A stretch of DNA of 52,779 nt from Acidobacteriota bacterium. Its GTDB lineage: Bacteria > Acidobacteriota > Terriglobia > Acidiferrales > UBA7541. Positions 1 to 52,779 of the stretch are shown in pieces. The notes under the pieces were generated by a model. The model saw nothing but the letters and a program-made list of their open reading frames with translations, ran no database searches and was not told where the DNA came from. Position numbers and translations under genes: made by a program. How positions within the stretch are numbered: the stretch's first letter is position 1; each line of letters begins with the position of its first letter. Location: NCBI GenBank assembly GCA_013286165.1, contig JABDGF010000010.1, positions 1 through 52,779 on the forward strand, written 5' to 3'.

Positions 1-1214
1 TAACGTTTTGCTTCGAATTGGCGCCCGGTCTCCATCAATACAAGTCCGCGGTAAAGGTCGATCAACCAAGGCCAGACTTGATTTTTCTCGCGCACAAAAA
101 TCGCGCGAGCTTTTCGGAAAAGCTCCAGCGCGGGAATTGCCTGCCCTTGTTGTCCCAGCGCAATCGCTTCGTTCGTAATCGATTTCGCTTCCTCGTAGCC
201 CATCCCGAGGGCATTAAATCGGGTGAACGACTCGCGGGCAGTGTCCGCGGCTGCCTTACTCAGGTTGAGTTCAAGGTAGATTTCGGAGAGATCGAGATAG
301 CATAGGCTCAGGACGTGCGCGTCGCCGTTGAGTTCGCAGGCGGTGCGAGTCTCACGAAGCATCTGGATGGCGCGGCCATATTCTCCGCGCAGGTAGTATA
401 GGTAGGCGATGTTGTAGTCGGTCTGGGTGAGAAGGATGGGCAACTTATATTTGACGCACAGGCGGCGAGCGGTTTTGTAGGTAGAGAGCGCTCGGGGAAA
501 ATCGTTCAAGCTGATCAGGCTGACCGCCATGTTATTCAGGACGACGGCAAGACCTTCGCTATCTTTCAAGGGGACAAGCAGGCGATACGCCTTGTCGTAG
601 CAGGCTAAGGCTTCTTCAAACCGGTCCTGCCGGTGAAAAACATTTCCAAGATTGATCTGAACGTGGCCGAGGCGTTTTTTGTCGCGTAGAACACGGAAGA
701 TTTTCTTTGCTTCGGCGGCATATTGAAAAGCTTTGTCATACTCCCCAAGCAAGAGCGAAGGCTGAATCAGTGCGTTCAGCGTGCGCGCGAGTTCGGACTT
801 GTTGCCGATTTTCTTCCACTGTTCCAATGCTTGCCCGTGAAGCTCGAGGGCCAGTTTGTTTTCCCCTGTAATGTAGTGGACGTTGGCCTTCGACCGGAGC
901 GCTAACCCGATCGACGATGGGTCATCAATCAGTTGAGCTAACCTCAGCGACGACTGCGCCAACACCAAAGCCTCCGCGGTGTTGATCCGCAGCTTGCTTC
1001 GAGTGATCTCCGCAAGAGAAGTAACGGACGCGGGATTGTGGACGCTCTTTGCCGAGGCGATGAGTTCGGTGCGGCTGGCTTCGTCGGGACGCTTCAATAT
1101 CTCGACGACGAAAGCGTCGAGGCTCGAGGCGGACGCAGACCCGGCTGAAGACAGACGAACCGCCTTCCCTGTCCTTCGCTTTGCGGCTCTGGGTTTCCGC
1201 TTAGCGGCTTTCAT
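1..1214 (-). CDS. TPR-repeat protein, C-terminus outside window
   Basis: An open frame of about 404 codons starts at the ATG at 1214-1212 (MKAAKRKPRAAKRR...) and runs off the left edge, so the C-terminus is not visible. After a basic N-terminus of about 30 residues, the rest is helical TPR repeats with A/Y-x-x-A patterns, such as LGNVFHRQDRFEEALACYDK. No signal peptide or membrane segment is visible, so it is probably cytoplasmic. The start codon overlaps the stop of the sigma-factor gene upstream (TGATG), which implies translational coupling. In Acidobacteria and Planctomycetes, TPR proteins next to ECF-type sigma factors often end in a CHAT protease-like domain. Whether this one does cannot be seen here. 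Confidence 0.85.
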   Translation of the reverse strand, partial: MKAAKRKPRAAKRRTGKAVRLSSAGSASASSLDAFVVEILKRPDEASRTELIASAKSVHNPASVTSLAEITRSKLRINTAEALVLAQSSLRLAQLIDDPSSIGLALRSKANVHYITGENKLALELHGQALEQWKKIGNKSELARTLNALIQPSLLLGEYDKAFQYAAEAKKIFRVLRDKKRLGHVQINLGNVFHRQDRFEEALACYDKAYRLLVPLKDSEGLAVVLNNMAVSLISLNDFPRALSTYKTARRLCVKYKLPILLTQTDYNIAYLYYLRGEYGRAIQMLRETRTACELNGDAHVLSLCYLDLSEIYLELNLSKAAADTARESFTRFNALGMGYEEAKSITNEAIALGQQGQAIPALELFRKARAIFVREKNQVWPWLIDLYRGLVLMETGRQFEAKR

Positions 1215-1807
1215 CAGTTGAAGAGTTTTCCTTTTAGACGCGTCCGCAGGCGGTCGAGACATTGCTGGCGCATGAAACCGATTGAGCCCGTTGAAATTCC
1301 CAGGCTGTTGGCAATCGCCTTATAGGGCCGAGATGGTTCCTCGAAGAAAAGCATCTGGACCAGTTGCTGACAGCGCGGAGACATGGCGGCCACGGCTTCG
1401 CGGATGCGCTGCTCGGTTTCAGCTTCTTCGACAAGCTTGTCACCGACCGGCGGAACTTCGATTGAATCGACGGGCGATTTTTCCGAATCCGAGCTAACGA
1501 GACGCTGGCTTTTGGCTTTCGCGTGGTAGCACTTGTGCGAGGTGACCATGATGATCCACTTCGGTAGCGCTTTCGGCTCGCGAACGTTCTTCAGGTCGGA
1601 AAGAAGGTTCATGCAGACTTCCTGAAAAATGTCTGCGGCTTCATCGCGGCTGAATCCGTATTTGATCGGGATAGAAAAAATCAGGTTCTTATACTTATCA
1701 ACGAGCTCCGCCCAGGCTTCTTCACCGCCCTTAAGGCAATCGGCAACTAGCTCGTCGTCGCCGCGAACCGCTGCTTCTTTTTCTGCGTCGCCGGAGGTCA
1801 CTGGCAC
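1214..1807 (-). CDS. ECF-like RNA polymerase sigma factor
   Basis: The protein has 197 residues. Region 2 is recognisable at about residues 25-95 (WAELVDKYKNLIF, DEAADIFQEVCMNLL, LPKWIIMVTSHKC). Region 4 is a helix-turn-helix at about 135-190 (MSPRCQQLVQMLFFEE, YKAIANSLGISTGSIG). It would direct RNA polymerase to a dedicated promoter set. The GTG start at 1807 follows an AAGGGAG ribosome site and overlaps the end of the binding-protein gene by 10 bp. The TPR gene follows with a 1-bp overlap. No anti-sigma factor is visible beside it, so the TPR protein is the natural candidate partner (inference). Confidence 0.9.
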   Translation of the reverse strand: MPVTSGDAEKEAAVRGDDELVADCLKGGEEAWAELVDKYKNLIFSIPIKYGFSRDEAADIFQEVCMNLLSDLKNVREPKALPKWIIMVTSHKCYHAKAKSQRLVSSDSEKSPVDSIEVPPVGDKLVEEAETEQRIREAVAAMSPRCQQLVQMLFFEEPSRPYKAIANSLGISTGSIGFMRQQCLDRLRTRLKGKLFN

Positions 1808-3603
1808 GAATTAGCTCCCTTTTCGTAGAAGTACGTCTGATCCACACCGGCGAGCGCGTACGGTTCGATGATGGCCGGCTGTACGTTTCCAAGATTCTTC
1901 TTTGCGGCAAATAGAACATTCGGACTGACGAGCGAGATGAACGGCAGATTTTGTTGTTCGATTTCCTGAACCCGATCGTAGAGAGCCTTGCGCTTCTTGT
2001 ACGCGACCGTCGTCATCTGTTGGTTCATAAGACGATCGATCTCGGCCTCCCATGGAGTGGCTGGCGAGGCCTCGTTCAGGTGCCAAACGTGCGTCGCACC
2101 AGAACTGAGCCAAATGTTCATTTCGGAAGTCGGATCGGCGTCTCCGCTCGTCAATGCCAGCACCGCGGCGTCGTAGTCGAAGGTGTTGAACACGCGATCC
2201 AGCAACGCGCGGAATTCCAGCGGCACCACTTGAACGTTCATTCCCAAGTCCCCAAGGTCCTGCTGAACTAACGTCGCGATCTTTGAGCGCGGCTGGCTCG
2301 AAACACTCACGGCGATCGTGAAACTGACCGGCGTGCCCTTGGGGTCCTTCAAGTTCCCGTCGCCGTCCCAGGAGTACCCAGCGTCTTTTAGGATTTTGCG
2401 AGCTTGGTCGAGAGAACGCGCCGGACGCGGCAGAGATGTGTTGATCCATGCTTTGTCCGCCGGGGTTACGTGCTCCCACAACGGAGTCGCGCGTCCTCCA
2501 TAAACAAGCCTCACGAGTGCGTCGCGATCGATCGCGGAGGACACGGCCTTGCGGAACCGCACGTCGCCAAACCACGTCTGCTTTCGCTGCACGTCCGGCA
2601 AATTCTTTGACGACACATCGTTTAAATTGAAATCGAGAAAATTAAACTCGAGACTCGCTCCCAGATCGTTCAGGCACACATTCGGAGAACTGTTGGCGGA
2701 GTTCTTTAGAATGGCGTAGGAAGATGCGCTCATCGGGCTCAGCACATCGGTGTCTCCCGATTCGAATCGCAGCAGCTGCGCGTCTTCGTTTGCCACGAAC
2801 AGGAAATCGAGTTCCGAAAGATATGGCAGCCGCACGCCAGACTTATCTTGCTTCCAGTAGAACGGATTCCTTTCGAGCGCGATTTGTTGTCCCGGAACGT
2901 AGGGCCGGAAACGAAATGGGCCCAGGCCTGCGATGTCGGAGGGGGCCGCATTCAGCGCCCACTGCTTCGCAAGGGTGCCGTCGGCGAGTGACTTTTCTAG
3001 TTTGTGGCGCGGCAGCATTGCAACGCTGTCGAAAATCCGTTCGCCTGCGGCGTAGGTGTCCGGCAGCGTGAAGCGAACGGTGTAGGTATCGACCCTTTCA
3101 ACGGCGATCGGCTTGCCATTGATCGTCAGCAGGTCACGTTGAGGCGAGTGAATCTTCTCGTCCTGATACACGCGGAAACTGAACACCACATCGTCGGCGT
3201 CGAATGGCTGGCCGTCCGAGAATCGCAATCCTTCACGAAGCTTGATCGTGATGATCTTTCCGTCGGCGGAGACTTTCCAGGACTTCGCCAGTGCCGGCTC
3301 CGTCTTCAGCGACACGCGATTGATGTGAATCAGATCCGCGTGCATCGACGAGAGTACGTCGCGCGAAATCGTGTCGGCCGCCAGAACTGGATTCAGCGTT
3401 TTGGGTTCCGATCGAAGTGCGAATACCAGACGCCCGCCGGGATGGCCCACTGGCGAATCTGTTTGAAGTAATTCTTCGTGACTAGTTAGCGCAGCCTGCG
3501 AGGATCGGGGTGCGCTTATTTGAAAAATGGCGAATGAAATCGCACACACGCCGAGCGTGGCGCAAACGTGTCGAGGCGATACAGTCCGAGCGCTGACTCC
3601 CAA
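1798..3603 (-). CDS. Peptide/nickel-type ABC transporter substrate-binding protein
   Basis: This 601-residue protein belongs to the SBP_bac_5 (family 5) group. It has an N-terminal hydrophobic signal segment (about residues 12-37) without a clear lipobox. The family start follows (GGRLVFALRSEPKTLNPVLA), then the lobe motif LREGLRFSDGQPFDADDVVFS and the C-terminal lobe (RKAVSSAIDRDALV). It should capture oligopeptides or similar solutes in the periplasm and deliver them to the permeases encoded just upstream. The TTG start at 3603 is chosen because GGTGGGAGAG lies 6-7 bp before it. The permease stop is 16 bp away. The true substrate cannot be read from sequence. Confidence 0.9.
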   Translation of the reverse strand: MGVSARTVSPRHVCATLGVCAISFAIFQISAPRSSQAALTSHEELLQTDSPVGHPGGRLVFALRSEPKTLNPVLAADTISRDVLSSMHADLIHINRVSLKTEPALAKSWKVSADGKIITIKLREGLRFSDGQPFDADDVVFSFRVYQDEKIHSPQRDLLTINGKPIAVERVDTYTVRFTLPDTYAAGERIFDSVAMLPRHKLEKSLADGTLAKQWALNAAPSDIAGLGPFRFRPYVPGQQIALERNPFYWKQDKSGVRLPYLSELDFLFVANEDAQLLRFESGDTDVLSPMSASSYAILKNSANSSPNVCLNDLGASLEFNFLDFNLNDVSSKNLPDVQRKQTWFGDVRFRKAVSSAIDRDALVRLVYGGRATPLWEHVTPADKAWINTSLPRPARSLDQARKILKDAGYSWDGDGNLKDPKGTPVSFTIAVSVSSQPRSKIATLVQQDLGDLGMNVQVVPLEFRALLDRVFNTFDYDAAVLALTSGDADPTSEMNIWLSSGATHVWHLNEASPATPWEAEIDRLMNQQMTTVAYKKRKALYDRVQEIEQQNLPFISLVSPNVLFAAKKNLGNVQPAIIEPYALAGVDQTYFYEKGANSCQ

Positions 3604-3619
3604 GGATGCTCTCCCACCT

Positions 3620-4651
3620 TCACATCATAGGCGGTATATCATCCCGCTGAAGGATACTGGTGACCTCGTGGTAGCTAAAGAATAACGGCACTACGGCACA
3701 AACGGGCAAAACGAGCCACCAATGCAGTGCTAGCGACTCGTAACGCGCGAGCGGCGCTAGAATGGAACCCCAGCTAGGGATGGGTTCGCCCACGCCAAGT
3801 CCTAGAAAAGAAAGGGTCACTTCGGCGATTACGAATTGGGGTATCAGCAGTGCGGCTTGGGTTAGAAGAAGTGAGCCGGTTTGGGGCAGCACGTGGCGGC
3901 GAAAGACGTACCACTTGCCGCCGCCTATCACCGAAGCAGCGACCACAAAATCCAGCTCTTGTGCGCTGAGAATTACGCCACGAAAAAGCCGCGCAGGCTT
4001 TGCCCATCCAACGAGCGCGACAACGGACAGGAGTATCAGCAACGACACCGACGCGCTGGTACGAAGCGGCAAGATTGCGCGCACGGCAAGCAATAGGTAA
4101 AGCCACGGCAGCGCCATGAAAAGCTCGGTGAACCTCATGATCACAACGTCGACCCACCCGCCGAACGTGCCGCACAGAGCACCAACTCCGAGACCGATAA
4201 AAAGCGCAACCGCCGCCGCGAGCGTCCCGACTATCAACGAAATGCGTGCCCCATATATGAATCGGGAGAGTTGGTCGCGTCCGTATTCGTCCGTGCCAAA
4301 AATAAAAATGCTCGCCGGGCTGGCGACCCCGAATAGGTGCCGACGTCCGGAAAGAATATTCGCGAATTTGTATTTCGCCCCCTGGATGAAAAACTCGAGC
4401 GGGTACCGCTGCGATCGAACTTCCTGATAGCTCTCGAGCTCTCCCGGCAGCTCCACGTACCTGTAAACGAACGGACGCAAATGCCAGTGTCCACTTTCGT
4501 CCACGACGTGGATTCGCGTCGGAGGGCAGTTCGTGTGCTCGCGATCACTCACCGCAAAGCCGTACGGTGCGAAGAACTCCGCAGCAATCGCGACGAGATA
4601 GAAGCTCGCGATGACGGCTACAGAGATGCGGAGCAATGAGAGATGCCGCAT
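3620..4651 (-). CDS. ABC transporter permease, OppC/DppC type
   Basis: This 343-residue inner-membrane permease has an N-terminal membrane segment and then a long periplasmic insertion of roughly 75 residues. Such an insertion is reminiscent of YejE-type permeases. The conserved FGTDEYGRDQLSRFIYGAR motif and a BPD_transp core with five further segments follow. The cytoplasmic EAA-like loop is AASVIGGGKWYVFRRHVLP. The C-terminal SFLGLGVGEPIPSWGSIL is typical of OppC and DppC. Its ATG is 2 bp after the stop of the other permease, so translation is probably coupled. It pairs with the product of 4654-5613. Confidence 0.92.
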   Translation of the reverse strand: MRHLSLLRISVAVIASFYLVAIAAEFFAPYGFAVSDREHTNCPPTRIHVVDESGHWHLRPFVYRYVELPGELESYQEVRSQRYPLEFFIQGAKYKFANILSGRRHLFGVASPASIFIFGTDEYGRDQLSRFIYGARISLIVGTLAAAVALFIGLGVGALCGTFGGWVDVVIMRFTELFMALPWLYLLLAVRAILPLRTSASVSLLILLSVVALVGWAKPARLFRGVILSAQELDFVVAASVIGGGKWYVFRRHVLPQTGSLLLTQAALLIPQFVIAEVTLSFLGLGVGEPIPSWGSILAPLARYESLALHWWLVLPVCAVVPLFFSYHEVTSILQRDDIPPMM

Positions 4652-4653
4652 GG

Positions 4654-5613
4654 CTAGCTAAGTCGAATCCGTGGATCGTTCCAATACAGCAGAAGATCCG
4701 CGATCAGGTTGCCGACGACCATGAAGAGCGTCGAGAGCAACACGACATCGACGACCACAAACAAATCTCGCGAGTAGATCGACTCCAAAAAAAGCGGCCC
4801 GAGCCCCGGCCACTGCATGATCACTTCTACGATCAACGACACACTCAGCAAATAGCCAATCGAAAAGCCCACGAACGGGAAAATCGGATTCGCCGCTGCC
4901 GGCGCTGCCAGCCTCCAGATCACTCGCATCCGACGAACGCCGCCCAGTCTCGCGGCTTCGATATACGGAGCACGCAGTACGTCAAGCATCGACGCGCGAA
5001 TATGTCGGACAAGTACAGGAAGAATCGCGAAAACCAAAATCAGAACGGGTAGGAAAAGATGTCGCATTAGGTCGAGCACCTTTCCTCCGATCGAGAACGC
5101 GTCGAAATCCAGCGAAGACATTCCGCCTATCGGCGTGTACTTGAGCCGCAAAGCGACGTATAGCAAGCACAGTGCGAGAAACGGTTCGGGGAGCGAAACA
5201 AGCAGCGACGTCGCGAGACCCGTGACACGATCGATCGCGCCATTCGACGTCGCACACCAGATTCCGATCGGAATCGAAATCAACCACGCGAGAATCGTCG
5301 CCGTGATCGTCAGCAGGAGCGTATTGCGTGTGGGCGCCCAAATAAATGATCTCACGTCCATACCGTAGGAGAACGAAAACCCCGCATCGCCGTGCAACAA
5401 CCCCTTAGCCCAGTAGAAGTAGCGCTCCACGATGGGCCGATCAAGCCCGTATCTCGTGCGTTCGGCGGCGATCGTTGCGGAAGACACCCGCGGATTCGTT
5501 CGCATCTCGTCAAACGGCTTTCCAGGCGCGAGCGTGAGCAGGAGAAAAGAACAAATCGAGACAGCCAAAAGCAGTACGACGGTGTGCGCAATCCGATGGA
5601 AGACGTATTTCAT
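4654..5613 (-). CDS. ABC transporter permease, OppB/DppB type
   Basis: This 319-residue permease has the typical N-terminal segment (HRIAHTVVLLLAVSICSFLL), the RYGLDRPIVERYFYWAKGLL motif and the ARTPTRNT-like stretch seen here as APTRNTLLLT. The EAA loop is EAARLGGVRRMRVIWRLAAP. About six membrane segments are visible. It forms the heterodimeric channel with the 3620-4651 product. The ATG at 5613 lies 45 bp after the stop of the ATPase gene. Its ribosome site is weak. Confidence 0.92.
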   Translation of the reverse strand: MKYVFHRIAHTVVLLLAVSICSFLLLTLAPGKPFDEMRTNPRVSSATIAAERTRYGLDRPIVERYFYWAKGLLHGDAGFSFSYGMDVRSFIWAPTRNTLLLTITATILAWLISIPIGIWCATSNGAIDRVTGLATSLLVSLPEPFLALCLLYVALRLKYTPIGGMSSLDFDAFSIGGKVLDLMRHLFLPVLILVFAILPVLVRHIRASMLDVLRAPYIEAARLGGVRRMRVIWRLAAPAAANPIFPFVGFSIGYLLSVSLIVEVIMQWPGLGPLFLESIYSRDLFVVVDVVLLSTLFMVVGNLIADLLLYWNDPRIRLS

Positions 5614-5658
5614 TTTTCGATTTCAAGCGCTCCGCCGCGAGCGTTTCCGATTATCGAG

Positions 5659-6453
5659 CTACAACATTTCGGCCAGCAAAGATCGCGTCTCCAGGTGCAC
5701 TGGATTGGTAAACAATGCTGTTCGGTCAGCGTTCTCCACGATTCGCCCCCCGTGCATCACCGCCACCCGGTCGGAAAGTGCCGCGACGCCGAATAGGTCG
5801 TGCGAGATGTGCAGGTAGGCCACGCCGAATTGCTCTTGCAGTTCCGCGAGCAGGTTCGAAAGCTGCGCCTTTATCGAAAGGTCCAGCGCCGTTAGTGGCT
5901 CATCGAGGATCAGCAGCTCCGGTTCCACCGAGAGCGCTCTCGCGATTGCGACTCTCTGCCGTTGACCGCCGCTCAACTCTGCTGACCGCCGCGTCAGAAA
6001 GGAATAGGGCAGTCCAACCGCGTCGACGACACTCCTCGTGCGTTCGCGCCGCGATTGCGCATTGCCAACTCGGTGAATCGCAAGCGGCTCGCTGATAATT
6101 TCCTCGACAGTCATCCGTGGGCTCAATGAACTGGCGGAATCCTGAAACACAGCCTGAACTTTCCGCCGAATCGCTTTGCGCGCGGGGCCAGCCGCGTGGA
6201 GGTAATCCATTCGAGCGATGAAAATGTCGCCGCTGTCCGGTCGCACAAGACCTACGATGCATTTCACTAGCGTGGACTTGCCCGATCCCGATTTACCCAC
6301 GATCGAAAGAGTTTCGCCCGCGCGAATCTCAAACGAGATGTCCGCAAGACCCGCCGCAGCCCCAATACCAGCGATTTTGCCAGTCAAACGTTTCTTGTAC
6401 TGGAAATTCAGATTCGAGACGCGAAGTGCCAGCGCCGCGGCCTCAACGCTCAT
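5659..6453 (-). CDS. ABC transporter ATP-binding protein, OppF type
   Basis: The 264-residue ATPase has Walker A GKSGSGKST, the Q-loop AVFQDSASSLSPRMTV, the signature LSGGQRQRVAIARAL, Walker B LLILDEP and the H-loop HISHD. The ATG at 6453 (MSVEAAALALRVSNLNF) is chosen because homology to ABC domains begins there. The open frame extends upstream only through the tail of the preceding ATPase gene, which it overlaps by 11 bp. It lacks the long C-terminal oligopeptide-transport extension seen in its partner. It should energise the peptide importer together with the 6443-7417 product. Confidence 0.92.
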   Translation of the reverse strand: MSVEAAALALRVSNLNFQYKKRLTGKIAGIGAAAGLADISFEIRAGETLSIVGKSGSGKSTLVKCIVGLVRPDSGDIFIARMDYLHAAGPARKAIRRKVQAVFQDSASSLSPRMTVEEIISEPLAIHRVGNAQSRRERTRSVVDAVGLPYSFLTRRSAELSGGQRQRVAIARALSVEPELLILDEPLTALDLSIKAQLSNLLAELQEQFGVAYLHISHDLFGVAALSDRVAVMHGGRIVENADRTALFTNPVHLETRSLLAEML

Positions 6454-7417
6454 AAAGCACACACTCCACTTCTCCACGGCCTTCCGTTGAAGCATTTTCT
6501 GGGGCTTTCTGCGCGCAAGTGTCCCGCTTCTCCGCGCACCGGGGCGCAAACGAACAACCCGCGAACGATTCGAATGCGTCGGGCGCCGCGCCCGGAATCG
6601 AAGCCAATCGCGCCCCCTTCCGATCCTCGTGAACCGAGATGCCCGACTTCGCACATCGCATCAACTCTGCAACGTAGGGGTGAAGCGGAGAATCAAGGAC
6701 GTTGGCTGTCGGTCCGATCTCGATGAACCGTCCCGCATACATCACTGCTACGCGGTCCGCAAAATTGCGAACGCGCAGAGGATTGTGCGTGATCCACAGA
6801 ACCGATACACGCCGCTCCGCACGGAGCGAGGAAAACAGTTCGAGAATTTCAGCTTCGGTAACAGTATCCAGTGAGGATGTTACTTCGTCGCAAACTACAA
6901 TCTCGGGACCACATGCCAAGGCCATCGCGATCGAGAGCCGTTGCTTCTCGCCACCACTCAACTGGTGTGGGTACTTCGCCGCGTAACGCTCGGCGGGCCG
7001 TAAACGAACAACCTCCAACAACTCGTGAACACGCCCTGCGATCTGCTGACGTGTCACTCCATGCGCTTGTACGAATTCTGCAAGCTGTGTTCTCGCTCGA
7101 AGAAACGGGTTCAGGACAAGCGACGCCTGCTGCCCGATCATCGCTATGCCCCGCGCACCAACGTCCGCGCTAGACCGCGAACCCACACTTCCCCATTGCC
7201 CGCCCTTAAACCTCAGTGTTCCGACGCATTGCGCTCCGCCGAGCCTCGCCCCGGCCAGAACCTTGGCGAATGTGGATTTCCCGCTCCCAGACTCGCCAAG
7301 AATCGCGATGATCTCGCCTGCCTGGATTGTGAGACTCGCGCCTCGAAGCGCGTGCGAAGGCGCGTGGTCCCGCGTCTGGAACGTCACTTGAATGTTTTCC
7401 GCTGTGAGTAAGGCCAT
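6443..7417 (-). CDS. ABC transporter ATP-binding protein, OppD type
   Basis: The 324-residue ATPase is the first gene of the ABC operon. Visible motifs are Walker A GESGSGKST, the Q-loop region MIGQQASLVLNPFLRA, the signature LSGGEKQRLSIAMAL, Walker B EIVVCDEVTSSLD and the H-loop ITHN. The C-terminal oligopeptide-transporter extension is present (GCSFAPRCAEKRDTCAQ, then VECV). Its four cysteines resemble those that bind an Fe-S cluster in DppD/OppD-type ATPases (family knowledge). The ATG at 7417 is used. No strong ribosome site is visible. Confidence 0.92.
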   Translation of the reverse strand: MALLTAENIQVTFQTRDHAPSHALRGASLTIQAGEIIAILGESGSGKSTFAKVLAGARLGGAQCVGTLRFKGGQWGSVGSRSSADVGARGIAMIGQQASLVLNPFLRARTQLAEFVQAHGVTRQQIAGRVHELLEVVRLRPAERYAAKYPHQLSGGEKQRLSIAMALACGPEIVVCDEVTSSLDTVTEAEILELFSSLRAERRVSVLWITHNPLRVRNFADRVAVMYAGRFIEIGPTANVLDSPLHPYVAELMRCAKSGISVHEDRKGARLASIPGAAPDAFESFAGCSFAPRCAEKRDTCAQKAPENASTEGRGEVECVLYER

Positions 7418-7778
7418 CGATCGACCGTCTGGTTCACCTTATCGCGCCGTTCCGGCAGTCCGTAAACTCTTCACCGTTCGTATGTCTTACCGATAACGAC
7501 ACTTCGATGTATTTCCAGGGGTTGAGCTATCGAGTCCGACACATGAAAGGACCGACATAGTTGCCTATCATTTCGGGGCACCGTATCAATTGATAACGGT
7601 CAACGGCTCGCATTGTAAGCGAGGTTTTCTAACCGCGATCGCCAAAGCGCCAGCCCAAGCGCGAGTCGGTGCATAGGCAGTTGTTTCATTTCGGAACATC
7701 ACTGACGAAGAATTCCGATGGTTGGGCAGCGACCAAACTCTTTATTAGAACAGTCCGGTCGTGCAACGAGAGCAGTTT
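7418..7778. other. Intergenic region between divergent ABC operon and hybrid kinase
   Basis: No convincing gene lies in this 361-bp stretch. It must hold the promoters for the leftward ABC operon and the rightward kinase. The one clear structural element is the imperfect palindrome at 7580-7600. No promoter hexamers with good spacing were found by eye. Confidence 0.5.
7580..7600. promoter_or_regulatory. Palindrome, candidate operator
   Basis: The core CCGTATCAATTGATAACGG reads as two arms CCGTATCAAT and ATTGATAACGG that differ by one extra T. The inner TATCAATTGATA is a perfect 12-bp palindrome. It lies between the divergent ABC-operon and hybrid-kinase genes, where a regulator could control both. 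No regulator is assigned. Confidence 0.4.
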
Positions 7779-10331
7779 ATGCAATCTAAGATTGGCCAAA
7801 ATAGTCCGCGTTCATCGCGAACGCAAAACGACATTCGATGGACGCGCCACATCATAACTGGCGTGGTTTTTGCCGCCGTGTACTACGGTCTGGATTACAC
7901 GGCCGTGAATCTTCAGATCGCCCCTGGTGTAAGTGCATGGTATCCGCCTTCCGCGCTATCTCTGGTCTTGCTGTCAGGCATCAGCCTCTGGTACTCGCCC
8001 GTCGTTTTTCTCGTTGGAATGATCGCGGAGGTTGTTAATTACCACCAATCTCCGTTTGCGCCTTACACCGTCATCGAAACCGCGGACGTCGCGATCGGCT
8101 ATCTCGTTGCGGCAGCTATCCTGCGCAAGTATCTGAAGCTCGATCGAATGTTTCACCGCGTCCGAGATTTTGGCTGGTATTTCGGGATCGTCGCTACGGC
8201 CGCGTTTTGCGTCGCGGTCCTGGGCGTGGCCATGCTCGAACTATCCAGTCCGGAGTTGCACGTGCCCTACTGGCGGACAGTCTTCAATTGGTGGGTGGGC
8301 GACACTGTCGCTCTGGTCAGCGTGGCGCCGTTTCTCTTTCTCTACGTCTTACCGCACCTGCGGCACTGGCTGGGCATTCGCGGCGGCGGCGACACGCGCC
8401 AGTGGCTGGATCCCATTCTACCCACGAAACCCTTGAGCGGTTGGCAACGAGTCGTCTTGAGTTCTCAGTTTGCCGTTGCAATCTTCACGCTCTGGCTCGT
8501 TTTTGGCACTCGCGTGGGTAATCACTTCGATTTGTTGTACCTCTGTTTCGTTCCCGTCGTCTGGATCGCAGCAAGCGGCGGCGCGCAACGCACAGCCATC
8601 GGGCTCATCGTCGTCAATTCCGGTGCTGTCGCTGCGGTCTTACTGATGCACCCGGTTTCATTTTCATTTGGGGAACTCCAGCTGCTGATGCTGGTGATTT
8701 CGGTGACCGGTGCCTCGTTAGGCGCGGCGGTTGACGAAAACACCTTCAATGAAACGAAACTCCGAACGAGTACGACACACCTCAACGCGCTGATCGACAA
8801 CAGCCCTCTCGCAATCGTGTCTTACGACCATGCAGGCCGAGTCACGATGGCAAATCCCGCATTCGAAAAGCTGTTTGGATACCTCCACGCCGAGATCGTC
8901 AACAGGCCGCTCGATCGGTTGATTACATCGTCGGAGTTCGAAGCCGAAGCTACCGAAATAATGAAGAGCATGAATTTCGGAGTCTCCGTTCACACCACCA
9001 CGAAACGGATCCGCCGGACCGGTGAGTTGGTCGTCGTTGAACTCTTCGGTGTGCCGCTCTACGCTGGCGGCGCGGTCAACGGTGGCTATGAAATCTACAA
9101 AGACGTCACCGATCAGAAAAAATTGGAAGAGGAACTCGCGCTTTCGCAGAAACTGCAAGCCGTAGGCCGCCTGGCGGGGGGCGTGGCTCATGATTTCAAC
9201 AATATTCTCGGCGTCGTTCAAGGTTACAGCGAGTACATGGTCGAGCAACTCCCGGCAACCGACCCGATGCGGGAAAGCGCCGAGGAAATCCTGCACTCCG
9301 CGCATCGCGGCTCGGGCCTTGTGCGGCAGCTGCTTTCATTCAGCCGCAAACAAGCCATCGAGCAGGTGGTTCTCGATCTGAACGCGGTGATGTCCAGCGT
9401 GCAGACTCTCATGACCAGACTGATTGGCGAAGATATCGACCTCAAGGTTCGATTGGCTCCTGAAGTCGGGCGAATCAAAGCGGATCCTGGTCAACTGGAA
9501 CAAATCATTCTCAACCTCGCCGTTAACGCACGAGACGCAATGCCGCGCGGCGGCGTGATCGAGCTTGAAACATCAAACTGCACCTCAGAGAATCCGGTCA
9601 CGTCACGCCTGGAGCCGTACGTGATGATGCTGTTCCGAGACTCCGGCGTCGGAATGTCGCAGGAGACTCTGAGCCACATTTTTGAGCCGTTTTTCACCAC
9701 GAAAGAAAAGGGCAAAGGTACCGGGCTCGGGTTGTCCACCGTTTACGGAATCGTTGAACAGAGCGGCGGTCAGGTTCGCGTGGAGAGCGAATTGGGTCGG
9801 GGCACAACCTTCCGAATCTATTTTCCCTGCGTGGATGCGCCGACCGTTGCGCGGCGTCCGGAGGAAACTCACGGCACTACGCTCGGCGGCGCCGAAACCA
9901 TCTTGCTGGTCGAAGACCAGGAGGAATTTCGGCGCATGATGGCGAACTACCTCACACGCCATGGCTACAACGTCTTGATCGCACGGAACGGCGCGGAAGC
10001 GATTCAGATTTCCAGCGCACGCCACGAATCGATCGATCTCCTGTTATCGGACGTCGTCATGCCTGGGATTCGCGGGCCGCTACTGGCCAAGATACTCGCG
10101 CAGTCTCGATCGGAAATGGCCGTGCTTTTCATGTCAGGCTACACGGATGGTTCACTCGACGATTCTCTGCAATCGAGGAATGCCTCGGGTAATTCTGGCA
10201 GCTATGGATTGATCTCGAAGCCGTTCACCTGGCAAGCACTCGGAACCAGAATTCGCGACGTGCTTGAAACGCCGCGGTTGAAACGGGAGATGAATGTGAG
10301 TTTGGGTTTGGACGATCTTGCACCACGGTAA
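7779..10331 (+). CDS. Hybrid histidine kinase (MASE1-PAS-HisKA-HATPase-REC)
   Basis: The protein has about 850 residues. A MASE1-like sensor with about eight membrane segments covers residues 25-310 (PGVSAWYPPSALSLVLL). A PAS domain follows at about 325-445 (LIDNSPLAIVSYDHAGRV). The HisKA box GGVAHDFNNILG carries phospho-acceptor His471. HATPase_c shows N-box NLAVNARDAMPRGG, DSGVGM and GKGTGLGLSTVYGIV. The C-terminal receiver (ILLVEDQEEF, SDVVMPG) has phospho-acceptor Asp758. The ATG at 7779 has a GAGAG stretch upstream, and a GTG at 7761 is an alternative. The response regulator gene 33 bp downstream is the likely phosphotransfer partner (inference). Confidence 0.93.
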   Translation: MQSKIGQNSPRSSRTQNDIRWTRHIITGVVFAAVYYGLDYTAVNLQIAPGVSAWYPPSALSLVLLSGISLWYSPVVFLVGMIAEVVNYHQSPFAPYTVIETADVAIGYLVAAAILRKYLKLDRMFHRVRDFGWYFGIVATAAFCVAVLGVAMLELSSPELHVPYWRTVFNWWVGDTVALVSVAPFLFLYVLPHLRHWLGIRGGGDTRQWLDPILPTKPLSGWQRVVLSSQFAVAIFTLWLVFGTRVGNHFDLLYLCFVPVVWIAASGGAQRTAIGLIVVNSGAVAAVLLMHPVSFSFGELQLLMLVISVTGASLGAAVDENTFNETKLRTSTTHLNALIDNSPLAIVSYDHAGRVTMANPAFEKLFGYLHAEIVNRPLDRLITSSEFEAEATEIMKSMNFGVSVHTTTKRIRRTGELVVVELFGVPLYAGGAVNGGYEIYKDVTDQKKLEEELALSQKLQAVGRLAGGVAHDFNNILGVVQGYSEYMVEQLPATDPMRESAEEILHSAHRGSGLVRQLLSFSRKQAIEQVVLDLNAVMSSVQTLMTRLIGEDIDLKVRLAPEVGRIKADPGQLEQIILNLAVNARDAMPRGGVIELETSNCTSENPVTSRLEPYVMMLFRDSGVGMSQETLSHIFEPFFTTKEKGKGTGLGLSTVYGIVEQSGGQVRVESELGRGTTFRIYFPCVDAPTVARRPEETHGTTLGGAETILLVEDQEEFRRMMANYLTRHGYNVLIARNGAEAIQISSARHESIDLLLSDVVMPGIRGPLLAKILAQSRSEMAVLFMSGYTDGSLDDSLQSRNASGNSGSYGLISKPFTWQALGTRIRDVLETPRLKREMNVSLGLDDLAPR

Positions 10332-10363
10332 GAAAACGGCCGCTATCTCTTTAAGGAGCTCAA

Positions 10364-11029
10364 ATGCCACGCATTTTGCTGATCGAAGACGACGAACAGA
10401 TGCGGAAACTCATCAAGCAGCGACTCTCGGACACTTACGAAGTGTTTGACACGGGAGACGGCACCGAAGCGTTGGGACTCGCATTGGAACACCGCCCGGA
10501 CGTCATACTGCTCGACCTCATGATGCCCCGCTACTCGGGTCTCGAACTCTGCCAGACGCTGTCGTCGGTCGGCCCGACCCAACGCATTCCGATTCTCGTC
10601 ATCACGGGAGACGCGAACGCCGACACAAAAGCCTACTGCCTGAATCTCGGCGCGTGGGACTACTTCGAAAAGCCCGTTGATTTCGCGCGGCTCAAAACCA
10701 CCCTGGCTAACATCCTGAAAGCGACTCCACAACCACAAGCCTCAGAAGCAACGGTTCACCTGAAAGTAATCGTCAAACTTCGCGGCACAGGCACACAGGG
10801 CAAAGAGTTCGAACTCCTTACCTGGACCGATGAAGTGAGCCCGTCTGGTTTTCTCTGTCGCTGCTCAGTGCCGGTCGCGAAAGAATCCACCGTGGAAGTC
10901 TTCGTGACGAGCCGGCAGGGCGAACGCCGCATTGGTGAAGCGGAATTGACGAACATTCAGTGGGAGAACATGCCTTGGCAAGCCTGCCAATTTAAATTCA
11001 GCGGCCCCGTCACGGATTGGGTTGTTTAA
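10364..11029 (+). CDS. Response regulator with PilZ-like C-terminal domain
   Basis: The protein has 221 residues and an excellent AAGGAG ribosome site. The receiver domain spans residues 1-120: acidic pair IEDDEQ, phospho-acceptor Asp51 in LLDLMMP, VITGDA, and FEKPVD. The C-terminal 95 residues form a beta-rich domain with DEVSPSGFLCRCSVPV, which resembles the D-x-S-x-x-G part of PilZ domains. The c-di-GMP-binding RxxxR motif is not evident, so the PilZ assignment is tentative and ligand binding is doubtful. No DNA-binding domain is present. It sits after the hybrid kinase and is convergent, 5 bp apart, with a diguanylate cyclase. Confidence 0.85.
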   Translation: MPRILLIEDDEQMRKLIKQRLSDTYEVFDTGDGTEALGLALEHRPDVILLDLMMPRYSGLELCQTLSSVGPTQRIPILVITGDANADTKAYCLNLGAWDYFEKPVDFARLKTTLANILKATPQPQASEATVHLKVIVKLRGTGTQGKEFELLTWTDEVSPSGFLCRCSVPVAKESTVEVFVTSRQGERRIGEAELTNIQWENMPWQACQFKFSGPVTDWVV

Positions 11030-11034
11030 GCGAG

Positions 11035-11940
11035 CTAGCGCCGTTTTCCTGCGCCGCGTCCGTGAGCCTTTGCGGCATACAGACCCTGATCCGCTGCCAC
11101 GATAAGTTGGTCCGTGCTCCGGCCGTGCGACGGGTACGTTGCAGCGCCCGCGCTCACGGAAATACTCGGGGCTTCCGCTTCCGTTGCCAGGCAATCCGCA
11201 ATTCTCTTCGCTGCGTTCTTCGCCCCGTCCATCGACGTTTCAGGCAGCACGACACAGAATTCGTCTCCGCCGTAACGCGCCGCCAGATCCGTGGACCTGC
11301 CCTGCGATCGCAACGCATTCGCAACTCGGCACAGTGCGCGGCTTCCACATAGATGCCCGTGCGTGTCGTTGAGTGTTTTCAGGCCGTCGAGATCCAGCAT
11401 CACAATCGAAAACGATCGTTTCGTGCGCTCACAGCGCTTGATCTCAAGTTCCATGCAATCGATCAGCCTTCTGTAATTCGCAAGACCTGTCATCGGGTCT
11501 GTGAATGCAAGCTCTCGCAGCCTTTCCATCACCAAATGACGATGGGTGATATCCACTGCCGCTCCAACGCAGCCGACGATTCTTCCGTCGCGGGCGCGCA
11601 GCGGCGCCACGCGAGCAAAGTACGCCTTGTCGCCTTCCCGCAGCTCGTAGCTCACCGTCTCACCGTGCAGAGCCCGATGGTGCATTTGCATGTGCCGTTC
11701 GCCACTCGTACAGCCCGCGATCGATTCCCCGAGATCCAGGGAAGGACTGGTTGCGCCTGAGGAATTCTTCCACGCGGCTGGCGCCGTGCCATACGTGACG
11801 CGCAGTTTTCGATCGGTTGACCAAAAATGCGCCGGCGCCTGGGTCAATGTCTGGAGCACATCGAGCGAGCATCCCGATGCGAATTCGTCGATCCTCATGA
11901 CCGCCTGGTCTTCAAAAGAATGAGAAGTCTTTAGTTCCAT
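11035..11940 (-). CDS. Diguanylate cyclase with PAS-like sensor domain
   Basis: The protein has 301 residues. An N-terminal PAS-like domain (about 10-135; FWSTDRKLRVTYGT, YFARVAPLRARDGRIVG) precedes a GGDEF domain (FTDPMTGLANYRRL, MLDLDGLKTLNDTHGH). The active site YGGDEF is intact at residues 224-228. A RSTD sequence nine residues upstream matches the RxxD product-inhibition site, so the enzyme should make c-di-GMP from GTP and be feedback inhibited. No membrane segment is seen. The ATG at 11940 is preferred because AGGGAG lies 7-8 bp upstream. The frame is open further upstream to 12090 without a good ribosome site. Confidence 0.88.
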   Translation of the reverse strand: MELKTSHSFEDQAVMRIDEFASGCSLDVLQTLTQAPAHFWSTDRKLRVTYGTAPAAWKNSSGATSPSLDLGESIAGCTSGERHMQMHHRALHGETVSYELREGDKAYFARVAPLRARDGRIVGCVGAAVDITHRHLVMERLRELAFTDPMTGLANYRRLIDCMELEIKRCERTKRSFSIVMLDLDGLKTLNDTHGHLCGSRALCRVANALRSQGRSTDLAARYGGDEFCVVLPETSMDGAKNAAKRIADCLATEAEAPSISVSAGAATYPSHGRSTDQLIVAADQGLYAAKAHGRGAGKRR

Positions 11941-12154
11941 CACTCGCTCCCTGCGTGCTGTGCCACATTCAACGCACGTGCCTTTAACGAAGGAGTCGGA
12001 GCGGGACATCTCATTAAGGGAATCTTGCAGGCTTTTGCTTCCAGGACAACAGTCACGCCGCGTCGTGATTTGAAACAAATCTCCCATCAAACGGGGTTCA
12101 TTCAGCCCCTTGATGCACGAAAACGATATTCACGAGTGTTTCGAAGAGGCGAAA

Positions 12155-12517
12155 ATGAGCACACCTTGCACGTATCCGGGCTGTTTTCACCTTGCAGTCT
12201 CAGTGGCGAGTCGTACCTGTGCGGAGCATTTCCTCGACGAGAGTTATTCCCGCGTGAACGATTATTCGCGGGCGCTGATTCGCGACGACGTCGATAGCTT
12301 CTCGCTCAGCGAAATGAAGATCGCCCTGTATGCGATTGCAGATAGGGCATGTGTGATCGCGCAGACGACAACACTCGCTAAAATCGATCAAATCCGCCTG
12401 CTAGAACTCGAAGAACTTGTAGGAAAGACGCTCTGCTCGATGCGCGCACTCGGGCGAAATCAACGATTCCCACCCGTCGATTACAGCGCATCCGAAAGCC
12501 AGGCTGCCGCTCAATAA
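12155..12517 (+). CDS. Small protein with N-terminal zinc-finger-like motif
   Basis: The protein has 120 residues and no recognised family. The N-terminus has CTYPGC followed by TCAEH (C-x4-C-x11-C-x2-H), a spacing typical of small treble-clef or zinc-knuckle sites. The rest is predicted helical with an acidic middle part. The ATG at 12155 is chosen over the upstream ATG because GAGGCGAAA precedes it and the zinc-finger motif starts just after it. It lies alone between the divergent cyclase gene and the giant lipoprotein gene. Zinc binding is inference. Confidence 0.6.
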   Translation: MSTPCTYPGCFHLAVSVASRTCAEHFLDESYSRVNDYSRALIRDDVDSFSLSEMKIALYAIADRACVIAQTTTLAKIDQIRLLELEELVGKTLCSMRALGRNQRFPPVDYSASESQAAAQ

Positions 12518-12817
12518 AAGTTAATTCCGGCGGCGCGTCAGAGCGTTGAGCCGTGTTTCATTGGCGCTGAACTTTCCGTAACAGTGGGCATCACCCTCCG
12601 AAACGCTAGAATTCGCGCTTACACGCGCCAAGTTAAGTCCCTACGCTCCAGTAAGCTGCGCGACACGTGTTCCAGCCTGAAACGTAATGTTGCACTTTGC
12701 AACAGTGAAGTTCACAAGGCCGTCACCTATTTTATTCGCTATATCAATCTTGAACCACACGACTCCTTTCCCATAATGAAACGCGTACCACACCTGAACA
12801 CCGCTTCGGAGGAAGTC
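12518..12817. other. Upstream region of the giant lipoprotein gene
   Basis: The 300-bp stretch has no convincing gene. It contains a perfect 7-bp inverted repeat at 12688-12704 and an AT-richer tract around 12725-12750 (CTATTTTATTCGCTATATC). The latter could hold the promoter. Confidence 0.45.
12688..12704. promoter_or_regulatory. Perfect inverted repeat, candidate operator
   Basis: TGTTGCA-CTT-TGCAACA is a perfect 7-bp inverted repeat with a 3-bp spacer. It lies 114 bp before the lipoprotein start codon and 184 bp after the preceding gene. The position fits an operator, but no binding protein is assigned. Confidence 0.4.
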
Positions 12818-15800
12818 ATGAAGAAGATTCTCGCACTCGTAGCAGTCGTCACTCTCGTCGCGTTGTTCGCGACCGGCTGCGGCAACACCAGCGCAGGCGG
12901 ACAAAACGAACTCATCATTAGTCCGTCCTCAGCTCGTATCGATGCTGGGTCGTCCAAGACGTTCTCAGCTTCGTCTCCGAACGATTCGGCGTTCCAAGGT
13001 GTGAAGTGGACTCTCAGCGGCGCCGGCACATTGACCAACGCGACCGCTTACGATGTGACCTTCGTCGCATCGTCCACGGCGGGGACGGCGCAACTCACCG
13101 CGACGTCGATCTCAAACTCAGCCTTCGTCGCGACTGTGTCCGTCACGACGGACGCCGATCCGAAGATCTCGAGCGCCACGATGCCGACGGCCTGGATTGG
13201 CACGGCATACAATTCTTCGGTCGTGGCGACGGGCGGCGTTGCGCCACTCACGTTCGCGGTCACCTCTGGCTCGCTGCCGCCCGGCCTCTCACTGAATGGC
13301 TCCTCTGGCGCGATCACGGGGATTCCGACCACCGTTGGCTCTTACACGTTCACAGTGACGGTCACGGATTCCAATGTTCCACCGATGACGTTTGCATGGC
13401 CCATCACGATCAACGTCGCTAACCCGCTAGCCATCACGAAAGTCACTTTGCCGGCCGCGAATGTCGGCACCGCATATTCGTTTCAGCCAGCAGCGACCGG
13501 CGGAACCACGCCGTACACTTGGTCGATCTCCGCAGGCTCATTGCCTCCGAGCCTGACGCTCAATTCCACGACCGGCCAGATCAGCGGAATTCCGTCGGCG
13601 AATGGCACCTCGTCGTTCACGCTCCAGGTTTCGGATTCTTCTACTCCCGCGCAGACTGCTATGCTCTCCACAAGCGTCACGGTTGGAGGCCAGTCGAGCC
13701 AGCTCTCCATTCCCGCTCAGACGCTGCTGGATGCCACGGTCGGCGTCGCCTACTCGGGCGCGTTGCAGGCAAACGGTGGCAAAACTCCGTACACGTGGAC
13801 GGTTACCTCAGGCTCATTGCCCGCTGGGCTCAACCTGAACGCTTCAACTGGCGCGATTACCGGTACGGCGACCGCGGCTGCGACGTCGAACTTTACCGTT
13901 AAGGTCACGGACTCGTCTTCACCCGTGCAATCGGCCTCCGCCTCTTTGTCGCTGCGCGCTGACGCTGCATTCTCGATCAGCATCTCGGCCTTGCCGGCGG
14001 CGTTCAAGTCCGTCCCCTACACCGCCACCCTCACCGCCACGGGTGCGGTTGGAGCGACCACCTGGGAGGTCACGAACGGCAGTTTGCCGGCCGGACTTTC
14101 GCTGAACGCATCAACCGGCGTTATCTCCGGCACGCCTTCTGCCGTCGGCACGTCCAGCTTCACGTTGCAGTGCACGGACTCTGCAACTCCTCCACGCACA
14201 GCAACACAAGTTGTCAATTTGGTTGTCAACTTGCAGCTCACTCTTAGTTCTCCCGTATTGCCCAATGGCACCATCGGAGTTGCGTACAACTCCACTCCGG
14301 CCGCCACGGGTGGCACTGCGCCGATCACGTGGAGCATCACGGCTGGTGCATTGCCTCCGGGTCTCTCATTGAACGCGGCAACTGGCGCAATCGCCGGCAC
14401 GCCGACCACGGCTGGCACGTACAACTTCACACTTCAACTCAAAGACTCATCGTCACCGGCGCAAACAGCGTCGGCGCAAGCGACGATCATCATCAACTCG
14501 CCGCTGTCAGTCACGATCCCTGTTTTGCCGAATGCAATTTTGAACGTACTCTACTCAACGACGCTCAAAACAACCGGCGCAGTAGGCCCGCTCACATGGT
14601 CGATTTCAGCAGGATCCCTGCCAACCGGCTTAACGCTCAACGCAACCACGGGCGTCATCACCGGCACGCCGACGGTAACGGGTCTCGCGACGTTCACCGT
14701 TAAAGTCGCTGACTCTGCAGTCCCGCCGCGGTCGGCTACAGCGCAAACGACGATCCTTGTCGTCGGCGCCCTTTCGATCTCGGGTGGCACGCTGCCAAAT
14801 GCCGTCAGTGGCACCGCATACTCCGCCACGCCAATCGTGACGGGTGGTACTCCGCCGCTCACGTGGTCTGTCTCGGCGGGCATTTTGCCTCCGGGCTTGT
14901 CGCTCAATCCAACGACGGGTGCGATCTCCGGCACTCCTACAACGCCGGGTGTTTACGCCTTCACGCTTCATGTCACCGATTCCTCCACGCCACTTCAGTC
15001 GGCGAATATCAACGCGACGATCACGGTAAACGCCGCGCTCGCGCTGACCGTGCCGACGCTGCCTGACGCAATCTCCGGTGTGCCTTACGTTGACACCCTG
15101 ATCGCGACGGGCGGCACGCTGCCGTACACCTGGTCCATCACGTCCGGCGCTCTGCCCGCGGGATTGACTTTGAATCCGACCACTGGCTTGATCGCCGGCA
15201 CGACGACGGCGACGGGCACCTCGAATTTCACGGTGACCCTCAATGACTCGGCGCAGCCTGCGCAAGCCAAGTCGTTCAATCTGAGCATTCGTGTGGATTC
15301 GGATCTGACCATCAGCCCAATTACGCTTCCGACCGGCATCGTCGGCTTGCCTCTGAGCACGACGATCTCGGCCTCCGGCGGCGTCGGTCCGCTTACGTAC
15401 TCCGTCTCCGCCGGCGTTCTGCCGAACGGACTTTCACTTAACGCAGCGACCGGCGTGATTTCCGGTACGCCGCTCTCGGTCGGCACGGGAGCCTTCACGA
15501 TTCAAGTGAAAGACTCTTCGAACCCGCCGCAAATTAAGACCACTGCGTCACTCTCGCTCGTCATCGACGCCGCGCTCAGCATAAACACCACCACTTTGCC
15601 GGGTGCAATCTCGGGCGTTCTGTACAACACGACGCTCTCGGCCAGCGGCGGCGTTGGCCCGATCACGTGGTCGGTCACTGCAGGCGCCTTGCCCACCGGC
15701 TTGACGCTGAATGCATCGACCGGCTTAATCTCGGGCAGCTCCACTGCGCTGGGTCTCGCCAGCTTCACGGTTCAGGCGAAAGACTCCAACACTCCTGCTG

Positions 15801-18295
15801 ACGTCAAGACTCTGGCCGTCACGATCCTTGTGACGCCGGTGCTCACGATCTCAACCTCAACTCTGCCAAACCCAATCCTGAGTGTGCTCTACTCCACCAC
15901 GCTCACGGCTACGGGTGGTACCGGACCGATTACCTGGTCCGTCTCCGCTGGTGCCTTGCCCACGGGCTTGACCCTGAACGCAACCACCGGCGTCATCTCT
16001 GGTATCCCCGGTTTGGCAGGACTCACTAACTTCAGCGTGACCGCGACGGACTCGTCCACGCCTGCGCAGACGAAGACGGTCGCTCTCTCGCTGCAAATCA
16101 ACACGGCGCTGACATTCCCGGTCACTTCGCTGCTCAACGCCGTGCTGGGCAATCTCTACAACACGACGCTCACCGCATCGGGCGGCGTTGCTCCGATCAC
16201 GTATTCCGTTACTGCCGGCAATCTGCCGCTCGGTCTCTCGCTCAGCACGGGCGGTGTGATCAGCGGTACGCCGACGGCTCTCGGCACTGCATCCTTCACG
16301 GTCACGGCAAAGGATTCGTCGAATCCGCCGCAAACCAAATCTGTGGCGCTCAGCATCTTGACGAATCCGCTGCTCTCAATCGTCTCGTCCACGCTTCCGA
16401 ACGACGTCATCGGTGCTCTCTACAACACGACGCTGACGACCACCGGCGGCGTGGCACCGATCAAGTGGGCAGTCACGGGCGGCACGATGCCCACCGGACT
16501 CTCGCTCAGCGCCACTACCGGGATCATCAGCGGAACTCCGACGGCTCTCGCGTCGGGCGCCGTGATCGTACAAGCGACGGACTCCTCGAATCCGCCGCAG
16601 GTACAGAACGTCTCGCTCAACCTCTCAGTCTTCGCAAAGTTGGGAATCACTCCGATCACGCTCGCTCCGGGATTGCTGAACCTCTCGCTCGACGCCTCGC
16701 TCGCGGCAACGGGCGGCAACGCACCTTACACATGGTCCGTCGTTTCCGGCACGCTGCCGCTCGGCGTCACGCTGGACGCAACCACCGGCGTTCTCTCCGG
16801 CACTCCAACCGTACTCGGATTGTTCAACTTCACCGTCCAAGTGACGGACTCCGCCGTGCCGGCTCAAACTGCAACCCTAGCACTGGGTCTGAATGTCGAT
16901 TCGCCTGGAGTGAATAACAACCTGCTCAACGGCGACTATGCGTTCATGTTCCAGGGCTCGAACGAAGCCGGTCCCGTGGCGATCGTCGGTAGCCTGCAGA
17001 CGGACGGCACCGGCAATGTGACCAGCGGCGTGCTTGACGTGAGCCAGTCCACCGGCGTCACGCAGAACGTTGCGCTCACTTCCGGCAACCTGACCATTAA
17101 CTCCGACAACCGCGGCACGTTGACGTTTACCACTCCGACCCTCGGCACCCAGAACTTCCGCGTCGCAGTAGATGCGGCGGGTGCGCTGGTTCGCGTCATC
17201 GAAGCCGATGTCGCAGGCACGGGCACGATCCGCGGCAACGGTGTCATCAAGAAGCAGGATCCGTCCGCGTTCTCCGATTCGAACATCAGCTCCGCGCTTG
17301 CCTTCGAACTTGAAGGCAATACCCTGGCGGGCGGCCGCTCGGCTGTCATCGGAAGTTTGGTCACCGACGGCGGTGGAAAGATCACTTCGGGTCTGCTGGA
17401 CGCGAACTCGGCGGGCACCGTGCACTCGAGCATCGCGGTCGCGAACACGTCAACGTACTCTATTACTGGTGCGACGACGGGGCGCGGCACGATCGCTCTT
17501 AACGCCGGCGCCCTCGGGACCGTTAACGGCGTGATTTACGTCGTGAACTCTACCGATATCTTCTTCCTCCGCACGGACGCGCTCGCTTCTGGCGTGGACA
17601 TGCTAAGTGGAGAAATCTTGGGTCAATCGGGAGCCTTCGGTGTCCTTCCGGCAGGCACGGGCGTGCTCCACGTGGCGGGTAACTCGTCCACGAACGCCTC
17701 GACGTCGGTCGGCGCGGGTGTCGTAGTCAGCACTGGCCTCGGCATCCTCACTGGAACGTACGATTCAAACGACGGCGGTACCGTCAGCTCGAATCTGGGC
17801 GTCACGCTCGGCGGGAACACCGTCTCGAACGCAACGGCTGGCCGCGGGACTCTGACCTTCGCGGGTCAAAACCTCACGATGTACTTCATCACTGACAACG
17901 AGGCCTTCGTGATGGACGCTTCAGGCACAGAGGTGAAGACCGGCATGCTCGAACCGCAGATCGGCTTCCCGCTCACGCTTTTGAACCTCCAGACGATCAA
18001 CTACATCACCGGCAGCCAGGGCGTAATCAACCCCGGTGCCACTTTCCAGTCGGGCGTCGAAACTGTCAGTCCGATTAACAGCCTCACTGGCACCGTCGCC
18101 GCCACGCTCGATACGAACGCGGTCGGCGCCGTCATCAACGTCGGGGACCTGCTGTCCTTGAACCTGACGTTGGCCGCCAACGGTCGCATCAGCGCCGGCA
18201 ACACTATCTATTACCTCGTCGGGACGAATCGGGTTGTCGCGGTGGAAGTTGGCGCCGGCAATCTGCAGGCCCGGGTCCTGGTGGCCGATAAATAG
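12818..18295 (+). CDS. Giant lipoprotein with 14 putative-Ig repeats
   Basis: The protein has 1825 residues. The ATG at 12818 follows a perfect GGAGGAAG site. It begins MKKILALVAVVTLVALFATG and then Cys, a signal-peptidase-II lipobox. After one Ig-like domain (about residues 30-115) come 14 tandem repeats of 86-90 residues. These match the putative-Ig (He_PIG) pattern: LP.GL.LN..TG.ISGTPT..G...FTV...DSS.P. The last 460 residues are non-repetitive and contain GDYAFMFQGSN-type segments, a C-terminal module often found in acidobacterial surface proteins. It is probably anchored in the outer membrane and used for adhesion or a cell-surface lattice (inference). Several repeats have lost canonical residues, for example repeat 12. 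Confidence 0.88.
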   Translation: MKKILALVAVVTLVALFATGCGNTSAGGQNELIISPSSARIDAGSSKTFSASSPNDSAFQGVKWTLSGAGTLTNATAYDVTFVASSTAGTAQLTATSISNSAFVATVSVTTDADPKISSATMPTAWIGTAYNSSVVATGGVAPLTFAVTSGSLPPGLSLNGSSGAITGIPTTVGSYTFTVTVTDSNVPPMTFAWPITINVANPLAITKVTLPAANVGTAYSFQPAATGGTTPYTWSISAGSLPPSLTLNSTTGQISGIPSANGTSSFTLQVSDSSTPAQTAMLSTSVTVGGQSSQLSIPAQTLLDATVGVAYSGALQANGGKTPYTWTVTSGSLPAGLNLNASTGAITGTATAAATSNFTVKVTDSSSPVQSASASLSLRADAAFSISISALPAAFKSVPYTATLTATGAVGATTWEVTNGSLPAGLSLNASTGVISGTPSAVGTSSFTLQCTDSATPPRTATQVVNLVVNLQLTLSSPVLPNGTIGVAYNSTPAATGGTAPITWSITAGALPPGLSLNAATGAIAGTPTTAGTYNFTLQLKDSSSPAQTASAQATIIINSPLSVTIPVLPNAILNVLYSTTLKTTGAVGPLTWSISAGSLPTGLTLNATTGVITGTPTVTGLATFTVKVADSAVPPRSATAQTTILVVGALSISGGTLPNAVSGTAYSATPIVTGGTPPLTWSVSAGILPPGLSLNPTTGAISGTPTTPGVYAFTLHVTDSSTPLQSANINATITVNAALALTVPTLPDAISGVPYVDTLIATGGTLPYTWSITSGALPAGLTLNPTTGLIAGTTTATGTSNFTVTLNDSAQPAQAKSFNLSIRVDSDLTISPITLPTGIVGLPLSTTISASGGVGPLTYSVSAGVLPNGLSLNAATGVISGTPLSVGTGAFTIQVKDSSNPPQIKTTASLSLVIDAALSINTTTLPGAISGVLYNTTLSASGGVGPITWSVTAGALPTGLTLNASTGLISGSSTALGLASFTVQAKDSNTPADVKTLAVTILVTPVLTISTSTLPNPILSVLYSTTLTATGGTGPITWSVSAGALPTGLTLNATTGVISGIPGLAGLTNFSVTATDSSTPAQTKTVALSLQINTALTFPVTSLLNAVLGNLYNTTLTASGGVAPITYSVTAGNLPLGLSLSTGGVISGTPTALGTASFTVTAKDSSNPPQTKSVALSILTNPLLSIVSSTLPNDVIGALYNTTLTTTGGVAPIKWAVTGGTMPTGLSLSATTGIISGTPTALASGAVIVQATDSSNPPQVQNVSLNLSVFAKLGITPITLAPGLLNLSLDASLAATGGNAPYTWSVVSGTLPLGVTLDATTGVLSGTPTVLGLFNFTVQVTDSAVPAQTATLALGLNVDSPGVNNNLLNGDYAFMFQGSNEAGPVAIVGSLQTDGTGNVTSGVLDVSQSTGVTQNVALTSGNLTINSDNRGTLTFTTPTLGTQNFRVAVDAAGALVRVIEADVAGTGTIRGNGVIKKQDPSAFSDSNISSALAFELEGNTLAGGRSAVIGSLVTDGGGKITSGLLDANSAGTVHSSIAVANTSTYSITGATTGRGTIALNAGALGTVNGVIYVVNSTDIFFLRTDALASGVDMLSGEILGQSGAFGVLPAGTGVLHVAGNSSTNASTSVGAGVVVSTGLGILTGTYDSNDGGTVSSNLGVTLGGNTVSNATAGRGTLTFAGQNLTMYFITDNEAFVMDASGTEVKTGMLEPQIGFPLTLLNLQTINYITGSQGVINPGATFQSGVETVSPINSLTGTVAATLDTNAVGAVINVGDLLSLNLTLAANGRISAGNTIYYLVGTNRVVAVEVGAGNLQARVLVADK
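13160..16905 (+). repeat. Tandem repeat array encoding 14 putative-Ig domains
   Basis: Fourteen units of about 258-273 bp lie in frame inside the lipoprotein gene. Translated units align across their whole length, and the DNA is diverged between units. Units 10, 11 and 13 look most alike (share LYNTTL or LYSTTL and the TLP start). The divergence argues for an old expansion rather than recent slippage, although a length polymorphism cannot be excluded. Confidence 0.85.
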
Positions 18296-18315
18296 TTCAA
18301 GCCGTCGAAGCTGCT

Positions 18316-18348
18316 GCAGGTGCGCGCCTTCACGCCGCGTGCGCCTGC
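18316..18348. terminator. Hairpin after giant lipoprotein gene
   Basis: Arms GCAGGTGCGCGC and GCGTGCGCCTGC pair over 12 bp (two G-U pairs) around a loop of about 9 nt, 21 bp after the stop codon. No T-tract follows, so it may be a weak terminator or an mRNA 3' end stabiliser. Confidence 0.35.
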
Positions 18349-18429
18349 TGCACTTCGGCAGTTGCCGACGAGCCGCCGGGCCCAGTGGCTGGCGGTTTCG
18401 CACAAAAACAAGCGACCGGGATAACGAAA

Positions 18430-19824
18430 ATGTCAGCTACCGAATCGCGCCGGGATTTGATGGCACGCAGAGCGGAACTCAGGGTTTGTGTGGTGGATGA
18501 CGACCCAGCCCTCGTGAAAATCACCTCCCGCCGTTTGAAACAAGCGGGTTTCGATGCAGAAGGCACCACCGATCCGGCCGATGCACTGCTCGGAGTGAGA
18601 GCCAGCAAGTATCACGTGGTTGTTCTCGACATCAAGATGCCGGGAATGTCTGGCCACGAGTTCCTAGAAAAGGCTCTTCCGATCGACCCCGCGCTGCTCG
18701 TGATTCTCGTCACAGGCTACTATTCAATCGAGTCCGCCATAGGCGCAATCAAGAAAGGCGCGAGCGACTATCTGTGCAAGCCGCTCGAATTCGACCGCTT
18801 ACTCGCTACGCTCGATGAATTCGCTCTTCAGGCGGCCGAGAAGATGCACGCGCGGCAACTCGACGAGCAGCTTCTGCTCAATGCCGACTTTCAGGGCATC
18901 ATCGGCAAAAGTCCCGCGATGCTCGAAGTTTTCGATCAACTCCGCAAAATCTCGCGGCACTTCACGACGGTACTAATGTCCGGCGCGACCGGCTCCGGTA
19001 AAGAAGTCGTCGCGCGCGCGCTGCACACTCTGAGCCCTGCAGGCCGTAGCGAATTTCATCTCTGTACGTGTTCCGCTCTCGAAGATATCTCGCTCGACGA
19101 CGGCATTCTTCATTGGAAGCAAATGGCAAACCTCGACCGGCCACTCGTGACTGTCAACCCTGCCGAGTCAGGCACGCTGTTCCTCGATGAAGTCACCGAA
19201 CTACCGTTGCACCTGCAAGGTGCGTTGCTAGCAACTCTTCAGAACATCGAGACTGGACGCTCACGCGGCAACGACACGGCCACTGGTCTCCGTATCATCG
19301 CGTCGTCGAGCCACGATCTGAAAGAAGAGGTGACGGCGAATCGTTTTCGCGAGGATCTATACTTCCGCCTCGCGCCCCTCGAGGTTCGCGTTCCGACGTT
19401 GGCGCAACGAGCTCAGGACATTCCCCTGCTCGTTCAACACTTTCTGCGAACTTGGAATTCCGTGTACGGCACCTCGTTCCGCGGCCTGACCCGTCGCGCT
19501 CAAATCGCGTTGCTTCACTACACTTGGGCCGGCAATGTCCGCGAACTGGAGCACACCATCTGTGGCGCGATGATGGTGGGTTCGGGTGCTTTCATCGACA
19601 TCCGCGACCTCCCCAAACACGTCCAGAACCCGGGACGCACCCAGCCCACGCCAGATTGGAAACCGATGAGCCTGGCCGACCTTCGACGCACGCACGTCGA
19701 TCGCGTCCTCCAGGTGGCGGAGAATCTGACGCAGGCCGCAGCGATTCTGGGTATAGGGCGCACCAGCCTCTACCGCTTCCTCAAACAGAAGACGGCAACC
19801 CAAGACCTCCAAAAAGTTTCTTAG
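18430..19824 (+). CDS. NtrC-like response regulator lacking the GAFTGA loop
   Basis: The protein has 464 residues. The receiver (about 18-130) has acidic pair VVDDDP, phospho-acceptor Asp67 and KPLEF. The AAA+ domain has Walker A GATGSGKE (185-192), Walker B TLFLDE (Asp253), the RFREDLYFRL arginine-finger region, and WAGNVRELEHTI. The C-terminal Fis-type helix-turn-helix reads LTQAAAILGIGRTSLYRFL. Between Walker A and B, where sigma54 activators carry GAFTGA, the sequence is DISLDDGILHWKQMANLDRP, so the sigma54-contact loop is missing. It may act with sigma70 polymerase or by DNA binding alone (inference). The ATG at 18430 is preferred; an in-frame ATG lies at 18385. The gene at 20434 is a paralogue. 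Confidence 0.88.
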   Translation: MSATESRRDLMARRAELRVCVVDDDPALVKITSRRLKQAGFDAEGTTDPADALLGVRASKYHVVVLDIKMPGMSGHEFLEKALPIDPALLVILVTGYYSIESAIGAIKKGASDYLCKPLEFDRLLATLDEFALQAAEKMHARQLDEQLLLNADFQGIIGKSPAMLEVFDQLRKISRHFTTVLMSGATGSGKEVVARALHTLSPAGRSEFHLCTCSALEDISLDDGILHWKQMANLDRPLVTVNPAESGTLFLDEVTELPLHLQGALLATLQNIETGRSRGNDTATGLRIIASSSHDLKEEVTANRFREDLYFRLAPLEVRVPTLAQRAQDIPLLVQHFLRTWNSVYGTSFRGLTRRAQIALLHYTWAGNVRELEHTICGAMMVGSGAFIDIRDLPKHVQNPGRTQPTPDWKPMSLADLRRTHVDRVLQVAENLTQAAAILGIGRTSLYRFLKQKTATQDLQKVS

Positions 19825-20433
19825 AAGTCTCGAGTTGCCCGGCCTCGCTAATGTCTGTGAGATAGATTGAATCGCGACTGGCTTTCGCGGGTGAAGGCTT
19901 ACAACCGCCTCACGCCACCACGACAACCAAGATTAGGGTTCCTTTGTCGTCGCTCGATCCCACGACAAGGAAGTTGTCAGGGAAGCTGGGCAATTTGGTC
20001 ACACCGTTAAGTCGTAGCTTTCGGCCTGAAGGTGAAGAACTGTCAGCGGTATTCTTCTTTCGCAGCTTCAAAATGCGCATCGGCGGCCCTCCCCGGGCTT
20101 ATTGCTGTTGATAAGGGTGCCCTCCGATGAGCTTGATTGGCGAAAGTCCTTTCGCCTCAACCTGTTCCAAGGTACAGGCGAAATTGGCGAAACCCGCTGG
20201 CGCCTTGCTGAACGCACCCGCCCTCGCATTTATTAAAAGATTCCTAACTCTACTAACCGCTTACTCATACGTAGAAATACCTAGCACATCAGTATTTATA
20301 CGGTCTTGCTCGCAAACTGAAAGCAGTGCTAAGTTCGCTTAGCGCGCCTTACTTGGCGTGCCCAAATATAACGGCCCTCGAACATCGCGCCAGCCTCGCC
20401 GGGAAGTCCGGTCCGGATTATCGGAGGTTGAAG
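19825..20433. other. 609-bp spacer between the two AAA+ regulator genes
   Basis: There is no large gene here. A possible 56-codon gene on the minus strand occupies 19910-20080. The segment 20225-20320 is clearly AT-richer than its surroundings and probably carries the promoter of the second regulator. No RNA gene was recognised. Confidence 0.5.
19910..20080 (-). CDS. Possible small hypothetical protein
   Basis: A 56-codon frame starts at ATG 20080 behind a GGGGAGGG ribosome site 7-8 bp upstream. The product is basic at the N-terminus (MRILKLRKKN), then contains KLPSFPDNFLVVGSSDDKG and ends in a hydrophobic TLILVVVVA. The good ribosome site and protein-like composition support it. Its short length and lack of a recognised family argue for caution. 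Confidence 0.35.
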   Translation of the reverse strand: MRILKLRKKNTADSSSPSGRKLRLNGVTKLPSFPDNFLVVGSSDDKGTLILVVVVA

Positions 20434-21840
20434 ATGGAGACAGGACCGACCGATCGCGTTCAGGAAGCACCGATGCGATCCGAATCTGAAGTAAAAAAGA
20501 ATAGAGCCCACTTTCCGGTCTGTGTCGTCGATGACGACGTTGCCCTTCTGAAGGTCACTGCACTCCTGCTAGAAAGCGCTGGCTTCCCCACAACGGCAAC
20601 TTCCGACCCCCACGTAGTGCTCCGCGACATTCGTGAGGGCCTATTTCGTGCGGCTCTGGTCGATATCAAGATGCCCGATCTCGACGGCTTCGTCTTCCTC
20701 GAAAAATCGCTTGAAATCGACCCCACCGTAAACGTAATTCTTGTCACCGGCTATTACTCCGTGAAATCGGCCACTATGGCGATCAAGCGGGGCGCGAGCG
20801 ACTACCTTTCAAAACCCGTGGAGCGCGATCGTCTGATCGGCACGCTCGACGAGTTGGCCGGTCTGGCTGCACAAAAACGCCAGGTCCGCGAACTCGAAGA
20901 GCAGATCCTCGTCAATTCTGAATTTCACGGCGTTATCGGGAAAAGCTCGCCGATGCTCGAACTGTTCGATCACGTCCGGCACGTGTCTCGGCATCGCACG
21001 AACGTCCTAATCAGTGGCCCACCGGGTGCCGGCAAAGAAATCGTAGGACGCGCACTTCACGCGGCGGGTCCATGCCGCGGCGAAGCGTTCGAGAAGTTCT
21101 TCTGTTCGGCGTTCGGAAACACCAACGGCGACGAGCACGCCGCTGCGCCCCGTTCGAACTCGAACGAAGCCGAGCGCGCGATCGAGGCTATTCACACGAG
21201 CAAATGCTCGACCCTGTATTTCGACGAAATCTCCGACATGCCGCCTGCGTTTCAAACGAAACTTCTCTCTCTCGTTCACGATCAGATTCTTGATTCCCAT
21301 CCGCGAATCGTTTCGGCCTCGCGGCGCGACATGCGCCAGGAAATCTCGTGCGGCCACTTCCGCGAGGATTTATTTTTCCGCCTGTGCCCGATCGAAATCC
21401 GCGTTCCGCCAATCGCCGATCGTGCCCCTGACGTACCGCTTCTGGTTCAGTTCTTCGTCAAGAAATACAACGCGCAGTACGGCAAGCATTTTCGAGGGCT
21501 CACCCGCCGCGCCCAGATCGCACTCCTTAAGCACGACTGGCCAGGCAACGTGCGCGAACTCGAAAACGTCATTGGCAGCGCTGTGATGGTTGGCTCAGGC
21601 ACGTTCGTGGACATCTCAGACCTCCCGCCGTACATCCAGAAGCCCGTCCTCCGCGAAACCGCGCCAAGCGACAATTGGAAGCCATCGACTCTGGCGGAAG
21701 CTCAGCATGAGCACATCACCCGTGTACTTAGCATGGCGGGGAACCTTACCCGAGCCGCGGAAATTCTGGGCGTCAGCCGCACAAGTCTCTATCGACTGCA
21801 GAGGCGATCGAGTCGAAAGTCGGGCCAGAGCAGCAACTAA
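20434..21840 (+). CDS. NtrC-like response regulator lacking the GAFTGA loop (paralogue)
   Basis: The protein has 468 residues. The ATG at 20434 follows GGAGG at 7 bp. The receiver has VVDDDV, phospho-acceptor Asp77 (LVDIKMPD) and KPVER. The AAA+ domain has Walker A GPPGAGKE (195-202), Walker B TLYFDE (Asp264), HFREDLFFRL and WPGNVRELENVIG. A Fis-type helix-turn-helix follows (LTRAAEILGVSRTSLYRLQ). As in the 18430 protein, the GAFTGA loop is absent and replaced by GNTNGDEHAAAPRSNSNEA. The two proteins are collinear and share rare features (VILVTGYYS, FRGLTRRAQIALL, VMVGSG), so they arose by duplication and then diverged. A sigma54-independent role is inferred. Confidence 0.88.
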   Translation: METGPTDRVQEAPMRSESEVKKNRAHFPVCVVDDDVALLKVTALLLESAGFPTTATSDPHVVLRDIREGLFRAALVDIKMPDLDGFVFLEKSLEIDPTVNVILVTGYYSVKSATMAIKRGASDYLSKPVERDRLIGTLDELAGLAAQKRQVRELEEQILVNSEFHGVIGKSSPMLELFDHVRHVSRHRTNVLISGPPGAGKEIVGRALHAAGPCRGEAFEKFFCSAFGNTNGDEHAAAPRSNSNEAERAIEAIHTSKCSTLYFDEISDMPPAFQTKLLSLVHDQILDSHPRIVSASRRDMRQEISCGHFREDLFFRLCPIEIRVPPIADRAPDVPLLVQFFVKKYNAQYGKHFRGLTRRAQIALLKHDWPGNVRELENVIGSAVMVGSGTFVDISDLPPYIQKPVLRETAPSDNWKPSTLAEAQHEHITRVLSMAGNLTRAAEILGVSRTSLYRLQRRSSRKSGQSSN

Positions 21841-22098
21841 CTCGAACGCCGTATCCTGAGGCTCCTCCAGCAGTTCTAAATCATTTTTCCCCATTTCAGC
21901 CCTGCGCACCGGACTCTTATCAAGTGAACGGGAACACTCAGTGTTGCGAGGTTCCTGCACCGGGGACCGTCAACCGCGTCCTGCTCCTTGTGGCATCGGA
22001 ATGGCGGCCTGTGTGCCCGCGTACTAGGTGGTCCGATACATGCGTTGTATATCCTCAGACGCCTGTGGGTTTCGGCGTGTGAGGCTGGGAGAAATCCA

Positions 22099-22935
22099 AT
22101 GCCGGAGATCAGCAAGTCTGTTTCAACACACTTCAAGCCTTCGTTTCGTTCGTTGGTTATCGGGGCTTTCGTGCTTTCGTTGCCAATTTCGTGTCCTCTA
22201 CCGGCTGGTGCTCGGGCTCAGGAGGCATCAGCCCAGCAATTCTCCGCCACGACCAACAGCGCCGCCTTCTACGGCAACGAGTTCGAAACTTCCGTGCCAG
22301 GAAAGCCGTTCTCCGCGGTCGAAGAACGCGTCACGTCGTTTCGAACCGCCGATTCGAAACTCAAGGAACGTAGTGCCAGCATCACCCAAATTTATCGTGA
22401 TTCGCAGGGCCGCTTACGCGCCGATCGAAAAACCACCACGTACGACGGTCGCGGCATCGCCACCGAACGGCTCAGCACCTACATCGCGGATCCGGTCGTT
22501 CATACCATCCTAATTCTCGATCCTGAGCGCCGCACCGCGGTCGAGGTGCATTGGGAGCAGCCGAACGCCGCCGCGTCGCGCGCAACTCAGCAATCATCGA
22601 CCGGCGAACAGCACAACGAGATTCAAGTAAGGACTGAATCGCTCGGTGACCGTTCCATGGACGGCATGCACGTCGATGGGTCTCTGCGAGAACTCACAAT
22701 ACCCATCCGCGCCGAGCTGTACACTCGCGCCGTTGCCGTTTCCATCGAGACCTGGGTTTCGCGTGAACTAAGCGTTCCCGTTTGGTCGAGATCGGAAACC
22801 TCGTCGGGAGAGATCTCAACCACTACCCTCAGAGACGTCAATCGTTCTGAACCGAATTCTCACCTCTTCGAACTTCCTTCCAATTACAAACTCGCGTCCC
22901 CCGGTGCCGACTCCGTTTTCGCAATGTCGCGGTAG
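22099..22935 (+). CDS. Secreted hypothetical protein
   Basis: The protein has 278 residues. The ATG at 22099 follows GGGAG at 7 bp. A Sec signal peptide is visible (SFRSLVIGAFVLSLPISC..., likely cleaved near GARAQ). The mature part is beta-rich and polar, with EERVTSFRTADSKLKE, YRDSQGRLRADRKTT and DPVVHTILILDPERRTAVEV. It ends in SHLFELPSNYKLAS, a pattern of periplasmic proteins of unknown function in Acidobacteria. No catalytic motif was recognised. It is convergent with a small minus-strand frame, with a strong hairpin between them. Confidence 0.7.
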   Translation: MPEISKSVSTHFKPSFRSLVIGAFVLSLPISCPLPAGARAQEASAQQFSATTNSAAFYGNEFETSVPGKPFSAVEERVTSFRTADSKLKERSASITQIYRDSQGRLRADRKTTTYDGRGIATERLSTYIADPVVHTILILDPERRTAVEVHWEQPNAAASRATQQSSTGEQHNEIQVRTESLGDRSMDGMHVDGSLRELTIPIRAELYTRAVAVSIETWVSRELSVPVWSRSETSSGEISTTTLRDVNRSEPNSHLFELPSNYKLASPGADSVFAMSR

Positions 22936-22946
22936 TCGCTTCGATT

Positions 22947-22991
22947 CACGCTGAATCCAGCCTCTGAATTCTAGAGCTAGGATTCAGCGTG
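22947..22991. terminator. Strong hairpin between convergent genes
   Basis: CACGCTGAATCC and GGATTCAGCGTG are perfect 12-bp complementary arms. The 21-nt loop itself can pair further (CTCT with AGAG). It lies 11 bp after the stop at 22935 and overlaps the stop of the minus-strand frame. It is suited to stop transcription from both sides, although no T-tract follows. Confidence 0.55.
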
Positions 22992-23166
22992 AGACCCTCG
23001 GAGCTTCCGCAGTCTTCTCGGCCCCACTCCTGTTTCGCGCCGCAACCAACCATCCCAAGGCAGCGATCAGTGAAATGGCGATCGCTAACAGGTCGCGAAT
23101 CGTTCTGCGCACTTCGCGAGAAATATCACAGCCCTTCGGATCGAGCATCGCGTTCAATAGTGGCAT
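22984..23166 (-). CDS. Possible small membrane protein
   Basis: A 60-codon frame starts at ATG 23166 (MPLLNAMLDPKGCDISREVR), with GGGG 7-10 bp upstream. Residues 24-44 form one membrane segment (LLAIAISLIAALGWLVAA) with flanking arginines, then a charged tail. It is convergent with the secreted protein and divergent from the REC-MEDS gene. The membrane segment and flanking charges look genuine, but no family was recognised. Confidence 0.4.
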   Translation of the reverse strand: MPLLNAMLDPKGCDISREVRRTIRDLLAIAISLIAALGWLVAARNRSGAEKTAEAPRVSR

Positions 23167-23425
23167 GACGCATCCCCAAGAAATCCTTCCGAAAAGGGTG
23201 TGCAATCACTCGAACTCGATAGTCTCGTTTTGCTCTCTGCGATACGCGCTGATTGATCGGACTTGCGACCGCATCCTCCCCCTTGCCGCAATCCACTTGG
23301 CGAAACCACCGTCGTCTGACGGGCGCCAGTCTCACGAAGCTTCTGGGGAACCTGGAAGTCTCATCTCGCGTCCTTGCAATCCTCACCACGATTGGTGTAC
23401 GAAAGACGTTCCGAGGCTCGGTGAA

Positions 23426-24442
23426 GTGGCGATTCGTGTCCTCATCGCAGACGATTTTCCAGCCATCCGCAGCTCGATCAAGCGGCTGCTACAAATCCGC
23501 ACTGACATTTCGATCGTGGGCGAAGCCTCGAACTATGCGGACACGATCAACCAGATGCTGGCGATTCGCCCTGACGTTGTGTTGCTTGATCTTCAAATGT
23601 CCGCGCCGGTCGGATTCCAGCCCGAAAAAATTGAGGTCCTTGCCGCCGAATTCCGGTGCGTCGTCATCGCAATGTCGATCTGGTTTGACCGCGAATCTAC
23701 CGAGCTTTCCGAACGGCTCGGAGCCATTGCAAAACTGAATAAGAAGTCGCTCGCCGATGAACTGGTGCCGGCGATCCTCCGATTGGCAGCCGCCCGTGAG
23801 TACGACACTCAACCAGGGCAATCGCGGCATCAGTGCTTTATCTTCGATGGTGCTGCGTCTTACGGCCTCGCCAGGATGGCGGCTGCTTTGAAGCTGAGCC
23901 TCGACAAGGGCTACCGCTGTCTGTACTTCAATAGCCCGCCGATGGTGGCGGCAATGCGCGCCCATCTCGTGGCGAGCGGAATCGATATTGCGAGCGCTAT
24001 GGTGCAAACGAGCGTTGTGCTTTCATCCGAGCAAGCCCACATCGTTGACGGCCAGTTCGATATGCACGGGATGCTCAGTCTCGTGCGCGAAGGTGTCGAG
24101 CGAGCCGTGGACGACGGCTTCAAAGGACTTTGGGCCGCTGGAGACATGGCGTGGGAACTTGGCGCGGACAAGAATTTCGAACACCTGCTCGAGTACGAGT
24201 GGCGGCTCGAAGAAATGTTTGGCGACCAACCGGCTTTGTCGGGCGTTTGCCAGTACCACGTCGGCGCAGTCCCGAGGGAGGCGTTGCTTGACGCGGTGGC
24301 TTCTCACGGTTCGTTTTTCATCAATGAAGCACTCTCCCGCCCCAATACGCGCTACGTTCGCACGGACTCACCAGCCGCGCTGATGGCCCTTGACCGAGCC
24401 GGCCTCGACGAAGTGGTCGATCAGATCTGCTCCCACCTCTGA
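23426..24442 (+). CDS. REC-MEDS two-domain regulator
   Basis: The protein has 338 residues. The receiver covers 1-120 (RVLIADDFPAIRSSIKRLL, phospho-acceptor in VVLLDLQMS). The C-terminal 200 residues match the MEDS (DcmR-type sensory) domain: HQCFIFDGAASYG, GDMAWELG, LLEYEWRLEEMF, VCQYHVG. MEDS domains occur in regulators such as DcmR and in anti-sigma or kinase fusions, and their ligand is unknown. There is no DNA-binding domain, so signalling by protein contact is inferred. The GTG at 23426 is chosen because homology starts at once and GAGG lies about 9 bp upstream. The frame is open further upstream but encodes no recognisable domain. Confidence 0.82.
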   Translation: MAIRVLIADDFPAIRSSIKRLLQIRTDISIVGEASNYADTINQMLAIRPDVVLLDLQMSAPVGFQPEKIEVLAAEFRCVVIAMSIWFDRESTELSERLGAIAKLNKKSLADELVPAILRLAAAREYDTQPGQSRHQCFIFDGAASYGLARMAAALKLSLDKGYRCLYFNSPPMVAAMRAHLVASGIDIASAMVQTSVVLSSEQAHIVDGQFDMHGMLSLVREGVERAVDDGFKGLWAAGDMAWELGADKNFEHLLEYEWRLEEMFGDQPALSGVCQYHVGAVPREALLDAVASHGSFFINEALSRPNTRYVRTDSPAALMALDRAGLDEVVDQICSHL

Positions 24443-24561
24443 ATCGAGAGGTGTCAGTTATCCATATCCTTGGGGCCAAATCCCTAAGAACGGGGCTTTT
24501 ATAACTGCAATGAAATCAGAGCGACCACAGCCGAACCCGAACGAGGCGAAAGGACTGATTT

Positions 24562-25124
24562 CTACCCACCCGCCGAGCCCGATTCAGTTGCTGTTGATTC
24601 GTCGGTTTCCGAATTTCTGTTGGCCGAGGTTTTCTCCGCGTCTCTCGTACTTTTCGAAAGCGGCGACGATTGCCACGTCCTTCGGCACGTCTTGGCGCTG
24701 GCGCCCATCACTCTCGCAATTTTTCGCCAGGAGCGTCCTTCGCGTCGCAAACCAGCCATCCTGACAACGTCTAAGTAAATTTGCGGCCTTCCAAGCCGTT
24801 TACCCTTCGCCCGGGCGTTTCGCAACGCCGCCTTCACGCGCTCCGCAATCAGCGACCGCTCAGGTTCTGCGACACTACCTAGTTTCGTGAACACCATCTT
24901 GCCTACTGGCGTCGAGGTGTCGATACCTTCGGTCAGGCTGATGAACTCGATCCCCAAAGACTGAAAGGTTTCTAATGCCCGAGAAGATGCGAAACGCTAC
25001 GCGCGAACCTATCGAACTTCCAAACTACTATGACGTCGCAGTGCCGCTTCTTCGCGCCTGCCATCATTTGTTCTAGTCGCAAACGCTTCACTTTCGAACC
25101 ACTGGACCCTTGTGCTCGGTATTC
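24562..25124 (-). pseudogene. Serine recombinase (resolvase/invertase) remnant
   Basis: Two frames read as one broken resolvase. The first (25124-24975) gives EYRAQGSSGSKVKRLRLEQ and VWKFDRFARSVSHLL. The second continues ALETFQSLGIEFISLTEGID, TSTPVGKMVFTKLGSVAEPE, RARAKGKRLGRP-type sequence (here NARAKGKRLGRP) and a helix-turn-helix. They join near 24975 by what looks like a 1-bp deletion. The N-terminal 40 or so residues with the catalytic serine are missing, because the frame begins directly after the porin stop codon. It is an inactive relic of a mobile element or DNA-inversion system. Confidence 0.8.
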
Positions 25125-25128
25125 AAGC

Positions 25129-26844
25129 TCAATTGGGGTAAGGAACGCGTAGCAGCGTACCGGACGTGGACGGGAGGACGTAGCGGACGCCGGCGTAAAC
25201 CATGCTGAGGTGCGCGTCCCGGGGACTTCCAGTCTCCACGAACCACGGAGCGCGAGTGAGGTAGGAATATTGAGTGTAATACTGCAGCGCGCCGTGCCGC
25301 GGGCTCTTCCAGAAAGTGAAAAGCCAATCGAACGTAAACTGTTGAATGGCGCGATTATTTGTATTCGGTGATCCCGCACCGCCGTACCCGATGATCGTTC
25401 CAGGGTTCGTAGCGTTCGTGGTATCGGGGAAAAAATTGCGGCCGTAGTAATCCGCGCCGTAGTAAACCGCAAACGCGTCTTTCGGGCTGGCTCTCCACTC
25501 GAAGCCCGCTGACGCAGCACCGGCGTGCACCATCGACAGGTTGATGTCGGTCCCGAAAGCATTCGGACGAACGACGAATTGGGGCCCCGTCCCTACGAGG
25601 TAGTGCGCTCCGCCGTCGCTCCAGAAAATATTCGCGAGCGCGACGAGCTTGTTCGGTATCAATTCATAGTTCGTCGCGAATTGCCCGCCGCCGCCGAAAG
25701 CTTTGTGCTTCTCGAAGGAAGTCGATCCAACAGGCTGAACCGTAGCGTGTACGCCTGTGAGAAACCCCGCGAGTTCCGCGTGAAAGTGTCTGCTGCCAAA
25801 ATCTGCATCGTACGTGCCTTTGCTGATTACGTCTGGCATCAGATTTGCAGCGCCCGCGTTCGCATTATTGTCGAATTGCGTGCCAATCGACGTGAAGGCC
25901 GCCGGGAGCGCGACATAGTTGCCGATGTATTGGTTCGAATTTTCGATGCCGACGCCCAGCGCCCAATGTTCGTTGAAGTGGTAAGCGCCGCGAAATTCGG
26001 CTGCCCGAGTGTACGGCACTCCTACGCCCAGGTTCTGATCCTCGTTGTACGTGATGGCCAAATCAGAAGGCATCGCGCCGATGCCGTTTCGGTTCGGCGT
26101 CATCCAGCTCCACGTTTGTCCGCCTAAGACTTCCCAATTGCCGCGCCTTGAATAGCCGAAATAAAGCCGCAAGCGGTTCGTCAGCCCATTCACACTCTGG
26201 TACACGCCGGGGGCGCTGTTCCCGCTGAAGTCGCCCTCGATATACCCGACCAGCTTTGTACCTCGAAAATTGTCCTCGAGCTTCAAGCTCAGACGGGAAA
26301 ACTGTGCCGTGCTGCGGAACTCACTCACGCGTCCCTGCGCGGTATTGCTGAAAGGAATCCCTGCAAAATCGGTTGCGATGTTGCTTTGAGTGTTCGTCGT
26401 TCGAAAAATGTTCTCGAAATCCACGAACCCTCCGGGCGTCAACACGGCGTCGCCGAGTTTAATCGATCCTGGGTCTTGCGCTTCGTTCAGTCGAGCGGGC
26501 TGCCCGGCAAATTGATTCGAGCCGTTAGAGGAAACGTCGTGAATCTCCGGCGACACGTTCGACGGCGCGACGCTTGGCGGCGGTTGTTCAGGCTGCGGCG
26601 TGATGGCGTTGCTGACCGCCACACGAGGTTGGCCACCGCCCAGTTTCGCTTTCAGCATTTGGATTTCCTGCTGCTGCGCCGCGACTTGCTGTTGCGTTCG
26701 CACCAACGCGTCGCGAAGCGCCGCCAACTGCGCGGCAAAGTCAGAGCTGTTTGTCGAAGGTTCCGCCGATTGTGCGCCGCTCTGGCCAAATGCAAGGCCC
26801 GGCAGCATCAACAAGAGCGACAGACTCGCCAAACGAAATCCCAT
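25129..26844 (-). CDS. Outer-membrane porin
   Basis: The protein has 571 residues. It carries a signal peptide (MGFRLASLSLLLMLPGLAFG), then a coiled coil (about 35-68; AALRDALVRTQQQVAAQQQE) and a Pro-rich linker. A beta-barrel of about 430 residues follows, with alternating aromatic strands (GGFVDFENIFRT, KLVGYIEGDFSG, RLYFGYSRRGNWEVLGGQTW). The short coiled coil plus barrel is typical of acidobacterial and proteobacterial porins of the anion/phosphate-selective type. The last strand is AGVRYVLP. The gene ends 5 bp before the resolvase remnant, so its extreme 3' end may have been altered by that insertion. It follows poxB by 65 bp. Confidence 0.85.
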   Translation of the reverse strand: MGFRLASLSLLLMLPGLAFGQSGAQSAEPSTNSSDFAAQLAALRDALVRTQQQVAAQQQEIQMLKAKLGGGQPRVAVSNAITPQPEQPPPSVAPSNVSPEIHDVSSNGSNQFAGQPARLNEAQDPGSIKLGDAVLTPGGFVDFENIFRTTNTQSNIATDFAGIPFSNTAQGRVSEFRSTAQFSRLSLKLEDNFRGTKLVGYIEGDFSGNSAPGVYQSVNGLTNRLRLYFGYSRRGNWEVLGGQTWSWMTPNRNGIGAMPSDLAITYNEDQNLGVGVPYTRAAEFRGAYHFNEHWALGVGIENSNQYIGNYVALPAAFTSIGTQFDNNANAGAANLMPDVISKGTYDADFGSRHFHAELAGFLTGVHATVQPVGSTSFEKHKAFGGGGQFATNYELIPNKLVALANIFWSDGGAHYLVGTGPQFVVRPNAFGTDINLSMVHAGAASAGFEWRASPKDAFAVYYGADYYGRNFFPDTTNATNPGTIIGYGGAGSPNTNNRAIQQFTFDWLFTFWKSPRHGALQYYTQYSYLTRAPWFVETGSPRDAHLSMVYAGVRYVLPSTSGTLLRVPYPN

Positions 26845-26909
26845 CGAAAACCCCAGTATGACGAAGGCGGAGATGCGCGCACAGGCTCGCCGATGATGCG
26901 GTCGGTGGA

Positions 26910-28658
26910 CTAAATCGACTCCAACGACTCGCCGGTATGCCGGATGTTTCCCTCTACCGTCGCGACGACTTCATCGATGTTGCCGGCGAGCACCATCTTC
27001 CCTAGCGCGAGCGCGAAGCCCACCGCTTGCGAGCGATCCGCGTGCGAAGGAATCGAAAGCGCATTCGGATCGGTCACAACGTCGATGAGCGCCGGGCCCT
27101 TGTGTTCCAGTGCTCTCTTGAGGCCGGAGGTTAAGTCCGTGGGTTTTTCAATTCTCACGCCCATCATGCCGATCGCTTCGGCGAGTTTGGCGAAGTTTGG
27201 ATTCTTCAAATCCGTTTGGAAGTCGGGAAACCCGCCCGTTTCCATTTCGAGCTTCACCATTCCCAGCGCGCCGTTGTCGAACACCAACACTTTGATCGGC
27301 AAGTCGTACTGGGTGATCGTCAGCAAGTCGCCCATGAGCATCGCCAGACCGCCGTCACCTGACATTGAGATCACCTGTCTGTCGGGGTACGCGCACTGCG
27401 CCCCAATCGCTTGCGGAAGTGCGTTGGCCATTGAGCCGTGATTGAACGAGCCGATGATCCGCCGGTCTTTCGTTGCCTTGATATAGCGCGCAGACCATAC
27501 GTTGCACATACCGGTATCCGCGGTGAAGATCGCGTCCGGAGCGGCGACCTCACTTAGCGTCGCAGCGACGGGCTCCGGGTGCATCGGCAGGCGCGTCCCC
27601 ACGTGGTCCACGTAAACGTTCATCTTGCGAAGCTTTTCTTTGTGTTGGCGGAGCGTCGCGTCCAGATATTCGCGGTCTTTCTTCGTATCGAGGAGCGGAA
27701 GCAGCGCCTGTAGCGTTTCGCGAACGTCACCCCAGATCCCGAGATCGAGTCTGCTTCGGCGCCCCAACCGCTCCACGCGAATATCAATTTGCGCGATTTT
27801 CGTTTTCGTCGGGAGGAATTTGTCGTAAGGAAAATCGGTACCGAGCAATATAAGAAGATCACACTCGTGGATCGCCTCGTAGGCCATGCCGAAGCCGATC
27901 ATTCCGGTCATTCCCACATCGTACGGATTGTCGTATTCAACGAACGGCTTTCCGCGGTAGGAGTGGCCAACCGGAGCTTTCACTTTTTCCGCGAGCGCAA
28001 CCACTTCATCGTGGGCCTTGTCACAACCGATGCCGCAAAACAGCGCAACCTTCTTGCTGGAATTGATGAGGTCTGCCAGCTTCGCTAAGTCCTTGTCGCC
28101 GGGACGGATGCTTGGGCGCCGGCTGACGATGGAGCGGGGCGCGCTTTCGGGAGGGAGGTCCGCGCCAGCGATGTCGCCGGGCAGCACAATCACGCCAACG
28201 CCGCTCAGTCCTGCTGCGTGCTGCATCGCAATGTGAAGAACCCTCTCAAACTGTGCCGGGTTCGAGATCAATTCGCAGTAGTAGCTGCACTCCTGAAACA
28301 GATTCTGCGGATGGGTCTCCTGAAAATAGGCGGTGCCGATTTCACTGCTGGGAATGTGCGACGCGATCGCCAGCACTGGAGCATTGCTGCGATGCGCGTC
28401 GAAAAGCCCATTGATCAAATGAAGGTTGCCGGGGCCGCAGCTGCCGCCGCATGCGGCGAGCTTCCCGGTGAGCTGGGCCTCCGCGCCGGCCGCAAACGCC
28501 CCCGCCTCTTCGTTGCGCACGTGGATCCATTTCACCTTCGTGTTGAGCCGCAACGCGTCCGTCACGGGATTCAAGCTGTCGCCCACTACGCCATAAATCC
28601 GCTCAACACCCGCTTCGGCTAGCCTGCGAACCAATTCATCTGCAACTCGATGCGCCAT
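26910..28658 (-). CDS. poxB: Pyruvate dehydrogenase (quinone), PoxB type
   Basis: The protein has 582 residues (E. coli PoxB has 572). It oxidises pyruvate to acetate and CO2 using ThDP and FAD, passing electrons to membrane quinone. Visible features are the ThDP glutamate region VRNEEAGAFAAGAEA, the FAD-domain stretch YDNPYDVGMTGMIGFG with LLGTDFPYDKFLP (very close to PoxB), the ThDP motif SGDGGLAMLMGDLL with VFDNGALGMV, and a C-terminal tail equivalent to the PoxB lipid-binding helix but longer. The ATG at 28658 follows GGAGGCGGG. It lies in a minus-strand row with the MFS gene (85 bp upstream) and the porin gene (65 bp downstream). A related acetolactate-synthase-like activity is less likely. 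Confidence 0.9.
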   Translation of the reverse strand: MAHRVADELVRRLAEAGVERIYGVVGDSLNPVTDALRLNTKVKWIHVRNEEAGAFAAGAEAQLTGKLAACGGSCGPGNLHLINGLFDAHRSNAPVLAIASHIPSSEIGTAYFQETHPQNLFQECSYYCELISNPAQFERVLHIAMQHAAGLSGVGVIVLPGDIAGADLPPESAPRSIVSRRPSIRPGDKDLAKLADLINSSKKVALFCGIGCDKAHDEVVALAEKVKAPVGHSYRGKPFVEYDNPYDVGMTGMIGFGMAYEAIHECDLLILLGTDFPYDKFLPTKTKIAQIDIRVERLGRRSRLDLGIWGDVRETLQALLPLLDTKKDREYLDATLRQHKEKLRKMNVYVDHVGTRLPMHPEPVAATLSEVAAPDAIFTADTGMCNVWSARYIKATKDRRIIGSFNHGSMANALPQAIGAQCAYPDRQVISMSGDGGLAMLMGDLLTITQYDLPIKVLVFDNGALGMVKLEMETGGFPDFQTDLKNPNFAKLAEAIGMMGVRIEKPTDLTSGLKRALEHKGPALIDVVTDPNALSIPSHADRSQAVGFALALGKMVLAGNIDEVVATVEGNIRHTGESLESI

Positions 28659-28743
28659 GATTCCCGCCTCCGTGATTCGTATTCGTAACTAAAAATGTAA
28701 AGCAGTGCGCCACGGCAACGTTCGCGCCGCGCTGCAAGTTCAT

Positions 28744-30012
28744 TTATTTTGGCTGGGCGCTCGCGTGCGCTGCCGAACCCGTTTCGCGCAAGAAGAAACT
28801 CACAACGATCGCCAGAGTGCAGCACGCAACCCAGAAGAATGAGCCCTTCTGAAAATGCAAATGGAGGTTCATTGAGTTTCCGATGCCCTTTCCGATGTGT
28901 TTTGCGTAAACGGGACCGAGGAACGCCGTAATCCCAAAGACGAGGAAATTGATTCCGCCCGTCGCGCTGCCTTTCACATTGTCCGGATTAACTTCCTTGA
29001 TGACGCTGTAAGGAATCATGGCTGCGCCCGAAGCAACGCCGAATACGAACATCGCGACGTGCGGTGGAACCCGGAGAATCTTAAGCGCGAGCTGCGTTGC
29101 CGCCAGAATCATTACCGCGGCGCTCCCGATGATCACCGGCTTCCGCCTTCCGATGCGATCCGAAAGCCAGCCAAGCAGCGGACATCCGACTACCCACCCC
29201 AAGGGAACCATCGATGCTACGAGAACCGCGTTGTGATACGAAAGTTGCAGGTCCTTCTGAAATGCGGCGACACCCCAAATCATGTCTCCGATCGTAGTCG
29301 GCGCGAATAGCAAGCCCGCGACGATTCCACACAGATAAGATTGGGGATTCGAGAAAACGATCTTGTAGGGCTTCAAGATCGCACCGATTCCACCTTCCTG
29401 CGCGTGTGGTCCGGAGGGCTCCTTCGGCGTGGCCAGATACAACAACGCGGCGTTCGCGAGAATGATCACGCCCAACCCGATCCAGATTGCGTGCACGTTC
29501 AGACCATGCTCGATCATCGGTCCGACAACCGACTGACCTGCGGAGCCTCCCAACATTCCAACGCACTGCGTCACGCCCACTGCGGTGGCGAAGTAGCGTG
29601 CTGAAAATCCGCGCGCGGCAAGGTACACCGCGCCGGTGAACGCGAACGCAGAACCAGCTCCCTGGAGCAACCTGCCTGTCTCTCCGGACATCATGGAGGC
29701 TGCGCTGAAGAAGAGGCATCCGATTCCCAGAATTGCGGCTCCGATTGGGACAGTCCGCTTTGCGCCCAAATGATCGAGAGCTGCACCGGCCACCAGACTC
29801 ATCGTCGAGTAGGTGTAGTAGTAAGCCCCCAGAATCGCGCTGATGCCGAGCGCCGTCGTATTGAAAGACGATTCCAGCTGAGGAATCATCACGGCGGGGC
29901 TCGACCTCACTACGTACTCGAAGAAATAGAAAACCACCGTGAAAGCCCACGCGATTACGAATGCGCGTGTCGAGCTCCCCGTTTGTTTTTTATCCAACGC
30001 AAGTGTGGCCAT
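28744..30012 (-). CDS. MFS transporter
   Basis: The protein has 422 residues and about 12 membrane segments. The MFS loop 2-3 motif reads AALDHLGAKRTVPIGAA and the second-half equivalent is GWLSDRIGRRKPVIIGSA. N-terminal segments include FYFFEYVVRSSPAVMIPQL. The substrate cannot be deduced. Its position before poxB and the porin gene suggests uptake or export of a small organic acid such as pyruvate or acetate (inference). Confidence 0.88.
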   Translation of the reverse strand: MATLALDKKQTGSSTRAFVIAWAFTVVFYFFEYVVRSSPAVMIPQLESSFNTTALGISAILGAYYYTYSTMSLVAGAALDHLGAKRTVPIGAAILGIGCLFFSAASMMSGETGRLLQGAGSAFAFTGAVYLAARGFSARYFATAVGVTQCVGMLGGSAGQSVVGPMIEHGLNVHAIWIGLGVIILANAALLYLATPKEPSGPHAQEGGIGAILKPYKIVFSNPQSYLCGIVAGLLFAPTTIGDMIWGVAAFQKDLQLSYHNAVLVASMVPLGWVVGCPLLGWLSDRIGRRKPVIIGSAAVMILAATQLALKILRVPPHVAMFVFGVASGAAMIPYSVIKEVNPDNVKGSATGGINFLVFGITAFLGPVYAKHIGKGIGNSMNLHLHFQKGSFFWVACCTLAIVVSFFLRETGSAAHASAQPK

Positions 30013-30297
30013 CGTTCGACGAACCTTTCACCGCGAGCAAGCTGGAACGATCCTCCGCCAACCGCCGGAGGCTTTCTCGTCTACGGGTCCTTGTTCAAAT
30101 CGACGCGCGAACGAGTACCCGTACTTGGGTGAAGCATTTCGTGGTCCGCGGAGCGCTCGAGGTTGGATGATGAAAAAAGGTGGGTTAGCTAAGCTTGCGG
30201 AAATTGAAGCTGAATTATTCTGTCAGCATATTGACGCCCGCGCGGAAGCTGACAATGCTCCGCGGAAATCCTACGAGCGGTTCGCAACTCCGAAAGT
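30013..30297. other. Spacer between regulator and MFS genes
   Basis: The stretch of 285 bp has no convincing gene. It contains a small GC-rich inverted repeat (CCTCCG at 30052, CGGAGG at 30066) and is likely to hold the promoter for the leftward MFS-poxB-porin row. Confidence 0.4.
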
Positions 30298-32658
30298 TTA
30301 TTTTGTCAGCTTCGCGTATTCGGATTTCGCTTGCCGGTAGATCGGAAGGCCCCGATCGGCGTCCTTCCACATACTCAGAAACGTTTCGTAAGTCTTCCGC
30401 GCAGCCGCTTGGTCACCCATTATCTTCTGCGCGCGGCCCAACTGAAGCCAGGCCAGCGGCCCAATGACGTGTCTCACCGTAAAGCCAGGATTGTCGATTA
30501 ACTTCTGGAATTGAGGAGCGGCTGCACGGCCATCGCCAAGTTTCAAGTACGCCAGTCCGCGGATGTAGGCGGGATACAGATAGTCGAAAGATCCAGTGAA
30601 CGCCAGTTCGTACTTCGCAGTCTCGCCTAGCAAATCGACAGCTGCCACGGCGTCGTGTCGCTGCAGCTTGATCGAGGCTCGTATGGTGGGAACGAGGTAG
30701 TGCTGCACCAGCGTGTCCTCAGGTCTTTTCGTACTTACATCATTTGCTAGTTTCTCGGCTTGCTCAAGCTGTCCGGATCGTGCGCGCGCGAGCGCGAGTG
30801 CGGCCTCGTCGAAGTAGTCGAGCTCCCGTCCCGCCACTTCGCCCTCATGACGCCGCGCCTCCGCGTCCTTGCCGGCTTCGGCGTCCTCCAGCGCCGATAA
30901 AACGACCCACCAGTTGGCATTGTTTACCTTTGAGGTGTCTCGCAAAGCCTCTCTACGGAGGCGTTCAGCACTCTCAAAGCGCCCTCTCTGAATTTCGATC
31001 AAGGCGTGTTCAAGCAAGAAATCTTCCCGGTATTTGCCCGATTCGCCATCCTGCAACTGCTTCTCGACGCTGATCTGGTCGCCTGTAGCGTGTGCCACAA
31101 TCAGTCTTTCCCTCCGGATGAGCAAGTTGTCAAATTTAAGGGCGTTCGCGTCCGCGAGCCACAACTTGGCCTCGTTAAATCTGCTCGCGAATCGAATGGA
31201 CTGTATCGCGCTGCCGAAATAATAAGGACTTGGTTGCAGGCGCGCGATCTCAGCCGCTTCGTCGGCAGCCTGGTCCGGCCGGCCGAGATGCGCGAATGCA
31301 TTTCGAAGTTCAGCACGGGCGTGGACATCGCGAGGAAAAATCTGCAGAAGCCGTAGCACGGAAGAATACTGCTTCTCCCAGTTGCCAGCCACATAGCTGT
31401 AGTAGTCGACCTCGGCATTTAACCGGCCACGCTCGGTCAATTGATCGCGGAGTTGGTACGCACGCGTGTACCCGGCTTCCGACAGCTCCGTGTTTCCAAT
31501 GATGAGGTTGGCCGCACCGATTCGCTGGTACGAGACGGCAAAATTCGGATCCAATTCCACAGCGCGCTGGTAGAACTTCAATCCTCCATTGGCATCGCCG
31601 GCCAGTGAGAGTTTCATCCCGTCGGTCTCGGCCTTCAGAGCGTCGAGGGAAACCGTGAGCCCTCGTTCCGGTGGCTGGTTGAATCTTGCCAGTAAATCTC
31701 CTGGCTCTCCCAATTTCGCGCGAAGGCGCGCAGCTGTAACTCCCAACCGGTGAATCACTTCATTCCGGGCTGCAACGTCTGCCTGTTCGTTGACGAGCGT
31801 TGCTCCCGAAGCGCAGTCGATCGCTGCTAACTGCAAACGATAGCCATTGCCGGCATCGCGGATCGATTGAGAGACCACCAGCTTGCTATTCGTGCTGGTG
31901 CAAACCTGCCGCGCGATCTCCGGCGTCAACTTTGTTGATGGGGGAAGCTTGAGTTGCGCCAGCGCACCCACAATTTTGTCGTTGCCGAGGATGTTGAGGT
32001 ATGGCGTCTGATCCATTTCGTAGCGCAGTGCCAAGTCGAGTGAGTCATCGAACACCGGATCGGTCGTCTCATTGCTGACGCCGGCCAGGACAACGGTGTC
32101 CGTGGCCGACAGCTTCACCCTGTGCCGGTAGTTCCAATACAGCGAGTACGCCGCCGCGATGATCGCTACGAGCGCCGCTACCGCGAGCAGTTTGGGCAGG
32201 CGGAAAGGCTGTGGTGCAGATCCGTTGGTCCTAGTTTCGGTGGAGGCGTCTGGGACTCGCGAATCGGAACTCGCGGTTTGCGTCGAATCAACCTGCGGCT
32301 TTGGGCGTTCTTCAGAATCTGGTGCATCGGAAACGACGGCCACTCGCTCCGCGAATTGGTATCCCTTACGTGCGATCGTGACGATCAGCCGACTGTCTTC
32401 TGTGTTGTCCCCTAACGCCTTGCGCAAGTGGGAGATATACTGCGTCAGGTTCCCTTCCTCCACGAAGGTGCTGCCCCACACGGCCTGCAGCAATTCTTGC
32501 TTGGTCACTAGCCGGTTGGGGTTCTGAACCAAGAAAAGAAGTACGTCGAAGGCTTTTGGCGTGAGAGAAATCGGTGCATCGGCGTGATACACAACGCGCT
32601 TCCCGCAATCCAGCGTAAATTGTCCGAACCGGTATGTATGGCCGCCCGCTGGGTTCAA
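30298..32658 (-). CDS. Winged-helix/TPR inner-membrane regulator (CadC-like)
   Basis: The protein has 786 residues. The OmpR/CadC-type winged helix lies at about 8-105 (LTPKAFDVLLFLVQNPNRL, VEEGNLTQYISHLRKALGD, VTIARKGYQF). A Ser/Thr-rich linker precedes one membrane segment at about 156-175, then an extracytoplasmic domain. That domain begins TVVLAGVSNETTDPVFDDSL, and TPR repeats follow (FYQRAVELDPNFAVSYQRIG). The arrangement resembles CadC: the cytoplasmic DNA-binding head could be controlled by the periplasmic domain. The TTG start at 32658 follows GAGGACAG and begins just before the winged helix. The family is strongly expanded in Acidobacteria. The target genes are unknown. Confidence 0.9.
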   Translation of the reverse strand: MNPAGGHTYRFGQFTLDCGKRVVYHADAPISLTPKAFDVLLFLVQNPNRLVTKQELLQAVWGSTFVEEGNLTQYISHLRKALGDNTEDSRLIVTIARKGYQFAERVAVVSDAPDSEERPKPQVDSTQTASSDSRVPDASTETRTNGSAPQPFRLPKLLAVAALVAIIAAAYSLYWNYRHRVKLSATDTVVLAGVSNETTDPVFDDSLDLALRYEMDQTPYLNILGNDKIVGALAQLKLPPSTKLTPEIARQVCTSTNSKLVVSQSIRDAGNGYRLQLAAIDCASGATLVNEQADVAARNEVIHRLGVTAARLRAKLGEPGDLLARFNQPPERGLTVSLDALKAETDGMKLSLAGDANGGLKFYQRAVELDPNFAVSYQRIGAANLIIGNTELSEAGYTRAYQLRDQLTERGRLNAEVDYYSYVAGNWEKQYSSVLRLLQIFPRDVHARAELRNAFAHLGRPDQAADEAAEIARLQPSPYYFGSAIQSIRFASRFNEAKLWLADANALKFDNLLIRRERLIVAHATGDQISVEKQLQDGESGKYREDFLLEHALIEIQRGRFESAERLRREALRDTSKVNNANWWVVLSALEDAEAGKDAEARRHEGEVAGRELDYFDEAALALARARSGQLEQAEKLANDVSTKRPEDTLVQHYLVPTIRASIKLQRHDAVAAVDLLGETAKYELAFTGSFDYLYPAYIRGLAYLKLGDGRAAAPQFQKLIDNPGFTVRHVIGPLAWLQLGRAQKIMGDQAAARKTYETFLSMWKDADRGLPIYRQAKSEYAKLTK

Positions 32659-33231
32659 CTCGCTGTCCTCACCGCGACTGCCTAGCTTCCGTACTATTCC
32701 AAGCGCCTGGAGTCTGAGCGTCCAAGCAACCCGGAAGCGCCGGCAACGCGCCGCGAATCTGGATTTGAGCGATTTTCATAACTTTTCACAGTTTCCTGAA
32801 GGACTTCTAGGCTGGATTTTCGCAGAATGCGCCCGTTCGCGATCCACACCTGCTCGGACAAAGTGGCTTCGGCGCTGCAGCGGTGAAATTGCTCCTTCGG
32901 CAGTTCTCATTCTCGCCTTTAGGCTGAGCGCCTGGGTCGCGCTCTGACTTCATCACCGTGAGCTAACGGTTGCTTACGTCAGCTCCATGCAGAGAAGTGG
33001 CACATTGTGTGTGCTCCGCCGTCGAGGGCCGTGGCTGAGGTAAGTAAGCGACTCGCACTAAGCGGTCGGATTGTAGGGTGGACGACGCGCGCGTGCAAGT
33101 TGGATGTCCGAAGCGTGTCGGGTTTATCTTGTTCCGCGCGTGCGGGCGTAACCAGTTCCTGACGCCGAAACGCAACCGCAGGCGGGGCTCATGCGCACAT
33201 ACGCGACAACCTAAGTCAGGGAGCCAATCGA
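32659..33231. other. 573-bp divergent intergenic region
   Basis: No convincing gene lies here. It separates the leftward CadC-like regulator from the rightward sigma54 activator. A TGGCAC box at 32997 followed by TGTGC resembles a sigma54 promoter, but the GG-to-GC spacing is 2 bp too long. The rest is GC-rich with no clear repeats. Confidence 0.45.
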
Positions 33232-34332
33232 ATGGGTTTGAATAGTCTCAGATTTCCTCTGCAGAACGAGAAGCCTTGCTCCCAAGCTGAACCATCGATC
33301 GCGCATCGTGTAGGCCGAAACGACCCAGCAACAGCGCCGCCCGCCACGTTCGAAGGAATCATCGGAAAGAGTTCAGCACTTCGTCGCGTGCTGCAAATGG
33401 TCGAAACCGTGGCACGAGAAGACTCCACGGTCCTCCTGCTGGGCGAGACCGGCACGGGCAAAGAACTCATCGCGCGCGCAATACACGGCCACAGCTCTCG
33501 CAACGCGGGGCCATTCGTTAAGCTCAATTGCGCTGCAATCCCAACCGGCCTGCTCGAAAGCGAACTCTTCGGCCATGAGCGAGGATCGTTTACCGGAGCA
33601 ATCGCACAAAAGATCGGCCGCCTCGAACTCGCGCATCAGGGTTCGTTGTTCCTCGACGAAATGGGCGATATCCCTCTCGAACTTCAGCCCAAGCTCCTTC
33701 GCGTTTTGCAGGAGCGCGAATTCGAGCGGCTCGGAAGCACGCGCACCCAGAAGGTTGACGTCCGCATCGTTGCTGCCACCCACCGCGACCTGGAAGGAAT
33801 GATCATCGAAAAGCAATTTCGCAGCGACCTCTATTACCGCGTGAACGTTTTCCCCATCCAGGTACCTCCCTTGCGTGAACGCCCCGACGATATTCCGCTC
33901 TTAGTCGAGCATTTCGTAAAGCAAGCCACGCAACGAATGGGCAAGACGATCAATACGATTCCGCAGGAGACGGCCGACGCTCTAAGTGGTTACCGCTGGC
34001 CCGGCAACATCCGCGAATTGGAAAACGTAATCGAACGCGCGGTGATTCTAACTACCGGGCCTGTGTTACGGCTTTCGCCCCGCGACTTGAAGTCCCGCAT
34101 CATGCCCGGCCAAAACTCGGATCGCCAACAGACTCTCGAAGAAGTCGAACGTAATCACATTCTGAACACCTTGCGCGACACCCGGTGGGTGCTGTCCGGA
34201 GCCAGCGGCGCCGCAGCACGTTTGGGATTGAACCGTTCGACCCTCTACTTCCGCATGAAAAAACTCGGCATCACCAGGAGCGTTGAATCAGGACCTCGAA
34301 CACAGAAGCTCGTAGTGATGGAAAGAGAGTAG
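33232..34332 (+). CDS. Sigma54-dependent transcriptional activator without sensor domain
   Basis: The protein has 366 residues. AAA+ motifs are Walker A GETGTGKE (71-78), GSFTGA (118-123; a conservative variant of GAFTGA), Walker B SLFLDE, the FRSDLYYRVNVFPI arginine-finger region and WPGNIRELENVIERAVI. A Fis-type helix-turn-helix follows (ARLGLNRSTLYFRMKKLGI). The first 40 residues hold no recognised sensory domain, so it resembles PspF or a truncated FhlA-type protein. It should activate sigma54 polymerase from upstream sites. AGGGAG lies 8 bp before the ATG. Its two downstream neighbours on the same strand are separated by a 10-bp hairpin. Confidence 0.92.
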   Translation: MGLNSLRFPLQNEKPCSQAEPSIAHRVGRNDPATAPPATFEGIIGKSSALRRVLQMVETVAREDSTVLLLGETGTGKELIARAIHGHSSRNAGPFVKLNCAAIPTGLLESELFGHERGSFTGAIAQKIGRLELAHQGSLFLDEMGDIPLELQPKLLRVLQEREFERLGSTRTQKVDVRIVAATHRDLEGMIIEKQFRSDLYYRVNVFPIQVPPLRERPDDIPLLVEHFVKQATQRMGKTINTIPQETADALSGYRWPGNIRELENVIERAVILTTGPVLRLSPRDLKSRIMPGQNSDRQQTLEEVERNHILNTLRDTRWVLSGASGAAARLGLNRSTLYFRMKKLGITRSVESGPRTQKLVVMERE

Positions 34333-34334
34333 CG

Positions 34335-34359
34335 CACTCACGAATGCGCTTCGTGAGTG
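34335..34359 (+). terminator. Perfect 10-bp hairpin between regulator genes
   Basis: CACTCACGAA and TTCGTGAGTG pair perfectly around the loop TGCGC, directly after the stop of the sigma54-activator gene and 31 bp before the next start. No T-run follows, so it may act as an attenuator or mRNA-processing barrier rather than a classic terminator. Confidence 0.5.
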
Positions 34360-34389
34360 TTGAAGTTCCAGCTGCCCAAAGGAGTCGCA

Positions 34390-35016
34390 ATGAAAGAAGA
34401 CGCTCTGACTGACACTTGCGGAAGCGACGCAAACCCCTCCGAGCAGTTAATTCGGGAAGCGCTCTCGCGCATCACGAGCAGCGCGATCTTTGCTCAATCT
34501 GAGCGCCTCGGGCGTTTCCTCCGCTTCACCGTCGAAAAAACGCTCGCAGGAGAGGCGAGCACGCTGAAAGAATATCTGATCGGCACGCAGGTATATGACC
34601 GCAAGCCGCCGTATCGCCCTGAACTCGACTCCATCGTTCGAAGCGAAGCTCGCAGGTTGCGTATCAAGCTGAGGGAGTACTACGCATCGGCGGGAAAATG
34701 CGATCCCGTTTGGATCTATTACCAACCTGGCAGCTACGTCCCAAGATTCCAGACGCAGAAGCCTCAGCCAGAACACGACGCTGTGACGACTTCCATGCTT
34801 GGCCAGATCTTCGCTCAAGACCTCGTCAAACGCGCTCTCGGAGTTCCACCGGGCAGCGCAGCGATCAACGTGCAGATCGTGTTCGAAGGGACGGTGCGCG
34901 TTTTGTTCCCCGGGAGCGCCCAAGCGACACCAAGTCTCGATCCAGCCGTCCACACCGCAAGCAAGCGCAGCTGTACCCGCAGAGTGTTTTCCATGCCGCT
35001 GAGAAACGCACGTTAG
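34390..35016 (+). CDS. Stand-alone helical domain found in acidobacterial regulators
   Basis: The protein has 208 residues. The ATG at 34390 follows AAAGGAG. Residues about 15-120 (RITSSAIFAQSERLGRFLRF, VRSEARRLRIKLREYY, YYQPGSYVPRF) match a domain normally found at the N-terminus of larger acidobacterial WD40 or TPR regulators. Here it stands alone with a C-terminal extension of about 90 residues of unknown type. The basic helical EARRLRIKLREYY suggests nucleic-acid or protein contact. The ECF sigma gene starts 9 bp after its stop, so the two are probably co-transcribed. No function is assigned. Confidence 0.7.
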   Translation: MKEDALTDTCGSDANPSEQLIREALSRITSSAIFAQSERLGRFLRFTVEKTLAGEASTLKEYLIGTQVYDRKPPYRPELDSIVRSEARRLRIKLREYYASAGKCDPVWIYYQPGSYVPRFQTQKPQPEHDAVTTSMLGQIFAQDLVKRALGVPPGSAAINVQIVFEGTVRVLFPGSAQATPSLDPAVHTASKRSCTRRVFSMPLRNAR

Positions 35017-35025
35017 GAGTGACGT

Positions 35026-35697
35026 TTGGTCGGGATACCAGCTCGCATGCCAGCCAATAAGGGTTCAGGCCGCCACGCTTCAGTACTCCTCGACTCGACG
35101 GCGTCTAATTCTAAGAGCTACACCGAATCGGAAATCATCGAGCAAGTGAGGCGGGGATCCGCGAGCGCGCTCGAGCAACCCATCGACTTATACGAGCGCA
35201 GACTTCTCCGTCTGGCGCTACGCCTCACAAACACTTACGAAGACGCTGAGGAAGTCGTGCAAACCGCGTTTCTGAAAGCTTTCTACAACCTTAATTCGTT
35301 TCGCGGCGATTCCAGTTTCTATACTTGGATCGTTCGAATTGCCCGGAACGAAGCGTTGATGAAAATTCGGAGACGCCGCCCCGAATTCGTATCGATCGAC
35401 GATCACGATCTCGAAAAACACGAAGCTGTTGCAGAAACGTTGGAAGCCGCGGAGGCTAGTCCTGAGGAACATCACTCCCTGCTTGAACTTCGTCGCATCA
35501 TCGAGCATGGCATGGGCGAACTCACGGCCGGAAACCGTCTGGTTTTCCAACTTCACGACATCGAAGAGTTCTCGAGCCACGAAATTGCACGGACTCTGAA
35601 ACTTTCAGCGGGGGCGGTGAAGTCCCGGCTCCTCCGCGCGCGTCTGCAATTGCGCAACTTCTTTAATGTCTATGTTCAAACCGAAAGGCAGTTTTGA
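35026..35697 (+). CDS. ECF RNA polymerase sigma factor
   Basis: The protein has 223 residues. Region 2 (about 52-120; DLYERRLLRLALRLTNTYED, EEVVQTAFLKAFYNLNSFRG) and region 4 (about 160-215; LRRIIEHGMGELTAGNRLVF, HEIARTLKLSAGAVKSRLLR) are complete. It resembles RpoE-like ECF factors. The TTG start at 35026 follows AGGAG at 7 bp. An ATG at 35047 is less well supported. A typical adjacent membrane anti-sigma gene is missing. Instead a possible 47-residue CxxC protein overlaps its 3' end. Confidence 0.92.
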   Translation: MVGIPARMPANKGSGRHASVLLDSTASNSKSYTESEIIEQVRRGSASALEQPIDLYERRLLRLALRLTNTYEDAEEVVQTAFLKAFYNLNSFRGDSSFYTWIVRIARNEALMKIRRRRPEFVSIDDHDLEKHEAVAETLEAAEASPEEHHSLLELRRIIEHGMGELTAGNRLVFQLHDIEEFSSHEIARTLKLSAGAVKSRLLRARLQLRNFFNVYVQTERQF

Positions 35698-35815
35698 ATC
35701 GGGAAAACGCGCAGCCACGACGCTGTGCAAACCCTGTACAAAGGAACTACCTGCAAATATCGATGCCGACGGGCAGCCGAGTCCGTACAAACCCAAAAAA
35801 CAAAATCGAGGCTGA
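35672..35815 (+). CDS. Possible 47-residue CxxC protein overlapping sigma-factor gene
   Basis: The frame starts at ATG 35672, inside the last codons of the ECF sigma gene in another frame, and ends at TGA 35813-35815. The product is basic, with one CKPC motif and ANIDADGQPSPYKPKKQNRG at the end. The sequence is protein-like beyond the overlap. No good ribosome site precedes it, but coupling to the sigma-factor stop is possible. A role as a small redox- or metal-sensing partner of the sigma factor would be pure inference. Confidence 0.38.
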   Translation: MFKPKGSFESGKRAATTLCKPCTKELPANIDADGQPSPYKPKKQNRG

Positions 35816-35973
35816 ATGAACCTCCAATGTTTTCGCCAACGCGGGTAGTTACGGCATCCTCAGCCCTGGGGAAAATTCAGCCGTTTGTGCCTCGGTGGAA
35901 GCTAACTTCGATTCGAACGACTTAGAAGGCCGTTCGGTTCAGTAGGATTTTGCCCCGCTATCGATAAACGGGA

Positions 35974-36195
35974 TCACCGTATAGAGTCCAGCAGGGTGGA
36001 AGGTAGTACCCGCAGCGCCCTGGCGATCGCCACAACGTTCAGAAGACCAACGTTTCTATCACCTCGCTCGACCCCACCCACGTAGTTCCGATACAAGTCG
36101 GCCAATTCTGCGAGTTCTTCTTGGGACAGCTTTCGCGCCACGCGAAGTTCGCGAACGCGTTTCCCAAATAAGACTCGCGGGTCGATGGCAGCCAC
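35974..36195 (-). CDS. Small XRE-family transcriptional regulator
   Basis: This 73-residue protein is almost entirely an HTH_XRE domain: LFGKRVRELRVARKLSQEEL, AELADLYRNYVGGVERGDRN, NVVAIARALRV. It resembles controller proteins and phage-type repressors by length. The GTG start at 36195 has a weak ribosome site. It is divergent from a membrane-protein gene. Confidence 0.85.
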   Translation of the reverse strand: MAAIDPRVLFGKRVRELRVARKLSQEELAELADLYRNYVGGVERGDRNVGLLNVVAIARALRVLPSTLLDSIR

Positions 36196-36275
36196 GCCCG
36201 CATGATCCGAACCTTGACCACTAAGAGTCTACACACTACAAGTGTTGTTCTTGAATCAAGTGGCGGAGCCGTTTT

Positions 36276-36665
36276 GTGATACATGTGGTTCTAGCTGGCA
36301 TCTCGGCCTTGTTCGTCTGGGCGATCACTGATACGGGGCTCAAGCGGGAGCATGTCGAGCATTCTGACGGGCAGGTCAAGTTCCGGACAACTCTCCTGAC
36401 CGTCGTGATGCAAGTGGGTTTGTGGATCGGCGTGTACCTCGTGGCGGCGAGGTTTCCGCGTTGGCTGCCGGAGTTTCTAGTTTTGGGCTGGAGACTTCCG
36501 CTCGTGTTGTTTGGATCTTTCTTCGTAGAGTGGTTCGCGGCTCTGATGATTGTCCAATATGTATGGAAGCTTTGTTCCGCGACAGTGCTAACCGCTATCT
36601 TTGGGATTTCCGTGAAGAATCAAGATCGAAAGCTTCAGACACTCGGGGACGAGCAGAAACGATAA
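36276..36665 (+). CDS. Hypothetical membrane protein
   Basis: The protein has 129 residues with four predicted membrane segments: VVLAGISALFVWAI, TTLLTVVMQVGLWIGVYLVA, LPLVLFGSFFVEWFAALMIV, and a less certain CSATVLTAIFGI. The start is GTG at 36276, with no strong ribosome site. The family is not recognised. It lies divergent from the XRE gene and upstream of a broken gene. Confidence 0.65.
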   Translation: MIHVVLAGISALFVWAITDTGLKREHVEHSDGQVKFRTTLLTVVMQVGLWIGVYLVAARFPRWLPEFLVLGWRLPLVLFGSFFVEWFAALMIVQYVWKLCSATVLTAIFGISVKNQDRKLQTLGDEQKR

Positions 36666-36701
36666 GAATGTCAGTATCCGGCACCTGCGAGGCGGGTGAC
36701 G

Positions 36702-37049
36702 ATGGGTCGAGAAGTGATTGGTGAGTGTCTGACGTCCACGGATGACCATTCACTCGAAGACTTCGAAAGGGAAGTGGCGGTTCGATTTGTTCGGCGACGA
36801 GCTGGGACACCTCCACGTAGCGCTGAGGTGCAAATCGGCCATGAACACTCCGACTACGGAAGCTTTCCGGTCAGCGTCGTTATCTGGAACGGCTACCAAG
36901 CTGGTTATCCTGAACGATAGATTGAGAAGTGCTTCGAAGCGTTCAATCGATTCGAACTGCCGGAGGAAATTCATCGGCGCAGCCGCGAACAGGCTACCGA
37001 GTTTAGAGAAATAAACGAGCTGCCGAATAAACTGTTCGACCGAGACTGA
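36702..37049 (+). pseudogene. Hypothetical gene interrupted by an in-frame TAG
   Basis: One frame gives MGREVIGECLTSTDDHSLED... to WNGYQAGYPER, stops at TAG 36918-36920, then continues as IEKCFEAFNRFELPEEIHRR and FREINELPNKLFDRD to TGA 37049. Both halves look like protein and lie in the same frame without any frameshift, so a nonsense mutation in a gene of about 115 codons is the simplest reading. No family was recognised. Alternatively only the first half is a real gene of 72 codons. Confidence 0.45.
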
Positions 37050-37300
37050 AGCTTGTGGTGCTGATAGCCAAACACTAGGCCTCGGTAAGAGCCGCAACCC
37101 CGACAGTGATTTCGTCGCGGCCCAACGCGATCGGAATACCCGCGCGCTCCTTTCGGATGCGTATGCAGGCATTGCTGGCACTGTAACGGGATCGGACGAT
37201 GCGGGTGTTCGACGTGAGCATAACTCGACCGGATGGGGCACAGAACTGGGCACAACCTCGGGCGGATGAAAAAACGCAGCTGCTAACTGAAAGAAAAGGT

Positions 37301-37377
<77 letters not shown>

Positions 37378-37533
37378 GCTAAACGCAGACAAGAAGTTTA
37401 ACAAAGGTCGCCGACTGCGCCTAGCGTCCCGCGCCAATTTTTCACGCACATTTCTACCGCGCGTTGCCTTTTCGGGTGCCCCGTCCTTTTCTTCCCAAAA
37501 GGGCGAATTGCAAAACTCCAACCACGGGTGCGC

Positions 37534-40074
37534 CTATCGCTGCGGCCGCCCGCCTCCGCCACTCCGCCGCGATCCGCCACTACTGCCGCCCGATCCGCCT
37601 CCAAACCGCCCGCCACGATTCTGCTGCTGCTCCGCCTGATCTCCCCGCGCCCGCCCGTTCGCATCATTGTTCAACTGCGATCCCAGGTCCGAATTCGCGC
37701 CCCCGGGCGGCTGCGGATTCGTCTGCCGGTTTTGCCCCGCACCGGCGCCGCCAGCCGTCGTACCGCCGCTCGTGCCCGATCCACTCGCGCCGCCATTCTG
37801 CCCGCGCCGACCGCTCCCGCTTCCGTCGGTGCTGCCGTTCGTCGAGCCGCTGCCATTCTTCGACGCACCCAAATTTCCCGACGACGACGAGTTCGGATTC
37901 GTGGCTCCGCTCAAATTATTCTGCGTCTTCGCCTGCTCCTGCGACTTCTTCGTCTGCGCATTTCCCGTCGAAGGATCCACCGGCTGCCACCCGCCGTCAT
38001 CCCACTTGCTCCAATCTCCATTCGAATCTTTCTTGTAAACGTTTCCGTCCGCACCCGCGTACACATTATTGTTCGCATCTTTGGCGACGAATCCGCTGTT
38101 CCCGTTCTTCGTCGTCACGCCCGCGCCGGCGCTGCCCTTCGACGTATCGAATCCCGCCACGGTCCCGTTCGCATTCGAATAGTGCCCGGCCTGCGCCCAG
38201 TTGTCGCCGTTCGTCACCACGCTCGATCCCCACTGCGCGTATGCGTTGTGTCCCTGCGAAGTTGCCGCGTACGTTCCGGTCCACGGGTTATATGCCGACG
38301 CATACGTGTGTCCGCCGTACGCGTTCTGATAGGTCACCGCATGTCCGTAAAATCCGGTCGAGGGGTTGTACCAAGCCGCCGATCCCGCCGATGCGTACGG
38401 TCCATACACCGCCCGTCCCACTCCATAAAATCCAGTGTACGGGTTATATACAGCTGCGACTCCGTAAGTGTAGGGATAGGGGTAATAAATCGGATGCGGT
38501 CCCCAATAAACGTATGGCGGGTAATACCAACCCGTGCCGTACACCACCGTCGCGCCCACCGCCATTCCCAGCACAAACACGCCGAGGTATCCGCTTGAGT
38601 AGCTCGTCTCTACCGTCGTCGGCGTCGGATTCGAAACGATCACATACGTCACGTTGTAAACCGGGCAGTTCGGCGGAATCGTATAGATCACCGTCGGTAT
38701 CGCGTCCGCTGTCTTCCAGGGCCCGCTCGCCGACCCGCCAATAAACCAAATCCCGTTGAAGCACAGGTAATAAAGGTTGTTCACGCGAATCACGCGGGCA
38801 GTCGTGTTCACCGCGTAGTACATGGTCGTGCCCGTGATCGCCACAAATTGCGGGTCGCCCGCGTACACGATTTTCACGGAAGCTTCCGCCGCTGCGCGAT
38901 TCACTACTGCTGTCGTCGGCACCTGTGCCAGCAGCACCGCGTCGCTCGCCATCTGCGTGCCCGGCACCGAAACCAGCGCCGCCGAATACGATTTGCCCAC
39001 TGGAATCTTCGCGAAGTCCGGCGGAAGCTCGTTCGCATACACCCACGCCGCCTCGAGCGAGCCCGCGCGGAACCAACGCCCGGAGAAGAGCACGTACATC
39101 TGCTTGGTCTGCGCGCTCATGAAAATCTGGTTGTCGGTATTCGCACCGTACGAAAGGGAAGTGCCCGGAATCGGAGTCCACACCGGAGCGCCGCGGAAAA
39201 TAATCAGCTCGCTCGGCTTCTCGGTCACAAACACTTTCGGCGCGGCGCCCGCTCCCGCGGCTGGAGGCACAGCCTTCAACACGTCGTCCCAGTTTTGTCC
39301 CTTCGGCAGCTTCGCCATATCCGGCGGCAGCGTCGTCGCCACGGTCCACGGCCCCGGAATGTCCGTAGCCTTCAGCCACTGTTTTCCGCTCAGCAGAAAA
39401 TAGGTTTTTCCGTCGTAGAAAAGATTCCACGTCGTATTCACCACGTACTGCAGCTTCGTGCCATCGATCGCCGCCAGCACCGGCTTTCCATTCACCATCA
39501 GCGCAATCGCCGGAACGGTGCTCACAAAAATGGACGGCACATCGCTGTTCACCGGAATCGTGTGCTCCGGCTCGTGCGACGGCGACAGCATCGCCAGCAT
39601 CCGGTCCAGGCTGATGTTCAGCGTCAGCGTTGGATACACCTGCGCCATCTTCGCCTGCATCGCCGCTTCCTGATCCGCAGGCAGGCCAGGGAATCGCGAG
39701 CTGATCACTTTGAATCGGTCGATAAAAACCATGCGCGTCGCCACGTTCGCGATTGTGTTCGCTTCCCACGTCACCACGCCCACGATCTGTTTTCCGTCCG
39801 CGCCGGTGATGGACATCGCCGTGTCCGCCGTTAGCGTCCGATATTGCGTCCACGATTTCAGCTGAGGCTGGTACACGATCACGTGATTGCCATTGCGATC
39901 GATCACGCGCGGCCACGAGGGCGGGCCGGTTGTATTCGACGCCGCTGCAGCGGCAGGCAGCGCGAAGATCGCGCGCGCCGCTAGCGGTGCAGCCGCCGCC
40001 GGCTCGAGCGGCACTCCCGCCAGCACCATGCACAGCGCAACCAGCATCACCACACTCGTCTTCACGACTCGCAT
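37534..40074 (-). CDS. Large secreted repeat protein with Tyr- and Gly-rich C-terminus
   Basis: The protein has 846 residues. The ATG at 40074 (MRVVKTSVVMLVALCMVLAG) starts a signal peptide with GAGGTG upstream. The middle contains three related modules (LFYDGKTYFLLSGKQWLKAT with ATTLPPDMAKLP; MYVLFSGRWFRAGSLEAAWV with ANELPPDFAKIP; LYYLCFNGIWFIGGSASGPW). A Tyr/Pro-rich segment with YNPYTGFYG, YNPSTGFYG and YNPWTGTYA follows, then about 170 residues rich in Gly, Ser and Asn. It is probably exported and may be cell-surface or matrix material (inference). No catalytic motif was seen. It is divergent from the 40301 gene. Confidence 0.8.
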   Translation of the reverse strand: MRVVKTSVVMLVALCMVLAGVPLEPAAAAPLAARAIFALPAAAAASNTTGPPSWPRVIDRNGNHVIVYQPQLKSWTQYRTLTADTAMSITGADGKQIVGVVTWEANTIANVATRMVFIDRFKVISSRFPGLPADQEAAMQAKMAQVYPTLTLNISLDRMLAMLSPSHEPEHTIPVNSDVPSIFVSTVPAIALMVNGKPVLAAIDGTKLQYVVNTTWNLFYDGKTYFLLSGKQWLKATDIPGPWTVATTLPPDMAKLPKGQNWDDVLKAVPPAAGAGAAPKVFVTEKPSELIIFRGAPVWTPIPGTSLSYGANTDNQIFMSAQTKQMYVLFSGRWFRAGSLEAAWVYANELPPDFAKIPVGKSYSAALVSVPGTQMASDAVLLAQVPTTAVVNRAAAEASVKIVYAGDPQFVAITGTTMYYAVNTTARVIRVNNLYYLCFNGIWFIGGSASGPWKTADAIPTVIYTIPPNCPVYNVTYVIVSNPTPTTVETSYSSGYLGVFVLGMAVGATVVYGTGWYYPPYVYWGPHPIYYPYPYTYGVAAVYNPYTGFYGVGRAVYGPYASAGSAAWYNPSTGFYGHAVTYQNAYGGHTYASAYNPWTGTYAATSQGHNAYAQWGSSVVTNGDNWAQAGHYSNANGTVAGFDTSKGSAGAGVTTKNGNSGFVAKDANNNVYAGADGNVYKKDSNGDWSKWDDGGWQPVDPSTGNAQTKKSQEQAKTQNNLSGATNPNSSSSGNLGASKNGSGSTNGSTDGSGSGRRGQNGGASGSGTSGGTTAGGAGAGQNRQTNPQPPGGANSDLGSQLNNDANGRARGDQAEQQQNRGGRFGGGSGGSSGGSRRSGGGGRPQR

Positions 40075-40300
40075 AGCACACACCTCGTCTAGTTTTTCGA
40101 ATGGCACCAGGACAGAATCGGCGGCCATCTTACTCCATCACCGCGCTCTTGCGCCTTCAAGATTTAAATGTAGCGCCGTGGCCTTTAGCGCGGCACGCGT
40201 CGCGTCATTTCTCTTTACCGCCAAACCACCGTCGTTTACGATTTCGCCACTCGCGAGACGCTCCAGTACCGAGCGCCTAGCACTCACAAGGACGATTCCA

Positions 40301-40993
40301 ATGAAGCTCCAAAACTTTGTGCTCTCTCTCGCCGCGTTCGCCGCCGTCTCGACTGGCGCTCCCGCATCACACGCGCACCCACAAGCCGCCGCGACACAAC
40401 AATCCGCCGTAAAACCCGCCTTCACCAAAGACACCGTGATCTACGTCAGCGATTTCGACCTCGACGCGCAAAACGTCACCACCGACCAAAGCGGCGGCAA
40501 CCGCCCAGGCGTCCTCGGCCGCCGTCGCGAAGAGCACGACCCGCAGGCGCAAGCCGCGAAGCTCGTCAACACCATGAGCCAGAGCCTCGTCGCCGACCTG
40601 CAGAAAGCTGGCTACAAAGCCGAACGCGTACCTCCCGGCGGTCTTCCGCCGAAAATCGGCGCGTGGGTTCACGGCGTCTTCACCGAAGTGGACGAAGGCA
40701 ACAGCCGCCGCCGCGCGATCATCGGATTCGGCTCGGGCCAAGCCAACATGGATCTCTACGTCACACTCAGCGACTTGTCACAACCCGATAAGCCGCTCTA
40801 CAACGCCGCGCAGGACGCCACCAGCAAAGACAAAGCCGGCGCCATCATCACCATGAATCCCTACGTAGCCGCAGCCAAATTCGTGATGGAAAAAAACGCC
40901 CCAGAAAAAATGGTGAAGAAAACCGCCGCCGACATCTCCACTCAAATCGCTACCCAAATGACCCAGTACGGCGCCCCACCCACAAGTAAGTAA
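40301..40993 (+). CDS. Exported DUF4410-type protein
   Basis: The protein has 230 residues. The ATG at 40301 follows AAGGA at 8 bp. The signal peptide is MKLQNFVLSLAAFAAVSTGA. The mature part (VIYVSDFDLDAQNV, VNTMSQSLVADLQKAGYKAE, VHGVFTEVDEGNSRRRAIIG, FGSGQANMDLYVTL) fits the DUF4410 pattern of small exported proteins of unknown function. It is divergent from the large repeat protein and convergent with the HtrA gene. Confidence 0.75.
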   Translation: MKLQNFVLSLAAFAAVSTGAPASHAHPQAAATQQSAVKPAFTKDTVIYVSDFDLDAQNVTTDQSGGNRPGVLGRRREEHDPQAQAAKLVNTMSQSLVADLQKAGYKAERVPPGGLPPKIGAWVHGVFTEVDEGNSRRRAIIGFGSGQANMDLYVTLSDLSQPDKPLYNAAQDATSKDKAGAIITMNPYVAAAKFVMEKNAPEKMVKKTAADISTQIATQMTQYGAPPTSK

Positions 40994-41008
40994 CCGCGGA
41001 TTAAGAGT

Positions 41009-41036
41009 GGCACAGGTTGGAGCTGGCCTGTGTGCC
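41009..41036. terminator. Possible terminator hairpin between convergent genes
   Basis: GGCACAGG and CCTGTGTGCC pair with a small bulge around a 10-nt loop, followed by TTTG. It lies 15 bp after the 40993 stop and before the HtrA stop on the other strand. A second GC-only hairpin (GCGCGC, GCGCGC) follows near 41050. Confidence 0.35.
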
Positions 41037-41156
41037 TTTGCCTAGGCGCGCGCAGCGCGCTGTAACATAGAGTGTCAGTCTGTGCTCCGCCGCCTTTGAC
41101 GTCATCCGGAGGCCGATTCATCGGCGGAAGGATCCCTCTTCTCCGTTGTCTCCGCC

Positions 41157-42638
41157 CTACTCCATATCAAACGTCAGATACGTCAACCTTCCCATCCTCT
41201 CCACCTGCATCGTCGCCGATTCCCCCGGCTTCAACGCATTAAACATTTCCCTCAACTGCGCCACGCTAGTCACCCGCGTTCCCTTTAACGCGTGGATCAC
41301 ATCCCCCATCTGCAGCCCCGAATCCACAGCCAGCTGATCGTTCACCATCGACGCCACCGCTACGCCACCCGGAATCCGCAGCAGCCCAATCAACGGCTCC
41401 ACTTCCGCGCTCACCGTAATCCCCACTATGCCGAGCCGCGGAATCATGTCCTTCGAAGGATCCGCCAATTCCGAAAGATGCTCCGCATCATTTGGCGGCT
41501 CAAACACCGGCACATTCAGCTCGAGTTTCTGTTCGCCTCGCATCACTGTTAGCTTCGTGAAATTCGCATTCTCGTGCAGATACAGATTCACAGTCATCAC
41601 CGGCACGTTGTTCACCGGCTGTCCGTCCATCGCGACGATCACATCCTCGATTCGCAATCCCGCACGCTCCGACGTGCTGTCCGGCGGCACATCGGACACA
41701 ATCACGCCCTCGTCGATTTTCAAATTCAATCCTTGCGCCAGCTGCGGCGTCAACGTCATCACGTCCGCGCCAATCGTGCGCCGCTTCACGCGCCCATATT
41801 TTCGAATCTGCTGGTACGCGAATCGCGCGATGCCACCCGGAATCGCAAATCCGATTCCTTCGTTCCCGCCCGACTTCGTGTAGATAAATGTGTTGATGCC
41901 CACCATATTTCCGTCCAGGTCCATCAACGGCCCGCCGCTGTTGCCCGGATTGATCGCCGCGTCGGTCTGAATGTAAGTCATCGGGCTGTTCGGATCCGTT
42001 TGCCGCGCCACCGAACTCACCAACCCAAACGAAACCGAATTCTCGAGTCCCTGCGGGCTCCCAAACGCCAGCACGATCTGCCCCTTCTGCAATTTCGCGT
42101 AAGCGCCGATGGGAATCGTCGGCAATCCCGTCGCTTCCACTTTCAGCACCGCCAAATCGATCTGCTTGCTGAACCCGAGCACTTTTGCGGACAACACTTT
42201 GCCGCGCCGCTGCAGCTGCGCGAGCGCCTGCGATTCATCGGTGTTCGCCGGAGTGAATTGCACGCGCACGCGATCCGCGCCCTTCACCACGTGATAGTTC
42301 GTGATGATGTACCCGTCCGGATCCACCACGATTCCCGCGCCCAGGCTGCGCTCGCGTTCCACAGGACTCGAGTCCGAGGTGTCGTCCTCGTCCGTCGCGC
42401 CAAATCCAGTCACCAAAATCTCCACCACCGCCGGCGACACTTTCTTCGTCAGCGCTTCGAAATTCCGGCTCAACTCATGCACCGGATGCGAACCAGGCAT
42501 TTCCGTCGTATCCGGCGCCTGCACGCCCGTCTGCGCTTGTGCCGCGGCGCGTGGGCACACACCCACGAAAAAAATCGCCGCGGCCGCGCATCCCACCGCG
42601 AAATATTTCCTCACGACACTCCACCAATCAACTCTCAC
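41157..42638 (-). CDS. HtrA/DegP-type periplasmic serine protease with two PDZ domains
   Basis: The protein has 493 residues. A signal segment (CAAAAIFFVGVC) precedes a trypsin-like domain with intact triad His116 (ITNYHVV), Asp161 (KQIDLAVLK) and Ser234 (NPGNSGGPL). PDZ domains follow at about 300-390 and 405-490. It should degrade or chaperone misfolded envelope proteins. The GTG start shares GTGA with the stop of the RND pump gene, so it is translationally coupled as the last gene of the tolC-MFP-RND row. An efflux operon ending in an HtrA protease is unusual. The link to the pump is inferred from position. Confidence 0.92.
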   Translation of the reverse strand: MRVDWWSVVRKYFAVGCAAAAIFFVGVCPRAAAQAQTGVQAPDTTEMPGSHPVHELSRNFEALTKKVSPAVVEILVTGFGATDEDDTSDSSPVERERSLGAGIVVDPDGYIITNYHVVKGADRVRVQFTPANTDESQALAQLQRRGKVLSAKVLGFSKQIDLAVLKVEATGLPTIPIGAYAKLQKGQIVLAFGSPQGLENSVSFGLVSSVARQTDPNSPMTYIQTDAAINPGNSGGPLMDLDGNMVGINTFIYTKSGGNEGIGFAIPGGIARFAYQQIRKYGRVKRRTIGADVMTLTPQLAQGLNLKIDEGVIVSDVPPDSTSERAGLRIEDVIVAMDGQPVNNVPVMTVNLYLHENANFTKLTVMRGEQKLELNVPVFEPPNDAEHLSELADPSKDMIPRLGIVGITVSAEVEPLIGLLRIPGGVAVASMVNDQLAVDSGLQMGDVIHALKGTRVTSVAQLREMFNALKPGESATMQVERMGRLTYLTFDME

Positions 42639-45600
42639 GAGACCTCACCCTTAGGCTGCGAACTCAAAGACGCCACCGCATGCGCCTCCTCCACCGCGCC
42701 CCACTTCACCACCTTCAAATCCAGCACGAAAATCGAATACAGAATCGGCACCAGCAGCAGCGTGATAAACGTCGCCACGCACAGCCCGCCAATTTGCGCA
42801 TAGCACAGCGGCTGCCACAGCGGCCCGCCGTGCATCGCCAGCGGAAATAGCGCCAGCACCGTCGCGCCCACCGTGATCATCACCGGACGCAGCCGCACAA
42901 TTCCCGCATCCAGCAGCGCTTCCGCGAGCGGCTCGCCTTTCTCGTGCATCTCCTCGATGAAATCGAAAAGCACGATCACGTGGCTCACGATCACGCCGAT
43001 CAAGCTCGCAATCCCCAAAAACGCCATGAACCCAAACGACGCGCCCATCAGCCACAGCGCAAACAGCGCGCCCGCCACGCCATACGGCGCGCACGCCAGC
43101 ACCAGAAACGGCTTGATCGAATGCTTGAACTGAAACGCCAGCGCCAGAAAAATCATCGCCACCGAAATCATCATCACCACAGCGAGATTGCGAAATCCCT
43201 GCTCCGTCTTCGCCTGCTCGCCGCTCACGATAATTTGGTAACCCGGCGGCAGCGTCTCGTTCAATTTGTCGAGCGCAGCCTTCGCCGGCTTGAACACTTC
43301 CGACGCCAGCACTCCCGGCTTCGTGAACGACTGCACAGAAATCGTCCGGAAATGTTCCAGGCGCCGGATGCGCATCGTCTGCAGCGAATTGCCGATGCTC
43401 GACACCTCGATCAGCGGCACCTTGTTCTGCGACGACGACGAATACACATACAAATTCTGTACGTCCGAAAGCGTCGCGCGCTCCTCCATCCGCAGCCGCG
43501 AAACCACAGGAATCTGCTGGTCGCCGCGCCGCACATTCGTCAGCGGCGTCCCGTTCAGCGCCGTCGCCGATGAATTCGCCACATCCTGGTTCGTCACGCC
43601 CGCCAGATTCGCGCGATCCGAATCCACCTTCAGCGAAATCTGAAATCCGTCCTGCCCCCAATCGTCGCGAACGCGCGCCGCGCCCGCCTGCGCCTCGATA
43701 ATCGTCCGCACTTTCCCCGCGATCTGTCGCAGCGTCGCGATGTCACGCGCTTCATCCAGCGCGTTCACGTCCGCAAGGCCCGTCACGCGCAACTCCACCG
43801 GATAATCCACCGGATTCGTCTGCAGCTGCCGCACATCCACTCGCGCTCCCGCCACCGCGCGCGTCACCGCCTCCTGAAACGGCGCCACCAGCAGCGGCGT
43901 ATCTTCTTTGTCGTACAGCTCCACAATAATTTGCGAATAGTTCAGCTGCTGCAGTTGCGGTGTCGCCGAAAACCAGAATCGCGGCCCGCCGCCTCCCTCG
44001 AACGTCGTCAGCGACCGCAGAATCGGCCGCGCCTTCCCATCCTTATCCGGATGCGCGCGCCCGTATTCCTCCGCCGTTTTCTTGATCGACTCCTCCACCT
44101 GCGCCGCCACCTGATCCGTTGCAAAAAGCGGCGCGTCGTTCGGCAGCCACACGTCGATGAACGAAAGGTACTGCACGTCCTCCGGGAAGAATTGCGTCTT
44201 GAGCTGGTGGCCGAAATAAAATCCCACGGCGAGAAAAATCAGCGACACGCCAAACGCTTTCCACCGGTGCTCCACCACAAACGTGCCAAACCGGTAGTAG
44301 CGCCCCGTGAATCCCTTCGTCCGACGCTCTTCCATCGGTGTTTCTTTTTTCTTCGGCGCGCGCAGCAGGTAGTAGCCCAGGAAGGGAATGAACGTCATCG
44401 AGACCAACCGCGACGCCACCAGCGCGCACGTCATCACAATCGGCAAGCTGAATAGAAATTCTCCCGTCGTTCCCGTCAACGCGAGAAACGGGAGGTACGC
44501 CACGATGTTCGTGATCGTCGCAAATAAAATTGCGTGCGCGAGCTTCGTCGGACCGAGCCACGCCGCGATCACCGGCGGATGGCCTTCGTTCAGCATTCGC
44601 TTGATCGAATCGCCCGCCACCACCGGATCGTCCACCAGCAATCCCAGCGCGATGATCAGCGTCGCCACGGAAACCTGCTGAATGTCCACGCCCAACAGGT
44701 GAGTGAAAGCAAATGTCATTGCTAGCGTGATCGGAATCGCGATCGCCATCAGCAGCGCCGACCGCCATTCCCAGAATCCGACCAGCGAAACGATCACCAC
44801 CAGCACGATCGCTTCGTACAGCGCGTCCATGAAGAGATCGACGTTCTCTTTCACCTGCCGCGGCTGATCCGAAGTCGCCGCGATAATCAGGTCCGGCGGC
44901 AGCAGCGCTTTCGTCGCCGCAAGCTTCGCCTGCACGCTCGTCGCGAAATTTGCGATCTGCTCGCCGGCCCGCATCTGCACCGCTAGCGTCACCGCGCGCG
45001 TCCGCTGCCACTTTCCGTTCGCGTCCTTCCACACGTAATAATTCAGGTAGCGCGCCGGACTCTGATACCCGCTGCGAATATCCACCAGGTCGCGCAGATA
45101 AATCGCGCTGCCAAAGGACGACGTACCCACGATCACGTTGCCAATATCCGCCGTGTTCACAAACTCGCCCGACGGATCCACCAGCACGTTCTTCGTCCCA
45201 GTCTCGAGCGTCCCGCCCGGTAAAGTGATGTTCCGCGAATTCAAAATGCTTTTCAGGTTCGAAGGCTGCAGCCCGTACGACGCGAGCTTCTCCTGCGAGT
45301 AATCCAGATAAATCTGCTCCGACAGGACGCCCGACCGGTCCACGCGAGAAACTTCCGGCGCTCCTCCGAGGGTTCGCTGAAGAAGATCCGTAAATTGGTC
45401 CAGCTGGCGGTACGTGTATTTATTCCCCGGCGCCGCCGAAAGCACAGCTCCCACTTGCCCCGGATCGCGCACCACCACCGGCGGCCACGCGTCCGGATGA
45501 AATTCCGATTCACGGAGCTTCTGCGAGATGAATTCGTTTCCCGCGGCGTAAATCTGCGCGTCACTCGCCGTCGAAAGTCCGTCCGTCGCCACGAATTCTG

Positions 45601-46315
45601 GTCCTGCGATAATTTCCGTCTGGCTCAGCACGCCCGCGGCCTCGGCAGACTGCACAAACATCCGCACCGCGCGCGTCACCTGATCCGTCGGCGTCGCCGC
45701 CGGAAAACACACCACGATCGAAACCGGCGCCCCCGGCCCTTTCAATGTCCGCGCTGCGCGATGCTTGCGCAGCGTCAGCTCCACCGCGTGCGCACGCACT
45801 TCGATCGTCGATTTATCTTCCAGCGGGCTCGCCACCGTCAGCATCAGCGCCGCCGTATCGCCAAAATCGCTGTTGAATTTGATCGGCCCCGCGCCCTGCG
45901 GCAGGCTCAGCGCGTTCAGCTTCAAATTCATGTCGCTGAATTCTTTTTTCGAATCCTTTACCTTGTCCGAGAGCTGCACCTGAATGATGGAAAGCCCCGG
46001 CATCGAAAGCGACTTGATGCCGAAATCTCCTCCGATCGGCGCGCGAATATTCGGATTCTGCGCCACCGAAGTTTCAATCGGCCCCGTCACCAGCTGCTCC
46101 ACCTGTTCCGCGGTCGCGCCCGGCCACTGCGTGATCACGCTCGCCACGCGCACTGGAATGTCCGGGTCCTTGCGCTTCGGCATCTGCTTGTAGCCGTAGA
46201 AACCCGCAATCACCGTCGCGATCAGCAAAATCCAAGAGATCTGGCGGTTCTCCACAAAGAAGCGCGCGGTGTTGCGCTCGTTCGCGATCAGATCGGCTTC
46301 TGTCCGGTGTGCCAT
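42635..46315 (-). CDS. RND-family efflux pump permease
   Basis: The protein has 1226 residues, about 180 more than AcrB. An N-terminal extension precedes the first membrane segment (FVENRQISWILLIATVIAGF). Family motifs follow: WPGATAEQVEQLVTGPIE, the proton-relay acidic pair in GLLVDDPVVAGDS (Asp562, Asp563), and a long C-terminal repeat half. In the segment equivalent to AcrB Lys940 the sequence is GVIVSHVIVLFDFIEE, so the basic residue is not conserved, as in several heavy-metal or hydrophobe pumps. It would exchange protons for drugs or hydrophobic compounds with the adaptor and TolC-type proteins of the same operon. The ATG at 46315 follows GAGG. Confidence 0.92.
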   Translation of the reverse strand: MAHRTEADLIANERNTARFFVENRQISWILLIATVIAGFYGYKQMPKRKDPDIPVRVASVITQWPGATAEQVEQLVTGPIETSVAQNPNIRAPIGGDFGIKSLSMPGLSIIQVQLSDKVKDSKKEFSDMNLKLNALSLPQGAGPIKFNSDFGDTAALMLTVASPLEDKSTIEVRAHAVELTLRKHRAARTLKGPGAPVSIVVCFPAATPTDQVTRAVRMFVQSAEAAGVLSQTEIIAGPEFVATDGLSTASDAQIYAAGNEFISQKLRESEFHPDAWPPVVVRDPGQVGAVLSAAPGNKYTYRQLDQFTDLLQRTLGGAPEVSRVDRSGVLSEQIYLDYSQEKLASYGLQPSNLKSILNSRNITLPGGTLETGTKNVLVDPSGEFVNTADIGNVIVGTSSFGSAIYLRDLVDIRSGYQSPARYLNYYVWKDANGKWQRTRAVTLAVQMRAGEQIANFATSVQAKLAATKALLPPDLIIAATSDQPRQVKENVDLFMDALYEAIVLVVIVSLVGFWEWRSALLMAIAIPITLAMTFAFTHLLGVDIQQVSVATLIIALGLLVDDPVVAGDSIKRMLNEGHPPVIAAWLGPTKLAHAILFATITNIVAYLPFLALTGTTGEFLFSLPIVMTCALVASRLVSMTFIPFLGYYLLRAPKKKETPMEERRTKGFTGRYYRFGTFVVEHRWKAFGVSLIFLAVGFYFGHQLKTQFFPEDVQYLSFIDVWLPNDAPLFATDQVAAQVEESIKKTAEEYGRAHPDKDGKARPILRSLTTFEGGGGPRFWFSATPQLQQLNYSQIIVELYDKEDTPLLVAPFQEAVTRAVAGARVDVRQLQTNPVDYPVELRVTGLADVNALDEARDIATLRQIAGKVRTIIEAQAGAARVRDDWGQDGFQISLKVDSDRANLAGVTNQDVANSSATALNGTPLTNVRRGDQQIPVVSRLRMEERATLSDVQNLYVYSSSSQNKVPLIEVSSIGNSLQTMRIRRLEHFRTISVQSFTKPGVLASEVFKPAKAALDKLNETLPPGYQIIVSGEQAKTEQGFRNLAVVMMISVAMIFLALAFQFKHSIKPFLVLACAPYGVAGALFALWLMGASFGFMAFLGIASLIGVIVSHVIVLFDFIEEMHEKGEPLAEALLDAGIVRLRPVMITVGATVLALFPLAMHGGPLWQPLCYAQIGGLCVATFITLLLVPILYSIFVLDLKVVKWGAVEEAHAVASLSSQPKGEVS

Positions 46316-46354
46316 CGTCCTCGACTAAGCTTTACAAGCCGTCAATTTGCCCGC

Positions 46355-47488
46355 TTACTGAATCACGCGCACTACTTGTCCATCGTTCACAATCGTCGCC
46401 CCGTTCACCATCACGCGCTCACCTGGATTTACACCGCTCGCCACCGCCACCAAATTGCCGTACGCCGAGCCCGGCGTCACACTTCGCCGCCGCGCCACAT
46501 CTTTATCGCCTTCGTGCTGCACCAGGTACACGCTGAATGTCTTCGATCCATCCGGCGCCGACACGATCGCGCTGAGCGGCACCACTACCACAGGCGACGC
46601 GAGCCTCGTCTGCCCTAGCACCAGCGTCGCGACCATTCCTGACTTGAGCAACTCCTGCTTGTTCGGCACCGTCACTTCCACCTGAAATGTCCGGCTCTTC
46701 GAATCCGCCTGCGGCGCAACGGCGGTCACCAGGCCCGCAAACGGCTGCGTGTAGGATTCCGTCACGATCGATTGCTTCTGCCCCAGCTTCACGCTCCCGA
46801 GCACTGTGTCCGGCACTCCAAACACCGCTTTCACCGTCGATGTCTCGCCCATCGTAAATCCCGACGTGCCCGCCGCAACCAGAACGCCTTGCTCGATGTT
46901 GCGCACGAGAATTTGCCCGTCGAGCGGCGCGCGCAGTTGGCAATCGTCCAGCGCCTGTTGCGCCTGCGCCACCGCCGCCTGCGCCGTCGTCACTTGCCCC
47001 TGGCTCGCGTCAAACTGCGCCTTTGCCGAATCGTAATCCGGCTGCGTCATCGCGCCCCCCTTGTAGAGGGCCTGCGCGCGCGTCCACGTCTGCGCCGCGT
47101 TTGCCGCGCTCGCCTGCGCCTGCGCGAGCTGCCCTTTGTATTGATCCACCGCCTGTTGGTAATCGGACTGCCGCACCGTCGCCAGCACTGTGCCTTTCTT
47201 CACCACGTCGCCCATCTGGACGTTCCGCACGCGCCCGTCCACGCCTTTGTGCTGCAGAATGCTTGTTACATACCCCGCCGACTTGAACGAAACGGAAAGC
47301 TGCTGGTAGGGAACGATGCTCGCCGAATAATTCACGCCCTCGATTCCGTTGTACGTCGTCGCCGTCGCCACCGTCACCGGCGTCGGCGGAGTCTCCGCGG
47401 GCTTTTTCTCTTCGCGGCATCCGCCGAGCCACAAACAGACCGACAGCGCCGCCACTGGAATCACGCAATTTTTCATAGGTCGTCCCAT
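46355..47488 (-). CDS. RND efflux periplasmic adaptor lipoprotein (MFP)
   Basis: The protein has 377 residues. The lipobox reads LWLGG followed by Cys, so it is an inner-membrane-anchored lipoprotein. Features are a lipoyl-like hairpin (VKKGTVLATVRQSDYQQAVD), a long coiled coil (AQAQASAANAAQTWTRAQAL) and beta-barrel and membrane-proximal domains (VSFKSAGYVTSI, LRAPLDGQILVRN). The start used here is ATG 47488, whose first base overlaps the stop of the TolC-type gene (TGATG). ATG 47476 (MKNCVIPVAAL) is equally plausible. It bridges the RND permease and outer-membrane channel. Confidence 0.92.
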   Translation of the reverse strand: MGRPMKNCVIPVAALSVCLWLGGCREEKKPAETPPTPVTVATATTYNGIEGVNYSASIVPYQQLSVSFKSAGYVTSILQHKGVDGRVRNVQMGDVVKKGTVLATVRQSDYQQAVDQYKGQLAQAQASAANAAQTWTRAQALYKGGAMTQPDYDSAKAQFDASQGQVTTAQAAVAQAQQALDDCQLRAPLDGQILVRNIEQGVLVAAGTSGFTMGETSTVKAVFGVPDTVLGSVKLGQKQSIVTESYTQPFAGLVTAVAPQADSKSRTFQVEVTVPNKQELLKSGMVATLVLGQTRLASPVVVVPLSAIVSAPDGSKTFSVYLVQHEGDKDVARRRSVTPGSAYGNLVAVASGVNPGERVMVNGATIVNDGQVVRVIQ

Positions 47489-48891
47489 CAATCGTTGCCC
47501 AGCGCCTTTTCGAAATCCGAACGCGCCGTCCAGAAATTTGAAAGCGCCTGCTGATACTGCGCCTGGCTCTGCGCCATGTTCGATTGCTCGGTCTGCAGCG
47601 TGCTCAGTAGCGCCGCGTTCTGCTTGAATTGCAGCGTCACCACGTCAAGCTTCTGCTTTTCCGCATCTTTTCCGAGTTGCGCCACTTTCAATCCCGCCCG
47701 CGCCTCGCGCAGCTTCCGGTACCGGTTGCTGATATCGATCACCACTTGCGACTGCGTCTCGGTCAGGCTCAGCCGGCTCTGTTCGATCCCGCGCTGTTTC
47801 TCATCCATCAAATGGCGTTTGTTGCCCCAGTCCCAAATGTCCCACTTCAGCGAAAATCCCACCGAGTTGATGCCCGACGGCAATCCCTCAATCGTGAACG
47901 GACGAAAGTACATGTACTGCAAGCCCACCTGAGGAATGTAATTCGCCTTCTCCAGCCGCCGCGCCAGCGTCGCTTGCTCGATCTTGTTTTGCGCCTGCTT
48001 GATCTCCGTCCGGTTATCGAGCGCCGTCTGCCGCGCGAGATCCAGGCTCTGCTCTTCCGGCAGCGCGTCCGGCACGCCCGCCAGAGCAAAATCCGTCGTG
48101 ATGTCGCGCCCCATTAAATCGTTCAGGTTTTCTTTTTGCGTTTGAATCGTGTCTTCCAGCGTCACCTCTTGCAGTTCGGCCTGCGCTAGTTGTGCCTTCA
48201 CGCCCGAAGCCTGATACGGCAGCGCCGCCTTCTGCGCCACGTACTCGTCCGTCGTGCGATCCATCTCGTGCAGCGCTTTCACGTTTTCTCGCGCTGCGTC
48301 CAACGCGCTCTGCGTTTGCAGCAGCGTGTAATACGAAGACTTCACCGAGTCCGTGACCTCCTGCTTCTGCTGTCGCAATTGTTCCTGGCTGAGCTGCCTG
48401 CCCGCTTTCATCAGCTCCACATTCAAATGCACCTGGTAAAGCTGCGAAAGCGGCTGGTACACCTGAACCAGACTTAACGCAGTGAAGTGCGGTTGCGTTG
48501 TGATCACCGAATTCTGCGAGGGGACCGGCGTCGTGCCCACTTGCCCGAACACGCCTTCCGGCACCTGCACGTTCACCGCGGTCAGTAGCCCGCCGGCCGT
48601 CAGCTGCACATTGAATTGCGGGTAACGTTGCGTTTTCGCGGCGAGAATCGCGTCGTTCGAGTAGAGGACGTTTTGAAAGGCGATCTTGATCTGGCGGTTG
48701 TTCTGTTGCGCTTCCGCCACAGCTTCGTCGAGCGTCAGCACTCCGCGGTCGCCCGCTTGTGGAACCGATGCGGGCGCCGCGTCAATCGTCGCTGGCACAG
48801 CCGGCTGCGCATGCGCCGGCGCAATCTGCGCACACGCACACACTGCGCTAAGCAGCGCGGAAATGCCCGCTACTAAAATGCGCCACTTCAA
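47488..48891 (-). CDS. TolC-type outer-membrane efflux protein
   Basis: The protein has 467 residues. The signal peptide (MKWRILVAGISALLSAVC) begins with TTG at 48891 behind GGAG. Two outer-membrane efflux protein (OEP) repeats follow: GVLTLDEAVAEAQQNNRQIK, long helices (SQEQLRQQKQEVTDSVKSS), and the second half KQAQNKIEQATLARRLEKAN with VGLQYMYFRPF. It forms the outer-membrane exit duct for the adaptor and RND genes downstream. The gene order tolC-MFP-RND-htrA is collinear on the minus strand. Confidence 0.92.
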   Translation of the reverse strand: MKWRILVAGISALLSAVCACAQIAPAHAQPAVPATIDAAPASVPQAGDRGVLTLDEAVAEAQQNNRQIKIAFQNVLYSNDAILAAKTQRYPQFNVQLTAGGLLTAVNVQVPEGVFGQVGTTPVPSQNSVITTQPHFTALSLVQVYQPLSQLYQVHLNVELMKAGRQLSQEQLRQQKQEVTDSVKSSYYTLLQTQSALDAARENVKALHEMDRTTDEYVAQKAALPYQASGVKAQLAQAELQEVTLEDTIQTQKENLNDLMGRDITTDFALAGVPDALPEEQSLDLARQTALDNRTEIKQAQNKIEQATLARRLEKANYIPQVGLQYMYFRPFTIEGLPSGINSVGFSLKWDIWDWGNKRHLMDEKQRGIEQSRLSLTETQSQVVIDISNRYRKLREARAGLKVAQLGKDAEKQKLDVVTLQFKQNAALLSTLQTEQSNMAQSQAQYQQALSNFWTARSDFEKALGND

Positions 48892-49203
48892 TGCTGGGAA
48901 CTCCTGCCGGTTGCCTGTTGAACAGGGCCTTCGCCGCCAGGAAAACTCCAGCGAAGCGCTGTGGGTACAATAAAAATGAAACGGTTTGCGGAATCTATAT
49001 CGCGTCGCTCAGCGGCGTCAACCGCGATTTGGTCAATTCTCGCGCCCGCTCCAAAATCTCGTTGCCCGCGCCTCAGCAGGGAGTTATGCTTCGCGCCGCT
49101 GCACGTCTTGAACGCCGCCTGCTAAATAAGTGTTACTTTGCCGTCCGTTCGCTTGCGTGTGGCCGCCGCGTTAAATCACGCGGATGGCAATTTGGAGGAA
49201 GGC
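48892..49203. other. Divergent intergenic region upstream of the efflux operon
   Basis: There is no convincing gene in 312 bp. The promoters for the leftward tolC operon and the rightward 49204 gene must lie here. The perfect inverted repeat CCGCGT-TAAATC-ACGCGG at 49166-49183 lies 20 bp before the rightward start codon and could be an operator or leader hairpin. Confidence 0.45.
49166..49183. promoter_or_regulatory. Inverted repeat next to start codon
   Basis: CCGCGT and ACGCGG are perfect 6-bp complementary arms around TAAATC, just before the ribosome site of the 49204 gene. It is a candidate operator or translational control hairpin only by position. Confidence 0.3.
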
Positions 49204-49593
49204 ATGCGCAATCGTAATCGCGCTGTTCGGCTGTTCAGCGCGCTCATCGTTCTTGGCTTTCTCGCCACGGCTGCAGCCATCGCTGTCGCCGAAAAAACGC
49301 CCGCGAAAGTCGCCGGCACATGGAAAGTCAGCGGCGCAGGCGACGCCGGCAATATCGAACAGACCGTCGTCTTCACGCAGGACGGCGACCGGCTCGCCGG
49401 CCTCTTCACCGGCCTCCACCAGTCCGGCACTGTCGAGGGCACTCTCGACGGCACCGCCATCAAGTTCAGCGTCAAGGGTGGCGGCGTCTTTATTAAGTAC
49501 ACCGGCGACGTCACCGCCGACACCATGCGTGGCACGCTCATCTCGCAGGGCAAGAACGGCAGCTGGACCGCCCGTCGCACCAAGCCTGAATAA
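49204..49593 (+). CDS. Small exported hypothetical protein
   Basis: The protein has 129 residues. The ATG at 49204 follows a perfect GGAGGAAG site. A signal peptide (AVRLFSALIVLGFLATAAAI) precedes a small beta-barrel-like domain (AGTWKVSGAGDAGNIEQTVV, GDRLAGLFTGLHQSGTVEGT, GGVFIKYTGDVTADTM, GKNGSWTARR). This pattern of repeated short strands is common in exported lipocalin-like proteins of unknown function. It starts a row of three exported proteins on the plus strand. Confidence 0.75.
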   Translation: MRNRNRAVRLFSALIVLGFLATAAAIAVAEKTPAKVAGTWKVSGAGDAGNIEQTVVFTQDGDRLAGLFTGLHQSGTVEGTLDGTAIKFSVKGGGVFIKYTGDVTADTMRGTLISQGKNGSWTARRTKPE

Positions 49594-49636
49594 CTCGTTC
49601 GCTGAAGAGAATTCAATTCTCAGGAGGATTCTCCCC

Positions 49637-50191
49637 ATGCTCCGTCCGTTCCGCACGCTCACGCTCGTAGCTCTGCTCGCCATTCCGCTTGGAATCGCCG
49701 CCACGCCCGCTACGGTTTCCGCGCAAGACGTCCGCACCAACTCCATGCCCGGTACCGACTTCTCGAAGTTCAAGACCTACCGCTGGGTCGCCGTCGAAGG
49801 CGCGAGATATCCGAACCAGATTCTCGACGCGCAGATCAAGCAAGCCATCGATACGCAGATGGCCGCCAAGGGCTTAACGAAAACCGATTCCGAAAACGCC
49901 GATCTCGATCTTACCTATCAAGCGTCCGTCAGCCAGCAAACGCAGTGGAGCGCCTACGGCACCGGCGGCATGCGCTGGGGCTGGGGCGGCGGCATGGCCG
50001 TCGCGACTCCCACCAAAATCAACACCGGCACACTCATCCTCGACATGTACAATCCCGCGCAGAAGCAGCTCGTCTGGCAGGGCACCGCGACCAAGACCGT
50101 GAATCCCGGCAACAGCCAGGAAAAAATTCAGAAGAATCTCGACAACGCGATGAAAAAGCTCTTGAAAGATTTCCCGCCGAAGGCGAAATAG
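49637..50191 (+). CDS. Exported DUF4136-type protein
   Basis: The protein has 184 residues. The ATG at 49637 follows AGGAGG at 8 bp. The signal peptide is LRPFRTLTLVALLAIPLGIA. The family hallmark TDFSKFKTYRWVAVEGA follows, with AQIKQAIDTQMAAKGL and MYNPAQKQLVWQGTA later. DUF4136 proteins are small periplasmic or outer-membrane proteins of unknown function. It lies 43 bp after the previous gene and 37 bp before the next. Confidence 0.85.
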   Translation: MLRPFRTLTLVALLAIPLGIAATPATVSAQDVRTNSMPGTDFSKFKTYRWVAVEGARYPNQILDAQIKQAIDTQMAAKGLTKTDSENADLDLTYQASVSQQTQWSAYGTGGMRWGWGGGMAVATPTKINTGTLILDMYNPAQKQLVWQGTATKTVNPGNSQEKIQKNLDNAMKKLLKDFPPKAK

Positions 50192-50228
50192 TTCGTCCGG
50201 CTACCACCCCTCGCATTACAGGAGACAT

Positions 50229-50960
50229 ATGAATCTCGTTCCCGTTCGTGTTTTCACCCGTCGCGCGTTTTGTCTTGCTGCCGTCGCAGCAATCGGTATC
50301 GCCGCATCCGCTCTGCCCGCTCGGGCCCAGGGCGGCGGTGCCGACATGCAAGCCCGCATGATGGAATTGAAAGAGGCGATGGCGAAAAATAAAGCCGCTC
50401 TCGCCACTTACACGTGGAAAGAAACCGTCACCATCAGCCTCAAGGGCGAAGTGAAAAAGGTGCAGCACTATCAAGTCCGCGAAGGCTCCGACGGTAAGTC
50501 GCAAAAAACTTCGCTCGATCCCGCCGAGGCGCCGCAACAGCCGCAGGGTGGCCGCCTTCGCCAGCGCGTCGTCGCCAAGAAAAAAGAAGAGTTCGAAGAC
50601 TACGCGGAAAAAATGAAAACCACCGCCGCGATGTACGTGCCGCCCGATAAAGACCTGATTCAAGCGGCGTACGCGAAGGGCAACGTCGCGTTCGCGCCCG
50701 ACGGCGGCAACGTGAAAATCACGTTCACCAATTACGTGAAGCCCGGCGACTCAATGACCATCCTATTCGACAAAGCGAAGAAGCAAATCTCCAGCATCGC
50801 GATCAAGACCTACATGGACGATCCGTCCGTCGGCCTCACGCTCAACGTGAATTTCGACGCGCTGCCCGACGGCACCAGCCACGTCTCCAGCGTCACCACC
50901 GACGGCCAGTCCAAACAACTTGTGGTCGCAACCGTGAACAACGACTACCAAAAACTCTAG
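50229..50960 (+). CDS. Exported hypothetical protein, possible Tat substrate
   Basis: The protein has 243 residues with an AGGAG ribosome site. The N-terminus has TRRAFCLAAVAAIGIAASAL, close to the twin-arginine S/T-R-R-x-F pattern. The mature part is Lys- and Glu-rich (MMELKEAMAKNKAALATYTW, VVAKKKEEFEDYAEKMKT) and ends in beta segments (ISSIAIKTYMDDPSVGLTLN). No enzymatic motif was recognised. A strong hairpin follows its stop. Confidence 0.75.
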   Translation: MNLVPVRVFTRRAFCLAAVAAIGIAASALPARAQGGGADMQARMMELKEAMAKNKAALATYTWKETVTISLKGEVKKVQHYQVREGSDGKSQKTSLDPAEAPQQPQGGRLRQRVVAKKKEEFEDYAEKMKTTAAMYVPPDKDLIQAAYAKGNVAFAPDGGNVKITFTNYVKPGDSMTILFDKAKKQISSIAIKTYMDDPSVGLTLNVNFDALPDGTSHVSSVTTDGQSKQLVVATVNNDYQKL

Positions 50961-50974
50961 ACCGCCTCGAAATC

Positions 50975-51027
50975 AAAAAGCCGGCGCCAAATTCCCAAAC
51001 GGGGAATTGACGCCGGCTTTTCATTTT
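50975..51027. terminator. Strong bidirectional terminator
   Basis: Arms AAAAGCCGGCGCCAAATTCCC and its near-perfect complement (from GGGGAATT to CGGCTTTT) form a stem of about 19 bp with one mismatch region. The flanking A and T runs make it work in both directions, serving the convergent genes ending at 50960 and 51046. Confidence 0.8.
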
Positions 51028-51045
51028 TCAAATCACAATCGCGAC

Positions 51046-52119
51046 TTAGTGAACGAAGCTGAACGTCACGCCCGTCGTGAGAATCACGTCGTTCGGCTTG
51101 GTGCCGATTACCGGCGGATTGCTCACGTAACGATCGCTCAGCGTCACGTTCCATCCAAACCACTTCTTGATCTGCGTCACCGTGCCCGCATCAAACGACA
51201 TCCGGTACTGTCCGGTGTTCGTCAAATCGGGATAGATGTAGAAAACTTCCGTCGCCGTCGTGGTCTTTCCGAACTTGTGCATACCCGCTTCGCCCACCGT
51301 CACGCCGACCAGGTTGCGATCGCCCGAGAGTCCGGGAGCGAGTGGGCCGGAGTACGTTTCATGCGTGTAGTTGATGCCGCCCAGCAGATCGAGCGTCGTG
51401 TTTTCGGTATTGATCAGGTGATAGCCGATGCCACCGGTGTAGATCGCGCGAATGTCCAGGCCTTGCAGAGCGTCGTGCGTGAAGTCCGCAGCACCGAACG
51501 CGAAGACCCGCTTGGTGATGTTGCGATCGTACTTGATGCCTCCGATGATCGAGTTCGCGATCGTGCCGCCGCCGGTCTTGTCGTTCGTGCTGTACAGCGA
51601 GCCGAAATACATGGTCGTCTCGTCGTTCAGCGTTTTGCGGTCGGCGTTAAATCCGGTGCTCAAGTTGGTCGTCTCGGTATTGCCTCGCGCGATCGCGAAG
51701 CCGAGGTTCGCTCCGCCCTTCCAGCCTTCCAGCCAGCTGGGGTGCAGGCTCTTCTCATACGCCGTCTCGGCATCCTGTCCGCGGATCACGGTCACTGCTG
51801 ACAGTGGCACAGTCACGTCGCCGTTCGATGCCGTGTGAATCACCACGTTCGTTCCATCGCTGGTCATCACGCCGGTCACCGTCGTCTTCGCCGGAGTTAC
51901 CACGTACAGAGGCTTGTCGGTGGTGACCGACGCTACGGCGCCCCAATGAATCTTCAATTCGCCCGCGTAATCGGTTTTCAGCGTTATGTCTTTGCCGTCG
52001 GAATCTAGAATGGCGCCGGTCAGGCGGTCCCCGTTCTTCAGCGTCACGGTGTCGGCAGCGGCAGCGGCTGCGTACGCCAGAAACACGAAGAGAATGGTAA
52101 GAATTCTTCCGTTCTTCAA
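51046..52119 (-). CDS. DUF481-like outer-membrane protein
   Basis: The protein has 357 residues. The TTG start at 52119 is chosen because AGGAG lies 8 bp upstream and a signal peptide follows at once (NGRILTILFVFLAYAAAAAA). The N-terminal part contains small SH3-like strands (TVTLKNGDRLTGAILDSDGK). The C-terminal 220 residues form a putative beta-barrel (WKGGANLGFAIARGNTETTN, KRVFAFGAADFTHDALQGLD, WFGWNVTLSDRYVSNPPVI) ending in FSFVH. This arrangement fits DUF481-type salt-inducible outer-membrane proteins. The function is unknown. Confidence 0.82.
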   Translation of the reverse strand: MKNGRILTILFVFLAYAAAAAADTVTLKNGDRLTGAILDSDGKDITLKTDYAGELKIHWGAVASVTTDKPLYVVTPAKTTVTGVMTSDGTNVVIHTASNGDVTVPLSAVTVIRGQDAETAYEKSLHPSWLEGWKGGANLGFAIARGNTETTNLSTGFNADRKTLNDETTMYFGSLYSTNDKTGGGTIANSIIGGIKYDRNITKRVFAFGAADFTHDALQGLDIRAIYTGGIGYHLINTENTTLDLLGGINYTHETYSGPLAPGLSGDRNLVGVTVGEAGMHKFGKTTTATEVFYIYPDLTNTGQYRMSFDAGTVTQIKKWFGWNVTLSDRYVSNPPVIGTKPNDVILTTGVTFSFVH

Positions 52120-52333
52120 AGCGTTTTCTCCTATCAAAAATTCGGAAATGTACAGCAGGTCAGCACAGAAGTGCGGACAACTGGGCGGAGCAATCATACT
52201 TCACGAGGCGACTGAGCCCGAGCACTTTCACCTTTTTTTCACATTCGCGATCGTCTCATTTTTAAACGCTATGTCGCCTGCGCCACTGAAAAAATCAACA
52301 CGCTTCGAATCACACGCTGCAACGCACATCGCC

Positions 52334-52365
52334 GCGCGTACAGCTATATAGCTGCGCGCGTTTTT
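52334..52365 (+). terminator. Palindromic hairpin with T-run
   Basis: The perfect palindrome CAGCTATATAGCTG is flanked by GCGCG and CGCGC (with a 2-nt bulge) and followed by GTTTTT. It looks like an intrinsic terminator on the plus strand, but no upstream plus-strand gene ends nearby, so it could instead end an unseen small RNA or leader, or be an operator. Confidence 0.45.
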
Positions 52366-52467
52366 CGTCCCGCAATGTCCCAAAATGGTCACAACTGCTA
52401 CCGACCATTTACTCGACGAACTGTAAAATCGTACGCCCTCAAAATCCCAGCTACTAACCGCAACATC

Positions 52468-52496
52468 TTGACGGATTTGCGGACGACCGCTAGATT
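52468..52496 (+). promoter_or_regulatory. Sigma70-like promoter
   Basis: TTGACG and TAGATT are separated by exactly 17 bp, 73 bp before the start codon at 52570. The -35 box matches the consensus in five of six positions. The -10 box matches in four of six. Confidence 0.55.
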
Positions 52497-52569
52497 GCAA
52501 CCCAGCTAACATCCTGACCACTCGCCTCATCTAAGTTAAGGCAGGAGCTATTCCGCAACGGAGGAGTGT

Positions 52570-52779
52570 ATGCGCAACGCATTTACCAGGATTACCCTTC
52601 TCGCCGTGCTCGGTGCGCTGCTTTTCGCACCGCTGGTCACTGGCGCGCAGGATCAGGGTTCCTCGGTGACCACCGTCGTTACGGTTTTGGGGCCGAAGTT
52701 CACCCCGCCGCCGCAATTTACCAAAGACGACATCGCCGTCACCGAGGGCAAGACCAAAGACGTGGTGACGAATCTCGTC
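52570..52779 (+). CDS. Exported protein, partial at right edge
   Basis: An open frame of 70 codons starts at ATG 52570 behind GGAGGAG and runs off the right edge. The signal peptide is clear (MRNAFTRITLLAVLGALLFA, then PLVTGAQ). The mature part begins DQGSSVTTVVTVLGPKFTPP and PPQFTKDDIAVTEGKTKDVV. The family cannot be decided from this fragment. The beta-rich start resembles exported Ig- or VWA-type proteins. Confidence 0.8.
   Translation, partial: MRNAFTRITLLAVLGALLFAPLVTGAQDQGSSVTTVVTVLGPKFTPPPQFTKDDIAVTEGKTKDVVTNLV

Follow-up and report, generated by a model that had tools for sequence, protein, structure and literature searches.

The paired response regulators P1 and P2

The window, a 52,779-nt stretch of DNA, contains two genes for NtrC-like response regulators on one strand, here named P1 (18430..19824, + strand, 464 residues) and P2 (20434..21840, + strand, 468 residues). 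The P2 open reading frame opens at a GTG (20326), but the ATG at 20434, with CGGAGG just ahead of it, is the more likely start. Both reading frames are open and complete (464 and 468 codons), and the two proteins are 49% identical. The Pfam domains Response_reg, Sigma54_activat, AAA_lid_14, and HTH_8 are found in both, giving the order receiver, AAA+ domain, and Fis-type helix-turn-helix (HTH).

The Sigma54_activat match exceeds the Pfam cut-off in P1 (105.6 bits) and P2 (77.8 bits), compared with 240.3 bits for a stand-alone activator with a GSFTGA motif (33232..34332, + strand), which serves as local comparator. The sigma54-interacting label that this annotation gives to P1 and P2 is probably wrong. 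The original prediction described the comparator as an adjacent sigma54 activator; it does carry GSFTGA, but it is located about 11.4 kb away, and Pfam finds no receiver in it, so that its architecture differs.

All 17 conserved receiver positions are kept in both proteins, including the acceptor aspartate, the threonine, and the lysine. In the alignment, P1 and P2 each have Walker A (GATGSGKE at 18982..19005 and GPPGAGKE at 21016..21039, respectively, both + strand), Walker B with its glutamate, the arginine fingers, and sensor II. The alignment and Pfam agree with the prediction that receiver, Walker motifs, arginine fingers, and HTH had been kept. The further proposal that a hetero-oligomeric AAA+ ring of P1 and P2 is the working unit fits two paralogous neighbours on one strand, but it gained no positive support. 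Each protein has its own Walker A and B, arginine fingers, and sensor II, so the active site is not split in a complementary manner, and the coding regions are about 600 bp apart; we regard such a ring as improbable.

Elements lost from the AAA+ domains

As predicted for these two intact, domain-bearing reading frames, sequence search and alignment show GxFTGA to be absent from P1 and P2 between the switch-asparagine position and Walker B. The segment replacing loop 1, which lies in this interval, spans residues 214-248 of P1 (19069..19173, + strand) and residues 224-259 of the 468 residues of P2 (21103..21210, + strand). Both segments fall short of the canonical length by a few residues and have almost no sequence in common, in line with the earlier statement that unrelated sequence stands in for the motif in each protein. 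Neither of the two AlphaFold models, one each for P1 and P2, has a confident loop 1: the pLDDT falls below 50 at residues 219-245 of P1, but within the replaced segment of P2 it does so at only 10 residues (231-240), after which a helix is modelled (243-255). A frameshift or misreading was considered as the cause and rejected, since by eye the other two same-strand frames of the segments contain no GAFTGA-like sequence, and a simple frameshift is therefore no explanation.

The loss of GAFTGA stands, but it is not limited to that segment as first described. The switch asparagine is replaced by threonine in P1 and by phenylalanine in P2, the RVGG-type loop 2 (pre-sensor I insert) reads RSRGN in P1 and is deleted in P2, and the TN of sensor I is gone from both. 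A functional role of loop 2 and of the switch asparagine is described in sections of PMC2745333 and PMC7175178. That both proteins still have a segment of near-canonical length in the interval from the switch position to Walker B could suggest a non-GAFTGA loop that still touches sigma54, but the dissimilarity of the two segments, the accompanying loss of loop 2, switch asparagine, and sensor I TN, and the lack of a confident loop 1 in either model make this very improbable.

The 31 conserved positions of loop 1 (counting the switch asparagine), loop 2, and sensor I are reduced to 10 in P1 and 5 in P2, compared with 76/86 and 74/86 kept elsewhere (Fisher p of 8e-9 for P1 and 3e-12 for P2, with segment borders drawn after the alignment was seen and columns that are not independent). 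Between P1 and P2, whole-protein dN is 0.44 and dS 2.58, the latter near saturation, and the loop 1 segment of 34 codons has a dN of 0.92 and a dS of 1.28; dN is well below dS in the receiver, the ATP site, the lid, and the HTH. Compared with sigma54-dependent activators (bEBPs), P1 and P2 have Walker A, Walker B, the arginine fingers, and sensor II, but not GAFTGA, loop 2, or the switch asparagine. Judged from the sequences, the loss looks selective for the sigma54-remodelling surface rather than the product of decay. The predicted sigma54 independence is well supported by this pattern, in which the surface expected to engage sigma54 is eroded and the rest largely kept. It further suggests that a joint loss of loop 1, loop 2, the switch asparagine, and sensor I is possible with the ATP-site and ring-interface residues still in place, so that one can test what ATP binding does when no remodelling follows.

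The GAFTGA-containing family and other relatives

P1 and P2 fall within the tree of a response regulator family comprising locus L004 and its relatives, their exact place in it being unsure. Canonical members (for example, L004 and L005) have the same domain order, receiver, ATP site, and HTH, and the closest are 45-50% identical to P1, but they keep GxFTGA, the switch asparagine, an RVGSP-type loop 2, and the ATN of sensor I. Counting GAFTGA-less relatives in the alignment, as suggested with the original prediction, we found GxFTGA kept in 123 of 127 aligned family members, so its lack in P1 and P2 is not due to chance. The four exceptions are P1, P2, L044 with a 22-residue loop deletion, and one member with GAFVGA; a partial match (L080, from genome G016), whose contig ends at the start of loop 1, was left out of the count. 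As background, general activators outside the L004 family (at 29-37%) were collected by a contig scan with two receiver motifs, and the best 80 of at least 592 matched stretches have G[ASKG]FTGA in 72 cases and point variants in 5, with rows L099, L107, and L122 not extracted. The folding alignments used 39 of those 80 loci as rows (43 tried, 4 dropped).

P1 and P2 are sisters in the family tree (support 100/99), bearing out their predicted paralogy, with the caution due to long branches (1.05 and 1.19, respectively, against a median end branch of 0.13). A single clade of P1, P2, and the genus orthologs is not rejected and has a slightly higher likelihood (p 0.576), and when placed singly, P1 is basal and P2 falls inside a clade containing genus members; the pair may stem from a recent duplication within the genus or be an older paralog. 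In 89 genomes of the bacterial family and a sample of 399 from the class, no gene grouping with P1 and P2 turned up outside the source genome.

The long branches, the incomplete source genome, and the negative search for such genes in these other genomes would fit an early stage of pseudogenisation, in which both copies drift, with the loop loss as the earliest sign of damage. Set against this are two frames that stayed intact despite long divergence, the concentration of losses in the remodelling loops, and the low dN relative to dS in the receiver, the ATP site, the lid, and the HTH. Early decay keeps a small residual probability given the branch lengths, and we consider it quite improbable.

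The rpoN gene was found in 80 of the 89 bacterial-family genomes, so sigma54 is present in the group as a whole. Neither rpoN nor a GAFTGA-containing family copy was found in the source genome, which is uninformative as this genome is about 55% complete.

GAFTGA-less regulators are already known, and P1 and P2 add to them. In the part of PMC10274813 concerned with them, the NtrC proteins of R. capsulatus and Caulobacter are reported to have a loop 1 deletion and to act at sigma70 promoters, and NtrX and VpsR (printed VspR) are listed among motif-less proteins. A passage of PMC3162934 names TyrR, DhaR, HupR, VpsR, and YplP as activator homologs in which GAFTGA has been substituted or deleted, and TyrR, DhaR, and HupR as sigma70 dependent. 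P1 and P2 match the kind represented by the two NtrC proteins and VpsR in having receiver, AAA+, and Fis domains, a lost loop 1 motif, and the acceptor aspartate, threonine, and lysine. As described, the NtrC proteins share the lost loop 1 motif but have a separate origin in the Alphaproteobacteria; TyrR, DhaR, HupR, and YplP belong to other lineages and are likened to P1 and P2 by their described motif loss.

The best structural neighbour of the P1 model is NtrX (PDB ID 5m7n), which is also the best PDB sequence match for P2 and has no GAFTGA in that alignment. In NtrX, unlike in P1 and P2, the switch position is an asparagine and loop 2 reads RVGGT, and the NtrX equivalog NF051870 gives 246.9 bits for P1 and 230.5 bits for P2, below the NCBIfam curated value of 600 bits. 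VpsR (PDB ID 7v2b), at rank 12 for the P1 model, is likened to the pair by this rank and by its listing among GAFTGA-less proteins.

A conserved stand-alone AAA+ family of the same bacteria, adjoining a polysaccharide-export gene (L300-L329) and present in 55 of the 89 bacterial-family genomes, has GxFTGA in none of 30 loci. The switch asparagine is lost in 25/30, an RVGG-type loop 2 was not seen by eye in the 30 loci, and the sensor I asparagine is found in a few members only; the arginine fingers and the sensor II arginine are kept. Unlike P1 and P2, this family has lost the Walker B glutamate in 10/30, and by eye its member in genome G000 has no visible receiver.

Proposed mode of action and genomic surroundings

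Alongside the anatomy, loss pattern, and family membership observed here, we consider it probable that P1 and P2 are paralogous NtrC-type regulators of GAFTGA-family origin that have lost the sigma54-remodelling parts, bind DNA under the control of phosphorylation and ATP, and have a non-sigma54 output or block sites. Self-assembly would depend on the kept Walker A, arginine fingers, and sensor II and be driven by phosphorylation of the kept receiver aspartate together with ATP binding, and the kept Fis-type HTH would bind DNA. The output would be activation or repression at non-sigma54 promoters or, alternatively, occupation of the sites of a canonical family member. ATP hydrolysis may still be of importance, the Walker B glutamate being kept, and any that remains would be uncoupled from sigma54. 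By analogy with the precedents above, sigma70-type promoters may be the ones regulated; in any case, the pair probably controls genes by a route other than sigma54. As P1 and P2 lie among GAFTGA-containing relatives, a single family allows a comparison of the stages by which sigma54-dependent control would have become sigma54-independent.

The HTH stretch GIGRTSLYRFLK of P1 is identical in the canonical L004, an argument for an operator common to both; P2 has a different stretch, GVSRTSLYRLQR, at this place. The common stretch, the kept residues of the oligomer interface (the arginine fingers among them), and the grouping of P1, P2, and canonical members in one family would also suit dominant-negative paralogs that mainly compete with or join the rings of the canonical member and dampen sigma54 output, an explanation that overlaps with ours. 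However, the P2 stretch differs, a GAFTGA-containing copy was not seen in the roughly 55% of the source genome available, and P1 and P2 lie outside the common neighbourhood of canonical members, so we rate mainly antagonistic action as unlikely, though less so than the ring, the decay, or the sigma54-touching loop. That neighbourhood, surveyed at 20 loci, includes an M50 peptidase (13/20), DnaX (13/20), a 268-residue protein without Pfam match (13/20), and a 160-residue protein without Pfam match that is PilZ-like by eye (10/20); the M50 peptidase and DnaX setting is not that of P1 and P2.

Returning to sigma54-independent DNA-binding regulators as the preferred reading, a broader scenario can be put forward tentatively, with rather less than an even chance. 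This bacterial family may more than once have converted sigma54-remodelling ATPases to DNA-binding switches that are gated by ATP and independent of sigma54, each time through loss of the same set of parts: one such event in the P1/P2 lineage (or one for each gene), one in the AAA+ family beside the polysaccharide-export gene, and perhaps another in genome G103, through clean deletion of the loop. P1 and P2 would then have arisen by duplication, with the ancestral operator kept by at least P1 and only the output changed.

The giant lipoprotein upstream, to which the pair had been linked, is absent from the protein clusters common to at least three loci (20 neighbourhoods plus the window), and the proposed link is not supported. 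A MASE1-PAS-HisKA-HATPase-receiver hybrid histidine kinase is encoded at 7761..10331 (+ strand), and kinases resembling it (identities of 42% and 40% across about 520 residues) adjoin GAFTGA-containing members in 2 of the 20 loci (L066 and L074), weak evidence for a candidate upstream kinase of P1 and P2. The gap between P1 and P2 holds a perfect palindrome, GGCGAAAGTCCTTTCGCC (20139..20156, + strand), found post hoc and a putative operator. Sites resembling sigma54 promoters occur at chance level in the window (59 matches against 56 expected) and were dismissed as a clue to the regulation of the pair. A secreted protein (22099-22935) was dismissed as a linked gene; its family is dispersed, occurring in 71 of the 89 genomes at 1e-8. 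The MEDS-receiver protein (query 23438-24442) is found in its own genome only among 20 genomes of the genus at 1e-30.

P1 and P2 among their GAFTGA-containing relatives

P1 (18430-19824, plus strand) and P2 (open reading frame 20326-21840, plus strand), two neighbouring paralogous NtrC-type response regulators without GAFTGA, are each encoded by a complete open frame. The P2 start is more likely the ATG at 20434, yielding 468 aa, than the frame opening at 20326, because CGGAGG precedes that ATG. Both proteins match the Pfam receiver, sigma54-activator AAA+, AAA lid, and Fis-type helix-turn-helix (HTH) domains, and they share 49% identity in a local alignment. Their AAA+ scores are 105.6 bits (P1) and 77.8 bits (P2), compared to 240.3 bits for the stand-alone activator at 33232, about 11.4 kb away, in which GSFTGA is present and for which the Pfam scan gave no receiver.

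Whole-genome searches place P1 and P2 in one family, with matches to P2 in 65 of the 89 genomes of the bacterial family (E <= 1e-75) and matches to P1 in 107 of 399 sampled class genomes (E <= 1e-88). The sequences read comprise 72 from the bacterial family, counting P1 and P2, plus another 55 loci found in the class searches, of which two also come from the bacterial family. GxFTGA is found in 68/72 and 55/55 of these, respectively, or 123/127 in the joint alignment. Besides P1 and P2, the members without it are L044 (G103:C115), in which 22 residues of loop 1 are cleanly deleted in frame, and L172 (G092:C278), which has GAFVGA in place of the motif, both being otherwise canonical.

Across 20 family neighbourhoods read, the most frequent neighbours are an M50 peptidase, DnaX, and a 268-aa protein (13 each), followed by a 160-aa protein, PilZ-like by eye, in 10. 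P1 and P2 differ from their canonical relatives in this respect, being located elsewhere than beside the M50 peptidase and DnaX. The proposed link of the pair to the lipoprotein-like protein upstream (12584-18295, possible start 12818), which has a lipobox-type start by eye and 14 He_PIG Ig-like stretches in Pfam, was not supported by the comparison of family neighbourhoods.

Selective loss of the sigma54-remodelling parts

The joint alignment contains 117 columns that are at least 90% conserved across the 123 canonical rows. Of these columns, 31 fall within loop 1 (counted together with the switch asparagine), loop 2, or sensor I, and P1 keeps 10 of them and P2 keeps 5, compared to 76 and 74 of the remaining 86. 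The Fisher p values of 8e-9 (P1) and 3e-12 (P2) are guide values, as the segment borders were chosen after viewing the alignment, whose columns cannot be treated as independent. P1 has RSRGN at loop 2, Thr in place of the switch asparagine, and SSS in place of the sensor I ATN; P2 has a deletion of loop 2, Phe at the switch position, and ASR at sensor I. Loops 1 and 2 are described as the sigma54-engaging pair, and an asparagine as the link of Walker B to loop 1, in the available text of PMC2745333 and PMC7175178.

Both proteins retain Walker A, the Walker B DE, both arginine-finger arginines, and the GNVREL sensor II, together with 17/17 conserved receiver positions, including the phosphorylation-site Asp, Thr, and Lys. 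The loss is real and selective, and the original prediction of sigma54 independence is supported, with the remodelling parts lost and the receiver, ATP-site, and DNA-binding parts kept. The analysis gave no positive support for a P1-P2 hetero-oligomer, also proposed, as no catalytic part is present in one protein but missing from the other.

AlphaFold models were built for P1 and P2 only, from alignments A2 and A3 of 41 rows each, and reach mean pLDDT values of 81.0 and 84.4. In the P1 model, pLDDT falls below 50 at residues 219-245 and 277-284, which take in loop 2 and the greater part of the replaced loop 1 segment. In the replaced loop 1 segment of P2, this is the case only at 231-240, and the model shows a helix at 243-255.

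Between P1 and P2, the whole-protein dN is 0.44 and dS 2.58, the latter near saturation, and the loop 1 segment (34 codons) gives dN 0.92 and dS 1.28 (both Nei-Gojobori). A 75-row tree joins P1 and P2 as sisters (100/99), both on long branches. Constraining them to one clade with the genus orthologs is not rejected (p 0.576), and in leave-one-out trees, with P1 or P2 removed, the two take different places.

Other AAA+ proteins without the motif

The window's genome, about 55% complete, has AAA+ family matches at 11 places, of which 10 were read and the eleventh is a weak match (24 bits). Among the 10, GxFTGA is found in five, GAFTSA or GAFTDA in two, and neither in three, namely, P1, P2, and L295. 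The variants belong to the activators L204 and L205 on contig C5 (GAFTSA and GAFTDA). Neither a GAFTGA-containing copy of the P1/P2 family nor rpoN was found in this genome, where absence says little given its completeness; rpoN was detected in 80/89 genomes of the bacterial family.

L295 (contig C1, 1537-2730, minus strand) lies beside a polysaccharide-export gene (Poly_export, PF02563) and belongs to a stand-alone AAA+-HTH family; NCBIfam alignments of L295 extend through its HTH end. Relatives occur in 55/89 bacterial-family genomes (E <= 1e-60). Among the best-scoring 30 loci, which we read (L300-L329), GxFTGA is absent from all 30, and in each the export gene lies no more than 1.5 kb away. 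The two arginine fingers are retained in 29/30 and 30/30, the switch asparagine in 5/30, and the Walker B glutamate in 20/30, being lost in 10/30. Therefore, much the same loss set as in P1 and P2 occurs in a family maintained across genomes.

GAFTGA-less regulators as a kind are already published. The available part of PMC3162934 names TyrR, DhaR, HupR, VpsR, and YplP and counts about 110 deviating homologs, that of PMC10274813 treats Caulobacter NtrC and R. capsulatus NtrC as GAFTGA-less, and that of PMC12316311 uses the motif as a filter. None of the literature titles among the matches listed concerns such regulators in Acidobacteria, which does not prove absence.

Probable mode of action and surrounding genes

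The retained parts are the ones required for phosphate reception, ATP binding, assembly, and DNA binding, and the missing ones are those required for pushing on sigma54. According to PMC10274813 (available part), R. capsulatus NtrC, a protein without loop 1, activates via sigma70 and depends on ATP being bound, not hydrolysed. By analogy, P1 and P2 probably act likewise, activating or repressing promoters that do not use sigma54, or competing for the sites of the canonical protein. The HTH stretch GIGRTSLYRFLK is common to P1 and the canonical member L004 and is absent from P2.

The MASE1 hybrid kinase (7761-10331) is a possible, if weak, candidate partner of P1 and P2; similar kinases (42% and 40%) adjoin GAFTGA-containing members in 2/20 loci. 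It is adjoined by a receiver protein with a C-terminal PilZ-like stretch (10364-11029; likeness by eye, no Pfam match), which also adjoins a GGDEF protein. Downstream of P2 lies a receiver-MEDS (DcmR sensory) fusion in Pfam (23075-24442), which at 1e-30 matched its own genome only among 20 genus genomes.

The gap between P1 and P2 holds a small 56-aa open reading frame (19910-20080, minus strand) with GGGGAGG upstream. A perfect palindrome, GGCGAAAGTCCTTTCGCC (20139-20156), with two ATTGGCGAAA copies nearby, lies in the same gap and is a possible operator.
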